The notes beneath the pieces were generated by a model. That model was not told where the DNA came from and made no database searches. It saw only the letters and a program-made list of their open reading frames with translations. A stretch of 36,482 nucleotides of DNA. Origin: a virus. Both the position numbers and the translations under genes were made by a program. Below, piece after piece: positions 1-36,482 of this stretch (position 1 is its first letter; every line of letters starts with the position of its first letter). Location of the stretch: positions 1 through 36,482 of the IMG/VR virus record IMGVR_UViG_3300046683_000887; one strand, written 5' to 3'.

Positions 1-210
1 GCCGCACCCGCAATGCCCGGCCACGATTGAAGGGCCGCCGCCAGGCCGCTGCGTCCTCTACGTCTCGCACTCCTGCGACCACGACTTCGAGCCGGTCGCA
101 TGACCGGCCCCGTGCCCATCAAGGTCCGCCCCGAGCCCCCCGAGGTCGCGGTCATGCGCCGCCAGGTCGAGGGGCTCGTCGGCCAGGCGCAGGCGCACCG
201 CATCACCGAC
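1..210. repeat. Terminal direct repeat, left copy (circular overlap)
   Basis: These 210 bases recur at the right end of the window (36274-36482) with one difference: the left copy has a G at position 83 that the right copy lacks. The repeat runs through the end of one gene and the start of the next, and reading frames continue across it. The simplest reading is the overlap of a circular assembly, giving a unit of about 36,273 bp. A true short terminal redundancy is possible but unlikely given the mismatch. Confidence 0.9.
2..103 (+). CDS. C-terminal part of small phage protein that starts at 36131
   Basis: This is the 3' end of a gene whose GTG start lies at 36131. Joined across the circle it gives an 81-residue protein, acidic in its middle, ending in CDHDFEPVA. 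It contains CPATIEG and a proline/glycine turn before RCVLYVSHSCDH, so two or three cysteines and histidines could bind metal. I do not recognise the family. Its stop overlaps the ATG of the next gene (ATGA at 100-103), which supports this frame and shows that the left copy of the repeat, with the extra G, is the correct one. It sits directly after the exonuclease gene, so it probably belongs to the recombination operon. Confidence 0.6.
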   Translation, partial: PHPQCPATIEGPPPGRCVLYVSHSCDHDFEPVA

Positions 211-885
211 GACCTGACCCGCGGCACCGCGGCCGACATCCGCGGCGCCCTGAAGAAGGCGGAGCGCGTCCTCGACGACTCCCGCACGGCGCTCGTCGGC
301 CCGCTGAATGATCACGTGCGTTTCATCAATGCGCTCTTCAAGCCGCTGACGGAGGACCTCCTGGCGGCGGTGCGCGCCATCGACAGCGAGATCCTCCGCG
401 ATCGGCGCGAGCGGGAGGCGGCGGTCTACGCGGAGGCGCGCCGTCTCGAAGCCGAGGCGGCGCTGAAGCAGAAGGAGCTGGAGGAGGCGCAGGCGGCCGC
501 GGCCGAAGAAGCCCGCAAGACGGCCGAGGCCGCGGCGAAGCTCGCCGGGATGAAGGAGGACGAAGCCGCCGAGCTCGGGCAGCTGTTCGCGGACGACATG
601 AAGGCCGAGCCGCTGCCGCCGGTCATGCATGTCGCTGCCCCGCCGTCGCCGGCACGCACCGTGGTCTCGGAATCCGGCGCGAGGACAGTCACGAAGCGGA
701 TCTGGGACTTCGAGATCCTCGACATCGCCGCGCTCGCGAAGTCGTACCCGCAGACCGTCGAGGTGCGCCGCGCTGAGGTGCTGTCGATCATCCGCTGCCT
801 CGACCAGGCCGGGACGAGCGAGGGACGGCTGGCGACGGCGATCCCTGGCGTGCGGGCGTTCCGGCGCGATGTGGTGGCGGGATGA
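100..885 (+). CDS. Coiled-coil phage protein of the recombination cluster
   Basis: A 261-residue protein with no signal peptide or membrane segment. Residues about 105-165 form a long alanine/glutamate-rich coiled coil. A proline-rich linker at about 172-186 follows, then a globular tail with RTVTKRIWDFEI and a predicted helical end. The form (N-terminal helical domain, charged coiled coil, conserved WDFEI segment) resembles uncharacterised phage proteins found beside annealing proteins and exonucleases, loosely like DUF1351. The start is an ATG overlapping the preceding stop. In the circular map it lies two genes after the exonuclease, so a role in recombination or DNA handling is inferred from context only. 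Its first 111 bases are duplicated at the right end of the window. Confidence 0.75.
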   Translation: MTGPVPIKVRPEPPEVAVMRRQVEGLVGQAQAHRITDDLTRGTAADIRGALKKAERVLDDSRTALVGPLNDHVRFINALFKPLTEDLLAAVRAIDSEILRDRREREAAVYAEARRLEAEAALKQKELEEAQAAAAEEARKTAEAAAKLAGMKEDEAAELGQLFADDMKAEPLPPVMHVAAPPSPARTVVSESGARTVTKRIWDFEILDIAALAKSYPQTVEVRRAEVLSIIRCLDQAGTSEGRLATAIPGVRAFRRDVVAG

Positions 886-1052
886 CCGAGCCGAGCAAGC
901 CGCAGAGGACGTGCACCTGGACTCAGGAGGATGACGGAGAGTGGACTACGGAGTGTGGCGATGCGTGCGATCTGGATGGCGATACACCTAAGGATAACGG
1001 GATGAAGTTCTGTGGCTACTGCGGGCGCCAGATCGAGGTGGAGATGCCATGA
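882..1052 (+). CDS. Small zinc-ribbon-like phage protein
   Basis: A 56-residue protein starting at an ATG that overlaps the preceding stop (ATGA). It carries the pattern CTWTQEDDGEWTTECGDA followed by MKFCGYCGRQIE. That matches a widespread family of tiny phage proteins of the form C-x-W-x-E-x(n)-C-G ... FCPYCGK, expected to bind one zinc through four cysteines. The function of the family is unknown. Its stop overlaps the next ATG at 1049. The frame is well supported by the motif and by overlaps on both sides. Confidence 0.8.
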   Translation: MTEPSKPQRTCTWTQEDDGEWTTECGDACDLDGDTPKDNGMKFCGYCGRQIEVEMP

Positions 1053-1471
1053 GCGATGACAAGCCGCAGAGGACGCCGGGGCCGTGGAGGAATGGAGAAT
1101 TCGCCGTAGCCCACGTCAGCGATAGTAGGGGACGCAGCATCGCCAACTGCGCGGGCTATACGAATAACTATGACCCGCATGTGAATGACGAGAACGCCGC
1201 CAACGCCGCCTTCATCGTCGAAGCCTGCAACGCCCACGACGCGCTCGTCAGGGAGCGGGATGGGCTGAGGGAGGCGCTTCAGGACATACTCGTCGATCCT
1301 GATGACGGCGGTCCAACGTGGAAAGCTGCGTGTCGCAAGGCCAAGGCCGCCCTCGCCGCGGCAGAGGGGGAGCCCCCAGCGTCGGATGACGTTGCCCTAC
1401 GGAGCAAAATCAAGCGAAAAGTCCGAGCCGCAATCGAAGCCGCGATCGTCGCGGGCGAGCGGGAGAAGTGA
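1049..1471 (+). CDS. Phage protein with N-terminal TPGPW motif
   Basis: A 140-residue protein. The N-terminus reads RTPGPWRNGEF, followed by IANC and then NAANAAFIVEACNAHDALV. This is the signature of a very common small phage protein family in which TPGPW leads and an 'AAPELL'-like helix follows. No biochemical role is established for it. The C-terminal half is a charged, helical, alanine-rich extension. It overlaps both neighbours by 4 bp and lies in the early operon. Confidence 0.75.
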   Translation: MSDDKPQRTPGPWRNGEFAVAHVSDSRGRSIANCAGYTNNYDPHVNDENAANAAFIVEACNAHDALVRERDGLREALQDILVDPDDGGPTWKAACRKAKAALAAAEGEPPASDDVALRSKIKRKVRAAIEAAIVAGEREK

Positions 1472-1689
1472 AGACCAGCCGCTGCCGCGAGTCCACCTGT
1501 AAGGCCGAGTTCGTGTGGCTCGTCTCTGCGAAGGACGCATCGAAGCACGTTCCGGTGGATCTCGACAGCCTCAACGACGACGACATCGATGCGCTCGAAC
1601 GACGCGAGGAGGTCACCTTCTCGTCCGAGTCCGGCCACGTGTCCCACTTCACGACCTGCAAGGCCCCGCGTCAGTTCTCCAAGAAGTGA
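1468..1689 (+). CDS. Small Cys/His phage protein
   Basis: A 73-residue protein starting at GTG, whose last two bases begin the preceding stop (GTGA). It has C-x4-C near the N-terminus (CRESTC) and SHFTTC near the C-terminus, a spacing suited to a single zinc site. Short proteins with a paired-Cys start and an SHFATC-like end are common in phage early regions, but no function is assigned. It ends 9 bp before the replication protein gene. Confidence 0.65.
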   Translation: MKTSRCRESTCKAEFVWLVSAKDASKHVPVDLDSLNDDDIDALERREEVTFSSESGHVSHFTTCKAPRQFSKK

Positions 1690-1698
1690 CCCCGAGCG

Positions 1699-2487
1699 AT
1701 GACGTGGGTGCGCATCGATGACGGGTTCGCCGACCACCCGAAGCTCCTGGCCGTGGGTCTGGCGGGGGTCGTCCTCCAGCTCCGCGCCCTGTGCTACTGC
1801 AGCCGGAACCTCACCGACGGTTTCGTCCCCGATTCGGCCCTTCCGATCCTGCTCCACGACATCAGACAAAAAGAGATCGTTTCTCGGATGATTTCCGCGC
1901 GGCTTTGGGAGCGCTCTGAGGGGGGCTATGCGTTACACGACTACCTGAAGTATCAACAGCGCAGGAAGGACGTGCTGGCCGGAAGGCGCCGCGCAGCGCG
2001 GCGTGTGGCGAAATGGAGGGCCTCAAAGCGTAACGCACATGTAACGCCGTTACATTCCGATACGTACGCTGTAAGTAACGCCTCCCCCCATCCCCATCCC
2101 CATCCCAGTAGTACTACTACTACAAAAGCAAGATCTACTACCCCCAAACCCCCTTCGGCTTCGCCTCCGGGATTCGCGGACTTCTGGACCGCCTACCCGA
2201 AACGGAAAGCGAAGGCGGACGCCGAGAAGGCGTGGAGGTCCCTGAACCCCGACGATGCCCTGAGAGCGACGATTCTGGCGGCCGTGGCCGTCCAGTCGAA
2301 AAATCCGGAATGGCGCAAGGGCGACCCGCCGGGGCAGTTCGTACCCCTGCCGGCGACATGGCTCCGTGGACGCAGGTGGCAGGACGAGGCAGGCCCGACG
2401 AAGCAGGCGTGGGAGACGCCGCAGGAGCGCGCCGCGAAGGGCGACTTCTCCGGCCTGGCGTCGTTTTTCCGGGAGGACCAGAAGTGA
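1699..2487 (+). CDS. Phage replication initiator (lambda O / DnaD-like)
   Basis: A 262-residue protein. Residues 1-90 form a winged-helix-like domain: MTWVRIDDGFADHPKLLAVG leads to LHDYLKYQ, the typical opening of phage replication proteins. A low-complexity basic linker (about 95-150, with PHPHPHP and TTTT) follows. The C-terminal domain at about 153-262 has FWTAYPKRKAKADAEKAW, the conserved helical segment of phage O-like or DnaT/DnaD-like proteins. It probably binds the origin and recruits the host helicase or a loader. The linker-coding DNA carries GTAACG repeats and an AT-richer stretch, as lambda's O gene does around ori. The small gene immediately downstream may be a helicase loader. 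Confidence 0.75.
   Translation: MTWVRIDDGFADHPKLLAVGLAGVVLQLRALCYCSRNLTDGFVPDSALPILLHDIRQKEIVSRMISARLWERSEGGYALHDYLKYQQRRKDVLAGRRRAARRVAKWRASKRNAHVTPLHSDTYAVSNASPHPHPHPSSTTTTKARSTTPKPPSASPPGFADFWTAYPKRKAKADAEKAWRSLNPDDALRATILAAVAVQSKNPEWRKGDPPGQFVPLPATWLRGRRWQDEAGPTKQAWETPQERAAKGDFSGLASFFREDQK
2028..2140. other. Candidate replication origin (iterons inside the replication gene)
   Basis: GTAACG occurs at 2030-2035, 2041-2046 and 2075-2080, with an inverted CGTTAC at 2048-2053. The first two direct copies are 11 bp apart, about one helical turn. A TACGTA palindrome lies at 2061-2066. Downstream are three CCCCAT units (about 2085-2106) and a TAC-repeat, AT-richer tract (2107-2140) in an otherwise GC-rich genome. 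The block lies in the linker between the two domains of the replication protein, the position of lambda ori within O. No binding data exist; this is inference from layout. Confidence 0.45.
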
Positions 2488-2804
2488 CCCGCGAGGAGTT
2501 CGACGGCGCGATCGGTTTCCTCGAGGGGGCCTTCCGCACCAGCCTGACCGACAACGAGCGCGGCGCGTATTGGCTCCTGTGGTCGCGCTTTCCGCTGGGG
2601 ATCGTGATGCCGATGGCGGTCGCGTTCACGCAGGACCGGGAGCGGTCTAAGTACGGCTTCCCGCGGCCGGCCGATCTCATCCCGACGCCGGAGGAGCTGA
2701 CCGGGCTGCACATGCGGCGGCTGCTCGACGGGGACGAGCATGGCGCGGAGGAGGTTCGGGCGCTGCTCGAGCCGGAGCACCAGGCGCGGAGGCTGCTGCG
2801 GTGA
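2484..2804 (+). CDS. Small helical phage protein, possible helicase loader
   Basis: A 106-residue protein with GTG start overlapping the replication gene's stop (GTGA). It begins VTREEFDGAIGFLEGAF and contains an aromatic core (ERGAYWLLWSRFPLG), then FPRPADLIPTPEEL. The order of an N-terminal helical bundle followed by an 'FP-P-ADL' segment, and the place directly after an O-like protein, resemble helicase loader/inhibitor proteins such as SPP1 G39P. Sequence similarity alone is too weak to be sure. Confidence 0.55.
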   Translation: MTREEFDGAIGFLEGAFRTSLTDNERGAYWLLWSRFPLGIVMPMAVAFTQDRERSKYGFPRPADLIPTPEELTGLHMRRLLDGDEHGAEEVRALLEPEHQARRLLR

Positions 2805-3175
2805 GGCGGCTGCCGCTCAGGAACGCCAATCACGCCTGCCAATGCCGGGAGTGCATGAAGCGTCGCGCCCAGCGCGCTGCGGAGATTCGCAGGGTTCGCG
2901 AGGAGCGGGCCCTGAACGCGCTCTGCCAGGAATGCGGCAAGCGAGAGCCGGCGCCCGGCCGCCATCGCAGGTGCGCGGTGTGCACCGAGACCAGGCGCGC
3001 GTGCCGGGCCAGATGGCGGCTCAGGAAGACGCAAGCAGGCCTCTGCTACTCCTGCGGCATTCGGAAGCCGGCACCCGGGAAGAACGCCTGCGATACGTGC
3101 CTCGACCGATTCAAGGCAACGAGCGCCAGGCGGACCGTAGTGCGCCGGCTCGTGAAGCAGCGGGAACGGCGGTGA
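2801..3175 (+). CDS. Cys-rich basic protein with repeated CxxC pairs
   Basis: A 124-residue, strongly basic protein. CxxC or near-CxxC pairs recur: CQCRECMK, LCQECGKREPAPGRHRRCAVC and LCYSCGIRKPAPGKNACDTC. The second and third are clear internal repeats (C-x2-C-G-x-R/K-x-P-A-P-G-x(n)-C-x2-C), so two tandem zinc ribbons are likely. Nucleic-acid binding is a reasonable inference from charge and fold. GTG start and GTGA overlaps on both sides support translation. Confidence 0.6.
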   Translation: MRRLPLRNANHACQCRECMKRRAQRAAEIRRVREERALNALCQECGKREPAPGRHRRCAVCTETRRACRARWRLRKTQAGLCYSCGIRKPAPGKNACDTCLDRFKATSARRTVVRRLVKQRERR

Positions 3176-3504
3176 GCTATCAGGCCGAGCGAACCTTCGG
3201 CTGCAGGGAGTGTCTCGACACGCTCTACGTCGTGGGCCCGGCGCCAATCTCGATCAAGGCGAGGCAGTACGGCGTCAGCGAATACGAATGGGACCAGCGG
3301 GGCTATAAGGCCGCGCGGCCGTGCCTCGGCTGCGACGCAGGCCTCAGGATCCACGCCGGTCTGTGGCGCCGGTACATCGTCGAGCACGGTGGCGAGAAAA
3401 AGAAACCCGATCCGGTGCGCGCGCTGGAGTTCGTCGCGGCGATGAACCGGCTCGGAGACGTAGGCCAGCGCATCAAGGATTTCTACCAGCAGGGCGAGAA
3501 GTGA
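3172..3504 (+). CDS. Small zinc-finger phage protein
   Basis: A 110-residue protein starting at GTG within a GTGA overlap. Its N-terminal half has two CxxC pairs (FGCRECLDTLYVV and RPCLGCDAGLRI) about 40 residues apart, suggesting one zinc site. The C-terminal half is helical and charged, ending YQQGEK. Phage proteins with paired CxxC and a central Tyr/Trp motif are common near replication genes, but I cannot name the family. It is followed immediately by the ParB-domain gene. Confidence 0.6.
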   Translation: MSYQAERTFGCRECLDTLYVVGPAPISIKARQYGVSEYEWDQRGYKAARPCLGCDAGLRIHAGLWRRYIVEHGGEKKKPDPVRALEFVAAMNRLGDVGQRIKDFYQQGEK

Positions 3505-5219
3505 ATCGCGACAGCGAGGAGACGGTCCCGATGAGAAGAGCACCGCAGCAAGCGCCCGACGATCAACGCCTGGCGCGGATTGAGAGCAGCTTCGAGCCCT
3601 TCGTCCGCCTGGAGAATATCCGCGAATCCCCGCTCAACCCGCGCAAGGTCTTCCGTGACATGGAGCTCCTGACCGAGAGCGTGCGCGAGAAGGGCGTCAT
3701 CACGCCGCTGCTCCTGCGCACCACCGGCGAAGTCGATCAGCCGTTCGAGATCGCCGCCGGCCACCGGCGCCACCGCGCCGCCGTCGCCGCCGGCGTCACG
3801 GCCGTGCCCGCGGTGATCCGCGACATGTCCGACGCGGAGTTCCTCGAGCTGCTGATCACCGAGAACAACCAGCGCGTCGACGTGCACGCGCTCGAGGAGG
3901 CCTCGGGCTACCAGGCGCTGTTGAAGATCCGCGGCTACGACGTCGGGAAGATCGCGGCGAAGGTCGGCCGTTCCCCGAAGTACGTCTACGACCGGCTGAA
4001 GCTGCTCGAGCTCATCCCGGCGGCGGAGAAGCTGTTCCTCGAGGACCGCTTCACGGCGGGGCACGCGATCCTGCTGGCGCGGCTGAAGCCGGAGGACCAG
4101 AAGCGGGCCATCGCCGTCGACCGCAGCGATTCCGGGTGGGGCGGCGGCCGGCGAAATCTATTCGTCAGCGCCGGTAGCCTCCCCTGGGACGATGACGACT
4201 TCGAGAAGCGCGCGAAGAAAGACCCCTACCTCCGCGTCAAGCCCGTCAGCGTGCGCGAGTTCGAAGCCTGGATCGAGGACAACGTCAAGTTCGACCGCGC
4301 CCTGGCTGACCCGATGCTCTTCCCCGAGACGGCCGAGCTGCTCGAGCAGGCCGAACTGGAGAAGCTCAAGGTCATCCCGGTCACTCGCTCGTATGGCGCC
4401 GGCGCCGAGGTGCGCCAGATCGCGAAAGGCGAGCGCATCTACGGGGAGCAGGCGTGGAAGCGGGCCGACGGGAAGGAAGGGTCGAAGGCCTGCTCGAGCA
4501 CGAAGGTCGGCCTGGTCGCCTGCGGCCAGGGCCAGGGCGAGGCGTTCCGCGTCTGCATCGACAAGGAGAAGTGCGGGATCCACTGGGGCGCGTGGCAGAA
4601 GGAGCGCAAGAAGAGCCGGAAGGCGTCCGGAGACGGCGAATCTCTGACTGCGCTGCGGGAGAGAAACACCGAGGCGATGCGGAAGGCCGAGGCCGAGCGG
4701 GCGCGCGTCGACAAGGCGCTGCCGGATGTCCTGCATGCGATCGCCGCGGCCGTGAAGAAAGTGCCGACGGGATCCAGCTCGCAGCTCGGGAAGATCGTCC
4801 TCGAGCGGGTGACCGGCTGGCGTGGCTTCCATGCGCCGTCGTATCTGGCCAAGCGCGGCGTCGACCCCTCGAAAGTCATGCCGCCCGGGCAGACGGCGCA
4901 GGACCTGGTCCGGCACATCGCGTTCTGGGCCATTGTCCAGGACTTCGTCGACGACATCGTCGCCGTCCCGGAGCTGGTGAAGCGCGCCCACGCCTTCGGC
5001 GTCGACGCCAAGAAGATCCTCGACGAGGTCGCGCCCGTCGAGAAGCCGAAAAGTGCAGACGCGGTGAAACCAACCCGCGGCACCTGCCGGAAGTGCGGCT
5101 GCACCGAGGAGAAGGCCTGCGTCGGCGGCTGCGGGTGGATCGATAAGTCCGAGAGCAGATGTTCGACGTGTTTCAAACCGAGTGTGAAGAGCGGCGGGAA
5201 AAAGAAGGGGCGCACATGA
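3501..5219 (+). CDS. ParB/Srx-domain protein with C-terminal zinc ribbon
   Basis: A 572-residue protein from the GTG that overlaps the previous stop. Residues about 35-125 are a ParB/sulfiredoxin-type domain: NPRKVF, the phosphate-loop-like GHRRHRA (87-93) and ENNQR (121-125). A KorB/ParB-like helix-turn-helix follows (VGKIAAKVGRSPKYVYDRL, about 148-166). The last 45 residues hold a zinc ribbon (CRKCGCTEEKACVGGCGWID, then CSTC). No ParA gene is present, so classical partition is unlikely; phage proteins of this kind may be nucleases or DNA-binding regulators. The stop overlaps the next ATG. Confidence 0.8.
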   Translation: MNRDSEETVPMRRAPQQAPDDQRLARIESSFEPFVRLENIRESPLNPRKVFRDMELLTESVREKGVITPLLLRTTGEVDQPFEIAAGHRRHRAAVAAGVTAVPAVIRDMSDAEFLELLITENNQRVDVHALEEASGYQALLKIRGYDVGKIAAKVGRSPKYVYDRLKLLELIPAAEKLFLEDRFTAGHAILLARLKPEDQKRAIAVDRSDSGWGGGRRNLFVSAGSLPWDDDDFEKRAKKDPYLRVKPVSVREFEAWIEDNVKFDRALADPMLFPETAELLEQAELEKLKVIPVTRSYGAGAEVRQIAKGERIYGEQAWKRADGKEGSKACSSTKVGLVACGQGQGEAFRVCIDKEKCGIHWGAWQKERKKSRKASGDGESLTALRERNTEAMRKAEAERARVDKALPDVLHAIAAAVKKVPTGSSSQLGKIVLERVTGWRGFHAPSYLAKRGVDPSKVMPPGQTAQDLVRHIAFWAIVQDFVDDIVAVPELVKRAHAFGVDAKKILDEVAPVEKPKSADAVKPTRGTCRKCGCTEEKACVGGCGWIDKSESRCSTCFKPSVKSGGKKKGRT

Positions 5220-5584
5220 AGAGCGAGGAGGATCCGATGTCCAAGAACGGCAAGGACGAGCACGGCTTCGAGACCATCGCCGGGAAGAGCCCCAAGGGCA
5301 GCGGCAAGCGCGCGAAACCGGTACGCGCCGCCGATCAGCATCTCCCCGGCTTGGAGCCGGTCATGGTGCCAGCCGTGCACAAGGCGATCGAGAACTACGT
5401 CACGGCGCGCGACGAGCGGATGAAGCTGACGAAGATCGAGGTCGAGACCAAGGCCGCGCTCATGCAGGCGATGAAGAAAGCCGAGCTCACGAGCTACAAC
5501 GTCGATGGCCACCTCGCCGACCTGCAAATCGACGAGCAGGTGAAGGCGCGGCTGGTGGACGACGGAGAAGAAGCCGAGGCGTGA
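5216..5584 (+). CDS. Small conserved phage protein
   Basis: A 122-residue protein if the ATG at 5216 (ATGA overlap with the ParB gene) is used. A second in-frame ATG at 5237 has a strong GAGGAGG ribosome site at proper spacing and gives 115 residues; I favour the latter biologically. The first half is basic and glycine/lysine-rich. The second is a helical segment (VHKAIENYVTARDERMKLTK) ending with VDGHLADLQID, a pattern seen in phage proteins of unknown role next to recombination genes. It ends in a GTGA overlap with the resolvase gene. Confidence 0.65.
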   Translation: MKSEEDPMSKNGKDEHGFETIAGKSPKGSGKRAKPVRAADQHLPGLEPVMVPAVHKAIENYVTARDERMKLTKIEVETKAALMQAMKKAELTSYNVDGHLADLQIDEQVKARLVDDGEEAEA

Positions 5585-6027
5585 AAGCCCGCCTCACCAT
5601 CCCGCTCAAGGCTCCCGGCAAGAACGATCTGCGCCCGGATCCGATGGTCACCCGCTTCAAGAGCGGGAAGGCGATCCCGAGTGCGTATCTGAGGCTGCAG
5701 GGGCTCGAAGCGAAGTGGCGCAGGGCGCTCCCGGAGCCGACTGCCGAACAGCGGGCCCGCGGGAAAAGAACCCTCCAGTTCGTCCGGCTCATGACCGCGC
5801 GCGAGAAGCGCATGGACCGGTGGAACCTCGAGGGCGGCCTGAACCTGGTCGTCGTGGACATGCTGGTCAAGCTCGGCTGGCTCGTCGACGACGCGGAGAA
5901 CGCGGTCGAGATGCTGCCGGCGATCCAGCGGCGCGCGGCGGCGGGAGAAGAGGCACCGGCGACGTGGATCGAGATCGAGGACCTACCAGGAGCGGCGCTC
6001 GTGGCGGCGCAGTTGCCGGCGATCTGA
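5581..6027 (+). CDS. rusA: RusA-like Holliday-junction resolvase
   Basis: A 148-residue protein of about RusA length. RusA dimers bind four-way junctions and cut them using clustered aspartates. The expected pattern is visible: D79 and N82 in RMDRWNL, D93 in VVDML and D103-D104 in GWLVDDAENAV, matching the family's R-x-D-x-x-N ... D-x-L ... DD layout. The N-terminal strand (KARLTIPLKAPGKN) also fits. It overlaps the upstream gene by GTGA and would resolve recombination or replication intermediates before packaging. The sequence is divergent, so the symbol denotes family rather than strict orthology. Confidence 0.7.
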   Translation: MKARLTIPLKAPGKNDLRPDPMVTRFKSGKAIPSAYLRLQGLEAKWRRALPEPTAEQRARGKRTLQFVRLMTAREKRMDRWNLEGGLNLVVVDMLVKLGWLVDDAENAVEMLPAIQRRAAAGEEAPATWIEIEDLPGAALVAAQLPAI

Positions 6028-6285
6028 ATGCGTGCAGCGCTCGCAGCCCCGCGACCTCGCTATCGCAGCGATCACTCCGATGGACTCCCCACCGGCGGTT
6101 CTTATCGGATGCTCGTTCCCGGCAGCTTCGCGAAGTGCGGACCGTGCGGCACCACGCTGCGCACTGTGCTCGACTGGCAGCTCCATCGATGCCATCCGAT
6201 GATGAAGAGCAGGCGTGCTGCTCGGGACCACGAGAGCTTCTACGCGGCGCGATTGTCCGAGACCGCGCTATTCTCTGGCTGGTGA
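6028..6285 (+). CDS. Hypothetical small protein with one C2HC motif
   Basis: An 85-residue frame starting at the ATG immediately after the resolvase stop. It contains CGPCGTTLRTVLDWQLHRCH, a plausible single zinc finger. No ribosome site is obvious and the ends look low-complexity, so support is modest. It ends just before the likely GTG start of the HNH gene. Translation could be coupled to the upstream stop. No family is recognised. Confidence 0.45.
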   Translation: MRAALAAPRPRYRSDHSDGLPTGGSYRMLVPGSFAKCGPCGTTLRTVLDWQLHRCHPMMKSRRAARDHESFYAARLSETALFSGW

Positions 6286-6289
6286 CCCC

Positions 6290-6658
6290 GTGCCCTGGCT
6301 CAGCCCCCACCCCTGTCGATACCCAGGCTGCGGCACTCTCGTTCGCGGCAGCGGGCCATGCGCCGTGCACCGGTCGGTGCTACGGCAGAGACAGGACCAG
6401 GCGCGCCCGGCCGCCAGCCGTCGCGGGTATGACCAGGACTGGCGCCGCCGGCGCGCCGTTTACCTCGCGGACCATCCGGGCTGCAGGCGGTGCGGTGACC
6501 CGGCCACCGTGGTCGACCACGTCATTCCGCTCCGCGATGGAGGACCTGACGACGAGTCGAACTGGCAGCCGCTGTGCGCACCCTGCCACAGCGGCCCGAA
6601 GCAACGACAGGATCGAAAGGGGCGTGCCCTTCGCGCTGGCATGGCCCATGGGGGATAG
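6290..6658 (+). CDS. HNH homing-type endonuclease beside terminase
   Basis: A 122-residue protein from GTG at 6290. The N-terminus has PCRYPGCGTLVRGSGPCAVH, a zinc-binding segment typical of phage HNH proteins. Then come RRGYDQDWRRRRAVYL and the HNH core VVDHVIPLRDGGPDDESNWQ followed by PLCAPCHSGPKQR. The histidines, the central asparagine and the flanking CxxC pairs are all present. In cos-type phages an HNH nuclease encoded directly before the terminase genes assists terminase in cleaving cos; the order HNH, small terminase, large terminase, portal here fits that role. The start codon choice is uncertain, as upstream GTG/ATG codons exist. Confidence 0.8.
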   Translation: MPWLSPHPCRYPGCGTLVRGSGPCAVHRSVLRQRQDQARPAASRRGYDQDWRRRRAVYLADHPGCRRCGDPATVVDHVIPLRDGGPDDESNWQPLCAPCHSGPKQRQDRKGRALRAGMAHGG

Positions 6659-6784
6659 GGGGATCGAATCTCTGGGGGTTGGCCTTTGGACCGGCCGGGC
6701 GGGCTCGCGCGCGCGGCCGCAGGTTCGCGGGTGCCCGGGTTGGGGCCGTGGCCGGGTCGGCCTGGTGCGGTCCGGGGCCTTCGG
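6659..6784. other. Candidate cos/packaging region
   Basis: This 126-bp non-coding gap separates the HNH gene from the small terminase gene. It opens with a G-run, then TCGAATCTCTGGGGG (6664-6678), resembling, from memory, a G-rich motif found at this position in other HNH-terminase phages. After that it is extremely GC-rich with short CCGGCC and GCGCGC palindromes. In HK97-like cos phages cos sits here. Cut positions cannot be read from sequence. Confidence 0.35.
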
Positions 6785-7303
6785 ATGAGGCCAGGCCCGC
6801 CACCGAAGCCTCCCGAGCTCAAGCTGCTCCACGGGAACAAGGGCCACCGCCCCATCAATACGCCCAAGGTCCTGCCGCTCCCGGGCGCCGAGTGTCCGGA
6901 CTTCCTGAGCGCGGAGGCGAAACGGGAGTGGGCGCGCCTGTATCCGGAGCTGATGCGGCTCGGCCTGCTGAAGCAGATCGACCGTGCGGCACTCTCGGCG
7001 CTGTGCGAGGCCTGGGCGAACTACAAGGCGGCGACGGAGATGATCGGGAAGGAGGGCATCGTCGCGATGGGCGGCAACGGGACGATGGTCCAGCACCCTG
7101 CGGTCATCGTGCAGAAGGGAATGATGGAGAAGATCCAGCGGCTCGCGGCCGAGTTCGGCATGACGCCCTCGGCACGCGGCCGCGTCCACATCGGCGGCGC
7201 CGGCGAGGACCAGGAAAGTGACGAAGAGAAGTTCTTCCGGCCGCGGTCGATCGAGCCGCCACCGCCGCGGCGCCCGTCGCGCGCCCGCAAGCCGCGAGAC
7301 TGA
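6785..7303 (+). CDS. terS: Terminase small subunit (P27 family)
   Basis: A 172-residue protein starting at ATG 6785. The opening RPGPPPKPPELKLLHGNKGH and the following FLSAEAKREWARLYPELMRL, with DRAALSALCEAWANYKAATE, are hallmarks of P27-family small terminases. These oligomerise on the packaging site and regulate the large subunit. The C-terminus is proline/arginine-rich and overlaps the next gene by 86 bp in another frame. Neighbours are the HNH nuclease upstream and the large terminase downstream. Confidence 0.85.
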   Translation: MRPGPPPKPPELKLLHGNKGHRPINTPKVLPLPGAECPDFLSAEAKREWARLYPELMRLGLLKQIDRAALSALCEAWANYKAATEMIGKEGIVAMGGNGTMVQHPAVIVQKGMMEKIQRLAAEFGMTPSARGRVHIGGAGEDQESDEEKFFRPRSIEPPPPRRPSRARKPRD

Positions 7304-8960
7304 TCCCGAGGACCTCTACTACTTCGATCAGATCGCCGCGGACCGGGTGTGCGAGTTCTTTCCGCTCTTTCTCCGGCACACGAAAGGGGAATGGGCCGGC
7401 CGCCCCTTCGATCTCGAGCCCTGGCAGCGGCAGCTCCTGCGCCAGGCCTTCGGTTGGAAGCGGCGCGCCGACAGGCTGCGCCGGTATGACACCGTCTTCG
7501 CCTACCTCGCGCGCAAGAACGGCAAGTCGCAGCTCGCCGCCGGCGTCGCCTGCTATCTTCTCTTCGCCGATGAGGAGCCGGGGGCGGAGGTCTACAGCCT
7601 GGCGGCCGACCGATCGCAGGCGGCGATCGTCTTCGACGAGGCGGCGCGGATGGTGCGCGCCAGCCCCTATCTCCAGCGTCGCTGCACGGTCTGGCGCCGG
7701 GAGATCTACGCCACCAACACGCTGAGCAAGTACCAGGTCCTCAGCGCCGATGTGCGCGCCAAGCACGGGCTGAACCCGCACGGCATTATTTTCGACGAGC
7801 TGCACGTCCAGGACGACCGCGATCTGTGGGACACGATGCGCACCGGCCGCGGCGCGCGCCGGCAGTCGATGACCTTCGCTCTCACGACGGCCGGCTTCAA
7901 CAAGAAGAGCCTGTGCGGGGAGATCTACGAGAAGGCGAAGTCGATCCTGCGCGGCACGGTGCGCGAAGACAGCTTCCTGCCGGTGCTCTATGAGGTGGGC
8001 GAGAAGGAGGACTGGGAAGATCCCGAGAACTGGAGGAAGGCGAACCCGAACCTAGGCGTCTCGGTGAAGATGGAGAACCTAGTCGCGGAGTACCGCGAGG
8101 CGAAACAGTCGCCCGGCTTCCAGAACAGCTTCCGCCGCCTGCACTGCAACCAGTGGGTCCGTCAGGAATACCGCTGGATCGACCTGAAGAAGTGGCGCCG
8201 CTGCGATGGCGCCGTCCCATGGCCGCAGCTCCGCGAGCAGCTCGTCGGTCGCCCCTGCTTCGCCGGGCTCGACCTGTCGACGGTAACCGACCTCTCCGCC
8301 CTGGTGCTGGTCTTCGACTCAAGCATCGGCGCCGGCGATCCGGGCTACCCGACCGAGGAGGACCTCGAGGCGGACCCCGACCTGGCGAAGATTCCCGGCT
8401 TCGAATTCGGCGACCCGATCCCCTCCTACGACGTCCTGCCGTTCTTCTGGTGCCCGGCAGAGGGGATAAACGTGCGCTCCAAGAGGGACCAGGTTTCGTA
8501 TGATGTCTGGCGTGACGAGGGGGCCCTCTACGCGACCGAGGGGGACGCGGTCGACCATGGCGCCATCCGCAAGTTCATCCAGGACCTCGGTCGAGACTTC
8601 CTCATCCAGGAGATCGCTGTCGATGCCTGGAACGCGCACAAGCTCATCACCGAGCTCGCCGAACAGGACGGGTTCACCGTGGCGCGCGTGAGCCAGGGAT
8701 TCGGATCAATGACGGCGCCCACCAAGGAGCTCGACGCGCTCTATCGCCGCCGGCAGATCCGGCACGGCGGCCACCCGGTGCTCGCCTGGAACGCCGACAA
8801 CGTCGCCCTCGACAAGGATCCCTACGACAACTGGAAGCCCTCCAAGAAGAAGAGCCGCGAACGCATCGATGGGATGGTCGCGCTGGTCATGGCACTGGGC
8901 CGCGCCCTGCTCAGCACCGGAAGGATTGAGGATGCCCGCATCGAAACCCTCGGCGGCTGA
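7218..8960 (+). CDS. terL: Terminase large subunit
   Basis: A 580-residue packaging ATPase/nuclease. Residues about 98-104 (ARKNGKS) form the deviant Walker A typical of HK97-type TerL, and GIIFDE (about 190-195) is Walker B. The nuclease domain has D352 (AGLDLSTVTD), D469 (IAVDAWN) and D551 (RIDGMVALVMALGRA), the expected acidic metal ligands. It drives DNA into the prohead and cuts unit genomes. The GTG at 7218 follows a CCAGGA ribosome site and overlaps terS by 86 bp; a start nearer the overlap end is possible because the first 30 residues are low-complexity basic. Confidence 0.93.
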   Translation: MTKRSSSGRGRSSRHRRGARRAPASRETDPEDLYYFDQIAADRVCEFFPLFLRHTKGEWAGRPFDLEPWQRQLLRQAFGWKRRADRLRRYDTVFAYLARKNGKSQLAAGVACYLLFADEEPGAEVYSLAADRSQAAIVFDEAARMVRASPYLQRRCTVWRREIYATNTLSKYQVLSADVRAKHGLNPHGIIFDELHVQDDRDLWDTMRTGRGARRQSMTFALTTAGFNKKSLCGEIYEKAKSILRGTVREDSFLPVLYEVGEKEDWEDPENWRKANPNLGVSVKMENLVAEYREAKQSPGFQNSFRRLHCNQWVRQEYRWIDLKKWRRCDGAVPWPQLREQLVGRPCFAGLDLSTVTDLSALVLVFDSSIGAGDPGYPTEEDLEADPDLAKIPGFEFGDPIPSYDVLPFFWCPAEGINVRSKRDQVSYDVWRDEGALYATEGDAVDHGAIRKFIQDLGRDFLIQEIAVDAWNAHKLITELAEQDGFTVARVSQGFGSMTAPTKELDALYRRRQIRHGGHPVLAWNADNVALDKDPYDNWKPSKKKSRERIDGMVALVMALGRALLSTGRIEDARIETLGG

Positions 8961-9123
8961 ACTCTCCTCCGGCGTCGCTGTTTCCTGGAAGGACCTGGTG
9001 ATCGGCGTCGGCCTGATTGCGCTGCTCGCAGGCGCCTGGATGCTGCACCCGGGGCTGGGACTGATGGTCTCCGGAGGCACGGTCATCCTGATCGGCGCGC
9101 GCGGCCTGCCGGCGGGCGACTGA
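8932..9123 (+). CDS. Small membrane protein between terminase and portal
   Basis: A 63-residue protein from ATG 8932, which follows a GAGG ribosome site and overlaps the end of terL by 29 bp. It has one or two hydrophobic helices (LVIGVGLIALLAGAWMLHPG, then LMVSGGTVILIGARGL). Small membrane proteins of this shape are common at this exact position in siphoviruses, with no proven role. It ends 2 bp before the portal ATG, consistent with coupled translation. Confidence 0.65.
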   Translation: MPASKPSAAELSSGVAVSWKDLVIGVGLIALLAGAWMLHPGLGLMVSGGTVILIGARGLPAGD

Positions 9124-9125
9124 GA

Positions 9126-11192
9126 ATGGGCCTGCTCGCCCGCACCTTCTCTCTGCGCGCCCTGAGCGATCCCGCCAAGCCGATCACCGGTGCCGCAGTG
9201 CTCGAGGCGATCGGCGGCGGGCCCTCGCGCGCCGGAATCTCCGTCACCCAGGAGAGCGCCTCTCGCCTCACCGCCTTCTGGTGCGGCGCCACCATCCTCG
9301 GCGAGACGCTCGGGTCCGTGCCGCTCCACCTGCGGCAGCGGCAGGGGCGAAACAGCCGCAAGGCGACCGAGCACCCGCTCTATCCGCTCCTGCACGACGC
9401 GCCGAACCCGGAGATGTCCTCCTTCTTCGTGCGCGAGTGCATGCAGGTGCAGCTCATCTATCACGGCAACGGCTACGCGGTGATCCGCCGCAACGGCGCT
9501 GGCGCTGTCCGGGAGCTGTGGCCGCTGATCAGCCAGCGCATCGAGCCCCGCCGCGCGGCGACCGGAGCTCTCGTCTACGACATCATCATGAACGACGGGT
9601 CGCTGGAGACCTGGTCCGCCGAGGACGTCCTGCACATCCCCGGCAAGAGCTTCGACGGCGTCAAGGGGAAGTCGGTCATCCGCGCCGCGGCCGACGCCCT
9701 CGGCACCGGTCTCGCGGTGCAGGAGTACGGCGCCACCTTTTTCAAGCACGGCGCCCGGGCGCCCGGCGTCGTCAAGACGCAGCTGCCGAAGCTGGACCCG
9801 GAGACCAAGAAGAACCTCCAGGAGACCTGGCTCTCCGGCCGCACCGACAACTGGCACCAGGTCGCCTTCCTGCCCAAGAACATGGAATACCAGCAGGTGG
9901 GGATCAACCCTGACGAGGCGCAGTGGCTGGAATCGAAGAAGTTCACCGTCACCGAGATCGCCCGCATCCTCAACATTCCGCCGCACCTTCTGAAGGACCT
10001 CGAGCGCGCCACCTTCGCGAACATCGAGCACCAGGGGATCGAATTCGTGACCTACACCATGCGGCCGATCTACGTCCGCTGGGAGCAGGAGCTCGATCGC
10101 AAGCTGCTGACGGCCGACGAGCGCGCCTCGGGCTACTACTTCGCCTTCAACATGGAGGGCCTGCTCCGCGGGGACTCGGCGGCGCGCAGCGCCTTCTATG
10201 CGGGGGGGCGGCAGTGGGGGATCCTGTCGGCGAACGACTGCCGCGAGCTGGAGGACCTCCCGACGCTGGGGGACAAGGGGGACATCTACCTGACCCCGAT
10301 CAACATGGTGAACGCCGAGGACCTCCTGGCCGGGGGCGGCGCGCCGAAGCCGCCAGCAGGAACGCCGCCTGCGCCGCCGGCCCCCGCACCGGCACCGGCG
10401 CCAGCGCCCCAGGGTGGCGCGGCGCGCGGCGCGCCGGCGAAAGACACGCGCGGCCTGAGACTCCGCCAGCGGATCCGTAAATCGCAGGTGCCTATCCTCG
10501 AGGACCGCGCCTCCCAGATCGTCAACCGCGAGATCGGCGCGGTCGAGAAGATGCTGAAGGCCTCCCGGTCGGCGCGGGAACGCCGTGCGCTCGCCTCGCT
10601 ACGCCGCGACATCAACGGCTTCTATGATGAGCACTCGACCTGGGCTGGGCAGAAGATGCGTCCGACGCTGCACGCTTACGGCGACCTCGTCGCCGGCGCC
10701 ATGGCCGATGAGCTGAGCGCCGATGCCGGCGACAGCATGCCTCCCGAGCTCGCCAAGTTCACCGATGAGTACGCGAAGCGCTTCGGGGTGCGGGAGGCCT
10801 CTGGTGGGCGGCTGCAGCTGCTGGCCCTCCTCGACGAGTTCGAGGCGGAAGGCGACGATGCTGCGCTCGAGGCGGTGCAGCAGCGGCTCAATGAGTGGGG
10901 CGACAAGCGCGCAGGAAAGATCGGGCTCAACGAGTCAGTCCAGTACATGTCCGCCGCGGCGAAGACCCTTTACGTGGCCGCCGGCATCACCGTGCTGCGC
11001 TGGGTCGCCAACGCCGGCGCCTGCGATTTCTGCCAGAGCATGGACGGACGCGTCGCCGGCGTCGAGGAGAACTTCGTGAACGCTGGCTCGGGCGTCGATG
11101 GCGGTGACGGCCAGGCGCCGATGCACCCTTCAGACAACATCGGACATCCGCCGCTCCACTCGAGCTGCCAATGCGACGTGATGGCGGACTGA
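9126..11192 (+). CDS. Portal protein fused to MuF-like minor head domain
   Basis: A 688-residue protein. Residues 1 to about 400 are an HK97-type portal: VTQESASRLTAFWCGATILG, PLYPLLHDAPNPEMSSF, YHGNGYAVIRR and PPHLLKDLERATFANIE are diagnostic. A Pro/Ala linker (about 403-440) joins a C-terminal domain ending in CDFCQSMDGRV ... HPPLHSSCQC (about 632-685), the SPP1 gp7/MuF minor-head signature with paired cysteines. In most phages these are separate genes. The portal ring is the DNA entry channel; MuF domains sit inside the head and may be carried or ejected. The reading frame is unbroken across the junction. Confidence 0.93.
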   Translation: MGLLARTFSLRALSDPAKPITGAAVLEAIGGGPSRAGISVTQESASRLTAFWCGATILGETLGSVPLHLRQRQGRNSRKATEHPLYPLLHDAPNPEMSSFFVRECMQVQLIYHGNGYAVIRRNGAGAVRELWPLISQRIEPRRAATGALVYDIIMNDGSLETWSAEDVLHIPGKSFDGVKGKSVIRAAADALGTGLAVQEYGATFFKHGARAPGVVKTQLPKLDPETKKNLQETWLSGRTDNWHQVAFLPKNMEYQQVGINPDEAQWLESKKFTVTEIARILNIPPHLLKDLERATFANIEHQGIEFVTYTMRPIYVRWEQELDRKLLTADERASGYYFAFNMEGLLRGDSAARSAFYAGGRQWGILSANDCRELEDLPTLGDKGDIYLTPINMVNAEDLLAGGGAPKPPAGTPPAPPAPAPAPAPAPQGGAARGAPAKDTRGLRLRQRIRKSQVPILEDRASQIVNREIGAVEKMLKASRSARERRALASLRRDINGFYDEHSTWAGQKMRPTLHAYGDLVAGAMADELSADAGDSMPPELAKFTDEYAKRFGVREASGGRLQLLALLDEFEAEGDDAALEAVQQRLNEWGDKRAGKIGLNESVQYMSAAAKTLYVAAGITVLRWVANAGACDFCQSMDGRVAGVEENFVNAGSGVDGGDGQAPMHPSDNIGHPPLHSSCQCDVMAD

Positions 11193-11377
11193 CAGAAGAG
11201 GCCCGGGCCACGCGCCAGGCCAGGAATGCGACCCTGGATACCATCTTCGACCGAGGGCACGTGGCCGCCACCTGCGGGGCCTGCGACGCGGTCGGCGAGT
11301 TTGTCCTCGAGGATGAGGCTGAGGCCTGGCTCCTGGTCTTCCATCCACGCGATTGCCCGGGGCGCGCGGTGCACTGA
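11171..11377 (+). CDS. Small Cys-containing head-region protein
   Basis: A 68-residue protein starting at an ATG inside the last codons of the portal gene. It has AATCGACDAVGEFVLEDEAEAW followed by HPRDCPG, giving three cysteines and a histidine able to hold zinc. Similar short proteins lie between portal and protease genes in other siphoviruses, but no role is known. It ends 61 bp before the prohead protease gene, in one of the few intergenic gaps. Confidence 0.55.
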   Translation: MRRDGGLTEEARATRQARNATLDTIFDRGHVAATCGACDAVGEFVLEDEAEAWLLVFHPRDCPGRAVH

Positions 11378-11386
11378 GGGGTCGGG

Positions 11387-11414
11387 CTCCGAGACGTCGG
11401 GGCGGTGCCATACT
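11387..11414 (+). promoter_or_regulatory. Possible head-gene promoter or operator motif
   Basis: The gap before the protease gene contains CTCCGAGACGTCGG (11387-11400) and, further on, CATACT (11409-11414), a -10-like hexamer with four of six consensus bases. No good -35 is present. A near copy, TTCCGAGACGCCGG, lies in the gap at 24409-24422. Recurrence in two rare intergenic gaps makes it a candidate control site. Confidence 0.25.
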
Positions 11415-11438
11415 GAATTCCGGGGAAGGAGACGGCCG

Positions 11439-12050
11439 ATGCTGAAAGAGATCGAAAAGCGGTTCTTCCCGCGCATGGAGCTGAAGCTCGAGGAGCGCGC
11501 CGACCAGCCGCCGCAGCTCGCCGGATACATCGCCGTCTTCAACCAGCCGATCGACATGTATGGCTGGAGCGAGCAGATCGCGCCTGGGGCCTTCGCCGAC
11601 ACCATCAGCAAGGACGACATCCGTGCCCTGTGGAATCACGAGAACGACCTGGTGCTGGGGCGGAACGTGGCAGGCACGCTCGAGCTCAGCGAGGACGACA
11701 CGGGTCTCGCCTTCCGGAACACGCCCCCTGACACGACTTGGGTCCGCGATCGGCTCATCAGCCTGCGCCGCAAGGACGTCACCGGATCGAGTTTCGGCTT
11801 CTACACCGACGTCGAGGAGTGGGCGACCCTAGACGACGGGACCAAGCTCCGCACCCTGAAGCGCGTGACCCTCGTCGAGGTGAGCCCGGGAGTCACCTTC
11901 CCGGCCTACCCGCAGACGAGCACTGAGGTCGCCCGCCGCTCGATGGAGGCCTGGCTGAAGGAGGCCGGCCGGTCCCGAGACGCCGAGCTTGTGGTACAAA
12001 CCGACCTGACCGAGCGCCATCTTCGACTGAGGCAGATGTCGCTGCGGTAG
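11439..12050 (+). CDS. HK97-type prohead protease
   Basis: A 203-residue serine protease of the U35 (HK97 gp4) family, starting at ATG 11439 behind GGGAAGGAG. It shows the family's opening, LAGYIAVFNQPIDMYGWSEQ then IAPGAF. The catalytic histidine is in LWNHEND (H67), the catalytic serine in TGSSFGF (S117/118), and VTLVEVSPGVTFPAYP follows. It cleaves the N-terminal delta domain of the capsid protein during head maturation. The length is normal for the family, and the major capsid gene with an N-terminal coiled coil follows. Confidence 0.92.
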   Translation: MLKEIEKRFFPRMELKLEERADQPPQLAGYIAVFNQPIDMYGWSEQIAPGAFADTISKDDIRALWNHENDLVLGRNVAGTLELSEDDTGLAFRNTPPDTTWVRDRLISLRRKDVTGSSFGFYTDVEEWATLDDGTKLRTLKRVTLVEVSPGVTFPAYPQTSTEVARRSMEAWLKEAGRSRDAELVVQTDLTERHLRLRQMSLR

Positions 12051-12106
12051 TTCGAAACGTCAACCACCCACGGCCGCGCTGTGCGGGTCGCCGCGGGCCA
12101 CCTACC

Positions 12107-12207
12107 GGGGCGGAGTTCCCGGCAAGGCGCCAGCAGCAAGGTCGGGGCGTGACGCCTCCCGTCGGGGCGGAGATTCCCGGCGAGCGCCACTTATCGCTCG
12201 CTGGAGG
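12107..12207 (+). promoter_or_regulatory. Capsid mRNA leader with direct repeats and hairpin
   Basis: The 166-bp gap before the capsid gene holds two related 26-bp elements, at 12107-12132 and 12164-12189, sharing GGGGCGGAG(A)TTCCCGGC and a CGCCA end. A perfect 7-bp hairpin (GCGAGCG at 12180-12186, CGCTCGC at 12195-12201, 8-nt loop) ends just before the GGAGG ribosome site at 12203-12207. The layout suggests control of capsid mRNA stability or translation. No promoter is clear. Confidence 0.45.
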
Positions 12208-12216
12208 ATTCCGCCC

Positions 12217-13542
12217 ATGCTCACCCGCACCGAGATCACCACCAAGCGCCGCGACAACCAGTCCACCTGGGGCAAGATGGACGCCCTCCTCACGAAGGCG
12301 AAGGGAGAGAAGCGCTCCCTGAACGCCGACGAGCAGGCGGAGTGGAAGAAGCTCGACGACGAGTTCGAAGCCCGCGGGAAGGAGATCGATGCCGGCGAAG
12401 CCGAGCTCGACCGCGAGCAGCGCCACAAGGACCGCCAGGCCGACCTCGCCAAGCTCGATGGCCGCCGCGCCGGCCGCGACGGTGGCGAGTTCCGCGGCGA
12501 CGGGAAGCACGACCCGACCGCCGAGGAACGCGCCTTCGAGAAGAAGCTGTTCCGCTCCTGGGCGGCGCTCCACCCGAGCGAGTGGGACGACGAGATCCGC
12601 GAGGGCATCACCAAGCGCCGCGCGGCCCTCCCGAAGGAAGCCCGCGCCCTCTCCCAGATCACCGGGGCCTCGGGCGCCTTCACCATCGCCCAGAGCTTCA
12701 TGCCCGAGCTCGAGCGGGCGATGAAGTCCTACAGCGGCATCCTCCAGGGGTGCCGCGTCCTGCAGACCGGCGATGGATCGGACCTGCCATGGCCGAAGGT
12801 GAATGACACCGGCAACACGGGGGCGCTCCTGACCGAGAACAGCGCCGCGGCCACGAACGTCGACCCGGCGTTCACCCAGACGATCCTGAAGAGCTACGTC
12901 TTCACGTCGAACATCGTCCTGGTGCCGGTGCCGCTGCTCCAGGACGAGGACATCGACATCGAGGCGTTCCTCTTCGACGCCCTGGCGGAGCGCATCGGTC
13001 GCGCCTTCAACACCTACGGCACGACCGGGACGGGCACCTCGCAGCCGCGCGGTCTCATCACGGCGCTCGCGGCCGACACCACCCCGTTCACCTTCGCGGG
13101 GGCGTCGGCCATCACCTACGCGGACCTGGTCAACCTGTTCCACAAGGTCGACCCGGCCTACCGCACGGCGCGTGGAGTCGGCTGGATGTTCCACGACAAC
13201 ATCCTGTCCGCCATCAAGCAGATCATGGACTCCAACGGCCGGCCGCTCTTCATGCCGGCCGGAGACGCTCCCGGCTCGGTGGCCAACATCATGGGCTACC
13301 CCTACTTCATCAATCAGGACATGGCGTCGACCATCGCCACCACGAACCGGACGGTGGTGTTCGGTGCCCTCCAGAAGTACATCGTCCGCCGCGCCGGCCC
13401 GAGCATCATGATGCGGCTGGCGGAGCGGTACGCCGATGCCTTCCAGGTCGGCTTCGTCGCCTTCCAGCGGCTCGAAGGCCAGCTGGTGCAGGCGACCTCC
13501 GGCGCCGCCAACCTCGCGGTCGCGCTCGGCAAGCAGGCGTAA
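12217..13542 (+). CDS. Major capsid protein (HK97 fold)
   Basis: A 441-residue protein. Residues 1 to about 105 are a charged coiled-coil delta/scaffold domain (EWKKLDDEFEARGKEIDAGE). The mature domain begins near LSQITGASGAFTIAQSFMPE and carries HK97-fold segments such as LLTENSAAATNVDPAFTQ, AFNTYGTTGTGTSQPRGL (E-loop/P-domain region), GYPYFINQDMAST and FQVGFVAFQRLEG. The start ATG has GGAGG upstream. Removal of the delta domain by the protease encoded upstream is expected. The order protease, capsid, connector is standard. Confidence 0.93.
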   Translation: MLTRTEITTKRRDNQSTWGKMDALLTKAKGEKRSLNADEQAEWKKLDDEFEARGKEIDAGEAELDREQRHKDRQADLAKLDGRRAGRDGGEFRGDGKHDPTAEERAFEKKLFRSWAALHPSEWDDEIREGITKRRAALPKEARALSQITGASGAFTIAQSFMPELERAMKSYSGILQGCRVLQTGDGSDLPWPKVNDTGNTGALLTENSAAATNVDPAFTQTILKSYVFTSNIVLVPVPLLQDEDIDIEAFLFDALAERIGRAFNTYGTTGTGTSQPRGLITALAADTTPFTFAGASAITYADLVNLFHKVDPAYRTARGVGWMFHDNILSAIKQIMDSNGRPLFMPAGDAPGSVANIMGYPYFINQDMASTIATTNRTVVFGALQKYIVRRAGPSIMMRLAERYADAFQVGFVAFQRLEGQLVQATSGAANLAVALGKQA

Positions 13543-13554
13543 GACCAGCTCTCT

Positions 13555-13594
13555 CCCGGGCGGCGCGCCGCGAGGAAGGGCGCGCCCGCCCGGG
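13555..13594 (+). terminator. Strong hairpin after the capsid gene
   Basis: CCCGGGCGGCGCGCC (13555-13569) pairs with GGCGCGCCCGCCCGGG (13579-13594) with one extra C, giving a stem of about 15 bp with a 9-nt loop. Only three T residues follow (ACCTTTC), so it is likely a partial terminator or RNA-stabilising hairpin that keeps capsid mRNA more abundant than downstream messages. Confidence 0.5.
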
Positions 13595-13613
13595 ACCTTT
13601 CAAGGAGGTCCTC

Positions 13614-14006
13614 TTGATCATCAAGCTGAAGCACGGCCTCGCCGGCGATTTCGTCTCCTTCCTTCCACGCCAGGTCATCAAGGTCTCGGAGGAAACCGGC
13701 AAGCGCTTCGTCGAGCGCGGCATGGCTGAGGAGATGCCCAAGGGGACAGCCACCGACGGCGAGCTGAAGGACGAACATCCCGATCCGGAGGTCCAGGCGG
13801 CCGGGGAGAAACAGAAGGCGGAGGACGAGAAGATGGAGAAGCGCAGAGCCGCAGAAAAGGCGGTCGCTCCCGAACACGAGACGCCGGAGACGACGCGCGC
13901 GGCCGCGGCCGAGAGCTCCATCTGCCACGGCCAGACCACCCAAGGGAACGCCTGCGCCCGCAAAGCGAAGGCGGGCTCGGCGTATTGCGACAAGCACGGC
14001 GGCTGA
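13614..14006 (+). CDS. Small head protein with C-terminal Cys/His motif
   Basis: A 130-residue protein starting at TTG 13614, chosen because AAGGAGG (13602-13608) stands six bases before it. The N-terminus (FVSFLPRQVIKVSEETGKRF) resembles small head-tail joining proteins found after the capsid. The middle is highly charged and helical. The C-terminus has ICHGQTTQGNACARKAKAGS then AYCDKHGG, matching the C-x-G-x-T-x2-G-x2-C-x(n)-YC-x2-H motif (DUF5763-like), presumably a zinc site. The fusion of the two parts in a virion-region protein is unusual. Role unknown. Confidence 0.65.
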   Translation: MIIKLKHGLAGDFVSFLPRQVIKVSEETGKRFVERGMAEEMPKGTATDGELKDEHPDPEVQAAGEKQKAEDEKMEKRRAAEKAVAPEHETPETTRAAAAESSICHGQTTQGNACARKAKAGSAYCDKHGG

Positions 14007-14027
14007 GGGTCGGGAGAGGACTGAGGC

Positions 14028-14984
14028 ATGGCGTCGGGTTCGTACCGCACCCAGATGGGGATGTCCCTGAGCCTGTTTCATCCGGTCAGGGACGTCAACG
14101 GCGTCTTCGTCGCCGGGCAGGCCGCGAGCCTGGCGAAGGACCTGCTGGGTCCGGACCGGCTCGCGGCGCCTACCGAGCTCGCAGCGGTCTCGCTCTCCGA
14201 TTACGCCACCGGCTGGGTCCGGGCGACCGCGGCGCTTTTCAGGCTCGGCGAGTACACGCTCTCCCTGACCAACCCCGTCGGCACCGACGGACGCACCGAG
14301 GAATATTCGATCGTCGTAAGCGCCGGGGTGTCGGGCGGCGCGAACCTGCTCACATCGCTCGACCGGGTGAGGACGCGTCTACAGCTCACGGCCGGGGGCG
14401 ACAACCATCCGATTCAGCCCGGGGAACCGCACCCGTTCGACGACCTCATCAACCTGCTCATCTCCGAGGTCTCGGACGAGTACGAAAGGAACCTCGGCCG
14501 CCAGTTCGCCGAGGCGACCTACACGCTCTACCTCGACGGCACGGGGCGGCCGAGCCTGGTCCTCCCGGTCGGGCCGCTCGTCTCGGTCACCTCGCTCGAG
14601 AGCGTGCTCTATGGTGACGACGGCGCCGGCGGCGTGACAGAGAGCCGCACGACCATCCCGCGCTTCTCCTATGTGCTCTCCGGCCTGCGCGCCTCGCCGC
14701 GCTTCAACGGGCTCGGCCGGATCGACCTTTCGGATCCCTACTGCGGCTACTTCACCAAGGGTGCCAAGAATTACAGGTGCATCTGTGTCGCCGGATTCGA
14801 CGTGCTCCCGGAATCGATCGTCGGCCTGGCCACCGAGGACGTGGTGTTCCGCTTGATGACCCGCGACACGGCGCACCTGCTCTCCCGCTCCCTCGGTGAC
14901 GGCTCGATCTCCTACCTGCGGCCGGCGCAGATGCGCGAAGAGCGGGACCAGCGCCTCTCCGCCTTCCTCCTGGACGCGGCCTGA
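14028..14984 (+). CDS. Head-tail connector (gp6-like) with N-terminal extension
   Basis: A 318-residue protein. Residues 1 to about 105 look like a small beta domain (MSLSLFHPVRDVNGVF, then YTLSLTNPVGTDG). From about residue 106, LLTSLDRVRTRLQLTAGGDN followed by DDLINLLISEVSDEYERNLG matches gp6-like connector proteins, which form a ring under the portal. GPLVSVTSLESVLY further along also fits phage adaptor proteins. The ATG has a GGAGAGG-type site upstream. It is followed by a gp10-like protein with a 1-bp overlap (TGATG). Confidence 0.75.
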   Translation: MASGSYRTQMGMSLSLFHPVRDVNGVFVAGQAASLAKDLLGPDRLAAPTELAAVSLSDYATGWVRATAALFRLGEYTLSLTNPVGTDGRTEEYSIVVSAGVSGGANLLTSLDRVRTRLQLTAGGDNHPIQPGEPHPFDDLINLLISEVSDEYERNLGRQFAEATYTLYLDGTGRPSLVLPVGPLVSVTSLESVLYGDDGAGGVTESRTTIPRFSYVLSGLRASPRFNGLGRIDLSDPYCGYFTKGAKNYRCICVAGFDVLPESIVGLATEDVVFRLMTRDTAHLLSRSLGDGSISYLRPAQMREERDQRLSAFLLDAA

Positions 14985-15400
14985 TGCTCGCCAGCCTCGA
15001 AGCGATCGGGATCCGGGAGGTAAGCGGCTTCTTCCAGGAGCTCGGCCATGACCTGAAGGACGGCCTTCGCGACCGGCTCCGCCAGGCGGCGGCGATCGTG
15101 CGTGATGAGGCGCGCGCGGAAGCGCCCAGCCGCCGGGTCCGGAGCGCGATGACCTTCTCGGTTGAGGTGGACTCCATCACCGATTACCTGGCACGCATCT
15201 ACCCGCGCGGCAAGTGGGCCTTCCTGGCGCGCTTCCTCGAGCACGGCACCAAGCCTCACCCGATCGCGAATTTCCATGGCCACGAAGGAGAGGTCTGGCT
15301 GCATCCCGGCTCGCGGCCGCAGCCGTTCCTCCAGCCGACGACGGAGGCGACAGAAGACCGGGTCGTCGAGCTCGTCGGCATCCCGCCGGTGCTCCGGTGA
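14984..15400 (+). CDS. HK97 gp10-like neck/tail completion protein
   Basis: A 138-residue protein. The helix LRDRLRQAAAIVRDEARAEA, the segment ARFLEHGTKPHPI and GSRPQPFLQPTTEA are the expected landmarks of HK97-gp10-like proteins, which help join head and tail. The ATG overlaps the connector's stop by one base. Length is normal. Confidence 0.85.
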   Translation: MLASLEAIGIREVSGFFQELGHDLKDGLRDRLRQAAAIVRDEARAEAPSRRVRSAMTFSVEVDSITDYLARIYPRGKWAFLARFLEHGTKPHPIANFHGHEGEVWLHPGSRPQPFLQPTTEATEDRVVELVGIPPVLR

Positions 15401-15411
15401 AGGAGATCCAC

Positions 15412-15879
15412 ATGCGTCGATTCACCCTGCTCCGCCTGGCCGCAGTCGTGGCGGTCCTGGTCTTCCTCCTTCCGGCGCCGGCTAGTGCGCACACCTCGCT
15501 CGTCCTGAAGGCCTCGGGCGCCCAGACCACGGCCGGCAACGGCTCGGCGGTGGAGATCGGGTCCTTCCGGAGGGCCACGATCTATGTGAACGTGACCGCG
15601 GGCTCGGGGACGGTGAACCCGTTCCGCGTCTGGATCGAAGGCTCGCCCGATGGCACGAACTGGTACGAGCTGCCCTGCGATCTGATTCTGAAGGCGGGAA
15701 CCGCCGCGCCGGGCGCGGGCGCGGTCAATCAGCGGGACATCGTCAACGAGGCGGCGCTCGTGACCTCGCAGAAGTACGTCGCCAACTGCGAGATCTTCAC
15801 CTCCACGATTCGCGCCGCCTGGAACATCGCCGGCGCCACGCCGAGCGAGACCTTCGACATCACCATGGCGGGGAAATAG
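15412..15879 (+). CDS. Exported beta-sandwich protein within the neck/tail cluster
   Basis: A 155-residue protein from ATG 15412 behind AAGGAG. The N-terminus MRRFTLLRLAAVVAVLVFLL followed by PAPASA is a classical Sec signal peptide with AXA cleavage near residue 26. The mature part has YVNVTAGSGTVNPFRVWIEG, SPDGTNWYEL and a closing ETFDITMAGK. It resembles small all-beta phage proteins found in this slot (pattern 'V-T-SGT ... V-EGS-DG-TW ... IGG-TPS-TF'), which, as far as I recall, normally lack signal peptides. It lies between a gp10-like protein and the tail terminator. Either the virion protein is unusually exported or a moron occupies the slot. Confidence 0.75.
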   Translation: MRRFTLLRLAAVVAVLVFLLPAPASAHTSLVLKASGAQTTAGNGSAVEIGSFRRATIYVNVTAGSGTVNPFRVWIEGSPDGTNWYELPCDLILKAGTAAPGAGAVNQRDIVNEAALVTSQKYVANCEIFTSTIRAAWNIAGATPSETFDITMAGK

Positions 15880-15886
15880 GGACTCG

Positions 15887-16306
15887 ATGCCATCCGTTGC
15901 CCAGCAGGTCCGCGCCGCCCTCCTCGCCGAGATCCAGCAGGTCCCGGGGATCGGCGAGACCGGCTATGACCCGGAGCTGTGGGACAAGGTGACGCGCGTG
16001 CCTGGGGCGACGGTGGTGCTCGACACGGTAGAGAAGGAGCGCTCTCCGACGCGCTCGAAGTATGCCCTCGGGCGCTACATCGTGGCATGCACGCTCCGGG
16101 GGGAGAACCTGCAGGACCAGTTCGACACGCTCATGGCGGCGGTGGAGAACCAGATCGAGGACGACCCCAGCCTCGGAGGCCTCGCCATGGACGCATGGGT
16201 CGCGGGGTGCGGCCCCTTCGCCACATCGAGGGACATCGCGCTGAAGAGCTATATCCGGGGGATCGTCGTCATGGTGGAGTACCGGCACCCGCGGGCGGCC
16301 GCGTGA
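15887..16306 (+). CDS. Tail terminator / tail completion protein
   Basis: A 139-residue protein. The start VAQQVRAALLAEIQQVPGIG, the central basic beta segment and YIRGIVVMVEYRHPRAA at the end match siphovirus tail terminator proteins, which cap the tail tube and attach it to the head. Its place between a gp10-like protein and the major tail protein supports this. The start ATG is 7 bp after the previous stop. Confidence 0.7.
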   Translation: MPSVAQQVRAALLAEIQQVPGIGETGYDPELWDKVTRVPGATVVLDTVEKERSPTRSKYALGRYIVACTLRGENLQDQFDTLMAAVENQIEDDPSLGGLAMDAWVAGCGPFATSRDIALKSYIRGIVVMVEYRHPRAAA

Positions 16307-16316
16307 GGAGGGGCAG

Positions 16317-16490
16317 ATGAAGCTGCGCTACGTGGGGCAGGGAACGGTCTCGATCGAGGGCGCCGGCGAGGTCGGCCATGGAGGAACGATCGAGGTTCCG
16401 GAAGCGGTCGGGGCGGCGCTCCTCGCAGAGCAGCCGCAGCACTTCGAGCAGGCGGACGCCCCTGGCGCCGCGGACAAGGGGGGTGACTGA
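16317..16490 (+). CDS. Small conserved tail-region protein
   Basis: A 57-residue protein from ATG 16317, behind GAGGAGGGG. It begins MKLRYVGQGTVSIEGAGEVG and continues with GGTIEVPEAVGAALLAEQPQ. This is the common short SH3-like phage protein (Y-V-G ... G-x-V ... V-P-x-x-x-A-x-x-L) found before major tail genes. Function unknown. It ends in a TGATG overlap with the major tail gene. Confidence 0.65.
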   Translation: MKLRYVGQGTVSIEGAGEVGHGGTIEVPEAVGAALLAEQPQHFEQADAPGAADKGGD

Positions 16491-17467
16491 TGCCTGGCGG
16501 ATTCGGACGGAACACCTTCGTCGGCTGGGACCTGGAGACCACCTGGGGCACGCCGGTCGCCGCTGCCAAGTACGCCGAGCTCGTCTCGGAGAACGTCGAG
16601 ACGCTCCGGACGCGCGAGCCGCGCCAGGTCATCCGCAGCCTGCACGATGCCCGGGAGGCCAACCTCTACGACAAGCTCTTCGGGGTGAAGGGTCCCTTCG
16701 CCATCGAGCTGAACTACGGTGGGCTCCTTCGGCTCTTCGAGCACCTCTTCGGCGATTCGTCGGACGCGATCGTCGCGACGGAGCCGGGCGTCCGCTGGAC
16801 GCACCTCTTCACGATCCAGAACACGATCGCTTCTGGCAAGGGGCTGTCGCTGCACATCAACCGGGACGTTGACAACGGCTCGACGCCGCAGCTGCGGGTC
16901 GCCGGCTACAAGATCAACTCGGCAAAGTTCACTCTCAAGCCGGACCAGAACGCGCAGGTCGAGTTCGACGGCGTGGGGAAGGACGCGAGCCTGATCGCCG
17001 CGGTCTCCCCGACCCTGCCAGGGACGAGCTTCTACGTCGCGGGGCACCAGCTCGCCGTGCTGTTCGACACGGTCGCCCGGCCGGTCGATTCGGTCGAGTT
17101 CACCTTCGACAACGGCCTCGACATCGAAAAGCGCGTCGTGGGTTCGAAGAACATCGCCGAGCCGATCCGCTCCGACAAGCAGATCGCGATCGAGGGCACG
17201 ATCACGATGGATGCCATACAGGCGGACTGGTCGAAGCTCGACGCCGGGACGCTGTTCCGTCTGGACCTGAACCACACCGGCCCGACGCTCGGGGGCGGGA
17301 CTTACCAGATGAACTTCGCCTTCCTGAAGTGCCTGGTGAACGGCAATCCGTTCGTGGTGAAGGGGGCGGGCGTGGTCAAGTCGGTGATCCCGTTCCGGGC
17401 GCTGCTCCCGGTCTCGGGCGAGCGCCTCAGCCTGACCGTCGTGAACGCCGAAGCCACGGTCGCCTGA
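16490..17467 (+). CDS. Major tail (tube) protein
   Basis: A 325-residue protein. The opening RNTFVGWDLETTWGTPVAAA is typical of siphovirus tail tube proteins, followed by beta-rich repeats such as GPFAIELNYGGLLRLFEHLF and the C-terminal LSLTVVNAEA. It follows the tail terminator and precedes the tail chaperone pair and tape measure, the standard order. No signal peptide or cysteine-rich segment is present. Confidence 0.85.
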   Translation: MPGGFGRNTFVGWDLETTWGTPVAAAKYAELVSENVETLRTREPRQVIRSLHDAREANLYDKLFGVKGPFAIELNYGGLLRLFEHLFGDSSDAIVATEPGVRWTHLFTIQNTIASGKGLSLHINRDVDNGSTPQLRVAGYKINSAKFTLKPDQNAQVEFDGVGKDASLIAAVSPTLPGTSFYVAGHQLAVLFDTVARPVDSVEFTFDNGLDIEKRVVGSKNIAEPIRSDKQIAIEGTITMDAIQADWSKLDAGTLFRLDLNHTGPTLGGGTYQMNFAFLKCLVNGNPFVVKGAGVVKSVIPFRALLPVSGERLSLTVVNAEATVA

Positions 17468-17492
17468 GGCGCGGCCAGGGGGAGAAAGCCTG

Positions 17493-17891
17493 ATGTCGGA
17501 GAAAAATGGAGGCGGGGCCGTCCGGGAGCAGCTGCTCGCGGCGCGCCGCCGGAAGATCGCCACGACCCTCGGCTTCGAGGTGCAGGTGCGGGCCCTGGGA
17601 TACGCCGACCTGAGCGCGCTGATGGGGGTCCTCCTCGATGTCAGCACGCTGGGTGAGGAGGCGAAGAAGACCAGCGCCGAGGACCTAGTGAAGACGCCGA
17701 AGGGGGTCGCGGTGCTAGCGAGCGTCGAGAAGGTCCTGATCGCCGGCTGCGTCGAGCCGAAGCTCGGCTCGGACCCGGCCGCGGGGCCGGTCCCGGCGGA
17801 CCTGCCGATCCCAGACCAGCTCGCCATCTTCACCGCCATCCTCGAGCTGTCCGGGTACTCGAAGGAGGCCGGGGCCGCGGTCCGCCCTTAG
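17493..17891 (+). CDS. Tail assembly chaperone, first part (lambda gpG-like)
   Basis: A 132-residue protein from ATG 17493. REQLLAARRRKIATTLGFEV, VQVRALGYADLSALM and a helical C-terminus (DQLAIFTAILELSGYSKEAG) fit the first of the two overlapping chaperone genes before the tape measure. These coat the tape measure protein before tail polymerisation. It ends at TAG 17889-17891. The second frame is offset by -1, and CCCTTAG at the stop could permit slippage. Confidence 0.75.
   Translation: MSEKNGGGAVREQLLAARRRKIATTLGFEVQVRALGYADLSALMGVLLDVSTLGEEAKKTSAEDLVKTPKGVAVLASVEKVLIAGCVEPKLGSDPAAGPVPADLPIPDQLAIFTAILELSGYSKEAGAAVRP
17885..17891 (+). promoter_or_regulatory. Possible -1 frameshift site at the chaperone stop codon
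   Basis: The zero-frame codons CGC CCT TAG contain C CCT TAG. Proline tRNA on CCT could re-pair with CCC, after which TTA GTC GCC continues in the -1 frame through the downstream chaperone frame to 18073, making a product of about 193 residues. The motif is only half of the canonical X XXY YYZ pattern, so reinitiation is a real alternative. Confidence 0.35.
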
Positions 17892-17908
17892 TCGCCGACC
17901 GGCAGTCG

Positions 17909-18073
17909 ATGGAGATCCTCGATGCCATCGCCCGCCGGTACGGCGTCAGGCCCTCGGTGGTGGCGGGCGTCGAGGAGCCCTTTCCGGCCTTCTCGATCGA
18001 CCTCCACGCGCACAACTGGGGCGTACAACGTGAGGAGATCTTGAGGGCGCAGGCGGAAGCGCGGAGACGTTGA
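17909..18073 (+). CDS. Tail assembly chaperone, second part (gpT-like)
   Basis: A 54-residue frame from ATG 17909, in the -1 frame relative to the upstream chaperone. It reads MEILDAIARRYGVRPSVVAG, then AFSIDLHAHNWGVQREEI, which matches the C-terminal extension region of tail chaperones ('A-x-R-F/Y-G-V-x-P-S ... D'). It may be made by frameshifting or by reinitiation 17 bp after the upstream TAG. It ends one base before the tape measure ATG. Confidence 0.65.
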   Translation: MEILDAIARRYGVRPSVVAGVEEPFPAFSIDLHAHNWGVQREEILRAQAEARRR

Positions 18074-18074
18074 G

Positions 18075-19982
18075 ATGGGCGGCCAGACCGAACGCACCGT
18101 CAGCATCATCATCAAGGCGAAGGACGACGCCACCTCCGCGTTCGACAACATCGTCCGCTCGGTCACCTCGATCCAGGGCGTTGCCCTGCTGGCCGCGGCC
18201 GCGGTCGCCGGACTGGCTTACGCCTTCGCCAAGGTCACGGATGCGGCCGCGGAGCAGGAGATCGCCGACGTCAAGCTGGCCGCCGCGCTCCGCTCGGTTG
18301 GGGAGAACACTGCCGCCAACCGGCAGCACCTCAACACCTTCATCACCCAGCTCGAGGACCTGACCGGCGTCAGCGACGAAACGATCTCCTCGGCCGTCGG
18401 GCTCATCGCCCAGCTCGCGCGGCTGAGCGGCGCCCCGCTCGAGGATGCCACGCGCAACGCCCTCGACCTCTCGGCCGCGCTGGGGATCGACCTCGAACAG
18501 GCCGCAACGATGGTCGCCCGCGCTACCGAGGGCAATGTCCAGGCGCTCCGGCGCTACGGCATCGTCATCGATGAGACGCTCCCCAAGTCCCAGCAGGCTG
18601 CGGAAGCGGCTCGCCGGATCCATGAGCAGTTCGGCGGCATGGCCGAAGCGATGGGCGGGACCGTCCACGCCGCCTTCGTGCGCATCGCCAACGACTTCGA
18701 CAACCTCGAGCAGGCCCTCGGCAAGGCGGTCATCGAGAACGAGACGTTCCGCGCCCTCCTCGAGATCATCTCCGACCTCCTGAAGCGCGCCACGGGCTTC
18801 GTCGCCGACCACAGCACGGCGATCCAGACCCTGACCACCTGGACGAGTCGCGCGGCGATTGCGGTCATTCGGTTCGGCGTCGAAAACGTCAACCAGCTGG
18901 CGCGCTCGATCCAATCCTGGACGACGCTGACGGAGCTCGTGCTCGGCTTCGCCCTGAAGGTCGAGACCGCCGGCCCCCTCTGGTTGAAGAAGGCTCTGGG
19001 CATCGACGAGGGGGACGTCCTCGGCATCGCCGAAAAGATCGGCAAGCTGGTGATGTTCCTCGAGCAGATCCGGGAGACCGCCCAGGCGGTCGGGGACTCG
19101 ACCTCCGGCGCCCTCGACGACATCCAGAAGCGGCTCGAGGCGATCGGCAAGGGCGTGCACGACACCGCGGCCGGCCTGGGCAAGGGCGTGCCCCCGGCGA
19201 CGGAGAAGCTCGGAGAGCTGGACCAGATCCTCAAGGACCTCGGCGCCGACACAATGCCGCAGCTCGCGGCGATGGCGACCGAAGTCGATCGCGCCCTGGT
19301 GCTCCTCTCTCAGAACCTGGCGGCCGGGAATCTCACACCGGAGCAGTACGACCACATCCTCGAGGTCATCACCCAGATCACCCAGAAGCTGCCGCAGTGG
19401 ACGGACGACAGCAAGGCGGCGCTCATGCCGCTGATCGACATTCGCGACGTGCTGATGGAGATCAGCGACGTGCTCGACCAGCAGCTGCAGGAGAGCACGC
19501 TGCGCTTCTCGGACACCCTGATCGACGGGGCCTTCGGCGCGAAGATCGCCTGGGGCCAGTTCTTCAAGCAGATGCTGGCCGACCTGGCGAAGGCCATCGC
19601 CCGCGCCCTGATCATGAAGTTCATCTTCGAAGCGTTCTCTGGGGGGCTGGGGGGCAGCTTCGGTGATGCGCAGGCGGCAGCAGATGTGGGTGCAGGGGCT
19701 GACTTCGGGCTGGAATCCTCGACGGTCCTGGGGTCAATCAGGCCGGTGGCGGCCGTGTTCCCGACGGCTCAGTCCGCCTCGCCTGGGTTCGCAGCAGCAG
19801 CGTCCGCTGGCGTCAACACCCAGCCTGGGGCCGGACCGTCCGCGAGCGGCCTGATCCAGATGTTCAACCAGATCGTGCCCATCAGGAACCGGGAGGCCGA
19901 GCTGGCCGACCTCATTACGGGAATGAACGAGTTCGTCGAACGGAAGGGCTTCCGCCTGGTGGCGTCGCACGTGCTGGCGTGA
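18075..19982 (+). CDS. Tape measure protein
   Basis: A 635-residue, mostly helical protein. TVSIIIKAKDDATSAFDNIV is a classic tape-measure opening. A hydrophobic segment (VALLAAAAVAGLAYAFAKVT) follows, then repeated coiled-coil blocks such as ARATEGNVQALRRYGIVIDE, FKQMLADLAKAIARALIMKF near the C-terminus, and an alanine/glycine-rich linker. Tape measures set tail length at roughly 1.5 angstroms per residue, so this predicts a short tail near 95 nm. It follows the chaperone pair, as expected. A convergent minus-strand gene begins its stop codon 8 bp downstream. Confidence 0.9.
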   Translation: MGGQTERTVSIIIKAKDDATSAFDNIVRSVTSIQGVALLAAAAVAGLAYAFAKVTDAAAEQEIADVKLAAALRSVGENTAANRQHLNTFITQLEDLTGVSDETISSAVGLIAQLARLSGAPLEDATRNALDLSAALGIDLEQAATMVARATEGNVQALRRYGIVIDETLPKSQQAAEAARRIHEQFGGMAEAMGGTVHAAFVRIANDFDNLEQALGKAVIENETFRALLEIISDLLKRATGFVADHSTAIQTLTTWTSRAAIAVIRFGVENVNQLARSIQSWTTLTELVLGFALKVETAGPLWLKKALGIDEGDVLGIAEKIGKLVMFLEQIRETAQAVGDSTSGALDDIQKRLEAIGKGVHDTAAGLGKGVPPATEKLGELDQILKDLGADTMPQLAAMATEVDRALVLLSQNLAAGNLTPEQYDHILEVITQITQKLPQWTDDSKAALMPLIDIRDVLMEISDVLDQQLQESTLRFSDTLIDGAFGAKIAWGQFFKQMLADLAKAIARALIMKFIFEAFSGGLGGSFGDAQAAADVGAGADFGLESSTVLGSIRPVAAVFPTAQSASPGFAAAASAGVNTQPGAGPSASGLIQMFNQIVPIRNREAELADLITGMNEFVERKGFRLVASHVLA

Positions 19983-19990
19983 GGCGCGAA

Positions 19991-20749
19991 CTACTGGCTG
20001 GCGGCGGACCAGGTCGGAGAGGGCGACGAGGAGCCGGCGGCTCGTGCCCCGGAGGAGACCGCGATGCGACAGGCCTCTTCCGTGTCGAAAGTCAGCGGTC
20101 GCCAATCCCCTGCGAGTCGGTACTTCCTTCCGCCAGCCCTGAGCCTCGTCTCCCGATCGTCCTGTCCCAGGAGAGTGAGCGGCGCGCAGGCTTCGAAGGT
20201 CTCGCGGCAGTCGGGCTGGACGGATTCTACGGCTGCAGCAGTTCCAAGACCGGCGAGAGCCCAGAGTCCAAGGAACTCGCCACCTCCGCCCGAATAGCAC
20301 AAGGGCTGGGGAAGGAAGGCGAGCTGGCCCTCGACCTTGATTCCATTGCGCATGTGCTCCTCTGCCGCGGCAAGCTTCCGTTCCCATTCTGGCGTCAGCG
20401 GCGCCACCGTCAGCGAGATGACCTTCGCGGTGTGTGCTCCCTGGACCTGAAGGTGCAGCTCCTGGCCGGCCACCGCCGACCGGAGCAGCTTCTGCGCGGC
20501 GATGGCGTCGCGCACCGGTCGCCCGTCGATGCTCAGGATCGTGTCTCCGGCGTGCAGCCTCCTGAAGGCCGGCGATACAGCCAGGACGGAGGCGACCTGG
20601 AGCACATGCGGGTTCCCCGGCGGGCTGGTGAACAGGGCGCCGATCAGCCCGGCGCGCGGCGGCAGGTCTATGCCCGGCGCTTCGGGGCCCGCCAGAGCGA
20701 CCGCGGAGAAGGCGCACAGCATCAGGGCGATGAATGGGTGACGGGTCAT
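19991..20749 (-). CDS. Exported PDZ-domain protein encoded antisense (moron candidate)
   Basis: The only convincing minus-strand gene: 252 residues from an ATG at 20749, with GGAGG nine bases upstream. MTRHPFIALMLCAFSAVALA is a Sec signal peptide. Residues about 36-118 form a PDZ-like domain: VLAVSPAFRRLHAGDTILSI, DGRPVRDAIAAQKLLRSAVA and ELHLQVQG. After a helix (EWERKLAAAEEHM), a domain with four cysteines follows (C151, C181, C188, C227), possibly disulfide-bonded in the periplasm. The gene interrupts the tape measure-to-tail-tip order and converges on the tape measure gene with an 8-bp gap. An exported PDZ protein could bind envelope proteases, secretion components or receptors; superinfection exclusion is a guess. 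The overlapping plus-strand frame lacks any protein signature. Confidence 0.8.
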   Translation of the reverse strand: MTRHPFIALMLCAFSAVALAGPEAPGIDLPPRAGLIGALFTSPPGNPHVLQVASVLAVSPAFRRLHAGDTILSIDGRPVRDAIAAQKLLRSAVAGQELHLQVQGAHTAKVISLTVAPLTPEWERKLAAAEEHMRNGIKVEGQLAFLPQPLCYSGGGGEFLGLWALAGLGTAAAVESVQPDCRETFEACAPLTLLGQDDRETRLRAGGRKYRLAGDWRPLTFDTEEACRIAVSSGARAAGSSSPSPTWSAASQ

Positions 20750-20782
20750 TCGGGACGTCCTCCAGGCCCAGACGGGCGGCCT

Positions 20783-20812
20783 TTTCTCAACATCTACCCC
20801 TTCCAGACGGCC
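20783..20812 (-). promoter_or_regulatory. Weak candidate promoter for the antisense PDZ gene
   Basis: On the minus strand, upstream of the ribosome site, TTGCGC is followed after 17 bases by TAGATG. Each hexamer has three of six consensus matches, so support is weak. Just upstream is an 11-bp palindrome GGGAATTTCCC (20821-20831), which could be an operator. Confidence 0.2.
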
Positions 20813-20848
20813 AGCGCAAGGGGAATTTCCCTCCTGGCGGCCGCGTGA

Positions 20849-21943
20849 GTGGGGACGCCCTGGCTCTGGACGCTCGATGACGGCCCCAGCGATCTGGCCG
20901 GGGGAGGGGGGCTCGGGGACCGCCGGCTGCTCTTCTACCCCGAGACCAGCGGGACAATCACGGTCACGATCCCGTTCGGCGGTTCGGGGACGATCTACTT
21001 CTGGTCGGCCGCGAACCAGCCAGGGGCGAGCGACTGGCCGGTGGGGCCCTATCAGGTGGAGCTCTACGTCACCGGGGCGAACGCCCACGTCAACGTCAAG
21101 CTCACGAGCATCACGCGCACCGACGGGTTCGGCACCGCAATCGAGTCGTACGCCTCAGCTGGAGCCGACCTGCCGTGCAGCCCCACCGGCCCGAAGGCTT
21201 GGAGCGGCACCACCCTCGCGCCGGCTATCCAGCCGACCGCTGGGGACCGTGTTCGCCTCGGCTTCACCTTCACGCATGATGGCTCCATCGGCTCGCGGGA
21301 CGTCACCTTCGGGTTCGGCGACCCGACCCGCGACTTCATCCAGGTCCCGATCCTGATGGCGAACCCGCAGATCGTCTGGAACGGAAACACGCTGGCCTTC
21401 CCGGGGCCGCTCACCGGCTACGCCTGGCGATCGAGGGCTGATCGGTCGATGGACGTGAGCGCCGGACGTATCTCGGCGACGGGGCTTCGCAGCTCCTACG
21501 ATGAGGTCCGCGTCCAGCTCGCCAACTTCGACGATGTGCAGTTCTACATGGACTCGCAGGCCTGGTGGTCCTGGGCGCGCCGGGGCAAGCAGTACGCCTT
21601 TGCCCTCGACTCGGCCGACGTGGTCGATCTGGCGCTCAGCGGGGCCGCGGCGGCGGGACAGAAGGACATCCCGCTGGCGGTCACCGCCGCGGTTGTGGTG
21701 GGGCGCCGCTATCGCCTGCGCGAGGCCGCCGGCGACGAGGAGGAGATCGTGCAGATCGCCTCCGTCACCACCAACGTCAAGGCGACGGCGCAGGTCAACC
21801 TGAAGTACGGCTACCTCACCGGAGACGTCTTCCGTTCTCTCGACTACTTCCCCAAGGTGGTCAGCGCTGACAGCGACAAGCCCTTCTCCCAGGGGTTCAC
21901 CACGTATGCGCTCGATCATGTGATGACCGAGGACCGCGGCTGA
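20849..21943 (+). CDS. Minor tail / tail-tip protein
   Basis: A 364-residue protein. The GTG start at 20849 comes immediately after a TGA in the same frame. The sequence is beta-rich: TITVTIPFGGSGTIYFWSA, FGFGDPTRDF, then PQIVWNGNTLAFPGPLTGYA and YDEVRVQLANFDDVQFYMDS, a pattern seen in distal-tail (Dit-like) proteins after the tape measure. The assignment rests on position and general beta content. It ends with a TGATG overlap into the tail-hub gene. The lack of a ribosome site and the antisense gene upstream suggest local disruption. Confidence 0.65.
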   Translation: MGTPWLWTLDDGPSDLAGGGGLGDRRLLFYPETSGTITVTIPFGGSGTIYFWSAANQPGASDWPVGPYQVELYVTGANAHVNVKLTSITRTDGFGTAIESYASAGADLPCSPTGPKAWSGTTLAPAIQPTAGDRVRLGFTFTHDGSIGSRDVTFGFGDPTRDFIQVPILMANPQIVWNGNTLAFPGPLTGYAWRSRADRSMDVSAGRISATGLRSSYDEVRVQLANFDDVQFYMDSQAWWSWARRGKQYAFALDSADVVDLALSGAAAAGQKDIPLAVTAAVVVGRRYRLREAAGDEEEIVQIASVTTNVKATAQVNLKYGYLTGDVFRSLDYFPKVVSADSDKPFSQGFTTYALDHVMTEDRG

Positions 21944-23610
21944 TGCCGTACTCGCCGAACGCCAACTGGAACGCCGCGACTGCTCTGGCGGCTCAGCAGC
22001 CGGTCTACTACATCGCGATCGAGGGGCTGACGGCGTACCACTTCTCGACGGCGCCGGTGCGCTCCGCCTCGGTGACCAAGAAGCCCTATCTGCACGTGCC
22101 GTCGGGGATCGGGCAGAAGGTCTCTCAGCTGCAGGGGCGCACGTCGCTGAACCTCTTCAACCTGCAGCTGACGAACCGGAACGGTGAGATCAACGACCTG
22201 TTCGCGACCGAAGCGGCGAGCCCGACGCTGGCCTCGCTAATCAACCGGCGCGTCACTTTGTACGCCGGCTATGCGGAGCTGTCCGAGGCGGATTACGCCC
22301 CCTGGGCCCAGGGCCGCATCAGGAGCATGCGGAACCTGGCGGAGGGAACGCTCTGGGAGTTCGCCATCACCGACCTGCGCCGCGCGCAGCTCGAGACCAT
22401 CTGCATCAACGCCGACGCCCGCGGCTCGCAGGTCCAGCTCGCCTTCGCCGCCGACACGGCGGCCGGGGCCGGACTCATCGTCACGAACGGCGACCCTTCC
22501 GGCTGGAGCCAGGGGGACCGCATCTTCCTCGGCCCGAGCACCGATGCCGGGAATCCCGGCGCCGAGGAGAAGGTCACCGTTCAGCAGGTACGCAACGTCA
22601 CCAACCAGGTCTTCATCGACCCGCCGCTGACCTTCAACTACAAAGCTGGCGATGCCATCCGCACGGCGAGCACTGTGCTCCAGGGGAGCCCGTACAATAT
22701 CCTCCTGGCATTGCTCACGGGCGATTTCGCCAACGGCTCCTGGCCGCTCGACCTGGCGCTGGGGCTTCCCACCGGGCTTGGAATCGACCCCGCTGACATC
22801 GACGTCGCGAGCATCCAGAAGGAGCGGGACCGCAGCCGGGTCGGCTGGATCATGCGCTTCGACATCGCGCGGCCAACCGGAGGATCGTCTTTCATCGAGG
22901 CGAACATCTACCGGTGGCTCGGCTACCCGAGGATCCTGCTGAATGGCAAGATCTCCTTCCGCGCTTTCCGAGCCCCCTACTCGGACGACGTCATCACCGG
23001 CCTGGCGACACTGACGGAGGCCGACATCATCGACTGGGAGAGCGATCGCGACGTCGATTCTCACGTCAACCGCGTCGTCCTGGGCGTCGATACGGCGCTC
23101 GGTGGCGGCCAGCCGGCGCAGATCGTCACCTCCGAAGATACCGCCGACCAGGCGCTCACTGAGGAGCAGGCGGAAGAGCGCGAGGACTCGACCGGGTTCA
23201 TCGGCGCGTCGGCGGGGATCCGGCACGCAGCATCGGCGGGCTCTGTGTTCCTACGCCGCTTTCTCGACGGGCCCTGGCAGGTGCGCCTGCATTGCCACCG
23301 GACCAAGCGTGCCCTCGAGGTCGGGGAGGACGTCCTCCTGACGCACTCCCGAATCCCGAACCCCGCGAGCGCAACTCCCGGGGTCTCGGCGCGGCGCATG
23401 GAGATCGTCGAACGGAATGAGGACCTCGCCGGCGGACGTGTCGAGCTGGTACTGCAGGACGCCAACTTCACCCGACCCTGGATCATCGGACCGCCTGGGG
23501 GACTGCCACTGTACGACTCGGCGAGCGCCTCCGACAAGGAGCACTTCTACATCGGGCCCTCGGGTGGGGGCAATTTCGGCGACGGCTTGCCGACCTACGA
23601 GATCTGCTGA
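21943..23610 (+). CDS. Tail-tip hub / baseplate protein
   Basis: A 555-residue protein starting at an ATG that overlaps the previous stop. It begins PYSPNANWNAATALAAQQPV and continues with NLQLTNRNGEINDLFATEAA, RVTLYAGYAELSEADYAPW, QGRIRSMRNLAEGTLWEFAI and NRVVLGVDTALGG. This order of beta domains resembles siphovirus tail hub proteins that attach fibres and contact the host. No catalytic motif was recognised. The next gene overlaps by TGATG. Confidence 0.6.
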   Translation: MPYSPNANWNAATALAAQQPVYYIAIEGLTAYHFSTAPVRSASVTKKPYLHVPSGIGQKVSQLQGRTSLNLFNLQLTNRNGEINDLFATEAASPTLASLINRRVTLYAGYAELSEADYAPWAQGRIRSMRNLAEGTLWEFAITDLRRAQLETICINADARGSQVQLAFAADTAAGAGLIVTNGDPSGWSQGDRIFLGPSTDAGNPGAEEKVTVQQVRNVTNQVFIDPPLTFNYKAGDAIRTASTVLQGSPYNILLALLTGDFANGSWPLDLALGLPTGLGIDPADIDVASIQKERDRSRVGWIMRFDIARPTGGSSFIEANIYRWLGYPRILLNGKISFRAFRAPYSDDVITGLATLTEADIIDWESDRDVDSHVNRVVLGVDTALGGGQPAQIVTSEDTADQALTEEQAEEREDSTGFIGASAGIRHAASAGSVFLRRFLDGPWQVRLHCHRTKRALEVGEDVLLTHSRIPNPASATPGVSARRMEIVERNEDLAGGRVELVLQDANFTRPWIIGPPGGLPLYDSASASDKEHFYIGPSGGGNFGDGLPTYEIC

Positions 23611-24404
23611 TGAGCATCCCCGTTTACATCCGCCTGAGCGACGCGCAGACCGCCTTCAAGTACGAGTTCGGCCAGGACGACATGCGCCAGTTGCGCGACA
23701 ACCAGGACAGCTTCGACGGGCGCATCCTGCAGATCCTCGCGCAGAGCAAGAACGCGATCGTCGACGACTTCCTGTCCGGTGACCTGGGCGATGCCTCCGA
23801 GACAAGCTTCGATGACGGCCTGTACTTCCAGCTCGGGGCAGCGGGGACCTCGGTGGGAATGGTCCCGAGCACCGGCGCCCACGTGCAGCGGATCAACAGC
23901 GTCAACTCGGCCACGCTGCGCGGGCTCGCCGTCAAGAGCCAGAAGATGTCCTTCCGACTGAACCAGGACATGGCTGCCTTCCTCGAGGTGCGCCACCAGG
24001 ACATCGGCGCCGCCGCGCCCGACAATCTGCTCATCGGGTTCAGCGACCAGAAGAGCGCGACGGATGAGACGGACTGCATCGCCTTCCTCAAAGGGTCCAC
24101 CGCCGGGAAGTACCGCTTCCGCGTGGCCTCGGGCGGCGTCCAGACCGAGACCGACAACATCGGCAACCGCGCCACCTGGCAGAAGCTCCGCATCGAGCTG
24201 CTCCGCAGCGGCGGCGGCTCCACGCTGCAGGTCCGCGCTTTCATCGACGGGGCTGAGATCAGCGGTTCGCCGTTCACGACGCACATCCCGACCAGCGTGG
24301 CGATGCGCCTCCTCTGGGCTGCGCAGTGCCCGGCGTCGGGCACGACGGACATCCAGATCGACCGATGGGAGATGCGGTGGACCGCCGTGCCGGTGAACTC
24401 GTGA
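23610..24404 (+). CDS. Tail protein with lectin/LamG-like beta-sandwich
   Basis: A 264-residue protein. The N-terminal part (IPVYIRLSDAQTAFKYEFGQ) is followed by a beta-sandwich: MSFRLNQDMAAFLEVRHQDI, ADNIGNRATWQKLRIELLR and STLQVRAFIDGAEISGSPF. The 'W-x-K-L-x-I-E ... V-x-x-F-I-D-G' pattern is typical of concanavalin-like/LamG folds in tail fibres, where it may bind glycans. It is the last gene before the intergenic leader and terminator. Cytoplasmic, with no signal peptide, in contrast with the genes downstream. Confidence 0.55.
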   Translation: MSIPVYIRLSDAQTAFKYEFGQDDMRQLRDNQDSFDGRILQILAQSKNAIVDDFLSGDLGDASETSFDDGLYFQLGAAGTSVGMVPSTGAHVQRINSVNSATLRGLAVKSQKMSFRLNQDMAAFLEVRHQDIGAAAPDNLLIGFSDQKSATDETDCIAFLKGSTAGKYRFRVASGGVQTETDNIGNRATWQKLRIELLRSGGGSTLQVRAFIDGAEISGSPFTTHIPTSVAMRLLWAAQCPASGTTDIQIDRWEMRWTAVPVNS

Positions 24405-24536
24405 GAGGTTCCGAGACGCCGGCAACCTGCTAGCCTGACCGCAGGACGGAGCGCCCTCCTTGGGGACGAGGAGCGCGCAGGGAAACGGGGAAGAAGAAGG
24501 GCCTGTGGGGGCCCACACCTCCATGGGCCCTTTTTC
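24405..24536 (+). ncRNA. Possible leader or small RNA ending at the terminator
   Basis: This non-coding stretch starts with a copy of the CCGAGACG motif (TTCCGAGACGCCGG at 24409-24422), then CCTGCTAG, a partly self-complementary region around 24453-24478 (GCGCCCTCC against GAGGAGCGC) and finally a canonical terminator. A transcript starting near the motif would be about 100 nt. It could be an independent small RNA or an attenuator for the exported-protein operon. No known RNA family was recognised. Confidence 0.3.
24497..24536 (+). terminator. Rho-independent terminator between tail and exported-protein genes
   Basis: AAGGGCC (24497-24503) pairs with GGCCCTT (24526-24532), and an inner stem TGTGGG/CCCACA (24504-24517) strengthens it. 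A run of T residues at 24531-24535 follows. This is the clearest intrinsic terminator in the window, and it separates the tail-tip genes from the downstream exported-protein operon. Confidence 0.75.
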
Positions 24537-24558
24537 TATTCGGGCGGGGAGCGGGGCG

Positions 24559-25656
24559 ATGCGATCGATTCGAAAGGTCCTTACCTGGGGCAGTCTCGGT
24601 CTCGCCGCTGGCTTGGCGCTGATAGCCCTGGTCGTCCCGCGCGAGCTCTCGGCTGCGGGATACACCATCACCGAGACCATCCTGCAGGGGCGGCAGTGGG
24701 TCTACTCGACGGTGCAGACGTTCTCCGCGGGAATCAGCGCACCGTCCAATCGCATCCCCGGCTCGACCTCCTATACCAACAGCGGCGCCGCGCAGCTCCT
24801 GCAGTTCCAGGCCGATTTCACGATAGCGGACACGATCGGCGCCCCGACCGGAGGGACGACGGGGGGGTTCGGCAGCTGCACCAACGCCACGTCGGAGAGC
24901 TATCGAATCGCGGTGAGCTTCCTTAACCCGAGCGGAGAGACCGCGATCGGTGGCGTGCTTCCATTCACGACGAGCGGCACGGGGAAGCAGATCCAGAACA
25001 TCAACCGGCCCACGGCCCCAGCGCTCGCGACGCACTGGCGCTTCTGGTACGCCAAGAACAGCGAGACCTTCGGCGTCTGGCGCGCCTGCAACACCACGAG
25101 CGCCGGGTCGGGAGGAACGTCGACCAAGCCCTACTTCGCCGTCGGCTCCACCGTCGGAGCCTGCGCCTGCGCGGTCGGCGCGGTCGGTCCGCCCGCGAAC
25201 ACCACCGGACCGTTCACCTTCGCCGACGTGCGCGACGGTGAGATGCGATTTTTCCCTGGCAGCACGACGGTCGCGGAAGGGACCACGAGCCCGGTCCTCA
25301 CTTCCAGCGTCGGCCTCGACCGCCTCTACGTGCGCGGACCGACGGCGCAGGTCTCCTTCGACGGCGGCGCCACGACGCAGACGCTCCTGACGAACACGGC
25401 CGCGACGCTGACGACGGGCACACGCCTCTACCTCGACGGCGGCGCGAATACCTACCTCGTCTGGGACGCCGCGACGCAGCAAGTGCAGGTCGTGACGGGC
25501 AACGTCGTCAGGGGACGTATCACCTCCACGGGCGTCGCTCCCGGGGACTGCGACCTCGACGTGTACGGCCTCGGGAAGGGGGAGCAGTGCTACGAGCCGA
25601 CGAGCGGGATCACGTGGATACGAGACGAGCGCGGCGTGCACCAGGTAGGCTCGTGA
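24559..25656 (+). CDS. Exported fibre-like protein
   Basis: A 365-residue protein starting at ATG 24559, chosen because it begins after the terminator and opens with a basic region and hydrophobic core (MRSIRKVLTWGSLGLAAGLA, then LIALVVPRELSAAG), a Sec signal peptide or signal anchor. The mature part is threonine/serine-rich and beta-like. The C-terminal third has VSFDGGATTQTLLT and LYLDGGANTYLVWDAATQQV, resembling tail-fibre repeats. A fibre with a signal peptide is odd, because tails assemble in the cytoplasm. It overlaps the next gene by GTGA. Alternatives are a lipid- or membrane-tethered receptor-blocking protein, or a fibre that uses the segment as a trimer tip. Confidence 0.65.
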   Translation: MRSIRKVLTWGSLGLAAGLALIALVVPRELSAAGYTITETILQGRQWVYSTVQTFSAGISAPSNRIPGSTSYTNSGAAQLLQFQADFTIADTIGAPTGGTTGGFGSCTNATSESYRIAVSFLNPSGETAIGGVLPFTTSGTGKQIQNINRPTAPALATHWRFWYAKNSETFGVWRACNTTSAGSGGTSTKPYFAVGSTVGACACAVGAVGPPANTTGPFTFADVRDGEMRFFPGSTTVAEGTTSPVLTSSVGLDRLYVRGPTAQVSFDGGATTQTLLTNTAATLTTGTRLYLDGGANTYLVWDAATQQVQVVTGNVVRGRITSTGVAPGDCDLDVYGLGKGEQCYEPTSGITWIRDERGVHQVGS

Positions 25657-28319
25657 AGCGGGCCCTCCTCTTTCTCGCGCTGCTCGTAGCCCCGACGCTC
25701 GCGGCTGCGCAGTGCACCTCGAAGGCGGCGTGCGCGACCGCGCCCTGCGGATGGTCGACCGGCTTCGACAACGGCACGGGCTGCACCGCGCCGCCCGACA
25801 CCGCCGAGCCGTGGACCATCAGCGCGGGGCACACGGTCGTCGTCGACGCGGACGGCACGAGCGGCGGGCAGGGAACGCTCAACGGCACCCTCCTGTGCGG
25901 CGCCGACTACGCGACGCCCGACGCGCAGGGCTTCGTCGACTTCACGCTCAAGACGACGGCGGCGCAGAACATCGTCACGGGCACCGGCGTGTTCCGCGCT
26001 CGCAAGGGCTGCCGGATCAACCACGACAGCACGTCGGGGCTGCCGACGTGGGCGCCCACCACCGGCTTCGTCCTCGACGTCCAGGGCGAGGTCACCTACG
26101 CGACGGTCGCCAGCGCCACGCTCACGCTGGCCAAGTCCGCGGTCTGCGGACCCGGGGCCAACGGCGTCAACGGCAACGGCGACGAGTGGGCGCTCACGTT
26201 CTCGGGCGGCGTGGAGGCGCACGCGCAGCTCGGGCGCCCGATCTACTTCCTCGACGGCGGATGGCGCGCCCGGGAGTACGAGATCATGCGGATCGCCGGG
26301 AGCACGGTCACCGTCTGCGCCGGGCTGCCGGACGCGGTCTACCCGGCGGTGGCCTGCGACGGCGCGAACCGCTCGAGCTGCGGCGAGCGCTTCCGCGGTC
26401 ACGTCGCGGTGGGCGCCTTCCCGGACGGCACGCCGTCGGCTCCCGCGGGCGCGCGGCACAGCGTCCCGACGGACATGCAGCCCGCCACCGCGCAGGGCGA
26501 GTGCACCGGGGACGGCGCGCCGGACCCGTACTGCACCGGGGCCAACGCCAAGGAGATCACCGCGACCGTGACCCCGGCGGCCGGTGATCATGTCGCCATC
26601 ATTCAGGACGTCTGGATCATGCAGTCGGCCGGCACGGCCGGCTTCGTGTTCAACCTCGGGTTCGCCAGCCCGATGCCGTTCTTGACGTCTGTGAACATCC
26701 AGGGTGGCGGCAGCGCCGCACCTCAGTACGTGATGCTCATGGAGTCGTCCAGCAGCGCGGTCGGCAACGACGTGCGCTTCGTCAACGTCGGCAACAGCTA
26801 CGGCGGCATCCACGTCGGCGGCTTCAGGGGGGCGAGCGCGTCTCGCCCGATGCGGTACTCGAACAACGTCTGCCACGACATGAGCGGGGTGGGCGTGCAG
26901 AACGGCGGGTGCTTCGAGATCCTCGGGCGCTCCTCGCCCGCCCGCCCGATCGACGACGTGTGGTTCACCGACAACGACCTCTACAGGACGACGGGCAACG
27001 CGCTGCAGTTCAACGCGCAGGGCCAGCAGGCCGACCCGAGCCACCGTAACAAGGTGCAGCGGAACCGCGTCCACGAGGGCTGCACCAACACGGGCTCAGA
27101 GTGCAACGGCCTCGAGGTCGCCGCGGCGATCGGCGCGGACGTCTCCTACAACGCGATCAACGACTTCGACCCGGTGGACCACACCTCTGCGAGCTGTCTG
27201 CGCGTCATCCCCGACATCGAGAGCGTCGGCCTCAACTCGGCGGTGCACCACAACTGGGCGGTGAACTGCCAGGCCAACGCGCTGATCGCCGGCGTCGGAA
27301 GTAACGGCGGCGGGCGCGTCGTCGGGACGACGGCCAACTACTTCGCCAACACCGGGGCGGCGGTGATCTCCGGGGGCAGGGCCTACGGGAACGTCCTACG
27401 CAACGCCGGCCTCACGGCCACGGCCACGGTGTTCAACGGCGCGAGGTACAGCGCAGGGAACATGGTGATCGGGAACGACGAACTGCAGCGCCTCTCGGCC
27501 TCGTGCAACGCGCGCATCTGCTCGTCCGTGGGGATCTCGCAGAACGGCACCGACAACCCGTCCGCGAGCGTCGAGCCGTGCGTGATCACCGACACGGTGG
27601 TCGCTAACCTCGACGACACGACGGTCAACGCGGCCTACGTCTGGCCGAACTCCAGCACTCTCCCGATGAACGCGACGGTCGGTCACGTCACCTGCGATGG
27701 CATCGGCTCCGGCGCCGTGCCCTGCGTCACCGCCGACTCATGGACTCCGAGCGCGCCGATGACCTTCACGGTCTCGGATGTCGCGGCCTTCGACACGAAC
27801 GGCGGGGCGACCATCCACTGCACGGCCGACGCCAACCGGACGGACGTGCTCGGCACCTACTTCTCGGCGAACGCCTTCCCCGCGTCGCTGTCGTCCGGCC
27901 TCGCGGCAGGGTGCGATTCCGTCGGAACCGCAGCGACGGGGACCAGCACCCCGGCGGTGGACAAGAACGGCCTCGACTACGCGATCCCGATCGGCCTTGC
28001 CGCGCTGACCGGAGGCGCCTCGCCGTCCGGGTCCTCTCTCGGGTCACGCGGGTTCTATTTCGACGTCGACGCGATCACTTCGGTGTGGCCCGGCCTGCCG
28101 TTCTATGACAGCGCGGGCAGCACGGGGCGGCCGCCGTTCCCCAAGAACTTCTGCAACGTCATCGGGGACGGCGTGAACATCGACTGCCGCGACACGGACG
28201 GGGACGGCATCATGGACTTCCTCGACAACTGCCCGCGCAAGTTCAACCCTTCGCAGTATGACGGCGATGGCGATGGGATCGGCTGCGCCTGCGAGACCTC
28301 GGGAGACGCCTGCCCTTGA
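25653..28319 (+). CDS. Large exported beta-helix-like protein with thrombospondin type-3 repeats
   Basis: An 888-residue protein from GTG 25653 (GTGA overlap). MKRALLFLALLVAPTLAAA is a clean Sec signal peptide. The N-terminal region is Cys-rich (QCTSKAACATAPCGW). The central part (about 370-650) has parallel beta-helix character: short Asn/Gly-rich turns such as RYSNNVCHDMSG, VWFTDNDLYRTTGNALQFNA and NKVQRNRVHEGC recur every 20-25 residues. Residues about 846-888 carry DTDGDGIMDFLDNCP and DGDGDGIGC, calcium-binding thrombospondin type-3 repeats. It may be a fibre/tailspike-like adhesin or polysaccharide-active protein, but I saw no catalytic residues. The same domain pairing is common in secreted proteins of Myxococcota-like hosts. 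Confidence 0.75.
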   Translation: MKRALLFLALLVAPTLAAAQCTSKAACATAPCGWSTGFDNGTGCTAPPDTAEPWTISAGHTVVVDADGTSGGQGTLNGTLLCGADYATPDAQGFVDFTLKTTAAQNIVTGTGVFRARKGCRINHDSTSGLPTWAPTTGFVLDVQGEVTYATVASATLTLAKSAVCGPGANGVNGNGDEWALTFSGGVEAHAQLGRPIYFLDGGWRAREYEIMRIAGSTVTVCAGLPDAVYPAVACDGANRSSCGERFRGHVAVGAFPDGTPSAPAGARHSVPTDMQPATAQGECTGDGAPDPYCTGANAKEITATVTPAAGDHVAIIQDVWIMQSAGTAGFVFNLGFASPMPFLTSVNIQGGGSAAPQYVMLMESSSSAVGNDVRFVNVGNSYGGIHVGGFRGASASRPMRYSNNVCHDMSGVGVQNGGCFEILGRSSPARPIDDVWFTDNDLYRTTGNALQFNAQGQQADPSHRNKVQRNRVHEGCTNTGSECNGLEVAAAIGADVSYNAINDFDPVDHTSASCLRVIPDIESVGLNSAVHHNWAVNCQANALIAGVGSNGGGRVVGTTANYFANTGAAVISGGRAYGNVLRNAGLTATATVFNGARYSAGNMVIGNDELQRLSASCNARICSSVGISQNGTDNPSASVEPCVITDTVVANLDDTTVNAAYVWPNSSTLPMNATVGHVTCDGIGSGAVPCVTADSWTPSAPMTFTVSDVAAFDTNGGATIHCTADANRTDVLGTYFSANAFPASLSSGLAAGCDSVGTAATGTSTPAVDKNGLDYAIPIGLAALTGGASPSGSSLGSRGFYFDVDAITSVWPGLPFYDSAGSTGRPPFPKNFCNVIGDGVNIDCRDTDGDGIMDFLDNCPRKFNPSQYDGDGDGIGCACETSGDACP

Positions 28320-28630
28320 TCTTCGCGCTCCTCGCCTTCGCGCTCCTGTGGAATCCCGTCGCAGCCGATTGCCATGGCGCGCCGCTCGTGGACCTCGACC
28401 ATTACGAGGTGACCGTCGAGCGGGGCTCGATGCAGTTCACCCCGACCTGTCCGCTTGACCCGGACGGCCTGCCGCAGCGCTGTGCCGTGTGGACGCCGGT
28501 CACGGTGGCGACGCAGTTGATGACGCTGCCGGTGGCCGAGCCGGCGGTTGGCGAGGTCGTGGCCTGGGACGAGCGCTGGCTGTTCGCCGTGGACATGGCG
28601 TGGAACGCCAGCGGTGAGGACTGCCCATGA
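28316..28630 (+). CDS. Small exported FN3-like protein
   Basis: A 104-residue protein starting at TTG 28316, where TTGA overlaps the previous stop. MIFALLAFALLWNPVAA is a signal peptide. The mature part (VDLDHYEVTVERGSMQF, then VAWDERWLFAVDMAWNASGE) has the strand pattern of a fibronectin type III domain. Four cysteines may form disulfides once exported. It overlaps the next gene by four bases. The role is probably linked to the large exported protein encoded upstream. Confidence 0.6.
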   Translation: MIFALLAFALLWNPVAADCHGAPLVDLDHYEVTVERGSMQFTPTCPLDPDGLPQRCAVWTPVTVATQLMTLPVAEPAVGEVVAWDERWLFAVDMAWNASGEDCP

Positions 28631-28995
28631 AGCGATGGCGCGGCTTGAACGCTCAGCGGGTCGGCTCCGGACCCGTCCTGCGGAGACTGACCGTCTGCGA
28701 GGTCCTCTTCGCCTTCGGCCTGCTGGCGATCATCATCGGCGGGCTGCTCGCGCTCGGCTGTGGCCGCGGCGGGAACGCCCACGGCTATGGCTCGAGCTTG
28801 CCAGCCTGCCCGACCGTGATGCCGGCGGTCACGGAGGAGGGTTGCCCCGCGCTCGGCCAGCTCTGCGTCGAGTTCTCCACCGGGCTGCACCCGAAGGCCT
28901 ATAAGCCGGCCCCGCATGGCGAACCGCGCGTCTGCTGCGACGCCGCCGGCGAGTGCTTCTACGGCTGCCCGGTCCCCTCGGGGCCCTCTCGATGA
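28627..28995 (+). CDS. Cys-rich membrane or lipoprotein-like protein
   Basis: A 122-residue protein from ATG 28627. A basic start is followed by a hydrophobic helix (VLFAFGLLAIIIGGLLALGC), ending in a loose lipobox (LALGC). The rest holds eight more cysteines (for example CPTVMPAVTEEGCPALGQLC and CCDAAGECFYGC), a likely disulfide-bonded outer domain. It sits just before the endolysin gene and could be an outer-membrane spanin or adhesin component. Lipidation is unproven, because the basic region is long. Overlaps both neighbours by ATGA. Confidence 0.55.
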   Translation: MKRWRGLNAQRVGSGPVLRRLTVCEVLFAFGLLAIIIGGLLALGCGRGGNAHGYGSSLPACPTVMPAVTEEGCPALGQLCVEFSTGLHPKAYKPAPHGEPRVCCDAAGECFYGCPVPSGPSR

Positions 28996-29513
28996 CGCCG
29001 CTCGGGGACCTCATCGCCGCGCAGCACGCTGACCTGGTGCAGTCCGCCGGCTTCGACACCCGCTGCCTGCTCCACGCGCTGGCCGACGTCGAATCGAGCC
29101 AAGGCGCGCGCCGCCTCGCATCACGTCACGAGAAGGGCTACTGCTACGGCTCCACGCTCTACCGCGGGCCGAACGGCGGCGATCTGCGCGAGCTCAGCGA
29201 GACCTGGGGCTGCCTCGCCCACTCGTCCTTCGGCACCTGGCAGATCATGTTCATCGGCGCGCACGAGATGGGCTTCGCGGGTGACCCGATCGAGCTGCGC
29301 GAGGACGCCGTCTCGCTCCCGGTCGTGATCACCTTCATCAACCGCCGGATCCTGAACCGCTACCAGCGGCTGACCGTGCGCGCCTTCGCGGACGCCTACA
29401 ACAGCGGATCGCCAAACGATGACGTCGTGCCGCAGACATACATGGACGACTTCGAGGCCTCCTACAACAAGTGGAAGCGCGCGCTCGACCCGGCGACGGT
29501 GCTCAAGGCGTGA
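28992..29513 (+). CDS. Endolysin: lytic transglycosylase (SLT-like)
   Basis: A 173-residue protein from ATG 28992 (ATGA overlap). The catalytic glutamate is E34 in ALADVESSQGARRLASRHEK. GTWQIMFIGAHEMGF and the later VRAFADAYNSGS match SLT/goose-lysozyme-type phage transglycosylases, which cut the MurNAc-GlcNAc bond. There is no signal peptide, so release would need a holin. Nearby membrane proteins and a spanin-like gene make this the lysis cassette. A longer start upstream would overlap the previous gene and is less likely. Confidence 0.8.
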   Translation: MTPLGDLIAAQHADLVQSAGFDTRCLLHALADVESSQGARRLASRHEKGYCYGSTLYRGPNGGDLRELSETWGCLAHSSFGTWQIMFIGAHEMGFAGDPIELREDAVSLPVVITFINRRILNRYQRLTVRAFADAYNSGSPNDDVVPQTYMDDFEASYNKWKRALDPATVLKA

Positions 29514-29815
29514 GGCACGCGCTGGCGTCGCTCGCTCTCATCGCGATCGTCTTCATCTGGCCGCCACCCTCCTGTCCGGTGGATTACATGGTGCTGGAGT
29601 TCCGCTGCCTGACCGGGAATCCGAACCTCATCTGCACCTCCAATTACGCTATCTACCCGCCTGACACGGGGTACTCGTACGACGCCTTCGAGTACGTCGG
29701 CGCAGGGGTGTGGTGGTTCGTGACGCCGTTCGATGCCGCGGGCCAGCCGGTGGTTGACCCTTCGTGCCAGCCGTCGGGAGTGACGGCAGACGGACGATCG
29801 TGGGAGGGGCTGTGA
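29510..29815 (+). CDS. Small exported protein of the lysis region
   Basis: A 101-residue protein from GTG 29510 (GTGA overlap). The start VRHALASLALIAIVFIW is a short signal peptide or anchor. The mature part has Cys pairs (SCPVDYMVLEFRCLTGNPNL, then CTSNYAIYPPDTGYSYD) and aromatic beta strands ending with PSCQPSG. No family recognised. It lies between the endolysin and a membrane coiled-coil protein. Confidence 0.55.
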   Translation: MRHALASLALIAIVFIWPPPSCPVDYMVLEFRCLTGNPNLICTSNYAIYPPDTGYSYDAFEYVGAGVWWFVTPFDAAGQPVVDPSCQPSGVTADGRSWEGL

Positions 29816-30177
29816 GCCATCCGTTTCAGAACGGCACACGCAAAGCGGCGATGTGGGTCGGCATCGCCGGAGGCATCTGCGTGCTCCTGACCTCCGTCGG
29901 ATCGTTCTACGCAGGCTGGAGCCGCAAGATCGGGGACGCCGTCATCATGCAGCGCATGGTGAACGCCGACGACGAGACGCTGCGGCAGATCGTTCCCAAG
30001 GTGGAGTCATGCCACACGAACAATGACCGGCAGGACGGGGCGATCAATCAGAGCGCGCTCGACAACCAACGGCAGGACGCCGCCATTCTTGCCCTGACGC
30101 AACAGGTGAGCAACCTCGCCGGGATCGTCCAGCTCGACGTGCAATCGCGCATGAAGGCTGGGGAGATTCAGCGGTGA
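29812..30177 (+). CDS. Membrane-anchored coiled-coil protein of lysis region
   Basis: A 121-residue protein from GTG 29812. One membrane helix (MWVGIAGGICVLLTSVGSFY) is followed by a long hydrophilic helix (DDETLRQIVPKVESCHTNND, then QDAAILALTQQVSNLAGIVQ). This architecture resembles phage hemolysin XhlA-like or spanin-like proteins that anchor in the inner membrane. It ends within a GTGA that opens a tiny frame before the holin-like gene. Confidence 0.6.
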   Translation: MSHPFQNGTRKAAMWVGIAGGICVLLTSVGSFYAGWSRKIGDAVIMQRMVNADDETLRQIVPKVESCHTNNDRQDGAINQSALDNQRQDAAILALTQQVSNLAGIVQLDVQSRMKAGEIQR

Positions 30178-30224
30178 TCGGCTTTCTGTTGCGCCCCGTC
30201 CTGTCCATCGAGGAGGTCCGCTGA
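30174..30224 (+). CDS. Possible 16-residue leader peptide
   Basis: GTG 30174 overlaps the previous stop (GTGA), and its own TGA at 30222-30224 overlaps the next ATG (TGATG). The peptide VIGFLLRPVLSIEEVR exactly fills the gap, and its last codons contain the GAGGAGG ribosome site of the next gene. The fit at both ends matches the rule of this genome and suggests a coupling peptide, but chance cannot be ruled out. Confidence 0.3.
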   Translation: MIGFLLRPVLSIEEVR

Positions 30225-30670
30225 TGTGGGACGACGTCGTCAGCAAGCTGCTCCCGGGCATCGTGGATGTCCTGAATCAATACTCCCGGGGCGTCGTGAT
30301 CGCGGCCGTCGTCTCCGTCGCGATCTACTTCCTGCTGGAGTGGACGATCGGTCCTTTCCTGCTCCTGCCGGGGCTGAAGCGGCTGGCACCAGTGGTGCGG
30401 GCCACGCGGCCCCTGGTGGCGTTCCTGCTATCCGGAGGCGCCCTGTTCCATCTGCACACCACGGGCCGGGTCGATTTCGGTGCCGGGCCCGGCGGCTGGG
30501 AGCTGGCCTTCATCTACGCCGCGGTCGGGGGCGCCGGGGTGCCGTTCCTGGCCGACTTCATCGAGCGGCATGCGCCGCACCTGACGGTGGCTGGGGTCGC
30601 GGAGGCCGTCAAAAACAGGGCTGACGCCGCGCAGGCGGGTCCAGGCGGGGACGGAGGGGCCGGCGCGTGA
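30224..30670 (+). CDS. Holin-like multi-pass membrane protein
   Basis: A 148-residue protein from ATG 30224 behind GAGGAGG. Three hydrophobic segments are visible: VVIAAVVSVAIYFLLEW, a weaker VVRATRPLVAFLLSGGALF, and LAFIYAAVGGAGVPFLADFI. The N-terminus is short and the C-terminus Gly/Ala-rich. Phage membrane proteins of this size beside an endolysin are usually holins, so that is the best guess. It overlaps the next gene by GTGA. Confidence 0.6.
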   Translation: MWDDVVSKLLPGIVDVLNQYSRGVVIAAVVSVAIYFLLEWTIGPFLLLPGLKRLAPVVRATRPLVAFLLSGGALFHLHTTGRVDFGAGPGGWELAFIYAAVGGAGVPFLADFIERHAPHLTVAGVAEAVKNRADAAQAGPGGDGGAGA

Positions 30671-30933
30671 CCTGGCTCGTCGCCGCGTGGGAACGCCTCC
30701 CGGCGAAAGTCCGCGTCGCACTGGCGGGCATCCTGGCGCTCGTCGCCGCCGGCTTCGCGCTCTTCTTCGGCGGGAAGCGGCGCGGACGCGAGGAGGGAAC
30801 GGCGGATGCCCACGTCGAGGCGGCGAAGGCCGACGCGGCCGCGGTCCGGAAGATGGCCGCGGACGGCGACGACGCCGGGGTGCAGAAGGCGCTGGCTGAC
30901 GCGACGGAGAAGGCAAAGAGGCAGAGCCGGTGA
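30667..30933 (+). CDS. Spanin-like inner-membrane protein (Rz-like)
   Basis: An 88-residue protein from GTG 30667. A single N-terminal membrane helix (VALAGILALVAAGFALFFGG) is followed by a basic stop-transfer stretch (KRRGREEG) and an alanine/lysine-rich helix (VEAAKADAAAVRKMAADGDD). This matches the layout of an i-spanin, short but plausible. The following gene encodes an exported Cys-rich protein that could be its outer partner, although it lacks a clear lipobox. Confidence 0.55.
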   Translation: MTWLVAAWERLPAKVRVALAGILALVAAGFALFFGGKRRGREEGTADAHVEAAKADAAAVRKMAADGDDAGVQKALADATEKAKRQSR

Positions 30934-31265
30934 GACGTGTGACATCTGTAACACGTGTGACAGGGCTCGCCCTGGCCCTGCTGGCGCTCCCCGCGCTCGC
31001 CGCCGATCCGAAGCCCGACTGCTCGGCGCGCGTCGATTGGTGTAGACCAGGCTTCGTGTGCGTGCCCACCGCGTGCGCCGCGGAGTCAGCCGCTCAGCTC
31101 GAGCTGCTGGCTGCTGAGACTGAGAGTCTCCGCACGCGGCGAGCGCGCCGCTGGAACTGCACGCTGGGACCCGGCGCCGGCGTCATCCTCCAGAGCGACG
31201 CGAGCAAGGTCACCTTCGATGCCGCGCCGATCGTCGGCGGGCTGGTGTGCGGGTGGACGTTCTGA
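30930..31265 (+). CDS. Small exported Cys-rich protein (possible spanin partner)
   Basis: A 111-residue protein from GTG 30930 (GTGA overlap). VTGLALALLALPALAADP is a signal peptide after an unusual Val/Thr-rich n-region (VTSVTRVT) coded by a 9-bp near-repeat; ACGTGTGACA occurs at 30935-30944 and 30953-30962. The mature part holds six cysteines and a helix (SAAQLELLAAETESLRTRRA), ending in a glycine-rich strand. It could partner the upstream spanin-like protein; no lipobox is visible. Confidence 0.5.
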   Translation: MRRVTSVTRVTGLALALLALPALAADPKPDCSARVDWCRPGFVCVPTACAAESAAQLELLAAETESLRTRRARRWNCTLGPGAGVILQSDASKVTFDAAPIVGGLVCGWTF

Positions 31266-31690
31266 CGGCCCTCGACTGGCTCCTGAACCTGTTCGGCAGG
31301 CCAACCCAGGCAGCGCGGATCCGCTTCATCATCGGCCCCGTCTCTTTGAAGGCGGCGCCACAAGGAGACGAAATGCTCATCCTCACCGACGAACAGAAGG
31401 TCGCCCTCTCGATCCAGCCGGTCACCGCCGCGGGAAACCCGGCCAAGGTGGACGGCGTCCCGACCTGGTCGGTCTCGGACCCGTCGATCCTCGCGCTCAT
31501 CGTGGCCGATGACGGCCTCTCGGCCGAAGCGGTGACCGCCGGGCCGCTGGGCCCCTGCCAGGTCTCCGTGAGCTGCGACGCCGACCTCGGGGCTGGGGTG
31601 CGCACCATCAGCGGGACGCTCGACGTCACGGTGCAGGCGGCCGAAGCGGTGTCGGTCGGCATCGCGGCCGGTGCGCCGGAGACGAAGTGA
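31247..31690 (+). CDS. Ig-like domain phage protein
   Basis: A 147-residue frame from GTG 31247; an in-frame GTG at 31253 is also possible. A strong alternative is ATG 31373 behind AAGGAGACGA, giving 105 residues that hold the whole recognisable domain. MLILTDEQKVALSIQPVTAA, then AKVDGVPTWSVSDPSILALI and ISGTLDVTVQAAEAVSVGIA match a common phage Ig-like (Big-type) small protein found near holin genes. The N-terminal segment (LDWLLNLFGRPTQAARIRF) may be translated from the upstream start. Function unknown; it may decorate the virion. Confidence 0.65.
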   Translation: MRVDVLTALDWLLNLFGRPTQAARIRFIIGPVSLKAAPQGDEMLILTDEQKVALSIQPVTAAGNPAKVDGVPTWSVSDPSILALIVADDGLSAEAVTAGPLGPCQVSVSCDADLGAGVRTISGTLDVTVQAAEAVSVGIAAGAPETK

Positions 31691-31800
31691 TCACCCTCCC
31701 CGACACCTTCGTCGCGTTTTGCTGATTCGGGGCGGCGTGGTTCCTCGCGGGCGGCCTGTGGACCCTCGGGGCGCGCGTCGTCAACCGGCTCATCGGGTAG
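31687..31800 (+). pseudogene. Small membrane-protein gene interrupted by in-frame TGA
   Basis: GTG 31687 sits in the GTGA overlap typical of this genome. The frame reads VITLPDTFVAFC, TGA (31723-31725), then FGAAWFLAGGLWTLGARVVN and RLIG before TAG at 31798-31800. The part after the TGA is a convincing hydrophobic helix with a basic end. Most simply, a Trp codon (TGG) has become TGA, giving FCWFGAAWF in the ancestor. Readthrough, recoding or a sequencing error are alternatives. Other genes here stop at TGA, so the genetic code itself is not changed. Confidence 0.55.
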
Positions 31801-31818
31801 ACCTCCTCGCACGGTCGA

Positions 31819-31846
31819 GCCCCGGCGACCGAAGTAGGTCCGGGGC
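31819..31846 (+). terminator. GC-rich hairpin upstream of integrase
   Basis: GCCCCGG (31819-31825) pairs with CCGGGGC (31840-31846), and the inner ACC/GGT extends the stem around a two-base bulge. No T-run follows. It lies between the end of the late operon and the integrase promoter and may act as a rho-type or bidirectional end. Confidence 0.35.
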
Positions 31847-31864
31847 GCGCTCCGCAAATAATCC

Positions 31865-31894
31865 TTGACCCGCGCGCACTTTCTGGCCCATGCT
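31865..31894 (+). promoter_or_regulatory. Candidate integrase promoter
   Basis: TTGACC (31865-31870) and CATGCT (31889-31894) are spaced by 18 bases and lie 24-53 bases upstream of the integrase ATG. The -35 matches consensus in five positions, the -10 in three. The sequence CTTGAC followed by CGCGCG and CAT-T-like hexamer recurs at 32784, suggesting a shared promoter style. Confidence 0.5.
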
Positions 31895-31917
31895 CCTAGG
31901 AAATATCCGGGGAAGCC

Positions 31918-32787
31918 ATGCCAGACGTGCCTTTCGAGGAAGTCTCCCGCCAGTACCTCGCCCACTATTCGATCTACTCCGACGACCGAAAGACGATGCG
32001 GCTCCGGCTGCGCGTTCTCGGGCGCCACTTTGTCGGCATGACGCTGGAGCAGATCGACCAGCAGGCGATCGAGAAGATGATCGCGGCCCGGCTCGCGGAA
32101 GGGGTGGCCCACAGTACGGTCAATCGGGCGCGCGCCGCGCTCTCGGCGATCTTCACCTGGGCGATCGAGCGCGGGATCTTCGTCGGGCCCAACCCGGTGA
32201 AGCGGGTGCGGAAGTTCCGCGAGGGCCCGGGGCGGCTTCGCTACCTGACGCCGGCGGAAGCCGACCGGCTCATGCTCGCGGCGCCGGCGCACCTGCAGGG
32301 CATCATCGCCGTTGCCCTCCACGCCGGCGCGCGCCTCCGCGAGATCCTGACGCTGACGTGGGCCGATGTCGATCTCACCGCGCGCGTCGTCACCTTCCGG
32401 CGCGAGACCACGAAGAGCCGAAAGACCCGGACGGTCCCGATGTCGCCGGCGTTGCATGTAGCGCTCTCGGCTCTGCGCCGCGGCCGTCCGGACCAGCTCG
32501 TGTTCACCTGGAACGAACGCCCGCTCCGGTCGATCCGGACCGCCTTCGAGAACGCCTGCAAGAAGGCCGGTCTCGAAGAGATCGTGTTCCACACGCTACG
32601 GCACACCTTCGGCTCATGGGCGACCATGAATGGGCTGGATCTGCGGCGGCTGCAGAAGTACCTCGGGCACTCGTCCATCTCGCAGACGGAGATCTACAGC
32701 CACCTGTCGCCTGAATTCATGGCCGCGGGAGCGCGCTTTTTTGGACCTCCCGGCCGCGGCGAGAAGGACGAACGAGGGGGGACTTGA
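31918..32787 (+). CDS. int: Tyrosine recombinase (phage integrase)
   Basis: A 289-residue integrase. Residues 1 to about 105 form the SAM-like DNA-binding domain (YLAHYSIYSDDRKTMRLRLR). The catalytic domain shows R139 and E142 in HAGARLREILTLTW, a beta-hairpin lysine in TTKSRKTRTVP, H225 and R228 in FHTLRHTFGSWA, H251 in LGHSSI, and nucleophile Y260 in EIYSHLSP. All catalytic residues are present, so it should be active in site-specific integration and, with a directionality factor, excision. No excisionase gene is recognised. The stop codon is embedded in a TTGACA promoter hexamer, and the attP candidate lies downstream. Confidence 0.95.
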   Translation: MPDVPFEEVSRQYLAHYSIYSDDRKTMRLRLRVLGRHFVGMTLEQIDQQAIEKMIAARLAEGVAHSTVNRARAALSAIFTWAIERGIFVGPNPVKRVRKFREGPGRLRYLTPAEADRLMLAAPAHLQGIIAVALHAGARLREILTLTWADVDLTARVVTFRRETTKSRKTRTVPMSPALHVALSALRRGRPDQLVFTWNERPLRSIRTAFENACKKAGLEEIVFHTLRHTFGSWATMNGLDLRRLQKYLGHSSISQTEIYSHLSPEFMAAGARFFGPPGRGEKDERGGT

Positions 32788-32812
32788 CAACGCGCGGGAC
32801 TGAGCGCATCTT
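32784..32812 (+). promoter_or_regulatory. Rightward promoter overlapping the integrase stop
   Basis: A perfect TTGACA (32784-32789), 17-base spacer and CATCTT (32807-32812). It points through attP toward the early operon. It shares CTTGAC-CGCGCG-CAT features with the integrase promoter. The -35 overlaps the integrase TGA, so its context is coding plus non-coding. Confidence 0.5.
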
Positions 32813-32823
32813 CCGCACCGTAA

Positions 32824-32901
32824 GCCTGCTAGAGGTGAATGACGATGATGCGATCCCGATCAACAACTTGTGCTCCCCGGCGGGCAGACACCCTAGCAGG
32901 C
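32824..32901. other. Inverted 9-bp sites between integrase and tRNA half (arm-site candidates)
   Basis: GCCTGCTAG (32824-32832) and its perfect inverse CTAGCAGGC (32893-32901) flank a 60-bp non-coding stretch downstream of int. Paired sites beside a core are typical of integrase or directionality-factor arm sites. CCTGCTAG also occurs at 24426-24433. Confidence 0.35.
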
Positions 32902-32984
32902 GCCTCCCCGTTCGCGATCGTCACAGATCGCCGGGGGGCAACCCTTCTTCCTTCGCGTTCCACGCGGGGAGTTTCCGATCAGGC

Positions 32985-33049
32985 GAGTCCCGAGCGCCGG
33001 ACTGAGCGACGCGTGAGTCCCGTGCGTCTACCAGTTTCGCCACTCCGGC
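32985..33049 (-). other. attP: Candidate attP core containing 5' half of tRNA-Leu
   Basis: Read on the minus strand from 33049 to 33015, the sequence starts GCCGGAGTGGCGAAACTGGT, then AGACGCACGGGACTCA. This is the 5' half of a bacterial tRNA-Leu: acceptor arm, T8-G9, D-arm and left anticodon stem into the loop. Similarity stops there, and no 3' half, T-arm or matching CTCCGGC end follows, so it cannot be a working tRNA. The anticodon-stem octamer GAGTCCCG occurs twice on the plus strand (32985-32992 and 33015-33022). A tRNA fragment about 230 bp after an integrase is best read as attP. Confidence 0.65.
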
Positions 33050-33065
33050 GGCGGTCTGATCGAGA

Positions 33066-33095
33066 ACTCTACTCAGCGAGGGATGCGAACAGCAA
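33066..33095 (-). promoter_or_regulatory. Candidate promoter driving the tRNA-Leu half
   Basis: On the minus strand, TTGCTG (complement of 33090-33095) and TAGAGT (complement of 33066-33071) are 18 bases apart, and the tRNA 5' end lies 17 bases further on. On integration the phage could supply both promoter and 5' half to the host tRNA gene. The -35 is weak. The 364 bp from 33050 to 33413 otherwise hold no convincing gene, apart from an 8-bp inverted repeat at 33098-33105/33124-33131. Confidence 0.3.
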
Positions 33096-33413
33096 TACCC
33101 GCGCGTGACGGCAAACCATCGCGCGCGCGGGACATCCGGTCCGTCGTGTCCGGATTCGATCCTCGCCGCCAGCGCGACCGGAACGCACTTCCCCCCCAGC
33201 GCTGGTCGTAGTTCCCGCCGCAGTTCGGACGGCGATGGCCCGGAGTCTGGCCCGGGGTGGCTCCCACGACCAGGCTCCGGGCTGAGCGGCGGCGGCAGAC
33301 GACGTTCGCAGTCCCTCACCGAAGAGCGTCCGCCGGAGCGCGTCATCCGGCAATCTGGCGCGGCGAGTACCAGTTTCACGATCGATTCGCTGACAGAAGC
33401 CGCCGCGCCGCTG

Positions 33414-33620
33414 GTGTTCTGTCCCTCGACGCCCGACCGGTGCCCGGGCTGCGAGTACTGCGAGGACGCCTTCCACGGCGGCCGCAACCCGCTCGTCCCG
33501 CACGACCACCGCTGCATCGAATGCGGCTGCGAGATGGTCTGCGACCCCGGCTCGGAGGTCTGTCGCTGGACTCCGGACGAGAAGGGCTTCTGCGATGCCT
33601 GCAAGGTGGCCGCATGTTGA
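33414..33620 (+). CDS. Small Cys-rich zinc-binding protein, first gene of early operon
   Basis: A 68-residue protein from GTG 33414, chosen because the upstream frame is low-complexity Ser/Arg and not protein-like. It has eleven cysteines and several histidines: CPGCEYCEDAF, HDHRCIECGCEMVCD, then FCDACKVAAC. This suggests two zinc sites, a frequent feature of small phage early proteins. The start is not certain. Its stop overlaps the next gene's ATG. Confidence 0.55.
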   Translation: MFCPSTPDRCPGCEYCEDAFHGGRNPLVPHDHRCIECGCEMVCDPGSEVCRWTPDEKGFCDACKVAAC

Positions 33621-33811
33621 TCTGGACGGATCCGCCCCGGCCGAAGCAGTCGGTGCGCGGGCTGGCCGTCGCCCCGCGGTGGACGGTCCCCGAGCAGCGC
33701 ATCCCCCGCTGGCTGCCGCTCCTCGAACTCGCCGTGCTGGGCATCGTCGGCCTCGGAGGCGGGTGGATTCTCCTGCGCGCGCTCGATGTGGCGCTGTGGA
33801 TGGCGCGGTGA
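33614..33811 (+). CDS. Small membrane protein
   Basis: A 65-residue protein from ATG 33614, overlapping the upstream gene by 7 bp. A soluble proline/arginine-rich N-terminus is followed by one membrane helix (LLELAVLGIVGLGGGWILL). No family recognised. It ends with a GTGA overlap to the next gene. A small early membrane protein might act in exclusion, but there is no direct evidence. Confidence 0.5.
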   Translation: MLIWTDPPRPKQSVRGLAVAPRWTVPEQRIPRWLPLLELAVLGIVGLGGGWILLRALDVALWMAR

Positions 33812-34188
33812 TCCGGATCCGCCACTGCGATGACTGCAAGACCGCTCATTGCCTGCAGGAGCCGGGCGACGAAAGCGACATTCCCGTTCAAGGCCCCGCG
33901 TTCCGCTGCCGCATCTGCGACAGCCAGGAGCGCCTCGACGTCCCGAACTGGCACCCCGCCCGCCGCTATGGCCCCCGCCCGCGGACGCTGACCCTGCGCG
34001 TCTGGCGCGGCAACCTCCTGCGCGTGGCGCAGGTCGACGACCGGATCTGCTCCGCCTGCTGCGAGCGGTTCCGGAAGCCGATGCAGGGGGCGAAGACCTA
34101 CCACAACCACAACCGACCAACCACCAAGGAGAACGGCCCATGTCCAGAGACGCAGCAGTCGAACGCGAAGATCCACCCGAGCTCGTAG
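33808..34188 (+). CDS. Zinc-binding early protein
   Basis: A 126-residue protein from GTG 33808 (GTGA overlap). Cys pairs are present at the start (HCDDCKTAHC), in the middle (FRCRICDSQERLDVPNWHPA) and later (ICSACCERF), enough for two zinc ribbons. Its C-terminal 16 codons overlap the next gene in another frame. No family recognised. It lies directly before the recombination pair. Confidence 0.55.
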   Translation: MIRIRHCDDCKTAHCLQEPGDESDIPVQGPAFRCRICDSQERLDVPNWHPARRYGPRPRTLTLRVWRGNLLRVAQVDDRICSACCERFRKPMQGAKTYHNHNRPTTKENGPCPETQQSNAKIHPSS

Positions 34189-35072
34189 ACATTCCCGACG
34201 CGCTCGCCCCGTGGCGCGCCACCGATGTTGACCCGGTCGTCGAGCTCGCCAAGTTCGAGGCGGCCGTCGATCTGCAGCGGAAGCTCCTACCGGCGTCGAT
34301 CAAGGCGACCCGGCCCGAGGACTGGGTCGACCAGGGCGGGAAGGCGTACCTGCAGGCGACCGGCGTCGAGCGCCTGGCGCCGCTGTGGGGTCTCGTCTTC
34401 GGGAAGTACACCGTCGAGCGCGAGGACCATGGCGACGGCTCGTACTCCTACGTCGTGCGCGGCCCGATCATGAGCCGGCGCACCGGTGTGATCTACGGCG
34501 AGGTCGTGGGCGGGCGCTCCTCGAGCGACCCCTTCTTCGACGAGTTCGACGAGCGCAAGCCGGACGGGCTTCGAGATCTCACTCCCGGCGAGCAACAGGC
34601 ATGGAAGCGCGCCCACAGAGTTCCACCGGACCCGCTGGAGGTTCGAAAGGCGGCGGTGACGAACTGGACCACCCGGGGCGCTTCCATGCTCGCGGGGATG
34701 CGCGGGCTGACGGTTGCCTACCTCGAAGACTGCGGCGTCAAGGGAATCAGCCGCGTCGAGTACGGCACCGGGCAGAAGGGTGGGGCGACGGCGCCCGCCG
34801 ATCTGAAGGCCCGCCGCACCGCGTTCTGGAACGACCTGATCCGCCGCGCCGGCGGTGAAGTCGAGATGGCGAAGCAGGCGCTCAAGGACGTCACGAAGTA
34901 CGACGCCTATACGAAGAAGGACGGGGCCGAAATGCGCGGGTTCGCCGGCGCCACATCGGTCGATTCCCTGAGCGACCGCGCGCTCGACATCGCCGAGAAG
35001 AAGATCAAGGAGCACCCGGCGCTGGGCGACGCGAAGAAGTCCGCGATGCGCGAGCCGGGCGAGGAGGGATAG
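34140..35072 (+). CDS. Putative phage single-strand annealing protein
   Basis: A 310-residue protein from ATG 34140 behind AAGGAG. The block DWVDQGGKAYLQATGVERLA followed by PLWGLVFG and later VRKAAVTNWTTRGASMLAGM is characteristic of a phage family of unassigned or Rad52/Erf-type annealing role, often paired with an exonuclease. It is encoded immediately before a PD-(D/E)XK exonuclease with no gap, so the pair would form a Red-like recombination system. Function is inferred mainly from pairing; no RecT or Erf motif is diagnostic. Confidence 0.6.
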   Translation: MSRDAAVEREDPPELVDIPDALAPWRATDVDPVVELAKFEAAVDLQRKLLPASIKATRPEDWVDQGGKAYLQATGVERLAPLWGLVFGKYTVEREDHGDGSYSYVVRGPIMSRRTGVIYGEVVGGRSSSDPFFDEFDERKPDGLRDLTPGEQQAWKRAHRVPPDPLEVRKAAVTNWTTRGASMLAGMRGLTVAYLEDCGVKGISRVEYGTGQKGGATAPADLKARRTAFWNDLIRRAGGEVEMAKQALKDVTKYDAYTKKDGAEMRGFAGATSVDSLSDRALDIAEKKIKEHPALGDAKKSAMREPGEEG

Positions 35073-36134
35073 ATGGACTCCTCGACCGCACCCACCCCGA
35101 AGCCCGAGCGCGACCCGCTGCACTCCCTGATGAACGCGTGGGAAGGCGACCTCCTGCGCGGCAAGAAGACCGAACGCGGCTCGACGCCCTACCGCCCCGC
35201 GAACGTCTACGCATCGAAGCGCCGCCGCTGCGTCCGGGCGATGGCCCTCGACATGATGCACCCCGAGGACGACCCGTTCGACCAGGCGATCCAGTTCGAG
35301 CGGATGACGCAGGGAGTCGAGTCCGAGAACGCCATGATCGCCCGGTTGCACCGCGTCGGGCAGTTCTCCGACCCTCCCTTCACCATCGCCGAGCAGCAGC
35401 ACCGGTTCGAGGTGAAGGACCGGGACAGCACAATCGTCATCACCGGCAAGATGGACGGCCGGCTCCGCTTCGGCGAGGGCGGCGCGCGGCCGCCGTTCGA
35501 GATCAAGAGCGGACGGACCTACGAAGGCTGCGAGACGATCGAGGACTTCGGCCGGAACCCGTGGGCCGGTGCTGCGATCGACCAGCTGCTCGCCTACCTG
35601 TACGCCGACGACTCCCGCAACCATCCGAGCGGCAACCCGTGGGGCTTCATCCTGATCCGCCGGCAGTCGAAGCTCCCGTGGGCGGTCCGGATCAACCTGA
35701 TGGACCACCTCGATCGCGTCGAGCGGTTCATCCAGGACGCGCGCGCCGCGGTGGACGCCCGGCACAACCGCGGGCCGCTTCCCGACTTCATCGGTGACCC
35801 GGCCGAGTGCCGGCGCTGCCCGCACATGGGAAAGTCCTGCGACCCGCCGATGGACTACGGCAAGGGGATCTCGGTCATCGCCGAGCCGGAAGCGATCGAG
35901 GCGGCCGAGTCGCGCGCACGCAACCGAGCGGCGCACGAGGAGTACGAAGCCGCCGACCGCTACCTCAAGGACCGCTTCCGCGGCATCGAGGCGGGGATCG
36001 TCGGGGACTTCCGGCTCACCGGGAAGTGGCAGCCGGACACGAAGTACGACGTGCCGAAGGAAATCAAACAGGCGTATGCCCGCACGGTCGAGAAGGGGAA
36101 GTTCTTCCTGACCATCGAGAGGATCGCGTCGTGA
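35073..36134 (+). CDS. Cas4/RecB-like PD-(D/E)XK exonuclease
   Basis: A 353-residue protein. The nuclease core is ITGKMDGRL (D128), then PPFEIKSGR (E143, K145), and the QxxxY motif is QLLAYLYA (Q171, Y175). C53 together with C246, C249 and C256 (ECRRCPHMGKSC) gives the four-cysteine pattern of Cas4/AddB-type iron-sulfur nucleases. A C-terminal domain of about 90 residues (DFRLTGKWQPDTKYDVP) is as in phage exonucleases. It would resect DNA ends for the annealing protein encoded just upstream. The start abuts the previous stop. A GTGA overlap leads to the next gene. Confidence 0.85.
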   Translation: MDSSTAPTPKPERDPLHSLMNAWEGDLLRGKKTERGSTPYRPANVYASKRRRCVRAMALDMMHPEDDPFDQAIQFERMTQGVESENAMIARLHRVGQFSDPPFTIAEQQHRFEVKDRDSTIVITGKMDGRLRFGEGGARPPFEIKSGRTYEGCETIEDFGRNPWAGAAIDQLLAYLYADDSRNHPSGNPWGFILIRRQSKLPWAVRINLMDHLDRVERFIQDARAAVDARHNRGPLPDFIGDPAECRRCPHMGKSCDPPMDYGKGISVIAEPEAIEAAESRARNRAAHEEYEAADRYLKDRFRGIEAGIVGDFRLTGKWQPDTKYDVPKEIKQAYARTVEKGKFFLTIERIAS

Positions 36135-36482
36135 GGCCCGCCACGTTCAAGGCGCTGCACCTCGCGCAACGGAAGGTCCTCCGGGCACTCCGCGGCATCG
36201 GCCCCGAGGACCAGGTCAAGGTACTGGAGGCGACGCTAGAGGAGATCAACGGCGAGCCGGTCGTTCCAGCCGCGCCGCACCCGCAATGCCCGGCCACGAT
36301 TGAAGGGCCGCCGCCAGGCCGCTGCGTCCTCTACGTCTCGCACTCCTGCGACCACACTTCGAGCCGGTCGCATGACCGGCCCCGTGCCCATCAAGGTCCG
36401 CCCCGAGCCCCCCGAGGTCGCGGTCATGCGCCGCCAGGTCGAGGGGCTCGTCGGCCAGGCGCAGGCGCACCGCATCACCGAC
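36131..36482 (+). CDS. Small phage protein, frame broken in right repeat copy
   Basis: GTG 36131 overlaps the exonuclease stop. The protein starts VRPATFKALHLAQRKVLRAL and would be 81 residues when completed using the left end of the window (to position 103). In this right copy a missing G between 36355 and 36356 shifts the frame after SCDH, so it runs open to the window end. That frameshift reflects the repeat discrepancy, probably a sequencing or consensus error. Function unknown; it is the gene between exonuclease and coiled-coil protein. Confidence 0.6.
   Translation, partial: MRPATFKALHLAQRKVLRALRGIGPEDQVKVLEATLEEINGEPVVPAAPHPQCPATIEGPPPGRCVLYVSHSCDHTSSRSHDRPRAHQGPPRAPRGRGHAPPGRGARRPGAGAPHHR
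36274..36482. repeat. Terminal direct repeat, right copy
   Basis: Copy of bases 1-210 lacking one G (between 36355 and 36356). It includes the first 111 bases (36372-36482) of the coiled-coil protein gene that is complete at 100-885. Confidence 0.9.

What the first reader, a model, noticed from the sequence alone, without database searches (positions are those of the whole stretch)
19991..20749. Antisense exported PDZ protein inside the tail module
The sole minus-strand gene lies between tape measure and tail-tip genes, with its own ribosome site and signal peptide. PDZ proteins in the periplasm act in proteolysis or secretion. Its placement is that of a moron, expressed independently of the late operon. 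A phage-encoded periplasmic PDZ protein without a protease domain could be a decoy for DegP/RseP-type quality control or an exclusion factor.
Basis: partly seen in the sequence, partly recalled or inferred. Interest (0 to 1): 0.68.

Follow-up and report, generated by a model that had tools for sequence, protein, structure and literature searches.

The report
Swappable antisense gene beside phage tape-measure
This bacterial virus carries, backwards inside its tail-gene block, a gene for an exported peptide-binding (PDZ) protein; seven related uncultured viruses also have a backwards gene at exactly that spot, but not always the same one, which makes it look like a dedicated slot for genes that a dormant virus uses in the host's cell envelope, most likely to keep competing viruses out.

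Summary
The minus-strand ORF 19991-20749 (252 aa) is a real gene: signal peptide, PDZ domain (PF00595 E=3e-7; nearest solved relatives are HtrA/DegP PDZ1) and a new C-terminal domain with four invariant cysteines. No homologue was found among GenBank phages or, in narrow motif scans, bacterial genomes. Seven relatives recovered from IMG/VR all carry an antisense gene at the same place, abutting the tape-measure (TMP) stop. Four of the eight phages (window, L002, L003, L021) have the PDZ protein; L023/L024 have an exported Cys-rich protein; L020 a HIRAN-like protein with a C-terminal membrane helix; L019 a LITAF-like zinc-ribbon/membrane protein. L020 and L021 are 77-88% identical in tail-tube and TMP proteins yet carry unrelated cargo; identity breaks at the TMP stop and resumes at the promoter. 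Seven of eight have a minus-strand promoter-like element. All four near-full-length contigs carry an integrase. Best reading: a conserved antisense moron slot with interchangeable envelope-directed cargo, probably superinfection exclusion aimed at the TMP/DNA-injection step. Post hoc clue: PDZ-bearing phages have TMPs ending -V[LV]A-COOH (4/4 versus 0/4). The protease-decoy idea has no specific support. Function and expression are inferred, not shown.

The parts
19991..20749 (-). antisense gene: exported PDZ + four-cysteine-domain protein, 252 aa
   Evidence: syntenic antisense homologues L002:5139-5879, L003:5158-5901, L021:6532-7245
20690..20749 (-). signal peptide (residues 1-20, AVALA|GPEA), read by eye from the sequence
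   Evidence: crude hydropathy heuristic, no SignalP; signal-peptide-like N-termini in all four PDZ homologues
20423..20644 (-). PDZ domain (residues 36-109), carboxylate-loop-like LIGA
   Evidence: Pfam PF00595 3.1e-7, PF13180 4.3e-7; PDB HtrA/DegP PDZ by profile, E to 2e-11 and by Foldseek
20042..20332 (-). C-terminal domain (residues 140-236), Cys151, 181, 188, 227 invariant in four homologues
   Evidence: no Pfam or PDB match
20759..20763 (-). ribosome-binding site GGAGG
   Evidence: sequence
20791..20819 (-). promoter-like element TTGCGC-N17-TAGATG
   Evidence: same pattern in L002, L003, L019, L020, L021 (spacer 17) and L024 (spacer 16)
18075..19982 (+). tape measure protein, C-terminus ...VASHVLA; left border of the slot and proposed target
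   Evidence: PHROG tape measure 5e-6
20849..21943 (+). next tail gene, right border of the slot in this phage
   Evidence: 55-69% identical homologues in L002 and L003
31918..32787 (+). tyrosine integrase (temperate life style)
   Evidence: PF00589 7e-30, also in L002, L019, L021 contigs

Best explanation
The region between the TMP stop and the next tail gene is a conserved antisense moron slot. A minus-strand promoter drives one small gene whose product goes to the host envelope, independently of the late operon and so presumably in the lysogen. Cargo is exchanged between phages while promoter and flanks stay. In this phage the cargo is a periplasmic PDZ protein with a disulfide-type four-cysteine domain. 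Most likely function: superinfection exclusion at the DNA-injection step, by binding an incoming sibling phage's TMP or the host factor it uses in the periplasm. Shown by sequence: gene, domains, synteny, cargo exchange, promoter-like element, integrase. Inferred: transcription in the lysogen, export, exclusion, TMP as target.
For: Antisense gene at the same place in 8 of 8 phages, its stop 5-14 nt from the TMP stop (34-nt overlap in L003). L020/L021: tail tube 88%, TMP 77%, gene X 81% DNA identity, promoter flank 72%, but cargo unrelated (HIRAN-like+TM vs PDZ), with sharp identity breakpoints. PDZ presence does not follow relatedness: L019 is nearest L003 by tail tube (79%) but lacks it. Promoter-like element in 7 of 8; chance per upstream region 0.4-7% in shuffles. 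All cargoes carry a signal peptide or membrane helix. Integrase in all four near-full contigs. TMP and slot cargo diverge faster than neighbouring tail genes. Precedent: HK97 gp15, a moron-encoded predicted inner-membrane exclusion protein escaped by swapping tail-tube/TMP genes, and TP-J34 Ltp, an exported lipoprotein overcome by TMP changes (PMC10883804; PMC3952083); SNIPE acts through TMPs (PMC13190303).
Against: No expression data. The promoter match is modest (TAGATG matches the -10 consensus at 3 of 6) and the standard consensus scan found none. No intrinsic terminator directly after the gene. No relative with an empty slot, so insertion as such is not shown. No cargo matches a known defence family. 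Host unknown. Envelope-directed cargo could serve other lysogenic-conversion roles. Only eight phages.
Confidence: 0.45

Rival explanations
1. Same antisense moron slot, but the cargo serves another lysogenic-conversion role in the envelope (stress tolerance, surface change, interbacterial competition) rather than phage exclusion.
For: All cargo is envelope-directed but of unrelated families; no defence-family match; a HIRAN-like and a LITAF-like protein are not known exclusion factors.
Against: Position beside the TMP and fast divergence together with the TMP fit an injection-related arms race better; precedent for exclusion morons.
Confidence: 0.3
2. The PDZ protein is a decoy or modulator of host periplasmic proteases (DegP/DegS/RseP, Prc), tuning envelope stress in lysogens or during lysis.
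For: PDZ closest by profile and fold to HtrA/DegP/DegQ PDZ1; no protease domain; carboxylate loop kept (LIGA/YIGF/DIGI/WFGT, read).
Against: HtrA PDZs are a very common kind of bacterial PDZ in the PDB, so the resemblance is not specific; the slot is held by non-PDZ cargo in half the phages.
Confidence: 0.1
3. The conserved function is the antisense promoter itself: transcription through the TMP gene in the lysogen silences leaky late expression, and the ORF is a passenger.
For: Promoter-like element kept while cargo changes; no terminator directly after the gene in any of the eight, only weak hairpin-T matches further inside the TMP region in L002 and L021.
Against: The ORFs are conserved as proteins (four invariant Cys, signal peptides, PDZ), which a passenger would not be.
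Confidence: 0.08
4. The gene makes a virion or assembly factor (for example a periplasmic tail-tip chaperone) made late despite its orientation.
For: Lies inside the tail module and diverges fast like the TMP.
Against: Antisense to the late operon with its own promoter-like element and swapped for unrelated cargo between close relatives; a structural part would not be exchanged for a HIRAN-like membrane protein.
Confidence: 0.05

Closest known systems
HK97 gp15 (moron-encoded superinfection exclusion protein)
   Same: Moron-encoded envelope protein of a long-tailed temperate phage; exclusion depends on tail-tube/TMP identity (PMC10883804). From memory, its gene also lies in the tail region.
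   Different: gp15 is a predicted inner-membrane protein; here the product is a periplasmic PDZ + four-Cys protein, antisense, in a slot whose cargo is exchanged. The two sequences were not compared. Exclusion is untested here.
TP-J34 Ltp superinfection exclusion lipoprotein
   Same: Exported, prophage-encoded, TMP is the target (PMC3952083, PMC10883804).
   Different: Lipoprotein of a Gram-positive host, gene beside the integrase rather than in the tail module; no PDZ.
HtrA/DegP/DegQ PDZ1 domain
   Same: PDZ fold and carboxylate-binding-loop-type motif.
   Different: No trypsin-like protease domain; followed by a new four-Cys domain instead.
Phage morons in general
   Same: Independent promoter-like element, atypical codon use, differing cargo among relatives.
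   Different: No terminator and no empty-slot relative found; position, orientation and promoter are kept across eight phages, so it is a standing slot rather than a sporadic insertion.

Membership tests
PDZ domain (PF00595/PF13180) | profile match above curated cut-off | tested here: met
   PF00595 31.1 bits (cut-off 23.2), PF13180 30.5 (27); L002 and L021 homologues also above cut-off; L003 24.0 bits, below
PDZ domain (PF00595/PF13180) | binds C-terminal peptides | not testable with these tools
   carboxylate-loop-like motif kept in 4 of 4 homologues by inspection
HtrA/DegP protease family | trypsin-like protease domain | tested here: not met
   no protease domain in Pfam or NCBIfam; degP model matched only in its PDZ part
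Phage moron | inserted between genes adjacent in relatives | tested here: inconclusive
   cargo exchange shown (L020/L021) but none of the 7 relatives has an empty slot
Phage moron | own promoter | tested here: inconclusive
   sequence only: promoter-like element kept in 7 of 8, but the standard sigma-70 scan found none in the window
Phage moron | own terminator | tested here: not met
   none in the window
Phage moron | foreign composition | tested here: met
   codon score 0.10 vs roughly 0.3-0.76 bits/codon for other supported phage genes tested
Superinfection exclusion protein (HK97 gp15 / Ltp type) | protects lysogen at DNA-injection step | not testable with these tools
   host and phage uncultured
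Superinfection exclusion protein (HK97 gp15 / Ltp type) | envelope location | tested here: met
   signal-peptide-like N-terminus or membrane helix in all 8 slot products (crude hydropathy heuristic only)
Known anti-phage defence family (PADLOC) | profile match | tested here: not met
   no match for any of 8 slot products

The most novel reading that the evidence does not exclude
The exported PDZ domain recognises the C-terminal tail of the tape measure protein (-VLA/-VVA-COOH) as a superinfecting sibling phage ejects it into the periplasm, and so blocks DNA entry: a phage using PDZ tail recognition for exclusion, encoded next to the very codons that make the ligand. PDZ-bearing phages end their TMP in HVLA, HVVA, EVVA, TVLA; non-PDZ phages in EVLS, AVVG, ELRA, EVVG. 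The tail differs within both closest PDZ/non-PDZ pairs (L003/L019, L021/L020). Caveats: post hoc (Fisher p = 1/70), few independent events, often a single-codon difference, and tail codons could hitchhike with cargo recombination.
Probability: 0.15. Interest if true: 0.82.

Novelty: new variant of a known kind. Interest (0 to 1): 0.6.

Why it matters
Exclusion morons have mostly been described one phage at a time. A slot at a fixed position, antisense to and abutting the tape-measure gene, with a retained promoter-like element and interchangeable envelope cargo, would be a natural catalogue of injection-blocking proteins: read the slot in any relative and obtain candidates. It also yields a new exported PDZ + four-Cys family and a concrete, cheap test (does the PDZ bind TMP tails?).

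Tried and rejected
Plus-strand ORF 19979-20848 as the true gene: rejected (no family hit, negative codon score). Recent one-off acquisition: rejected (same place in three other phages, 23-33% identity). Close homologues of P0001 in GenBank phages, IMG/VR or GTDB by single-protein search: none. Bacterial prophages by tail protein A2: none, but that scan used only two short motifs. Conserved intergenic motif as a viral-collection DNA query: returned nothing because my pattern had one N too many (it failed to recover even L002/L003), so it is uninformative. Capsid relatives L004-L012: no related TMP or tail tube. Homology of the four-Cys domain with L023/L024: suggestive only (hhalign P 8e-4 but 25% probability; HMM score reached by 0 of 2000 shuffles for L024, 29 of 2000 for L023). 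Second AlphaFold run with four sequences gave a weaker PDZ but better C-terminal model; neither identifies the C-terminal fold: Foldseek aligns about 210 columns to DegQ/DegP but at about 13-18 A rmsd.

Full report
1. The observation. The minus-strand ORF 19991-20749 exists as described. At 68% GC a long antisense ORF is weak evidence by itself, and a plus-strand ORF overlaps it. The minus-strand ORF is nevertheless the real gene: it matches PDZ (PF00595 E=3.1e-7) where the plus rival matches nothing, it has a signal peptide and a GGAGG ribosome site, and its homologues occur in three other phages. Its codon use departs from that of most other genes of the phage. The window is an IMG/VR virus record of a temperate HK97-fold phage with a tail tube and tape measure: Phage_capsid, PF18906, portal, S78 protease, ParB, integrase. 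No GenBank phage matches its TMP well (24-26% over parts), and none matches proteins 21943-23610 or 14028-14984.

2. The relatives. A neighbouring tail protein found L002 and L003; a tail-tube alignment found L019, L020, L021, L023 and L024. In all seven, as in the window, an antisense gene abuts the TMP stop: the gap is 5-14 nt, or a 34-nt overlap in L003. The products differ. Window, L002, L003 and L021: signal peptide + PDZ + four-Cys domain, 23-31% identical in local alignments. L023 and L024: signal peptide + Cys-rich protein, 37% identical to each other. L020: HIRAN-like (E=0.004, below cut-off) with a strong C-terminal membrane helix. L019: a 76-aa zinc-ribbon/membrane protein, LITAF-like (E=0.05, below cut-off). 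The last two names are therefore tentative; their hydrophobic segments are not.

3. Exchange of cargo. L020 and L021 are close: tail tube 88%, TMP 77%, next tail gene 78% identical. Nucleotide identity runs at about 75-90% in most flanking segments, falls to 35-43% (unrelated) from the TMP stop to the promoter, and returns to about 84% in gene X. One carries the HIRAN-like gene, the other the PDZ gene. PDZ presence also cuts across relatedness: L019 is nearest L003 by tail tube (79%) and lacks it. This is the strongest evidence that the locus is a slot.

4. Promoter. Upstream of the antisense gene, TTG[C/T]NN-N16/17-TA[T/G] occurs in 7 of 8 phages; TTGCGC with spacer 17 in the window, L002, L019 and L020, near variants in L003 and L021, and TTGTCT-N16-TATAAT in L024. 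Shuffled upstream sequences contain such a match with probability 0.004-0.07 each; related phages are not independent trials, and the pattern was chosen after looking at the sequences. A strict consensus scan of the window finds no promoter, so the claim rests on conservation. No intrinsic terminator follows directly, so antisense reading into the TMP gene is possible.

5. The protein. PDZ best resembles HtrA/DegP PDZ1 and keeps a carboxylate-loop-like motif (LIGA/YIGF/DIGI/WFGT). The C-terminal domain has four cysteines, all invariant across the four homologues, and no relative in Pfam or the PDB. L023/L024 may contain a distant version of it; if so, the four-Cys domain rather than the PDZ is the commoner cargo core (six of eight). 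This is unproven.

6. Mechanism. Envelope-directed cargo, independent promoter-like element, temperate phage and position beside the TMP together point to lysogen-expressed superinfection exclusion. HK97 gp15 and TP-J34 Ltp are precedents in which exclusion is tied to the TMP (PMC10883804, PMC3952083), and SNIPE shows TMP recognition by a bacterial defence (PMC13190303). TMP and slot products are among the fastest-diverging genes here. A more specific hypothesis came from the data: PDZ domains bind C-termini, and the four PDZ phages' TMPs end in -V[LV]A while the four others do not. It is post hoc and small, and recombination at the border could carry tail codons along.

7. Verdict. I file it as a new variant of a known kind (moron / probable superinfection exclusion). 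Confidence: about 0.85 for the antisense slot with interchangeable cargo, about 0.45 for exclusion as the function, about 0.15 for PDZ recognition of the TMP tail. Literature searches for phage PDZ morons returned nothing relevant; the library lacks most subscription journals.

Noticed in passing
window 15412-15879 (+): Small protein between head-completion-like and tail-tube genes with a clear signal-peptide-like N-terminus (MRRFTLLRLAAVVAVLVFLLPAPASA); homologues at 49-66% identity in six of seven relatives, with a similar N-terminus visible in the L002 contig. An exported protein inside the virion module is unexplained.
   Followed up: partly
window 25653-28319 (+): 888-aa protein with signal-peptide-like start (MKRALLFLALLVAPTLAAA) and C-terminal thrombospondin type 3 repeat (E=6e-5, below cut-off); such DGDGxxDxxDNCP repeats hint at a Myxococcota-like host (inference from memory).
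   Followed up: no
L019:11868-12149 (+): Lipoprotein-like small gene directly beside the antisense slot gene, on the other strand.
   Followed up: no
L020/L021 TMP genes: Between these close relatives the TMP is mostly 65-92% identical per 50-column block, but blocks at alignment columns 400-450 and 600-700 fall to 35-49%; the slot cargo differs in the same pair.
   Followed up: partly
L020:12128-12487, L021:7338-7698 and counterparts in L023, L024 (+): Extra plus-strand gene X between the slot and the next tail gene in these relatives, absent from window/L002/L003; weak match to a virion structural PHROG (E=2e-4).
   Followed up: no
window 3321-5219 (+): Large ParB-like protein (ParB_N + HTH_ParB) in an integrase-bearing phage.
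   Followed up: no
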